This document shows, in pieces, positions 1-23,936 of a stretch of 23,936 nucleotides of DNA. A model generated the notes under the pieces. The model saw only the letters and a list, made by a program, of their open reading frames with translations. It was not told the DNA's origin and did not search any database. The stretch comes from a virus. Location of the stretch: the IMG/VR virus record IMGVR_UViG_3300046095_000103, positions 1 to 23,936 of that record; one strand, written 5' to 3'. The position numbers and the translations under genes are program-made. Position 1 is the stretch's first letter; each line of letters opens with the position of its first letter.

Positions 1-1697
1 GATGCAGGAATTACTGTTGAGTTAATACTAGTAGCAGTTGCTACACCTAGGACTGGAGTTACCAGTGTTGGGCTGGTGTCTACTACAAACTTAGTACCAG
101 TACCAGTCTGAGATGCAATGCTAGTTGTTGCACCAACAGATGTAATTGGACCAGTCAAGTTAGATGGAGCAAGAACTACGTTATCAATATAGTTTTTTGT
201 AGCCGCATCTTGAGCACTAGTTGGGTCGCCCATACCTGTAATTTTGCTAGTACCCATTGCAATAGCACCAGACATAGTGCCACCCGCAAGTGGCAACTTA
301 GTTGCTAGGCTGTTAGTAACAGTAGTTGAGAACGCCGCATCGTTGCCAAGAGCAGTTGCTAACTCGTTAAGGGTATTTAAAGCACCAGGGGCTGCTGCAA
401 TAAGGTTAGTTATTTGTAAGTCCGTGTATGCTTTTGTAGACGCATCTTGTGCCAACGTAGGGTCGGCAAGTCCTGTAATCTTTTGAGCATTAAGAGCAAC
501 TGATGCAGTAGGTGCAGCCATCTGGTCTAAACGAGATGTGCGGACCTGTGTGTCAAAGTCTGAGACAGTTGCTGCAAGTTGCGTACCAGTATGGTTAGCA
601 CGGGCTAGTGGGTCAGTTGCTAACTTACTAAGAGCAATAGCAGCCGATGCGTTAATGTCAGCATTAACAATACTATTTGTAAGATTTAACTTGCCGTAAG
701 CAATCTGAGCAGATGAATTAACGTCGGCGTTAAGAATAGTGCCGTCTAGAATCATTGTTGAAGTAACAGTTCCAGTATCACCAGCGGTAATTGCTGTACC
801 TGAAATCTTGGTCTTGTCAATGGCTGCTGCTGAGTTAATATCAGCATTTAAGATTGTGCCATCAAGAAGCATTGTGCTTGTGACTGTACCAGTATCGCCA
901 GTAGTTATTAAGGTTCCATCTATATTTGGAATAGTAACTATTCGGTCAGCGGTTGGGTTGGTAACAGTTAAAGTTGTTTCAAAAGCATCTGCACTTGCGC
1001 CCTCAAAAACAATCTGTGAATCACTAAGATATAAGTTGCTTATTGTAGGAGTAGAAATTGTTGGGCTAGTTCCAAATACTAATGCTCCCGAACCAGTTTC
1101 ATCTGTAATTGTAGATGCAAGGTTAGCACTGGATGGAACAGCAAGGAAAGTAGCAACTCCACTACCAAGACCAACTACGCCAGTTGAAATAGGTAATCCT
1201 GTTGCGTTAGTTAATATGGCAGCCGATGGAGTTCCAAGTGCTGGGGTAACAAGGTTGGCTGAAGTAAGGGTAGGAGTTGTGGCAAATACTAGAGAACCAG
1301 AACCAGTCTCGTCAGAGATAATACCTGCAAGTTGTGCAGAAGTAGTTGCTGTGTGTTGAGCAAGTGTTCCTTCAATATGTGTATTGGCTTCACGATAGTC
1401 GCGACCAATTGCCATATGGCGAACTACTGCACCAGCAGAGTGAGCCTGACCAGTTGCTGGACTTGTATCAATAGCACGAACAATAGTTAGCGTGTTAGTG
1501 CTAACTGCGGTGACATCTACAATTTCTTCAAGGGCTGTATCTGGGTCAATTACTACAGTAAATGTTTCTCCAGAAGAAATGGTAATACCACCAAGAAGTG
1601 CACTTCCAGATACGACTGTAGCCGAAGTTGCGGCTGAGTTGATTCCAGCGGTAAGGGTAGTTTGCTGCGAACGGGATGAGTATTTTCTAGTTGTCAT
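1..1697 (-). CDS. Tail fibre / receptor-binding repeat protein, C-terminus cut by window edge
   Basis: An open frame runs from an ATG at 1697 to base 1 without a stop, giving at least 565 residues. The start lies 9 nt after the adaptor gene stop, with an AGGAAG ribosome site overlapping that stop. Residues about 13-94 form a beta-rich module ending in an AHSAG-type turn that resembles one in the upstream adaptor. The rest is Thr/Ser/Ala/Gly-rich with three sets of internal repeats: DETGSG.LVF..(T/S)PT, TGDTGTVTSTM.LDGTILNAD, and KITG..DPT.AQDA.TK. Repeats of the 'NADIN.SAAIA.SKL' and 'AQDAATK' kinds are known in tail fibres and tail-collar-type proteins of environmental phages. The likely role is host recognition at the tail tip. 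Receptor and C-terminal domain are out of view. There are no Cys residues and no membrane segments in the visible part. Confidence 0.8.
   Translation of the reverse strand, partial: MTTRKYSSRSQQTTLTAGINSAATSATVVSGSALLGGITISSGETFTVVIDPDTALEEIVDVTAVSTNTLTIVRAIDTSPATGQAHSAGAVVRHMAIGRDYREANTHIEGTLAQHTATTSAQLAGIISDETGSGSLVFATTPTLTSANLVTPALGTPSAAILTNATGLPISTGVVGLGSGVATFLAVPSSANLASTITDETGSGALVFGTSPTISTPTISNLYLSDSQIVFEGASADAFETTLTVTNPTADRIVTIPNIDGTLITTGDTGTVTSTMLLDGTILNADINSAAAIDKTKISGTAITAGDTGTVTSTMILDGTILNADVNSSAQIAYGKLNLTNSIVNADINASAAIALSKLATDPLARANHTGTQLAATVSDFDTQVRTSRLDQMAAPTASVALNAQKITGLADPTLAQDASTKAYTDLQITNLIAAAPGALNTLNELATALGNDAAFSTTVTNSLATKLPLAGGTMSGAIAMGTSKITGMGDPTSAQDAATKNYIDNVVLAPSNLTGPITSVGATTSIASQTGTGTKFVVDTSPTLVTPVLGVATATSINSTVIPA
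186..484 (-). repeat. Tail-fibre repeat pair, KITG-DPT-AQDA-TK type
   Basis: Two coding repeats of about 20 residues at roughly 423-484 and 186-247 both read K-I-T-G-x-x-D-P-T-x-A-Q-D-A-x-T-K-x-Y-x-D. The stretch between them encodes a helical-looking segment and the 'LPLAGGTMSGAIAMG' motif common in phage fibre shafts. Confidence 0.7.
702..905 (-). repeat. Tail-fibre tandem repeat, 39-residue period
   Basis: Two near-identical coding units of about 29 residues lie at 819-905 and 702-788, offset by 117 nt (39 residues). Both read TGDTGTVTSTM(L/I)LDGTILNAD(I/V)NS. A third, partial copy (NSIVNADINASAAIALSKL) follows at about 620-675. The two copies have many synonymous differences, so the protein sequence appears to be under selection. 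Confidence 0.75.
1055..1320 (-). repeat. Tail-fibre repeat pair, DETGSG-LVF type
   Basis: Two coding copies of (I/V)(S/T)DETGSG(S/A)LVF(A/G)T(T/S)PT occur at about 1262-1320 and 1055-1110. They are separated by a Gly/Ala-rich segment containing 'LGTPSAAILTNATGLPI', a motif also typical of phage fibre repeats. Confidence 0.7.
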
Positions 1698-1706
1698 TCA
1701 ATCTTC

Positions 1707-2633
1707 CTATCGGCTGAAGTGAACTCGTGGCGGGTATTGTTGTTGTTGCGACATAATTTCTTCTGTTAAGCGTTGGTTATAAAGAGCAAACAATTGACGA
1801 TACGCATTAGTTGCTGAACCAAAGGTACGCTTGTTATCTGTTTCATCAGCCTGTGGTGACTGTGCACCAGTACGGGCTGGGTCTAGGTAGGCAATCAAAC
1901 GATATGAAGCACCAAGAATTACAATATCTTTACAAGACTCAGGTAGTCCAGTCTGTGTATTAAATGAAGTAGTAGCACTTGTAGATAGTATTGAAGGTGC
2001 AGTTGCATAAACAACTTTTACCTTACGGCCTGAAACAATTCTATCTCCAATAGTTACTGTCTGTGCACCCGTGCCCCAAGTTGCTTCATCTGGAAAAGAA
2101 TCTAAGTCCCATCGCTTAATGCGAATCCATTCTTTACTAGAACCAATATCTTGCCAGTGCATGGTTAAAATGTTTTGTATATTCTTGTTATCTAATTCGT
2201 ATGTATTTATTGCAGTGCTACTGAATGTAAAACTTGTCTGCTTAACGGCAAACATAGAAGAACCCATAGCACGGATAGTGTCTTGAATAGCACGCTTTAC
2301 AACGTGCTTAGGAAAAGTAGGAGAGATAGTTACTTTAGAACCAGCAACATGTGTATCAGCAGTAGAACCCATAAAGCCTCGACCATAAGGAGAGACTGTT
2401 CCTGTATTAGAAATACGGTCTACAGTATCTACCCATAGAAGTTCGTCATCAATTTCAACAATACCAGAGCCAAGGCGTTGAGCATCTGCAACACTAAAGA
2501 TTGTTGGTGCTGCAATAGTAGATGTAGTTGTAGTAATAGCAGCAGTTAAATGTGTAGCCTTGTCCTGCTGTATTGTATAACCAGCAAGGTTAATTAACAC
2601 CTCGTCCGTTAGTTCATTAATTAGAATACCCAT
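1707..2633 (-). CDS. Head-tail adaptor / connector candidate, 308 aa
   Basis: I chose the ATG at 2633 rather than a GTG two codons upstream, because it gives the TAATG overlap with the preceding gene that recurs throughout this operon; AAGGTG lies about 8 nt upstream. Residues 1-28 are helical. Residues about 30-104 form a beta module with GIVEIDDELLWVDTV, a YGRGFMGSTA turn and HVAGSKV, a pattern seen in many phage tail-interface proteins. A helix follows (KHVVKRAIQDTIRAM), then a beta-rich C-terminal half ending in a Gln-rich tail. The place between the capsid module and the tail fibre fits an adaptor or tail-tube-like connector of a short-tailed phage. The exact ring it forms is inference. 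It could instead be a minor tail protein. Confidence 0.55.
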   Translation of the reverse strand: MGILINELTDEVLINLAGYTIQQDKATHLTAAITTTTSTIAAPTIFSVADAQRLGSGIVEIDDELLWVDTVDRISNTGTVSPYGRGFMGSTADTHVAGSKVTISPTFPKHVVKRAIQDTIRAMGSSMFAVKQTSFTFSSTAINTYELDNKNIQNILTMHWQDIGSSKEWIRIKRWDLDSFPDEATWGTGAQTVTIGDRIVSGRKVKVVYATAPSILSTSATTSFNTQTGLPESCKDIVILGASYRLIAYLDPARTGAQSPQADETDNKRTFGSATNAYRQLFALYNQRLTEEIMSQQQQYPPRVHFSR

Positions 2634-2914
2634 TACCACTTCACCTTATCTGCCCAGTAGGCCGCACTTAGTTTGCCTTTGGCAATATTCTTAGCATGTC
2701 TTGCTTTAAAAGATTTACGTCTTGCTGCATAGGATGCAGACTCATTAGTCTTTTTTGGAGAACCAGATACACCCTGCTGCCCAAAACGAATAGTCTTGAC
2801 CTGAGTTCCTTCTTTAGCCACAACTACGTGTGACTTTTTAGGATGGGCAGGAGTACGCTTAGGCTTGTTAAAGCCTGATACACCAGCACGGGTTAATCTA
2901 GAATCTTTTTTCAT
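2633..2914 (-). CDS. Small basic conserved phage protein, 93 aa (DUF6321-like)
   Basis: The protein is Lys/Arg-rich throughout. It contains the conserved-looking segments RAGVSGFNKPKRTPAHPKKS, VKTIRFGQQGV and SFKARHAKNIAKGKLSAAYW, ending in ADKVKW. From memory this is a family spread across phages and other viruses that I believe is catalogued as DUF6321; the number needs checking. Function is unknown. It starts with an ATGA overlap with the upstream gene and ends with a TAATG overlap into the adaptor gene, so it is translationally coupled on both sides. The basic charge suggests nucleic-acid binding or packaging into the virion, which is inference. Confidence 0.8.
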   Translation of the reverse strand: MKKDSRLTRAGVSGFNKPKRTPAHPKKSHVVVAKEGTQVKTIRFGQQGVSGSPKKTNESASYAARRKSFKARHAKNIAKGKLSAAYWADKVKW

Positions 2915-3147
2915 CTGTATTTAGCCGTCTTCTTTGCAATAGATTTAGGTTGTTTAACAAACTGCTTACCTTTAGAGTTGCCTTGAGCCTTAGCCTTATT
3001 AGTAGCAGTCTTTTCTGCTGAACTTAAAGAAGCCCATGCAGCAGATGGTAAGTATCTTTTCCTGCCCTTAGAGGGCTTACCATCAGAAGTCTTCCACTTT
3101 TCTACAGTCCATTTCTTAAGTGACTGTTGAGATTTAGCCAAAGCCAT
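2911..3147 (-). CDS. Small basic protein, 78 aa, related in style to DUF5872-type proteins
   Basis: The protein reads as a short Lys-rich chain with LKKWTVEKWKTSDGKPSKG, a RYLPSAAWASLSSAEK segment, then KGKQFVKQPKSIAKKTAKYR at the end. The order 'kW..e.W.t..Gk.s.g..RYLP..A...Ls..E' is one I have seen in small viral and phage proteins of unknown function. It joins its upstream neighbour by TAATG and its downstream neighbour by ATGA. No catalytic residues can be seen. Confidence 0.75.
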   Translation of the reverse strand: MALAKSQQSLKKWTVEKWKTSDGKPSKGRKRYLPSAAWASLSSAEKTATNKAKAQGNSKGKQFVKQPKSIAKKTAKYR

Positions 3148-3326
3148 TACTTGTACCCTCCGCCAGCCTTCTTATATTGAACAGCAAGTAGTTGTGCTTT
3201 ACGAGCAGACCATTCACCAGGGTCTCCGCCCTTAGAACCAGCCTTAATCTTCTTAAACAAAGAAGCACGCATACCAGGTTTAGTATAATTACCAGCAGCG
3301 TTTACTTTAGATTTTGTCTTAGGCAT
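3147..3326 (-). CDS. Small basic conserved protein, 59 aa
   Basis: The ATG at 3326 overlaps the stop of the upstream gene (TAATG), and its own stop overlaps the next ATG at 3147 in the same way. The protein begins MPKTKSKVNAAGNYTKPGM, then carries LFKKIKAGSKGGDPGEWSAR and KAQLLAVQYKKAGGGYK. The pattern 'KIKAG.KGG.PG.WSARKAQ.L...Y...GGGY' is strikingly conserved across phages and some giant viruses in my memory, with unknown function. Net charge is strongly positive. The tight overlaps and intact conserved motif make it a convincing gene despite its length. Confidence 0.8.
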   Translation of the reverse strand: MPKTKSKVNAAGNYTKPGMRASLFKKIKAGSKGGDPGEWSARKAQLLAVQYKKAGGGYK

Positions 3327-3472
3327 TACTTTGTCTTCTTAGGCTTTGTATGAGTAAGCACTTTGCTAGATGCAGTATGCTTTGCCCCCGTATGAACCTG
3401 TCCGTTCATCTTGTGAACAGCGCCTGTATATTCTTTACCATTCTTAAGGTAATGCTTAGCAGTTTTACTCAT
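3326..3472 (-). CDS. Small basic His/Lys-rich protein, 48 aa
   Basis: The ATG at 3472 has AAGGA about 8 nt upstream and the stop overlaps the next gene's ATG (TAATG). The protein is MSKTAKHYLKNGKEYTGAVH followed by a Lys/His/Thr-rich remainder ending in TKPKKTK. I do not recognise a domain. The N-terminal 'HYLKNGKEYTGAVHKMNGQVHTG' stretch looks like a short beta-hairpin and is of a style common among small phage proteins. Coupling on the downstream side supports it as real. Confidence 0.7.
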   Translation of the reverse strand: MSKTAKHYLKNGKEYTGAVHKMNGQVHTGAKHTASSKVLTHTKPKKTK

Positions 3473-3496
3473 TATTTAATCCTTATACTAGAGTGT

Positions 3497-3820
3497 TTAT
3501 TTTTTATTTAGTTTTTTTCTTGATTCAATAAACTTCTTTTGGTCATTAAAATACTGAGAATCAGATTTAGTTGGAATTGCTTTAGGCGTAACCTTTGGCT
3601 TAGGCTTAGGAGTTGGCTTTACTTTGCCAATATCTTTTAGTCCAACCGTGCTGCCGTTAGGCAAAGCAACTACAACGCCAGGTTTTTTTGTGGGAGAAGC
3701 CATTGGCTTTTTAACACTAGGCTTAGCGCCTATAATTTTTGGCATTGGTTTCTTAACACTAGTTGAAGTAGGAAAACGCGGAGCCATTGGCTTTGGTTTT
3801 GCCGATGGTTTTTTTGGCAT
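3497..3820 (-). CDS. Pro/Lys-rich low-complexity protein, 107 aa
   Basis: About a quarter of the residues are Lys (26 of 107) and Pro is nearly as frequent. Repeated PKxKP, VKKPM and TPKPKPK units recall the tails of histone H1-like proteins. Only the last 25 residues (SDSQYFNDQKKFIESRKKLN) look foldable, as a helix. It overlaps the upstream 44-aa gene by TAATG; 24 nt separate it from the next gene. No enzymatic motif is visible. A role in binding or condensing DNA is inference from composition. Confidence 0.7.
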   Translation of the reverse strand: MPKKPSAKPKPMAPRFPTSTSVKKPMPKIIGAKPSVKKPMASPTKKPGVVVALPNGSTVGLKDIGKVKPTPKPKPKVTPKAIPTKSDSQYFNDQKKFIESRKKLNKK

Positions 3821-3954
3821 TACATGCCGCCAAACATTCCGCGCTTAGGCATAGTCTTCTTTGCTGTCTTCTTAACCATCTTCTTTTTAGCAGCCTTCTT
3901 TGCAACTGGCTTCTTCATACCCATTTTAGTTTCCATCTTTTTCATACCGTACAT
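3820..3954 (-). CDS. Met/Lys-rich micro-protein, 44 aa
   Basis: The ATG at 3954 overlaps the stop of the upstream gene and its TAA overlaps the ATG of the following gene, both as TAATG. The protein has 15 Lys and 9 Met in 44 residues: MYGMKKMETKMGMKKPVAKK, a Lys/Ala middle, then a MFGGM ending. Such Met/Lys micro-proteins near capsid genes are frequent in environmental phages, with no known function. The frame is open between two coupled genes, which is the main support. Confidence 0.7.
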   Translation of the reverse strand: MYGMKKMETKMGMKKPVAKKAAKKKMVKKTAKKTMPKRGMFGGM

Positions 3955-4268
3955 TATATTACTCCTACCTCTTTGAGTTTAGATACTGTATTGTTTTGTA
4001 TTATTTTACTATCACCCATGGTACTAGCATCAAATGCTTTACCCATGACATCAGATGCACGGAGTGCTTCCTGAATCTTTTTCATACTTGTTCCAGCAGG
4101 TTGAATCCCATCGGCACGTGCTGCTCGATAGGCTTTTAACTCACCATCCCATTTTTTATTACTTACCATCTTTTGAGAAGATGAATCTCCTGGATTTAAT
4201 TGCAACCCTAAAATCTTGCATCCAAAGCAACCTTCAACATCTTCTGGATGGTCTTGCCTATGTCTCAT
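3954..4268 (-). CDS. Putative metal-binding small protein (H-x3-H, C-x2-C), 104 aa
   Basis: The N-terminus reads MRHRQDHPEDVEGCFGCKIL, with His3, His7, Cys14 and Cys17 spaced to bind one zinc ion. The rest is a polar helical region with NKKWDGELKAYRAARADGI and KKIQEALRASDVMGKAFDA. I associate the 'RHR.D.....EGCFGC' start with small proteins encoded just after the capsid gene in actinobacteriophages. The start overlaps the upstream gene by ATGA and the stop overlaps the next ATG. Function is unknown; a structural or chaperone role in the head is possible. Confidence 0.7.
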   Translation of the reverse strand: MRHRQDHPEDVEGCFGCKILGLQLNPGDSSSQKMVSNKKWDGELKAYRAARADGIQPAGTSMKKIQEALRASDVMGKAFDASTMGDSKIIQNNTVSKLKEVGVI

Positions 4269-4516
4269 ACCGTCTCCACTGTATAACCTGCAGCCTCAAG
4301 GCTGGCTTTTTGGGCTGCATTTACCTCATAAGAGTATCCACCGATGTATGCTTCTTCAGCAGCCTCTACTTCTTCTGAAGATGGATAGCGAAGTTCATAG
4401 TAAACTCCATCTATCTTCAAGACTGTGATACCTCTTACAAGTCTGAACTGCTCGAATAGACGGCCTTCACCTGCAGGGCCTTCGCTTACTGTAGGTGTTG
4501 TGAATCTGTATGCCAT
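4265..4516 (-). CDS. Small post-capsid protein, 83 aa
   Basis: The start has a full AGGAGG ribosome site 5 nt upstream, the strongest in the operon. The protein begins MAYRFTTPTVSEGPAGEGRL and continues with beta strands (RLVRGITVLKIDGVYYELRYP), a Glu-rich helix and a final YTVETV. The 'MAYRF.TPTV.EGPAG..RLF' start matches, from memory, small proteins following the capsid gene in several actinobacteriophages. It is acidic, unlike the basic genes after it. Its function is unknown; a capsid-associated or connector role is plausible from position. It is coupled by ATGA to the next gene. Confidence 0.75.
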   Translation of the reverse strand: MAYRFTTPTVSEGPAGEGRLFEQFRLVRGITVLKIDGVYYELRYPSSEEVEAAEEAYIGGYSYEVNAAQKASLEAAGYTVETV

Positions 4517-4545
4517 ATAGCCTCCTAAGCCGTTTTATGGATAGA

Positions 4546-4563
4546 GCAGGGGTTTCCCCCTGC
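4546..4563 (-). other. Strong G+C hairpin just after the capsid gene
   Basis: A perfect 7-bp stem GCAGGGG / CCCCTGC closes a 4-nt loop, 18 nt after the capsid stop codon. No T-run follows on the minus strand, so it is not a standard Rho-independent terminator. A hairpin here could protect the capsid mRNA 3' end or give partial termination. Confidence 0.5.
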
Positions 4564-4580
4564 CCCACCCATCTAATTAC

Positions 4581-5768
4581 TTAGATACGAACTGATGAAG
4601 CAGTCTCGATGCGGTATAGCGCCTCTTGACGGTAGATTGACCAGTTGATGATACCGTGCCAGCCGACTGGGCGGAAACGGTTCAACTTGTCTACAACGTT
4701 ACCAAACTCAATGCCTGGTTCCTTCCATACTGCTTCAGCAAGTGCTTGCTGTCCTAGTACGTAAGTGTTGTAAACGCGTGCCTTTGGAGTAACTGTAAGT
4801 GTGTTTGTTCCAACAGTACCTGAGTTAGCAACATCTACAGTGAATGTAGTGTTTGTTGCACCAACAGAAATTGCTGTAATCAAAGCACCTGAGCCTACGC
4901 CTGTACCTGAGATAGCATCTCCAACCTCAGCAAGACCACCAAATGCAGCGTTTGCTGCTACGATAGTAAATGCTGATGCAACTCCGCTTACTGCTGATGC
5001 AGTAGCAAGTGCTGTTAGAGCAGAACCTGAGATTGTGTTGGTCATGCGTGGTGTCTCAATGAAACGGACACCTTCCCATGCGCCAAGTTCACCAGCAAAT
5101 AATGGACCAACATTCTGGTACTCATGTGGTGTACGCCAGATGTTGTTACCTGTCTCTGTACGTAGGTCATGTGAAACTTCTGGGTGGATGTATGAAACAT
5201 ACATTCCGCCACGTGGAACAACATTATTAGCACGCAACTTTGTTACAGCGTAACGTACATCGCGGCCCTTGAATGTGTCTGTTGTTACAATTGTTGACTT
5301 GGCTGCAGTTGTAGAAAGTGCACCAGCAGATTCGCGGATGACATTTGTACCTGCATCAAGGATAGCAGCAACACCATTGTCTAGTGTAGTTGCCATGTTG
5401 AATGCGACTGCGTTAGCAATCCATGGGTCAACATCTGCAAGTGACAGTAATGACAACTTGCGAGTTGGAAGCACTACGCGACCTAGTTCTGTCTGTGAGA
5501 CATCTAGTGTTGTAGTTGCTGGTAGTGCTACTGCATCTGGGTCAACAGTTTCAGCAAGTGTTGCACCAGCAATTGTGGTGTCAGCAATATCGTTGTGGAA
5601 CTGGAAACGGATTGAAGAACCATCGTGAGTTGGGTTTCCAATTTTCTTGTCCGCGATTGCGCGGAACTGTGGCACTGAACGCAAGTTGAGTTCAATCAAC
5701 TTATCGTATGCCATAGTAACAAGATTGGAACCTAACCCAGAGGTTGAAGTTGAAAAGACATCAGCCAT
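4581..5768 (-). CDS. Major capsid protein, N4-gp56-like HK97 fold, 395 aa
   Basis: It directly follows the scaffold gene, as major capsid genes do. Residues 15-245 follow the N4-gp56 capsid pattern: MAYDKLIELNLRSVPQF, SSIRFQFHNDIA, a strand-rich region with LGRVVLPTRKLSLL, FNMATTLDNGVAAIL, then MYVSYIHPEVSHDLR (189-203) and GVRFIETPR (233-241). Residues about 247-328 look like an inserted Gly/Ala/Thr beta domain (GDAISGTGVGSGALITAI). The HK97-type chain then resumes (ARVYNTYVLGQQALAEAVWK) to the end. The start has an AAAGGGG site about 10 nt upstream, longer than ideal spacing. The family assignment is from remembered motifs; the capsid call also rests on position. Confidence 0.85.
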   Translation of the reverse strand: MADVFSTSTSGLGSNLVTMAYDKLIELNLRSVPQFRAIADKKIGNPTHDGSSIRFQFHNDIADTTIAGATLAETVDPDAVALPATTTLDVSQTELGRVVLPTRKLSLLSLADVDPWIANAVAFNMATTLDNGVAAILDAGTNVIRESAGALSTTAAKSTIVTTDTFKGRDVRYAVTKLRANNVVPRGGMYVSYIHPEVSHDLRTETGNNIWRTPHEYQNVGPLFAGELGAWEGVRFIETPRMTNTISGSALTALATASAVSGVASAFTIVAANAAFGGLAEVGDAISGTGVGSGALITAISVGATNTTFTVDVANSGTVGTNTLTVTPKARVYNTYVLGQQALAEAVWKEPGIEFGNVVDKLNRFRPVGWHGIINWSIYRQEALYRIETASSVRI

Positions 5769-5805
5769 TTGGCGATATCCCCTTTCTAATTAGTGTGCGG
5801 TTTTT

Positions 5806-6288
5806 TTATTGACCGCTGAGAATGGATATGATTTCTTCCTCAGATGAGGCATTTGCAATTAATCGCGCAATGTCTTCTGAATAAGCGGGAGTGTCGGCCG
5901 TTTGAGTGACAGAATCCTGTTGCTGTAAAGCACGTATGTTTTCTGTATCAACTGGCTTTTCTTGATTTGGCGTGTACCCAATTAAGTCACCATTCTCAAT
6001 GAGCCAGTTTGACACTGCGTCTTCATTGATAGTGTCTAAGTCCTTAAGGACAAGACGGGCAGCCTTCGTGTTCACTCCCTTTGATTCAAGGATTTCTTTA
6101 ACGGTTCGCTCATTGGATTCCTTAGAGAACTTCGCTAGTTGTTCTTCAAGTTCCTTAATGCGCTTTTCATCTGCTCGCTTGGCTTTGCGTAAGTTAGCGA
6201 TACCATCATCGCCATACGAGTTTTGAGAACGGGTTAATTCGTTCTCTAGATTTTCGTTATCGTTCTCCCAGTATTGTTCGTTGCTCAT
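5806..6288 (-). CDS. Capsid scaffolding protein, 160 aa
   Basis: It is acidic and helical. Residues about 30-62 form a clear coiled coil (NLRKAKRADEKRIKELEEQL). A compact helical region follows (RTVKEILESKGVNTKAARLV, then EDAVSNWLIENGDLIGY), and a Gln/Glu-rich tail ends in SSEEEIISILSGQ. The order 'NLRKA.K...KRI.ELE' followed by 'KG.N..AA.LV..D..AV..WL.ENG.L.G' is the usual pattern of actinobacteriophage scaffolds in my memory. Position immediately before the capsid gene supports it. The start has an AAGGGTG site 8 nt upstream. It should be lost or cleaved during head maturation; the HslV-like protease is a candidate for that, which is inference. Confidence 0.8.
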   Translation of the reverse strand: MSNEQYWENDNENLENELTRSQNSYGDDGIANLRKAKRADEKRIKELEEQLAKFSKESNERTVKEILESKGVNTKAARLVLKDLDTINEDAVSNWLIENGDLIGYTPNQEKPVDTENIRALQQQDSVTQTADTPAYSEDIARLIANASSEEEIISILSGQ

Positions 6289-6405
6289 GCAACATCACCC
6301 TTCATTAGTAGTTGTCGCAGACCGCAATCAGATAAGGGGATATTTGATTGGCTTCTGCTACCAGACTGTTACGCCTGACGGGGCTGGTATATCCGTCTAG
6401 GGAAT
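6289..6405 (-). other. Intergenic region with two hairpins before the scaffold gene
   Basis: This 117-nt gap is the longest inside the structural block. It has two inverted repeats: CAATCA/TGATTG at 6325-6350 (14-nt loop) and TACCAG/CTGGTA at 6359-6389 (19-nt loop). Neither has a following T-run. A separate promoter or mRNA-processing site for the scaffold-capsid pair would fit here, but I see no convincing -35/-10 pair. Confidence 0.35.
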
Positions 6406-7785
6406 TTAAAATGCGCTAGATTTACCGCTACCTAGTGCGTTACGGCCCAAGCCAGAGGTTCCACTAAATGAACCTACTTCTTTTTCGGCTAGTCTTAAAC
6501 GCTTGCGCTTAGCAGATTCAAGTTGTGCAAAAACTTCTTCTTCTGCTGTTCCTTGTGTGTAGTTAATTTTTTCTTCACCATAAATCTGACCAAGTTTTAA
6601 AGCAGTTGGAAGGACTCCGCTAATTGTTTCGTAACCTTCTTTAGCCTGTGCCTTAGTAATACCCATACGAGCAAGGGTTGAAGCACTAGCCACATCTGTT
6701 ATTAGATTCTGCTTTAATGCTTCAGAACCAATCTCAGCAGATGTAACCTTTTCCTGTAGTTTAGGTAGGTTTTCTTTAGGGCTAAGGAAGTATGCAATTA
6801 AATCTTGGTCTCCGATATTGTAGAAAGCCTTTAGAGTTGACTTAACTCCTGGGTCAGAGTTATTAACTCTAGTTACTACGGTATCAACTCTATCTTTAAA
6901 CTCAGTAGCAGAGATATCGTTACCAATAATATCTGCCATCTTAGCCTGTGCTGCCTTACGGTCTGTTCCAAAGAAACCCTGTTGTCCATAAGCACGAAGT
7001 GTTTCTTTATAAGAGTTCTCTAGTTCTAGGTATGCAGCCTCTGACAATACGTTAAGTCCTGCAGCACGGCGAGTTTCATTGCCTGCAAATCTAGTTATGT
7101 ATGCTTTAGTTTTGCGTAATTCTAAACCAGCCTGTTCAGAACCTAAACCACGTTCCATGTATCCTTCTATTTCTTTTAGCAAATCTGGGTCATCTAAGCC
7201 ATAATCCGCAAAAGTAGATTTAAGAATTGCGTAGGCATTTTCATCTACAGTTGATTTGTATTTACGGCCAGAGGGAATAAGAATCTTAGTTGTTCCGTCA
7301 GAATAAACACCAATAACATTCCCATACTCATCTCTTTCTGTAGAAACTAAAGTTATGGCTATGTTATTATTGTTGTTATTATTGTTGTTATTGTTGTTAT
7401 CATTACTACCATCATCAGTAGAACTTTTAATAGGAAGAGCCTTGGTAACAACCTGACCATTAATAACTTGCGACCCAATACCTGAATAATTATCTCTAAT
7501 CATAGCCGCAGTATCATACGCATTCCGAAGAGCATCAATTTGGGCTTGTGTTTTACCACTGGCTAATACTTTTGTTGCGTATGTATCAGTATCAACTGGT
7601 GGTACATAACCTGTTTCTCCGCGTGATGCGGCAGTAATACCAGCCATTGTTGTTGTATTGACAGTACTTGATTGTGTGCTTGCATTTAAAATTGCTTGCT
7701 GGTCTTCTGCTGCTTGAAGACGTGCTTTAGTTTTTGCTAATTGTGCTTTAGCCGCTTTTAATAATTGTGCTTGTGTTTGCGCCAT
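6406..7785 (-). CDS. Candidate virion (ejection/internal) protein with poly-Asn linker, 459 aa
   Basis: The N-terminal 30 residues form a Gln/Ala/Lys coiled coil (QLLKAAKAQLAKTKARLQAA). A low-complexity stretch follows, containing 12 consecutive Asn (residues 130-141). Residues about 180-440 are a helical domain with YLELENSYKETLRAYGQQGF, KAFYNIGDQDLIAYFLSP, LARMGITKAQAKEGYETI and a final AKRKRLRLAEKEVGSFSG. I recall this 'Y..LE..Y.ETLR.YG... / ..D..AY.L.P / G.T..QA..GY' pattern from virion-associated proteins of actinobacteriophages, with no firm function. It is coupled to the upstream gene by TAATG. Its place between the giant protein and the scaffold suggests virion cargo or an inner-head protein. 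Confidence 0.6.
   Translation of the reverse strand: MAQTQAQLLKAAKAQLAKTKARLQAAEDQQAILNASTQSSTVNTTTMAGITAASRGETGYVPPVDTDTYATKVLASGKTQAQIDALRNAYDTAAMIRDNYSGIGSQVINGQVVTKALPIKSSTDDGSNDNNNNNNNNNNNNIAITLVSTERDEYGNVIGVYSDGTTKILIPSGRKYKSTVDENAYAILKSTFADYGLDDPDLLKEIEGYMERGLGSEQAGLELRKTKAYITRFAGNETRRAAGLNVLSEAAYLELENSYKETLRAYGQQGFFGTDRKAAQAKMADIIGNDISATEFKDRVDTVVTRVNNSDPGVKSTLKAFYNIGDQDLIAYFLSPKENLPKLQEKVTSAEIGSEALKQNLITDVASASTLARMGITKAQAKEGYETISGVLPTALKLGQIYGEEKINYTQGTAEEEVFAQLESAKRKRLRLAEKEVGSFSGTSGLGRNALGSGKSSAF
7363..7398 (-). repeat. In-frame AAC/AAT trinucleotide tract (12 Asn)
   Basis: Twelve consecutive AAC or AAT codons encode poly-Asn within the 459-aa protein. One Asp codon and another Asn codon lie just before it. 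The tract probably acts as a flexible linker between the coiled-coil N-terminus and the helical domain. The mixed AAC/AAT pattern lowers slippage compared with a pure repeat. Confidence 0.9.
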
Positions 7786-9113
7786 TATGCCCTCAATCCA
7801 AACATACGTAAAATATCATTTGCATATCCTGATGCTTCTTCTCTTGCACCAGAGGACTTTAACCATAGTGGTTTTGTCTTTGGATTAGTGCGAAGAAGTT
7901 TTTCATAATCATTTAAACTCATAACACTACCTTGTGACTTACCAGATGCATCCTTATTATCAAGGGCTAACTGAATATCTTCATCAAAAATGCTAACTGA
8001 ATTATCTGCAATACCTAGCAACTTACCTTTATAGTATGCAAACTGATTGGCAATGTCAGATACTTTAATACCTTCATCAATTAAGTTAGAAAGATTAGAG
8101 TAACGAGCCTTTGCTAATGTGCGAATCTTAGCCTTTTGCTGGTCTAAGTTTCCTTCTGTTAAGGCTCCGCCTACTTTCATTCCTCCAAGAACGTCATTAA
8201 GAATATCGGTTGGAGTTCTTGATACACCATATTCTGCTGCATACTGTTTGATTGTTGTAACAGCCTGAGCAATACTACCAGTACCTTGAGTAATCTTTTC
8301 TAAAGGTGTACCCAATACATATGGTTTTAAAATATCTGCTTTAATTCTATAGTAGTCTTCTTCTGTTAAAAGAGTATTAACTGTTGTTGAAACAGAACCA
8401 CTTATTTTAGCCTTGCGTGATGCATTTTTTTCTGCCAATTGAACAGCATTAAAGTATTTAGTCTTAGTATCTTCATCTGCATCTTGACCCAACATAGTAA
8501 AAAAGAACTCATTAATATCTTGGTCTGTTTCACTTTTTGGTGTAGATACTTTTTCAGTATCTATATTTGTTCCACCACTGTATGCTGTCTTACCAGACAA
8601 CCATGAGTTGTAATTAGAAAAATCAATTTGTCCATTAACTGTAAATCTTTGAACATTCTCAACGCTATGCTCATTGGCTGACTTTAAAATAGCCCCATTA
8701 AGTGCTGATTCAGAACGGGTTACATAATCCTTTTCACCCATAAAGCCACGCTCATAAAGCATCTTACGTAAAGACTCTGCGTTCTTTCCGTATGCACCCT
8801 TAACCCTAGCAACTGCTTCACTGGCATTTAAGATTTCTGAATTTTCAACATTAGGTGCAGGCCAAAAATATACTATTTGAAATTCGCCAGTTGGTTTACC
8901 ATTGTTATCTAAGATACTTTGCTGAAGTTGTAGGTTTCCGTATGGGTCAAAGCCAACCTTTAACTTACCAGTAGCACCGAATAGTCCATTAAGAAGATTC
9001 TGAACTTCTTTTGCTTTAGCATTTTTATTAGCGGCTACAGCAGCAGCGGCAGCGGCACTAGTTTCTGCTGCCTTCTTGGCTGCATCAGGGGATTTGTACG
9101 TAGGTTCAGCCAC
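7785..9113 (-). CDS. Candidate virion protein, 442 aa, GTG start
   Basis: An ATG at 9146 exists, but I prefer the GTG at 9113. It has an AGAAAGG site 7 nt upstream, avoids a 29-nt overlap with the giant gene, and starts the protein at (M)AEPTYKSPDAAKKAAET. An Ala/Lys coiled coil (about 8-35) is followed by a beta-rich segment (KLKVGFDPYGNLQLQQSILD). Next comes LRKMLYERGFMGEKDYVTRS, which recalls short peptidoglycan-binding or lysozyme-adjacent helices ('L...LY..GF'), and then a long helical C-terminal half. I do not recognise the family. Similar length, order and N-terminal coiled coil suggest it works with the 459-aa neighbour, perhaps as a pair of ejection proteins. It ends with a TAATG overlap. 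Confidence 0.6.
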   Translation of the reverse strand: MAEPTYKSPDAAKKAAETSAAAAAAVAANKNAKAKEVQNLLNGLFGATGKLKVGFDPYGNLQLQQSILDNNGKPTGEFQIVYFWPAPNVENSEILNASEAVARVKGAYGKNAESLRKMLYERGFMGEKDYVTRSESALNGAILKSANEHSVENVQRFTVNGQIDFSNYNSWLSGKTAYSGGTNIDTEKVSTPKSETDQDINEFFFTMLGQDADEDTKTKYFNAVQLAEKNASRKAKISGSVSTTVNTLLTEEDYYRIKADILKPYVLGTPLEKITQGTGSIAQAVTTIKQYAAEYGVSRTPTDILNDVLGGMKVGGALTEGNLDQQKAKIRTLAKARYSNLSNLIDEGIKVSDIANQFAYYKGKLLGIADNSVSIFDEDIQLALDNKDASGKSQGSVMSLNDYEKLLRTNPKTKPLWLKSSGAREEASGYANDILRMFGLRA

Positions 9114-9117
9114 TATA

Positions 9118-12100
9118 TTACCTTTCTGGTGATGCGCCCACAACATTGCGGGCGTATGAGTTCAGGATTGGCGTGAAAATCAAACGGTTTGCTTCACGGA
9201 TTTCTAGGTTAGAACGTGATAGTTCAAAGAGTAGTTCTGCTATTTCTTGTTTAGAAGCAGCCTTTTGTTCTTGATACTGGTACGCATTCTTTGCAAATGG
9301 ATTCTCGTTAAAGTCAATGAAGGAACGAATTTTTTGAATAGTTAACTGCATAGATGCACGGGTGTCTTTAGCAATAGGTGACTTTGTTGAATTAACCGCA
9401 TCTGCCAGAACATTTAATTGTTTCTTTAAAGTACCACGATTATCTGGATTATTAATTGCTTCTTCTAATGATGGATTAGAATACATTAGTAGTTGTCTAT
9501 TACGTTCTGCTGCAGCAATAACAGCCTTACGTGCACCGTAATCAGCAACATTAGCAAGGTCTGTTTTTTCCTGCTTAACATAAGCAAAGTATTCTTCTTT
9601 ATCAGCAGCAGTCTGAATCTTTTCTAGATAATCTAATAGCCCAATTTCATCTACAAGATTTTCTGATTCCATAAATGTATAAATATCTGGATTGTATTCA
9701 CCAACCTTTGGTGCAAACAAGTAACCAATTTCTTTATACGTATCTACAAACTGACGATTCTTTTGAACCCAAGACTTTAAGTTATCTGTCTTATTAATAA
9801 ATACTTGCATTGCCTTTGTATTGCGTGGGACAATGTAGGCTAACTTCTTAGGATTCTTTCCAGTAAAGGTTGCTAGTGCTAAAGCAAATGGGTCAGTTAC
9901 ATCTGGACCAGCATTCTTTAAAATACCATCATATATATCCCAGAATGAAGACTTGAAACTACTGATACCAGTTTGTTTAATAAAGTCTGGTAAGCCAGCA
10001 CTATCCTTAAGTGTAGGGTATGCAGGATTAATATTACCTAGAATAAACTGTGAACCAATAATACTATTTGCACTTATTTTAAGAGCGCGAATGTACTCTT
10101 TTCTTTCTTGAGTTGTAGCATTTTGTGGGAGTGTATATCCAAACGCTTGATGATAAGCCATTGCTTGCAATACAGAACTTGTTTTAACACGACTTGATTC
10201 TTGGTCTTGTCCAGCAGCAATAAGACCTGATGCGAACATAGGCATTGCAATTTTAAATGCTTCACCTAAATCTGTATTCTTACCAATATGACCCATAGCA
10301 AATGTATCTAACTTATCTGCAGCCCAGTTGGTATATGGAGATAGTTTATCTCTAAATGGAACTAGTGGTAAATCACGCAAGAATGCTTTTGCGGTTAGGA
10401 TAGCCAAACCAGCCTGTGGTCCAGCAAAGGCTGGAGCACCAGCATCTGGAGCAAAAGATGGGTTAACAAGTCTGAACTTAAGAGCAAACTGTGTGGCTGT
10501 AGGAATTTTTAAGTATTCATTACCAGTTAGTTTAGCAAGTGTTGGATTAATAGCATTGTTAATAATAACATCTGTTGGAAAGATAACATAGTCATCTCCC
10601 TTTTCATCTGTATAAACAGAACCAGCAGACTCTAATCCCATGTGTAGTAATCGCATACGATATAAAGCACGCAATGGTTGCTTTGTGTACATGCGGTACA
10701 TACGGCGCTGAAAATCTTCTGTTGCTCTAACGAATCTTCCAAGGTGACGGATAGATATAGCAAAGGAAGAACGAATGTTTGGATTATCAACATACTCAAG
10801 TACAGCATTGGTTGCTTGCTTAACAGAAATTTCAGATATTTGTTTTTCCGCTAATAACTTTGCCCGCTTTGACGCAAGACCTACATCCATAAATGGGTCG
10901 CTTTCAAGCATTGCATTTTCATGACGCTTTACTAGCATTGCTTCATATGGCTTTAACTGTCTAAATGCTTTATTAATACCGACCTTTAGTGCGGGAAGAC
11001 GAAAGAAACCTGTAACTTGATGGTCCATAAGTTCCATAATTGCGTTAGGGAACTTGTCCATCATCTCGCCAAAAGTCTGAACTTCCTTTAGTCCGTCAAG
11101 GTCTATTGATTTTCCATTAATAATAATGTCAGAGTTAATGTAGTCTGTGATTGGACGGAATCCAACAGTTGCTTCATCGAACTCACTATGTGTTAAACTT
11201 GCTACAGCCTTTGACCATGTGCCTTGATAGCCACGATTAAGTGCATCTTCAACTTTAACAATTTGTTTTTCTTTATTAGCAATTAAATCAAATAATTTTT
11301 TATTGTAAGAGTTGACGTTAGCACTTCCATGAAATGAAAAACGCATATCAGCCAGCATGTCATCAACCAACATACGTGCAATCTCAGCATCTCCATAGCC
11401 CTTTTGACGCAGCCCAACAACCTGAGAGAATGGACGTAATGCAGCATCTGTTATCTCTGCTTTATCGCTAACCCAGACTCCAGTTGCATTATCGTAATAG
11501 ACTTCCATTTGCTTTAGAATATCTTTACGAGCCATCTCAAAGTCGTTTCTTGTCTTTAAAGCATTATGTCTAAAGAATGCGCTTACTGGACTAAAGTAAC
11601 GTCCTTCTGAAATTTTGTATTCATTAAATCCAAAACGTAAATTAAAGTTACGCCACATAATAACGCCAACTTCAACTTCAGATAATTTTTGAACCTCACG
11701 TGGTGTCCAGTTTCTACCTAGTTCGGCTCCATGTTCTTTTAAGAATAGACTAAAAGAGTCTAACCCAAAAGTAGACTCAAAATAATCTGGAGAAACCTTT
11801 CCGCCAAGAATAGACTTAGCAGACATAGAGTTAATTACTGCACCACCAAAGTTTGGTTGATGGCGCATTACTTTTTTAAGATTATTCCATGATTCTTTTC
11901 CTATAACACTTGGATATATATCCTCTGCTACAGAAATAAGGGCTTCACGCATTTCCATATTAGAAATTTCAGCAAGTGGGACATCAATCCCAAGTTTTTC
12001 TTCTAAAGCCTCTTTAATTTGAAGTTTAATTGCTTCACGTTCTGGTGCTGGAATAGCATCACGTGGGTCAAGAGGTCTACCATTAGCACGTTTAATACCA

Positions 12101-14436
12101 AACTTGTTGGCAAGCCAAAAGAAACCACCCTTTACTGGACCAATACCAGCACGACTACCAGTAATTGCAGTTAATGCTGCTAACTCTTGGTCAAATTTAC
12201 TAGCACCAAGAGCAAAAACAGATTCTGCTTCATTAACAAGGGCGTACATTAAACCTTCGTCAACATTGGTACGCATACCAAGACGTGGAGCAAGTGTTCC
12301 AGCAGACCAGTAATTACTATAACGAGTAGCCATTGTGCTACGTGTTACACCACCAAATAAATTAGCAGCAGCACGGGCAGGAAATGTTACTTTATTGTCT
12401 GGAAGTCCCTTACCAAGATTGCGAACCTTTTCGTAAGAAGACAAACGATATAATTCATCATATGGAAGTGGGGCAATACCCTTTTTCAACTGAGATGCAT
12501 GAACCACTCCACGATTTATAAGGTATGGAATATTATTCTGTGTCTCATAAATTGATGGATGTAGTAAATCTGCCCAATCTTCTGGAAATGGTGTATTAGG
12601 AGCAGCATGTAAACCAGATGTATCATTATATGTTTTTTCTAAAATATTTAAAGCGTCATTATCTGATATGCCAAGACGCTTCATAAAACCGTATTGCATA
12701 TTACGAACTACGGTTAGTTGAATATTTTCTGGTTGGTCAATAAGCCATATAGTTATAGCATTTGCCATGTCATTTGGCATTACTGCTGCTGCTGTACTAC
12801 GAATGGCATCTGCTGTTTTAGCAGAATCTTCTCCCCAGATAATCATTTCTGGTGAACGCTTGGCAGATATACCCATTTTAAATAAAATTTGACGTGCTTT
12901 AGTAATATCTTGTTCTAATTTAAGTTCATCAACAATACGAGTATTAACTAATACGTTATCTTCATCAGCAACACGGGCTAAAGTTTCAATTAAATCAAGA
13001 CTGTCTTTTTCAGCCTTTGCTAATAGGTCGCCAGTTTTATTTGTTGCTGTTGGATTAAAAACTTGATACGCTGTTTTATGTACAGCGGATGTAAGTAAGC
13101 GAGTACGGCGAGCAAATGGAATAGCATTGCGCTGAAATGATAATCCATCCACAGTTCCATTAAGCATCATGTTTGTATCATCTACATAAGTAAAAAATTC
13201 ACGTGCAGATTCAGCATCAAAGGTTCTATTCTTTACAAGAGTCCGAACAGTATCTACGTTATACCATTCTGGAAAGTCGAACTTCATTGACTCTAGAATT
13301 TTACCCTTTTCATAAGGACCCTGTGCTTCTGCAAAAGATTTTAATCGTGGTCCTAATTGTTCATTCCACAATTTTGCAACAGATGGTTCACTAAATACCC
13401 AAGCCATTCCTTCTTCAACGCCACCACGTTCTGCTACAAATTGATATTGTGCAGCAAGTTTTTGACCCTTAGTTTGAAATCCACCAAAGCGAACATAGGC
13501 TTCTCCAAAACTAGGCTTGTATCCTGCAACACCTCTAATTGCTAACTTACCAGCAGTACCTACACCAGTATAAGTTAATGGGTCAACAAAAATTTGATAT
13601 AAACCATCTATTGGACCAGAGAATATTTTTTCAAATTCGCGTGCACCTTTATTAGTTCTAAGGTCAATACCAATAAACTTCCACATTTTATAACCAATAG
13701 AGTTATCTGAAATCTGCATAAGACGTGAAACAGATGGAGATGCATCGCGGCCTGGAGAAACCTGTGCATCTTGAGATAGTTCGTCTACAAGGGTTTGAAA
13801 CTTTTCTGGATTGTCTCCTGCATACTGAATTGCTTGTGCAATATCATCATCAAAAGTTCCATATAAGCCAATTGACTTACCAATAGACTTTTTTTCAGCA
13901 GTACCACGGGCTAGTGTTGTTAAGGCTTTGCCGTATTTTTCTTCATACTTTGCAACTTCATCCCATTGCCATGAGTTTGTACCATTATATGCATCTGTTA
14001 AAAGTTTTTTTGAAAAGTCTGCGCCTTGATTTTTCTGTTGAATTGCTTGGTATGGTATGTTGATAAGTTTCCCATATCTTTCAACCATTTTAAGACCTTG
14101 CACAAGTGGTGATGCAGCAATACCAATAATATTTTTAACTGGAGCCGCAGCAATATCAAATGCTTTTTGATAAATAGTTTTTTCTGGTCGAAAGATTTCT
14201 TCGTCAGAAAATAGTGTATAAATATTATTTTTAACTATTGGGTCAAGTCCAAGAAATTCCTTACGTGCTTTCTCTTTTGACTTAGAAAGAAGTTGTTGTC
14301 CAAGTTTCCAACTGCGAGCCTGTTGGTCTACAAGACTAGCATCTATTTCAGACATGCCAATGTTGATTGCAGTCTTATAAAGGTTAGGACTCATTTCTAC
14401 TACAGCAGAACTAAGGTTTTTAAGCGTTTGAGCCAT
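9118..14436 (-). CDS. Giant virion protein candidate, 1772 aa (internal/ejection protein?)
   Basis: This is the longest gene, covering about 22% of the window. It is almost entirely helical. Residues about 85-130 hold amphipathic or hydrophobic helices (AFDIAAAPVKNIIGIAASPL). The C-terminal third has further hydrophobic stretches (AFKIAMPMFASGLIAAGQ) and ends in charged helices (ELLFELSRSNLEIREANRLI). I find no nucleophile motif, P-loop or polymerase motif. Encoded between portal and capsid, with no tape-measure gene in view, it fits a large internal or ejection protein like those of short-tailed phages (such as T7 gp16 or the N4 virion polymerase in size and place). It could also be a multi-domain injected effector. 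The start uses an AGAGG site 6 nt before ATG, and overlaps the upstream stop by TAATG. Confidence 0.6.
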   Translation of the reverse strand: MAQTLKNLSSAVVEMSPNLYKTAINIGMSEIDASLVDQQARSWKLGQQLLSKSKEKARKEFLGLDPIVKNNIYTLFSDEEIFRPEKTIYQKAFDIAAAPVKNIIGIAASPLVQGLKMVERYGKLINIPYQAIQQKNQGADFSKKLLTDAYNGTNSWQWDEVAKYEEKYGKALTTLARGTAEKKSIGKSIGLYGTFDDDIAQAIQYAGDNPEKFQTLVDELSQDAQVSPGRDASPSVSRLMQISDNSIGYKMWKFIGIDLRTNKGAREFEKIFSGPIDGLYQIFVDPLTYTGVGTAGKLAIRGVAGYKPSFGEAYVRFGGFQTKGQKLAAQYQFVAERGGVEEGMAWVFSEPSVAKLWNEQLGPRLKSFAEAQGPYEKGKILESMKFDFPEWYNVDTVRTLVKNRTFDAESAREFFTYVDDTNMMLNGTVDGLSFQRNAIPFARRTRLLTSAVHKTAYQVFNPTATNKTGDLLAKAEKDSLDLIETLARVADEDNVLVNTRIVDELKLEQDITKARQILFKMGISAKRSPEMIIWGEDSAKTADAIRSTAAAVMPNDMANAITIWLIDQPENIQLTVVRNMQYGFMKRLGISDNDALNILEKTYNDTSGLHAAPNTPFPEDWADLLHPSIYETQNNIPYLINRGVVHASQLKKGIAPLPYDELYRLSSYEKVRNLGKGLPDNKVTFPARAAANLFGGVTRSTMATRYSNYWSAGTLAPRLGMRTNVDEGLMYALVNEAESVFALGASKFDQELAALTAITGSRAGIGPVKGGFFWLANKFGIKRANGRPLDPRDAIPAPEREAIKLQIKEALEEKLGIDVPLAEISNMEMREALISVAEDIYPSVIGKESWNNLKKVMRHQPNFGGAVINSMSAKSILGGKVSPDYFESTFGLDSFSLFLKEHGAELGRNWTPREVQKLSEVEVGVIMWRNFNLRFGFNEYKISEGRYFSPVSAFFRHNALKTRNDFEMARKDILKQMEVYYDNATGVWVSDKAEITDAALRPFSQVVGLRQKGYGDAEIARMLVDDMLADMRFSFHGSANVNSYNKKLFDLIANKEKQIVKVEDALNRGYQGTWSKAVASLTHSEFDEATVGFRPITDYINSDIIINGKSIDLDGLKEVQTFGEMMDKFPNAIMELMDHQVTGFFRLPALKVGINKAFRQLKPYEAMLVKRHENAMLESDPFMDVGLASKRAKLLAEKQISEISVKQATNAVLEYVDNPNIRSSFAISIRHLGRFVRATEDFQRRMYRMYTKQPLRALYRMRLLHMGLESAGSVYTDEKGDDYVIFPTDVIINNAINPTLAKLTGNEYLKIPTATQFALKFRLVNPSFAPDAGAPAFAGPQAGLAILTAKAFLRDLPLVPFRDKLSPYTNWAADKLDTFAMGHIGKNTDLGEAFKIAMPMFASGLIAAGQDQESSRVKTSSVLQAMAYHQAFGYTLPQNATTQERKEYIRALKISANSIIGSQFILGNINPAYPTLKDSAGLPDFIKQTGISSFKSSFWDIYDGILKNAGPDVTDPFALALATFTGKNPKKLAYIVPRNTKAMQVFINKTDNLKSWVQKNRQFVDTYKEIGYLFAPKVGEYNPDIYTFMESENLVDEIGLLDYLEKIQTAADKEEYFAYVKQEKTDLANVADYGARKAVIAAAERNRQLLMYSNPSLEEAINNPDNRGTLKKQLNVLADAVNSTKSPIAKDTRASMQLTIQKIRSFIDFNENPFAKNAYQYQEQKAASKQEIAELLFELSRSNLEIREANRLIFTPILNSYARNVVGASPER

Positions 14437-14882
14437 TAAAAACCTCTTTGTAATAGAGTATTATAAATAAGTTCTGAGTCTCCAGATGGGTCATTTTCTG
14501 CAAGTCGTTGCATAATTGTAAGAATGTTTGGCTCTTGATTAGGAAGTCTTAACGAAGAACTTCCTGGGCCTTCACCAATATCAATACCAGATGTAATAGC
14601 CTCATTTGGGCGAGAAGTAGCAGCCATTAATTCTGTTGGCATTTCCATTTGCACTAGTCCTGAATTGCCCATTGCGCTTCCGCTCATAGGGTTACCAGCC
14701 ATAGGTGCTGCTAGTTGGTTTGAATAAGTTTCTTGTCCTTGTCCGTATGGCAATCCAGAGATGTATTTTGCTCCTTGAGTTGGACCGCCGTCAGTGCGCT
14801 GAGAAAGAGCGCCAGGGCCTGATACTGGTGCTGGGTTAGACGGCGCACGATAGCCACCAGGACCTTGTGGTGCAGTTGTCAT
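14436..14882 (-). CDS. Gly/Pro/Asn-rich low-complexity protein, 148 aa
   Basis: Residues 1-90 are disordered and rich in Gly, Pro, Ser, Asn and Met (MTTAPQGPGGYRAPSNPAPV, then GNPMSGSAMGNSGLVQMEMP). The last 30 residues may form a helix (NILTIMQRLAENDPSGDSEL) ending in LLQRGF. I know no function. The gene is coupled on both sides by TAATG overlaps, so it is likely made in proportion to the portal-protease group. A short disordered protein at this place might link the portal to internal virion proteins; that is inference. Confidence 0.65.
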   Translation of the reverse strand: MTTAPQGPGGYRAPSNPAPVSGPGALSQRTDGGPTQGAKYISGLPYGQGQETYSNQLAAPMAGNPMSGSAMGNSGLVQMEMPTELMAATSRPNEAITSGIDIGEGPGSSSLRLPNQEPNILTIMQRLAENDPSGDSELIYNTLLQRGF

Positions 14883-15154
14883 TACTCATCTCCTTCTTCC
14901 AATTCATCATCTTCATCTGCTGGCGGTTCGCCAAAGGATTCTTTATTATATTCTTTAGCCATACGCATCATGCCATAAGCATTCCAGGGTGTCATTGAAT
15001 CTGACACTTCTGTATGCAAGTAACGAGTTCCATCATAGTCTGCCCATTCTGTAATTATTAACCAGTTAGCGCAGATGTAGTTAGACCCTTCAGGGTCTTC
15101 TTCTATTAGAACTCTTAATGCTTGCTCTATTTTCTCCCTGAATCTATCACTCAT
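14882..15154 (-). CDS. Small acidic protein, 90 aa
   Basis: It overlaps the protease gene by ATGA, so the two are probably translated together. Residues 1-20 are helical (RFREKIEQALRVLIEEDPEG). A beta core follows (NWLIITEWADYDGTRYLHTE), then a helix containing MTPWNAYGMMRMAKEY, and an acidic tail. The pattern 'W.li.Ew.D.DG.R.L.t..s..M..W...GM' occurs, from memory, in small proteins of actinobacteriophages with no assigned role. Coupling to the Ntn hydrolase raises the idea of a partner or inhibitor, without direct evidence. Confidence 0.65.
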   Translation of the reverse strand: MSDRFREKIEQALRVLIEEDPEGSNYICANWLIITEWADYDGTRYLHTEVSDSMTPWNAYGMMRMAKEYNKESFGEPPADEDDELEEGDE

Positions 15155-15705
15155 TTTGCGTACTGCTTATTCTCTTGTAGAAGAATATGAAACGGGGCTG
15201 AAGTTCCGTTGTTATTAATTGCTGCAATTTGCATTGCATCTAGTATTGTTGCTCCTGCGTGGAGAGCACCAAGTGCATAATCTCCACCAGAACCAATTGC
15301 ATAAAATCCAGTACTATTCATAGCAACTGCAAAGTCACTATCAATTTCAAATAAACTTCCATTGATACCAATAATAAGTTGTAGTTCAAACTTATCATCG
15401 CTATCTGATGGTTTGGTAAATTCAATACCAGCCTCGGATAATGTTGTCTTAAGAGACGGTGCAACTTTATTAATTACAAACTCATAAAGATTTTGTTTTG
15501 CTTTAGCACTTACTACTGGTGGTTGCCATACATGTAATGCAACTTGTAGTGCTCGATAATCTCCAGCACCAGCAATAATGTAACTACCACGTTCAATTGC
15601 TTTAACCATCTTTGGATGGGTATAAACCTTGCCACCCTCTGCTACACGTGAATCAGATGCTATAACGCAACCATCTGCGTTCTCTACGCCTACGATTGTT
15701 GTCAT
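15151..15705 (-). CDS. Proteasome/HslV-like Ntn hydrolase, candidate head maturation protease, 184 aa
   Basis: The protein starts MTTIVGVENADGCVIASDSR, matching HslV and proteasome beta subunits. Met removal would expose Thr2 as the N-terminal nucleophile. Asp18 aligns with the catalytic Asp17, and Lys32 or Lys35 in THPKMVKAIE with Lys33. IIAGAGD (43-49) matches the AG(F/S).G turn, and GSGGDYALGA (138-147) is very close to HslV GSGGPYAQAA. The length (184) is near that of HslV (about 175). Known family members cleave peptides inside ring chambers with an ATPase (HslU); no HslU is visible here. The gene sits between portal and capsid genes, where many phages encode the head protease, so it may process scaffold or virion proteins. 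Alternatives are self-processing without peptidase function, or interference with host proteolysis. The start has AGGGG 4 nt upstream. Confidence 0.85.
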   Translation of the reverse strand: MTTIVGVENADGCVIASDSRVAEGGKVYTHPKMVKAIERGSYIIAGAGDYRALQVALHVWQPPVVSAKAKQNLYEFVINKVAPSLKTTLSEAGIEFTKPSDSDDKFELQLIIGINGSLFEIDSDFAVAMNSTGFYAIGSGGDYALGALHAGATILDAMQIAAINNNGTSAPFHILLQENKQYAK

Positions 15706-15719
15706 TGTCCCCTACCTAG

Positions 15720-17459
15720 TTATCCTTGAGTTACTGTACGTGCCGATGCATTTGTTTTGCCACTCATTGAGAGGCTAGAAAGTAAACTTTGTAGACCCTG
15801 CGGTGGTTGAGAGCCACCTGCTGGAGCCGCGGTGGGAGCAGGGGACGGTTGCTCAACCATAGATGCTTCTCCAGCAGGTGGTAATTCTGGAGCGAACACG
15901 TCATTGATTGCGTCCTCAACCTGCGTGCCCTTCTGTCTTAATCGGATTACTTCTGCAATCTTCTTAACAATTGCAGTTGGGTCTCCGCCATTAGCAATAA
16001 GTTGCGGAATTGCCTGCGCCGAAGCATTAAGAGATGAGATAAGCGAATTACGCATTTCTTCAACTTCTATTTTTTCTTGCTCCTGAGTTACGTTAACTCC
16101 AAATGGCAATTCACGCATTGCTAAGTCCTTGGAGATTAACTTACCCCCAAGGGCCTGCAACATAAAGATAAGTCCCTGCGCTGGATTAAGACCAGCCAAC
16201 ATTCCATAACGAACATCTGCAGAGTAATCTCCCTTAATATCCTTTGACGGTAGATACTCAATTGCATAAGGACTACCCGCATCAATACCACGAATGGATT
16301 TTGTTTCATTAAAGATTTTCTCATCTACTTCAAAACAAAGTGATATAACAGTCTTTAATGTAGATGCAAGAATAGCCTGCGCTGATTTAACCTGTGTATC
16401 AAATCCACCCATAAGGGCTTGAACACCTTGACCAGTAATGATTGAAGCATCAAGATTTCCAGTACGTGATTCAGGATAGCGTGTACCCATACGCAATTCG
16501 TTTTGTAGAACTGCTTGCTCATTAAACAATGAGCCAGATACTGGTAGTTCAACTCGGCGTACTCCCGCAGGATTTTTAGTGCGGATAACTCCGTCACCAC
16601 CGAATTGGAACTCGTTCACATCGTCAGGAACAATCAATGGTGACTGAACAGCCTTCTCTGTTGCTTCCATCGCAAGTAATGCGAATCTATTACGAAGCAA
16701 TTGAATGCCGAGTACATCATCAAACTGTCCACGCATCTCTCCATCAACGGTTGGTCGTCTTGCGACTACAACCATTAACTTGCCAATAGGATTCTTGGCA
16801 CGGGAGATAACGAGATTCTGACGTTCTGGAACGTAGATAATAGATTGATGCTGGTCGTAGTAACGAACAATCTCAAATCTACTATTCATGTCTTGGTCGT
16901 ATCCGTCACGACCAAGTAAAACGTCAGCATGCTCTGGGAATTGAGAAATCAATTCAGCCAGTGGCATGGCATAACGCTTAGCAAAAGCAACGCAGCGTCC
17001 GTAGCGGTCAAATTCAGGATACGCCCCGACAGGACTTTCTACGCGAATACGCGGCAACTTTGCTTCAGTGTCCAATTCAATAATGAACGGAACAAACCCA
17101 AATGTTACATACCAATCTGCTCCAGTATACATCTGTACTTGCAAATCGGAATTATAAAAATAGTTAGCAGCAATACGAGTACGGTTGTCTGCTGCTTTAC
17201 GAGCACGGTCTTTAACTTGACTAACTACTGAGCAGTTAACTGCAGGTAACGGAGCCATAACTTCAGATAAGTCACGGGCTACAATGTCAACAAAGTTAGC
17301 AACTACGTTAGCCTCTATACCTTCTGGAAAAAAATCAGGATATACAGTAGCAATCTTACCCTGACGCACTAGTAGTACATCTTGCTGACGTGAATCACGG
17401 TCACGGGTACGGTCTTTTAAAGACGCAACACGTGCAAAAATTTGCTTATCAGTTAGCAT
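15720..17459 (-). CDS. Portal protein, 579 aa
   Basis: The gene lies downstream of terminase and before the head module. The N-terminal part has the usual portal layout: a helical start (DKQIFARVASLKDRTRDRDS), then YPDFFPEGIEANVVANFVDI and a beta-rich clip/wing region. The middle has the long helix FALLAMEATEKAVQSPLIVP and the segment GNLDASIITGQGVQALMGGF (337-356). After it, FDTQVKSAQAILASTLKTVI fits the channel-lining helix area. The last 60 residues are Pro/Ala/Gln-rich (EQPSPAPTAAPAGGSQPPQG) and probably disordered. Portals form the 12-fold ring through which terminase packs DNA. The start overlaps the upstream stop as TAATG with AAGGAA upstream. The call rests on overall pattern and position. 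Confidence 0.88.
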   Translation of the reverse strand: MLTDKQIFARVASLKDRTRDRDSRQQDVLLVRQGKIATVYPDFFPEGIEANVVANFVDIVARDLSEVMAPLPAVNCSVVSQVKDRARKAADNRTRIAANYFYNSDLQVQMYTGADWYVTFGFVPFIIELDTEAKLPRIRVESPVGAYPEFDRYGRCVAFAKRYAMPLAELISQFPEHADVLLGRDGYDQDMNSRFEIVRYYDQHQSIIYVPERQNLVISRAKNPIGKLMVVVARRPTVDGEMRGQFDDVLGIQLLRNRFALLAMEATEKAVQSPLIVPDDVNEFQFGGDGVIRTKNPAGVRRVELPVSGSLFNEQAVLQNELRMGTRYPESRTGNLDASIITGQGVQALMGGFDTQVKSAQAILASTLKTVISLCFEVDEKIFNETKSIRGIDAGSPYAIEYLPSKDIKGDYSADVRYGMLAGLNPAQGLIFMLQALGGKLISKDLAMRELPFGVNVTQEQEKIEVEEMRNSLISSLNASAQAIPQLIANGGDPTAIVKKIAEVIRLRQKGTQVEDAINDVFAPELPPAGEASMVEQPSPAPTAAPAGGSQPPQGLQSLLSSLSMSGKTNASARTVTQG

Positions 17460-18892
17460 TATTTACTATTCCTTTTTGCTTGTGCAATGGCTTGTGCAAT
17501 GGCTTTTCTTTGTGCTGGCGTAAGTCTCTTTTTTAACTCTGCTAAACGCTTATCACGTGCTACTTCTGCTGCACGACGAGAACGAGTACGAGCCTTCATT
17601 GTTTCTATTCTGCGTTCTGGAGTTACATACTTGCGCTTTGGCGCATCTTTAGGACCAGCGGGTTTTCTATTAGCACCTTTAGCAATCTTCTCACGTAAGA
17701 TTCCTTGAATACCACGTGCATCCATTGTCCGCATTGCTGCTTTTTCTTCTTTAGTTAGTTCAGCAAATGCTTTCCTAATTGCAACAAGTTCATCTTTAGG
17801 TGGTAAATCTTCTCTAACTTTTGGTGAACGTGCTTCAATAGTTTTATTACCACGAGTAGAACGTGCTCCAATACCAATAGTGCCTTCTGGATAAAACTCA
17901 CCACGGATTATTTGGCCTTGCGGTACATCTTCAGCATCTACATCGCGCTCACGCTCTGCGCGACCTTTATTCTTATAATCTTTTTTACGCATTTCTTCTT
18001 GTGCATTACGCTTGCGAAGCATTTCTTCTTGAGTACGTGGTCGTTCTTTTAATTCAGTTTTTTTACTTTTAACAGGAGGTTTAGTTACGGAACTTTTACC
18101 AGTAATTCTTCCTCTAGCATTAGCCGCTATACGGCGTTGCTTTGCTGCTTCTCTAGCCTCTTTTATTTCTTTAGCAGTTTTTTTAACTGCTGGCTTTGTA
18201 ATTTTGACAGATGTATCTGTTGACTTATTAACACGCATTTTGGGCTTTTGGAATTTACTTGCGCCACTAAAACCTTCTGGTGGTCGTACTCGTCTTGCAA
18301 TTTTAGTAGCATCACCTGTAGACAAAGGACGTTGTTCTGCACGTTCAGCAATTCTTGCTCTTGCTTTAGGAGACTTAGCAATTTCAACCGTAGTACGGCG
18401 ATTACGTTCCGCTCTAATAGCAGCCTTTTTAGTTAATGGTCCTGCTGCTGGCTTACGCTCAAACAGTCTAACTGGTGTCCTAGTTAATTCTTTTTTCTTT
18501 GCAACTTTTGCTACAGTTTGTGCTTTATTACGAGACATAACAACTCTGGCTTTTTCTGTTGCTATTCTTGCTGCTTTTTCAGGATTATCTGCAAGCATGC
18601 GCTTTGCCATTGCTTCAATAGAACCTTCGGCTGGTGACTCTCTAAATGCTTTATCAAGTTTAGGGTCAGAGTATTTAGTTCCTGAATACTCGTAACGCTT
18701 AGGGCCAGTCTTAATTCCTTTGTTTGCTAAGGTTTTAGCAGCACGGGCTTCGTTGCGAACAACTAGTTCAGCAACCTGACGCTTAGTTAATCCTTTTGCG
18801 GCAGCAGAGGTTAATGCTTTTTTAGCAGCAGTGGATACAGCGGCGCGGGCGATAAGAGATGCCACGCCAGCGGCTATCAATGGTACTGGCAT
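17459..18892 (-). CDS. Long Lys/Arg-rich protein, 477 aa, unknown
   Basis: The N-terminus (MPVPLIAAGVASLIARAAVS) is an Ala-rich hydrophobic helix and is nearly shared with the next upstream gene. The remaining ~440 residues are very rich in Lys, Arg and Ala, with many KKTA, KPPVKSKKTELK and RRAAEVARDKRLAELKKRLT segments, and look partly helical, partly disordered. There is no recognisable enzymatic domain. The composition recalls histone-like or core proteins. Its place between terminase and portal is unusual. It may be packed in the head with DNA or ejected, with the N-terminal helix touching a membrane; this is inference. It follows its neighbour by 9 nt and overlaps the portal start by 1 nt. 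Confidence 0.7.
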   Translation of the reverse strand: MPVPLIAAGVASLIARAAVSTAAKKALTSAAAKGLTKRQVAELVVRNEARAAKTLANKGIKTGPKRYEYSGTKYSDPKLDKAFRESPAEGSIEAMAKRMLADNPEKAARIATEKARVVMSRNKAQTVAKVAKKKELTRTPVRLFERKPAAGPLTKKAAIRAERNRRTTVEIAKSPKARARIAERAEQRPLSTGDATKIARRVRPPEGFSGASKFQKPKMRVNKSTDTSVKITKPAVKKTAKEIKEAREAAKQRRIAANARGRITGKSSVTKPPVKSKKTELKERPRTQEEMLRKRNAQEEMRKKDYKNKGRAERERDVDAEDVPQGQIIRGEFYPEGTIGIGARSTRGNKTIEARSPKVREDLPPKDELVAIRKAFAELTKEEKAAMRTMDARGIQGILREKIAKGANRKPAGPKDAPKRKYVTPERRIETMKARTRSRRAAEVARDKRLAELKKRLTPAQRKAIAQAIAQAKRNSK

Positions 18893-18901
18893 CTTTACTC
18901 C

Positions 18902-19618
18902 TTACTTCTTCTTTGGTGTTGCTCTAACCGCACGCTTACGAAGCATTGCTGGTCTATTGCTTCCACTATTAATTTTTACAGTTCCTTTAGGTGGATTTTT
19001 TGGATTAGGTACTGGTTTACGTGCTGGCTTACGTGCAGCAACTGTACGTGGAGTAAACACTTTAGGTCTTGCACCAAGTTTGCTATCTTTAACTGGCACT
19101 TCAACAAAATTATCAGAACTGCCTTTTGTTGGTTTTGCAGAATTAATTTTAACGCGATTTCTTGTAGACCACGTAGTATCTTTAGATGTACGTGGAGTAG
19201 TTGCTTTATTTCTTTCAGCGGTTGCTAATTTTTTACCAGCAATATTAGCCTTACGTGTAGTCTGTGCACGCATGGCTGCATCGCTGGCAGCGTCTTGCAT
19301 TTCATACATATTGCCATGCCGACCTGCTCCTTCTTCATATTCTTTAGCAGCCTTGTCGTATGCTCTGCCACGAGAACTATCAAATTTATAAAATGCTTTT
19401 GCTTGATTGGGAGGATTAGGAACTTGCTTACGAGCAGGCTTTACCTTAACATTAGATTTAGGTGCAGCAAGACGTTTTCTATTAGCAGCACTTACACGTA
19501 TTGTATTTGGTAATACTTTTTTTGCTGCTGCTTTCTTTATTAATTCTTGTGCAGCCTTCTTTGCTGCAAGACGAGCAGCAATTGCTGCTGCTCCCGCTAC
19601 TATCGCTGGTACTGGCAT
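18902..19618 (-). CDS. Long Lys/Arg-rich protein, 238 aa, MPVP N-terminus, unknown
   Basis: I start it at the ATG at 19618 (MPVPAIVAGAAAIAARLAAK) rather than 15 codons upstream. The internal start matches the N-terminus of the 477-aa neighbour, lies just past the upstream stop, and has an AAAGGG site about 8 nt before it. After the hydrophobic Ala-rich helix (1-35), the protein is basic throughout, with PRKQ/PARKPVPNPK repeats (QVPNPPNQAK and again PVPNPKNPPK) and a final RAVRATPKKK. No domain is recognised. The shared N-terminus suggests the two proteins are paralogs or go to the same place. Confidence 0.7.
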   Translation of the reverse strand: MPVPAIVAGAAAIAARLAAKKAAQELIKKAAAKKVLPNTIRVSAANRKRLAAPKSNVKVKPARKQVPNPPNQAKAFYKFDSSRGRAYDKAAKEYEEGAGRHGNMYEMQDAASDAAMRAQTTRKANIAGKKLATAERNKATTPRTSKDTTWSTRNRVKINSAKPTKGSSDNFVEVPVKDSKLGARPKVFTPRTVAARKPARKPVPNPKNPPKGTVKINSGSNRPAMLRKRAVRATPKKK

Positions 19619-19619
19619 A

Positions 19620-20384
19620 TTACTTACCCTTTGCTTTTTGACCAGAGCGTGTGCGCTTAGCACTTGCTGGTTTAGGTTTTAGATTAGACTTCTTTGAAAC
19701 AGCGTATGCTCCGCCTGCTGCTCCCGCACCAGCAATGCCAGTTCCAGTAGCAACTTTCTTTACAGTGCGAGTTGTATTAGATTGCATAGATTTTTTCATG
19801 CCTTTGGTTTCACGCTTTGCTTGACGATAAGCAGCAGCATAAGCCTTTGCTTTTTCACCTTCACGAATAGCATCAAATTTATCTAACTGGCCAAGAGTCA
19901 TATTATCTGGAACACCCTTGCGTAATCCACCTAGCGATGGTGTACTTAATGCAGGCATGCCTTTAACTTCTACGCCAGGAAATGGTTTATCAAGACCCAT
20001 TTTAATTTTAAAAGCATTTGAGTCGCCAACAGTTGTTGAACCATAAGAACCTTTTTTAGTACTTTGCCTAGCAATTTTTTTTGTTGTTTTAGCAAGTTGC
20101 TTAGTGCCTTGCTTCATGCGCTTTGCTTGCCCAATTGTCATGTTAGGAGTTTGTTTTAAATCTGGAGAACGTGCAATAATCTCTTTATCTTTTGCAATTC
20201 GTTTAGTCTTGTTAAAAGAGTCAACACCCTTTTTAACAATCTTTCCAGCCTTAAGAAACTTACCAGGTCCTATAAGCATGGCGGCATTGGCAGTTGCATC
20301 CTTAAGAATTTTTTTATTACTTACCTTAGGCTTTGCATCGGCTGCTTTTTTAATTGCTTTTGCCGCTTGTCCAGTCCGTGCCAT
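19620..20384 (-). CDS. Basic protein with a Gly/Ala hydrophobic segment, 254 aa, unknown
   Basis: The protein is Lys-rich from the start (MARTGQAAKAIKKAADAKPK). It has a short hydrophobic patch near residues 32-45 (ATANAAMLIGPGKF) and a Gly/Ala-rich stretch near the C-terminus (ATGTGIAGAGAAGGAYAVSK) that could enter a membrane. A Lys/Arg-rich tail follows (KPKPASAKRTRSGQKAKGK). The middle holds NMTIGQAKRMKQGTKQLAKT and, later, the related NMTLGQLDKFDAIREG, a possible internal repeat. No enzyme motif is seen. It is the first gene after terminase, 9 nt downstream, and ends 1 nt before the next ATG. Confidence 0.7.
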   Translation of the reverse strand: MARTGQAAKAIKKAADAKPKVSNKKILKDATANAAMLIGPGKFLKAGKIVKKGVDSFNKTKRIAKDKEIIARSPDLKQTPNMTIGQAKRMKQGTKQLAKTTKKIARQSTKKGSYGSTTVGDSNAFKIKMGLDKPFPGVEVKGMPALSTPSLGGLRKGVPDNMTLGQLDKFDAIREGEKAKAYAAAYRQAKRETKGMKKSMQSNTTRTVKKVATGTGIAGAGAAGGAYAVSKKSNLKPKPASAKRTRSGQKAKGK

Positions 20385-20393
20385 GTTAGTTCC

Positions 20394-22283
20394 TTATCCA
20401 AATTGTTCTTGCCACTGTTCTTGTAGGGCAAGGTCTAGGTTTACGCTTCCACGTTTTGATAGTTGAGCACGGGTAGCCCAACGGTTTTCTGAGTATTTTG
20501 CTATTACTGTGCTCTGTTGCATTAACTCACGTAGGCGTATAAACGCAAACCACATAGCCATAACGCAGTCAGTCTTGCCTTTGGTATCTGGTTTCCAAGT
20601 TATGAGTTGTTGGATTAAAGCCTTGATTCCCTCTGAACCATCAGCGGAAGGAAACTCAATCGTATTGTTCTTTTGGAATACTCCATCGTGCATAGTGCCT
20701 AGCATCGTTGACATAGATGCAACACCGTGGGATGTATCCCACTTGTTCTTCTGTGTAAAGTGTGGCTTTAAACTACAGCCGTATTGCGATAGCCATTGAC
20801 GTAAATCTGTATCTAGTTCATAGGCTTTCTGGTGTGCGTTAATTTCAACACGAAACTCATTAGGACTGTACTTGATTGTAAACTCTTCAATCATGGCACG
20901 AATTTTTTGCGGCGTAGGCTCAGACATGTTCTCACAGTCCAGCACATACATCTTTCCATCTACTCGGTTATAGGTAACCGCTACAAATGCAGCATGGCCT
21001 CTGCCCATAGCAGGGTCAAAACCAACAACTGTGTAACCTTCTACGTGGTTCGGATGTCCCACCACGCCCTGTTTTAATGGACCTCGCTTACGCATACCCT
21101 TGGTGCAAGCCTGCACCAGTGCGGGTGGGAAGATGGAATCTTCTTCGACATCCTCTTGTTGGTAGACTAAAGCCCAAGTACTAGGAGTTACTTCACTGCG
21201 CCGTTTAAACAAAGACGGTCCATCCCACTTGGGATATAGCCCTTGCTCATCGGGTAATTCATCTTCGTCTCCATCCCAAGGATGGTCAGACTTGGGCCAA
21301 AGGGTTACCCAGTCTTCTGGTTTCTCCCCATACTCCAATACCGCAGGCATAGCCATGTAAGTAAATGGGCACTTACCACCAGACCAATGCTTCGGATTAC
21401 GAAGTTCTTTATAAAAATCATTCGCCGCAATTCGTGTCCCTACAATCAACAACTTGCCATTCTTACCCAAACGGGTAATAACTTCTTTTTGTAACCAGTT
21501 AATCTGCTTGTCCCATTCATGGGCATTGGCAGTGGTAATGCAGTCATCCAAGATAATCAGGTCAGCACGAGCACCGTAAATCTGACCACCCATACCAAGT
21601 GCTTGGATGGTTGGGTCTTTTTCGGATGAGTCTCTAGCATCGCTACCAAGGTAGACGGTATCTACCTTCCAGGTATCAGCGTCTTGTTTCCAACCACCCT
21701 CAGGTCCATAGGTTGTCTGTAGTTTTAGCCAACGTGGGTGGGATAGTCTTTGCTTGATTGAGTAGACAAACTCTCGCGCTTTGTTAAGGGTCTTACTGAC
21801 CACAATAATGCGCACATTAGGATTAAGGGCAATTCGGTATGTAGAGTAGTTAACCGTTACAACGGTTGACTTAGCATGCTCAGGGGGTACGTTAACCAAT
21901 AATCGGTTCTGGTCCCCGTCTTCATAAATCATAGACTCATGTACCCATGAAGGTTCATAACCCTCTAGTAGGTCAATCCAGTCCTGATGGTGTGGAAAGA
22001 CCTGCTGGTTTAAAAATACTTCAGAAAACTGTGAAAAGGAAATCTCATCCTTTGCCACTCCGAGGGAGATGGTGGACTTATTTTTGGCATCAGCCTTAGC
22101 ATCCTCTAGGTCTCGGGCAAACTTTTTATCCCTTGATATCCAGATTCTTAGGGTATCTTCCTTGTAACCAATCTGAACCATAGCCCTAGCAGCAGGCATT
22201 CCTTCGGCAACCAACGCCAAGAATTTAGCCTTGGCCCCCGCCATTTTTTTGGTACGTGGGTTATTACTTTTACTGAATGTCAT
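20394..22283 (-). CDS. terL: Terminase large subunit with N-terminal HTH-like region, 629 aa
   Basis: This is the DNA-packaging motor. Residues about 16-66 resemble the helix-turn-helix of small terminase subunits (FLALVAEGMPAARAMVQIGY then TLRIWISRDKKFARDLEDA). The ATPase domain has a Walker A variant VPPEHAKST (132-140), Walker B LIILDD (242-247) and a VGTR coupling motif (281-284). The RNase H-like nuclease has Asp423 (VVGFDPAMG), Glu480 (FRVEINA) and Asp572 (KTDCVMAMW), the expected acidic triad. The length is above the usual 450-550 because of the N-terminal extension. No separate small subunit is visible. AAAAGGG lies 6 nt before ATG. It is the first minus-strand gene after the divergent region, so its promoter should be in 22284-22836. 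Confidence 0.96.
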   Translation of the reverse strand: MTFSKSNNPRTKKMAGAKAKFLALVAEGMPAARAMVQIGYKEDTLRIWISRDKKFARDLEDAKADAKNKSTISLGVAKDEISFSQFSEVFLNQQVFPHHQDWIDLLEGYEPSWVHESMIYEDGDQNRLLVNVPPEHAKSTVVTVNYSTYRIALNPNVRIIVVSKTLNKAREFVYSIKQRLSHPRWLKLQTTYGPEGGWKQDADTWKVDTVYLGSDARDSSEKDPTIQALGMGGQIYGARADLIILDDCITTANAHEWDKQINWLQKEVITRLGKNGKLLIVGTRIAANDFYKELRNPKHWSGGKCPFTYMAMPAVLEYGEKPEDWVTLWPKSDHPWDGDEDELPDEQGLYPKWDGPSLFKRRSEVTPSTWALVYQQEDVEEDSIFPPALVQACTKGMRKRGPLKQGVVGHPNHVEGYTVVGFDPAMGRGHAAFVAVTYNRVDGKMYVLDCENMSEPTPQKIRAMIEEFTIKYSPNEFRVEINAHQKAYELDTDLRQWLSQYGCSLKPHFTQKNKWDTSHGVASMSTMLGTMHDGVFQKNNTIEFPSADGSEGIKALIQQLITWKPDTKGKTDCVMAMWFAFIRLRELMQQSTVIAKYSENRWATRAQLSKRGSVNLDLALQEQWQEQFG

Positions 22284-22321
22284 CTATGTCCCTTTTGGGC
22301 AGAATTTACCCGCTTACAATA

Positions 22322-22366
22322 GTCTGTTATACAGCCTGTTGTAACAGACAGTAGATACAGTCTGTA
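22322..22366. repeat. Cluster of CTGT/ACAG inverted repeats upstream of terL
   Basis: GTCTGTTA (22322-22329) pairs with TAACAGAC (22342-22349). It is followed by the short palindrome TACAG-T-CTGTA (22356-22366). The recurring (T)CTGT/ACAG(A) unit looks like a repressor or activator operator near the terL start; the regulator is not identified. Confidence 0.5.
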
Positions 22367-22367
22367 C

Positions 22368-22420
22368 GCAAGGGCCTGAAGCCCTTGCTATAGTATCGGC
22401 AATAAATTGCCTCTACTATA
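22368..22420. other. Two adjacent hairpins
   Basis: The first is GCAAGGGC-CTGAA-GCCCTTGC (22368-22388), a perfect 8-bp stem. The second is TATAGTA/TACTATA enclosing GGCAAT-AA-ATTGCC (22389-22420), with a symmetrical TC/TC internal mismatch. They lie back to back with no gap. Neither has a T-run, so ordinary terminators are unlikely. Confidence 0.6.
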
Positions 22421-22461
22421 TATTAATCCGTTCAAACACCCATTCCGAACACTTTGCAGCC

Positions 22462-22477
22462 TGTGATTTACATCACA
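22462..22477. promoter_or_regulatory. GlxR/Crp-type binding site
   Basis: TGTGATTTACATCACA is a perfect match to TGTGA-N6-TCACA, including the central TA of the actinobacterial GlxR consensus TGTGA-N2-TA-N2-TCACA. One flanking pair extends the symmetry (C...G). The Crp family binds cAMP and activates or represses nearby promoters. A host regulator binding here could connect phage gene expression to host carbon state. Confidence 0.55.
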
Positions 22478-22516
22478 GTACTATAACCGCAGGTCAGACC
22501 TATATTGATAGTACTG
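22476..22516. repeat. Nested inverted repeat (cruciform-like)
   Basis: CAGTACTAT (22476-22484) pairs with ATAGTACTG (22508-22516). Inside are two symmetrical 6-nt spacers around AGGTC-A-GACCT (22491-22501). The left arm overlaps the GlxR-like site by two bases. Confidence 0.6.
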
Positions 22517-22533
22517 GGGCATAGGCATACTGT
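22505..22533 (+). promoter_or_regulatory. Possible sigma-70-type promoter for the plus-strand genes
   Basis: TTGATA (-35, 5 of 6), a 17-nt spacer and TACTGT (a TAnnnT -10) would start transcription near 22540. The GlxR-like site centre would then be about 70 bp upstream, close to the class I position for Crp activation. The -10 is weak, so this is only a candidate. Confidence 0.25.
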
Positions 22534-22551
22534 TGTACGGGAAATATTTAG

Positions 22552-22566
22552 GTAGAGATACTCTAC
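22552..22566. repeat. Short palindrome GTAGAG-ATA-CTCTAC
   Basis: Six-base perfect arms with a 3-nt centre, just downstream of the possible start of transcription. It could be an operator. Confidence 0.4.
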
Positions 22567-22583
22567 TGTATCCAAAAGCAATT

Positions 22584-22619
22584 AAACAGTCAGGGGTCAT
22601 TTAGACCCCAGAACTGTTT
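22584..22619. other. Long two-part hairpin
   Basis: AAACAGT pairs with ACTGTTT (outer, 7 bp). Inside, GGGGTC-ATTTA-GACCCC pairs (6 bp), with a small internal loop (CA opposite AGA). No T-run follows on either strand. It is likely an RNA structural element or a protein-binding site. Confidence 0.55.
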
Positions 22620-22625
22620 GCTACC

Positions 22626-22670
22626 GCTCAGTTTGTACTGTTAGATAGTGCGCTGAGCAGGAGGCTATCT
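22626..22670 (+). other. Interleaved stems, possible H-type pseudoknot
   Basis: GCTCAG (22626-22631) can pair with CTGAGC (22653-22658). AGATAG (22643-22648) can pair with CTATCT (22665-22670). The pairs interleave, so they would form a pseudoknot or be mutually exclusive alternatives. Confidence 0.35.
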
Positions 22671-22751
22671 CGGCGCTCCCTTAACAATAATACTTCCGCG
22701 CCCCAGTTAAATAAAAACCCTGGCTGGCTGAGGCAGTCGGGCTGTTCCGTA

Positions 22752-22788
22752 GCATGGCAGTCCAGCAAACTACACTGGACAGCCATGC
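22752..22788 (+). other. Strong hairpin upstream of the first plus-strand gene
   Basis: GCATGGC pairs with GCCATGC and GTCCAG with CTGGAC, separated by a single A/A mismatch, with a 9-nt loop (CAAACTACA). The total of 13 bp makes it one of the most stable structures in the region. It would be in the 5' leader of the 22837 gene. Confidence 0.6.
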
Positions 22789-22799
22789 CTTGGCTGAAG

Positions 22800-22824
22800 T
22801 TGTAGTTGGAAATACTAACTACAA
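22800..22824 (+). other. Hairpin directly before the ribosome site of the 22837 gene
   Basis: TTGTAGTT and AACTACAA form a perfect 8-bp stem with a 9-nt loop. The ribosome site AAGGA (22827-22831) begins 2 nt after the stem, so folding could limit or expose translation initiation. Confidence 0.5.
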
Positions 22825-22836
22825 GAAAGGAAAGAA

Positions 22837-23250
22837 ATGAGTGAGTCACTAGGCATTACCATCACAAACTCCTGCTATGCCTGCTACATGCTCAACGAAC
22901 TATGCATGGACTGTGAGGATAATCGGCTAAGCAGAGAAGCGATTATAGCCCATGAAATGGTAGATGACGGCAACGACATCTATCGTTATGCTCCTATGTA
23001 TACCAGCATGACCAAGATAGACAAGCCTGAGTCTGGCCATGAATGGACAGGCTCAACCACCAGAGTAGAACCGTACTTCGTATGGGCTACTCAGACATGG
23101 GAAGATACTCGAGAAGAGTTTCTCCCACCGATTACGGTTATAACTGACCGTATCTTTGAACTCAATATGGATATGCCACCAAACTCAATGGTGTGCCAAA
23201 CCTGCCACTACACATGCAATATGCATGCTGTATGTCCAAACTGTAACTAA
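22837..23250 (+). CDS. Cys-rich putative zinc-binding protein, 137 aa
   Basis: AAGGA lies 5 nt before the ATG. The N-terminus has Cys13-x2-Cys16 and Cys23-x2-Cys26. The C-terminus has Cys120-x2-Cys123, Cys127, His130 and Cys133-x2-Cys136. The ~90 residues between are acidic and aromatic (EPYFVWATQTWEDTREEFLP) with no Cys. The spacing fits one zinc ribbon at each end, or one site shared between the termini. I do not recognise a family. As the first gene of the divergent arm, it could be an early regulator or nucleic-acid-binding protein; this is inference. A hairpin sits in the gap before the next gene. Confidence 0.8.
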   Translation: MSESLGITITNSCYACYMLNELCMDCEDNRLSREAIIAHEMVDDGNDIYRYAPMYTSMTKIDKPESGHEWTGSTTRVEPYFVWATQTWEDTREEFLPPITVITDRIFELNMDMPPNSMVCQTCHYTCNMHAVCPNCN

Positions 23251-23264
23251 CCATCAAGGGCTTG

Positions 23265-23284
23265 CCTCGTCCCAGGTGACGAGG
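23265..23284 (+). other. Intercistronic hairpin
   Basis: CCTCGTC and GACGAGG form a perfect 7-bp stem around a 6-nt loop (CCAGGT), between the Cys-rich gene and the SSB-like gene. No T-run follows. It may be a processing or stability element within the transcript. Confidence 0.45.
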
Positions 23285-23321
23285 GCTACGCCCAAAAACA
23301 ACTACTAGAAAAGGAAATAAC

Positions 23322-23633
23322 ATGTCAAACACATTCACATTCAATGGTTCAATCGTTAAAGCAGTGAAAGATTATACTACAGTTATCAAAGCATCTGTAG
23401 TAGACCGCCGTTTGGAATACACTCCAACTGGTGAAATGGCAAGCAAGTTTACTGCAAGCCGTCAGATTACAATCACTGACCCTGCAATCCAAGCATGGGT
23501 TCGTGAAAACCTTATCAACTCTACAGAAACAGAGTTCGCCTGCAACATTGAAGGCTATATGACCTCAAGTTTCTCTGAGAAGAACGATAAGTGGTATGAA
23601 AACCAAGTGGTTACCAAGTTATCACTAGTCTAA
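23322..23633 (+). CDS. OB-fold / ssDNA-binding-like protein candidate, 103 aa
   Basis: AAGGA lies 6 nt before the ATG. The protein is mostly beta: FTFNGSIVKAVKDYTTVIKA at the N-terminus, KFTASRQITITDPAIQAWVR in the middle, and a final ACNIEGYMTSSFSEKNDKWY then NQVVTKLSLV. The 'v..G......f....dkwye..vv.kl.l' ending resembles the last strands of single-stranded DNA-binding proteins, and the size fits a minimal OB fold without an acidic tail. Placement in the early arm suits a replication role. Homology is not certain; another small beta protein is possible. A strong terminator follows 10 nt after the stop. Confidence 0.5.
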   Translation: MSNTFTFNGSIVKAVKDYTTVIKASVVDRRLEYTPTGEMASKFTASRQITITDPAIQAWVRENLINSTETEFACNIEGYMTSSFSEKNDKWYENQVVTKLSLV

Positions 23634-23643
23634 TCAATCAATC

Positions 23644-23684
23644 GCGGGTGGTGGGGGCTTCGGCTCTCACCACCCGCACTTTTT
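23644..23684 (+). terminator. Rho-independent terminator with UUCG tetraloop
   Basis: GCGGGTGGTG pairs with CACCACCCGC (10 bp), and the stem extends by further pairs to a C(TTCG)G tetraloop, about 15 bp in all. ACTTTTT follows. This is a textbook intrinsic terminator, ending the transcript of the SSB-like gene. Confidence 0.93.
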
Positions 23685-23728
23685 CCTGCGGGGAACCGTA
23701 CAACAGCAGTAGATAGCGAGTCGAATAG

Positions 23729-23809
23729 ATGGTAGACAACCAAGATAATACAGTTTATTGTGGGGACTGCTTAGTTCCTATTAGCCAATGCTCACACAAA
23801 AGGAGATAG
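23729..23809 (+). CDS. Cys/His micro-ORF, 26 aa
   Basis: The peptide has MVDNQDNTVYCGDCLVPISQ then CSHKRR, so Cys11, Cys14, Cys21 and His23 could bind one zinc ion. Its stop lies 2 nt before the next ATG, and its last codons contain the next gene's AGGAG site. A ribosome site for this ORF itself is weak (GCGAG). The C-x2-C and Cys/His content, like those of the 137-aa protein, favour a real gene. Confidence 0.45.
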   Translation: MVDNQDNTVYCGDCLVPISQCSHKRR

Positions 23810-23811
23810 AA

Positions 23812-23936
23812 ATGGTACTAGATTCAATGACACTACTAGCAATGCTCATTGCTTTAACTACATCTGTAGCAGTAATCACTCTTGCTATCAGACAAAATGC
23901 AATACTAACTAAAGAGAACATGAGACTACGCAGGGA
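23812..23936 (+). CDS. Small membrane protein, 3' end beyond window
   Basis: AGGAG lies 6 nt before the ATG. The visible 41 residues begin MVLDSMTLLAMLIALTTSVA, and residues about 7-26 form one transmembrane helix (to VITLAI). A basic, helical stretch follows (RQNAILTKENMRLRR), so the rest is probably cytoplasmic with a coiled coil. It could be a small phage membrane protein or spanin-like factor; the visible part does not decide. Confidence 0.65.
   Translation, partial: MVLDSMTLLAMLIALTTSVAVITLAIRQNAILTKENMRLRR

Follow-up and report, generated by a model that had tools for sequence, protein, structure and literature searches.

Candidate internal head proteins encoded by a variable cassette of small basic genes in a freshwater phage

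The internal protein (IP) loci of T-even phages hold variable, exchangeable genes. The T4 IPs are described, in the passages of PMC9026906 cited here, as small, basic proteins present at about 360 copies each, which bind DNA at low salt and many of which are ejected. According to the cited part of PMC3281028, no evidence supports a large contribution of basic proteins to the neutralisation of DNA in phages. The window analysed here, the whole stretch of 23,936 nucleotides, comes from a freshwater phage that has cultured relatives in E7 and F5, both phages of Planktophila (Ca. Nanopelagicales), and it carries a block of small genes (island 1) that resembles the T4 set in several respects.

All six small basic genes listed by a sequence-only reading of the window are present, in the place and with the lengths it gave. 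They lie on the minus strand at 2633-3954, encode Lys-rich proteins of 44, 107, 48, 59, 78 and 93 aa with a summed net charge of +99, and at 44-107 aa and pI 10.4-11.2 they share the small, basic character of the T4 IPs. The Met/Lys micro-protein and the Pro/Lys repeats of that reading were both found: the first gene (3820..3954) encodes a 44 aa Met/Lys/Ala protein of net charge +15, and the second (3497..3820) a low-complexity 107 aa Pro/Lys-repeat protein of net charge +24, which has no match in Pfam or PHROG. Similar ORFs occur in 62/80 and 21/80 relatives, respectively, counts that may be inflated since BLAST was run without low-complexity masking or composition correction, the 62/80 figure being partly composition-driven. 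There follow a 48 aa protein of a rare family (3326..3472, net +10; 4/80 relatives) and the proteins that we call A (59 aa, 3147..3326, net +12, phrog_17747), B (78 aa, 2911..3147, net +18, phrog_14910), a separate gene in the window, and C (93 aa, 2633..2914, net +20, phrog_7595), a small Tlr6F/DUF5754-like domain with predicted helix-hairpin-helices. Four of the five junctions are translation-coupled, three of them by one-base TAATG overlaps and the 78 to 93 aa junction by a four-base ATGA overlap; the claim that nearly all the genes overlap in this way holds for these four and fails between the 107 and 48 aa genes, which are 24 bases apart.

The block had also been placed after the capsid gene. 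It does lie in that region, but two non-basic genes intervene, the acidic g83 (4265..4516, net -6, phrog_8987, 79/80 relatives) and g104 (3954..4268, net +3, phrog_24600, 78/80 relatives), which forms the left flank of the island. The major capsid protein (MCP; 4581..5768) matches phrog_1357 (E 3.4e-58) and Phage_capsid_3 (E 8e-16), and next to it lies an acidic scaffold-like protein (5806..6288, net -14; phrog_7813, E 7e-27) with weak matches to scaffold models (phrog_172, 0.018; DUF4355, 0.0035). On the right flank is a 310 aa protein that we label tailA (1707..2639; phrog_7578, E 2.4e-82, a family with no assigned function). All of these genes are on the minus strand. A Pfam search with the eight proteins encoded at 2633-4516 gave none above the cut-off.

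The three large basic proteins noted at 17459-20384 exist, also on the minus strand: 477 aa (17459..18892, net +72), 253 aa (18902..19663, net +46) and 254 aa (19620..20384, net +45), the last having a 95% identical copy in locus L182. They do not, however, form one structural block of nine genes with the other six. They make up a separate island 2 between the portal gene (15720..17459; phrog_104, E 1.6e-22) and the large terminase (TerL) gene (20394..22283; Terminase_6C, E 3.7e-5), and this island is missing from 14 of 59 relatives (80 portal-scan loci, 21 left out). In the TerL-portal interval of relatives 141/142 ORFs have a pI of at least 9.5; the sole exception is a 32-aa ORF in locus L196.

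For island 1, 46 relatives remained from 80 capsid-scan loci, 34 being left out because the interval was incomplete. Counting mechanically called ORFs on one strand, 262/265 in these complete islands have a pI of at least 9.5, compared with 368/1583 control ORFs elsewhere in the capsid-scan and portal-scan loci. As many loci are near-identical, distinct proteins were also counted, and 190/191 reach the same pI. The three exceptions are a doubtful 51-aa ORF of equal size and charge in L019, L047 and L048. Each complete island holds 4-8 genes and a net charge of 60-186; taken together, the proteins fall into about 93 sequence families, with genes swapped, fused or replaced between relatives. What is kept at this position is the charge of its occupants, rather than particular genes. 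The single obligatory member is C, or DUF6321 substituting for it: 46/46 complete islands have one only, never both, and so do 24/26 long contigs, both misses being truncated. The only two DUF6321 islands (L031 and L033) have equal gene sizes and possibly represent one lineage. A and/or B are found in 35/46 islands, fused with B behind A in 18 and separate in 14, whilst the 107-aa gene occurs in 13/46 and the 48-aa gene in 3/46. A basic cluster does recur in related genomes, though without a fixed set of genes. The same island arrangement is found in the cultured Planktophila phage E7.

Judged by their profile matches, A, B and C are conserved phage families. Each covers nearly the whole of its PHROG profile (C, E 3.9e-40; B, E 1.1e-37; A, E 2.2e-34), and tblastn placed C in 48 phage records, with B in 19 and A in 17, the three being spread over phages of Actinobacteria, Alphaproteobacteria, Betaproteobacteria and Cyanobacteria. 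The dN/dS ratios of C, A, B and the 48-aa protein lie between 0.04 and 0.12 overall (0.04-0.11 for C, 0.04-0.11 for A, and 0.036-0.042 over three pairs for the 48-aa protein), and all four are under strong purifying selection.

Both A-B and C are predicted to adopt compact folds with a pLDDT of about 90, from inputs of 52 rows for A/B (66 are listed, plus two window proteins) and 68 members for C (the window and IMG/VR loci, where 94 distinct IMG/VR members are listed). The best AF2 model of C has a mean pLDDT of 90.6, the five models spanning 90.6 to 63.1; the A-B model has a pTM of 0.61, so the placement of A relative to B is uncertain. Trp, Tyr, Pro and Gly residues are conserved in A-B and C. 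Since these proteins are predicted to fold they should not be H1-like tails, and a histone-like nature of the set is not borne out: three of the six proteins are predicted compact folds, and no Pfam histone or H1 family was matched by the eight proteins at 2633-4516 at E≤1. Searching the PDB by sequence yielded no match for C and, for A-B, a single one attributable to chance (E 0.41), Foldseek against the PDB gave no match for C at E≤0.001, and VIA-align at Z≥2 gave 0/188 chains for C and 0/11 for A-B. A shows similarity to a portion of a ParB/sulfiredoxin protein. A putative C-domain fusion is carried by locus L160; the long ORF of locus L138, also considered, looks like an over-extended ORF.

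Comparison of profiles points to a distant relationship of C with the Tlr6F/DUF5754 proteins that polinton-like and giant viruses carry. The window's own C reaches 12.4 bits against PF19058, below the Pfam gathering cut-off of 27.4, whilst 15/22 members of the C family match at E≤1. The best of these is the homologue from phage NCTB (43.8 bits, E 2.5e-11), which is 30% identical to the window's C (tblastn E 2e-5). Foldseek with C also found the Tunisvirus protein V9SE36 (prob 0.99, E 0.026). Tlr6F occurs in polinton-like viruses, virophages and giant viruses (cited parts of PMC4642659 and PMC12220804); it has no known function, so the link is uninformative on what C does. DUF6321 (PF19846) is matched by the relative L033 (74.6 bits) and by pelagiphage HTVC033P, L090 (86.7 bits), and the window's C scores 13.8 bits, below the cut-off of 28.5. 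Homology of C and DUF6321 was not supported by hhalign (prob 3.7, 13 columns).

In other phages, these families are found joined to head proteins. The ICP1 capsid protease GP125 carries S78_2 at 36-160 and C at 184-261, and in CL131 gp012 a C domain lies between the portal and InPase/MuF domains; gp012 was detected by LC-MS/MS in purified virions (cited part of PMC6293099). Two cyanophages, S-SCSM1 and S-B43, have DUF6321 at the C-terminus of proteins annotated as 'virion' or 'structural'. These fusions involve distant homologues of the window cassette. The annotation of GR7B gp16 as 'Peptidase_S78_2' was not confirmed by Pfam. The window's C is 64-77% identical to that of KBS-S-2A, S-CBS2 and a P22-like phage; when the MCPs of these phages were compared with the window MCP, nothing significant emerged (best E 0.24). 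C, A or B also adjoin endolysin or amidase genes in ICBM2, CRP-13, S-EIV1 and HTVC033P; a head role is therefore not their sole late role.

Because the genes are exchanged and yet nearly always keep their positive charge, the phage probably packs their products with its DNA. The cluster recurs, its families are fused to head proteins and one such fusion is found in virions, so that a head-packaged, DNA-binding or injected set is the best reading. We put at about even the chance that the six genes form a hypervariable cassette whose products are small, basic proteins of the head interior that bind the DNA and enter the cell with it, packaging and DNA binding being suggested by the sequences and by analogy. 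The proteins would be made late, from the translation-coupled ORFs seen in the interval that separates the capsid gene from the structural gene following it, and as polycations would be drawn into the prohead alongside the acidic scaffold. Once the scaffold had gone and DNA had entered, they would bind it non-specifically and offset some of its charge. They would later leave with it and, on the model of T4 IPI, perhaps shield or organise the DNA or block the defences of the next host. As the ligand would be DNA and no particular capsid, any basic domain would suffice, which would explain exchange between unrelated phages, fusion, splitting and replacement with charge and slot kept. Against this reading, the conserved Trp, Tyr, Pro and Gly residues of A-B and C exceed what mere charge neutralisation would need, and the view of PMC3281028 on basic proteins in phages and the lysis-gene neighbours seen elsewhere point the same way.

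Unlikely, in our view, is that the proteins are assembly factors lost from the virion, such as a basic co-scaffold or chaperone for prohead assembly, portal nucleation or head-tail joining. Both islands do sit at junctions of assembly genes (MCP/tailA and TerL/portal), and ICP1 has C joined to its head maturation protease, a type of enzyme that works in the prohead core. Such factors would, however, normally co-evolve with capsid or portal, whereas C stays 64-77% identical across unrelated capsids; moreover, the TerL-portal island is dispensed with by 14/59 relatives, and the CL131 fusion protein is in virions. It is decidedly doubtful that these are late, non-packaged proteins targeting the nucleic acid or ribosomes of the host cell that produces the phage. 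Their occurrence in phages of four bacterial groups does imply a general ligand, and some of their neighbours elsewhere are non-structural, but within the window's own group the genes sit in the head module and the fusion partners are head or virion proteins. The neighbouring endolysin and amidase genes of several other phages could hint at cationic lysis or membrane-disrupting peptides, a very improbable reading given that A-B and C are predicted compact folded domains, that no lysis gene was recognised beside the island genes in the window and that acI hosts have no outer membrane. Least credible is that small ORFs with no shared function gathered in a permissive spot, basic through an A+T-rich genome: the 41% G+C of the window and the poor conservation of the low-complexity, Lys-rich 44- and 107-aa ORFs (which stand outside this verdict) would fit, but for A, B, C and the 48-aa gene it is already contradicted, the control ORFs of the same genomes being basic in just 368/1583 cases, four of the six genes having dN/dS of 0.04-0.12 and all complete islands having C or DUF6321.

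The packaged-set reading, if true, would mean that some of the most abundant bacteria of fresh water have phages that use a set of basic proteins to package DNA, a task usually ascribed in phages to cations and polyamines. Small protein families with no assigned function, which occur across phages and, in the case of the Tlr6F-like one, in polinton-like and giant viruses, would moreover gain a first role open to testing, that of a head-packaged DNA companion. With phage E7 in culture, the test is within reach now. A broader proposal, conceivable though doubtful, is that aquatic tailed phages have a modular packaging chromatin of interchangeable folded basic domains (A, B and the Tlr6F-like C or DUF6321) and Lys-rich tails, many copies of them being packaged alongside the DNA. 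The domains would be drawn from a pool of mobile DNA companions shared with polinton-like and giant viruses, selection acting on total head charge and on no particular genes. No earlier description of these islands was found in a literature search that covered few subscription journals and preprints.

Among known systems, Tlr6F is matched by members of the C family, with the window's own C below the cut-off, and DUF6321 of cyanophages and pelagiphages is a small basic domain that stands behind A-B in some phages and replaces C in related islands. The polyvalent proteins with MuF/portal fusions, as presented in the cited part of PMC5512222, find a parallel in the similarity of A to a ParB/sulfiredoxin protein and in C within the portal-C-InPase-MuF arrangement of CL131 gp012, which has several unrelated domains in one polypeptide; the window domains differ in being separate, single small genes with no enzymes. 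The chlorovirus PBCV-1 likewise has several basic virion proteins proposed to neutralise packaged DNA, in a eukaryotic large DNA virus (cited part of PMC3281028). Closest are IPI, IPII and IPIII of T4 (cited part of PMC9026906), to which the island proteins had no sequence match in the libraries searched. Like these, the window proteins are small, basic, associated with head genes and expected to bind DNA; they differ in coming as 4-8 genes per complete island, in having a second island and in belonging to families common to unrelated phages.

On the minus strand of the window, an IMG/VR virus record of 23,936 bases, the genes run in the order TerL, three large basic genes, portal, an HslV-like peptidase gene and two small genes, then 1772-, 453- and 459-aa proteins, an acidic scaffold-like protein and the major capsid protein (MCP), and finally g83, g104, six basic ORFs (2633-3954), tailA (310 aa, phrog_7578) and a 565-aa protein. 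The HslV-family peptidase gene (15151-15705, minus strand; phrog_1040, E 1.9e-29), lying between portal and the two small genes, is of a type unusual for a head cluster and possibly encodes a maturation protease. Residues about 234-332 of the MCP (4581-5768) also hit a tail-sheath profile over part of its length (phrog_20545, E 0.0064) and are perhaps an inserted decoration domain, and the 459-aa protein (6406-7785, minus strand) contains a run of consecutive asparagines.

The six basic ORFs proved to be as the sequence-only reading had described them, including the overlaps at nearly all junctions: four of the five are coupled (three by TAATG, one by ATGA) and the fifth is a 24-base gap. The ribosome-binding site is indistinct at several of the starts, as expected under coupled translation. 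We refer to the 59-, 78- and 93-aa proteins as A, B and C (PHROG 17747, 14910 and 7595, all three of unknown function). Against relatives, dN/dS ranged from 0.035 to 0.115 for C (six pairs), A (six), B (five, the sixth being saturated) and the 48-aa ORF (three), which indicates that these four are real proteins; for the 44- and 107-aa ORFs low complexity makes alignment doubtful.

The whole g104-tailA interval was present in 46 of the 80 relatives from the capsid scan. Surveyed for the same cluster and order, these relatives keep the basic charge, but gene content and order vary. The pI is at least 9.5 in 262 of 265 predicted ORFs (190 of 191 distinct proteins), compared with 368 of 1583 control ORFs from other parts of the loci in the two scans, and the three ORFs that fall below are one doubtful 51-aa ORF in three loci. 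Net charge per island lies between 60 and 186, with a median of 105 (+99 in the window). The order is ABC in 31 islands, C alone in 11, B-DUF6321 in two, and C-A-B and B-C in one each; 14 islands have separate A and B genes, 18 have a fused A-B, and 11 lack both. The nearest sampled relatives (L009 and L011-L013, MCP 97% identical) have a C that is 99% identical and a fused A-B that is 65-69% identical, without the 48-aa gene, whereas in more distant relatives such as L034, A and B are 98% and 86% identical but C only 78% and tailA 43%. The 48-aa/A/B stretch and its flanks thus differ in history. One relative (L037) has a DUF6496 gene. A further small basic family, HPGFKxVxxxIA...NPRLKxVxG, was seen repeatedly in these islands (L018:8452-8625; L338:1331-1498; L340, reverse complement 886-1050), the L018 copy having no Pfam or PHROG match. 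In L340 and L338 (contigs G011 and G004) a 239-aa non-basic gene, which by eye looks like a glycosyltransferase, follows the basic island in tailA's usual position.

C occurs in 44 of the 46 complete islands; in the remaining pair (L031, L033) its place, after B, is taken by a gene for the small basic domain DUF6321. Of 26 contigs of at least 30 kb, 21 have C and three others a DUF6321 match above cut-off, while no contig has both; B was present in 18. A weak fourth DUF6321 match (G027, 15.6 bits, below cut-off) lies within a C gene, and G018 and G033, the only contigs that lack both, stop short of the island start expected from the portal or MCP position. Profile comparison did not demonstrate homology between C and DUF6321, which have in common only the short string RR-SF-AR. 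DUF6321 is found in 550 phage records, for the most part cyanophages.

The nine basic genes had been taken as a single block, and this did not hold. The TerL-portal interval, readable in 59 of the 80 portal-scan relatives, contains zero (14 of 59) to seven genes, and 141 of its 142 ORFs are basic; when both islands were clustered, one family of 93 was common to both, so that the nine genes form two independent exchange islands.

When the phage collection was searched with the window's DNA, the best match was a pair of Planktophila phages, E7/F5. Their isolation host is strain LanE-43 of 'Ca. Planktophila', which belongs to the order Nanopelagicales (PMC10202952), and from this kinship the window's own host may likewise belong to the Nanopelagicales. 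E7 has the same gene order (portal, HslV-like, ..., scaffold, MCP, g83, g104, basic ORFs, tailA), its MCP being 48% and its peptidase 55% identical. After g104 come basic ORFs of 53, 118, 61 and 84 aa (net +15, +11, +17 and +17), the last being C (79% identity), and before tailA a 90-aa ORF (net +3, pI 9.2). The arrangement is therefore present in a cultured phage.

By tblastn, A, B and C occur in 17, 19 and 48 of 50,697 phage records, the hosts being Roseobacter-group bacteria, Pelagibacter, Methylophilales, Puniceispirillum and Synechococcus/Prochlorococcus; for C, the IMG/VR scan took the best 80 of at least 599 confirmed candidates. A search of 84,980 species genomes located C at 71 sites, every record being titled a metagenome-assembled genome or bin, which is consistent with a gene carried by lytic viruses rather than by host chromosomes. 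Roseophage SIO1 has an intact 84-aa C homologue (L093:4962-5216) without annotation in its GenBank record. In HMO-2011 (L005, 3151-5340) the A domain forms the C-terminal end of a 119-aa protein whose N-terminal part is additional and rich in Lys, and a gene for a virion structural protein is nearby.

A query with phage NCTB's divergent C matched 112 phage records. In the annotated capsid protease GP125 of Vibrio phage ICP1 (gene order terL, portal, GP126, protease, scaffold, decoration, coat), the C domain (residues 184-261) lies behind the S78_2/XkdF protease domain. In Aphanizomenon phage CL131 gp012 (1393 aa) it lies between the portal and InPase/MuF domains (residues 534-604); LC-MS/MS of purified CL131 particles is reported to have identified 23 proteins, among them portal ORF012 (PMC6293099). 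S-SCSM1_29 (annotated as a virion protein) and an S-B43 protein (annotated as structural) both have DUF6321 as their C-terminal domain. Free-standing C genes stand amid head genes in KBS-S-2A, a P22-like phage, S-CBS2 and P-HS2 (77%, 75%, 64% and 44% identical to the window's C), and close to lysis genes in some other phages. The MCPs of these four show no significant similarity to that of the window (best E 0.24), and between KBS-S-2A and P-HS2 the MCP is 69% identical but C just 47%. The ligand of C must be something that every one of these phages has, and DNA would be the simplest candidate.

The AlphaFold2 model of C is compact and combines a helix at the N-terminus with a beta hairpin and three further helices (pLDDT 90.6, pTM 0.78; 90.6 to 63.1 over five models), and that of A-B is compact and helical (pLDDT 90.1, pTM 0.61). 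Our searches of solved structures found no resemblance to either. Among predicted viral structures, C matched XkdF- and ChaB-named phage proteins, ICP1 ORF125 and a Tunisvirus protein, and A-B matched a stretch (49 columns) of a 1022-aa ParB/sulfiredoxin phage protein. The DUF5754 (Tlr6F) model matches 15 of 22 C family members at E<=1; the NCTB member is well over the Pfam cut-off of 27.4 bits and the window's C, at 12.4, is under it, so that C can be assigned to Tlr6F only with reserve. In the literature, Tlr6F is described as small, conserved and of no known function, and as occurring in polinton-like viruses, virophages, giant viruses and some phages (PMC4642659, PMC12220804).

We observe constant charge under turnover, selection, the C-or-DUF6321 rule, fusions to head proteins and independence of the capsid. 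Most likely, the six genes encode an exchangeable set of internal head proteins, which would be packaged in the head, bind the packaged DNA, be ejected along with it and act in the new host. In phage T4, the internal proteins IPI-III, at about 360 copies each, are basic and bind DNA at low salt, and many are ejected; IPI is a restriction inhibitor (PMC9026906). As the libraries searched gave no sequence link, we keep the window's set out of the T4 IP family, and liken it to IPI-III by its proposed mode of working alone.
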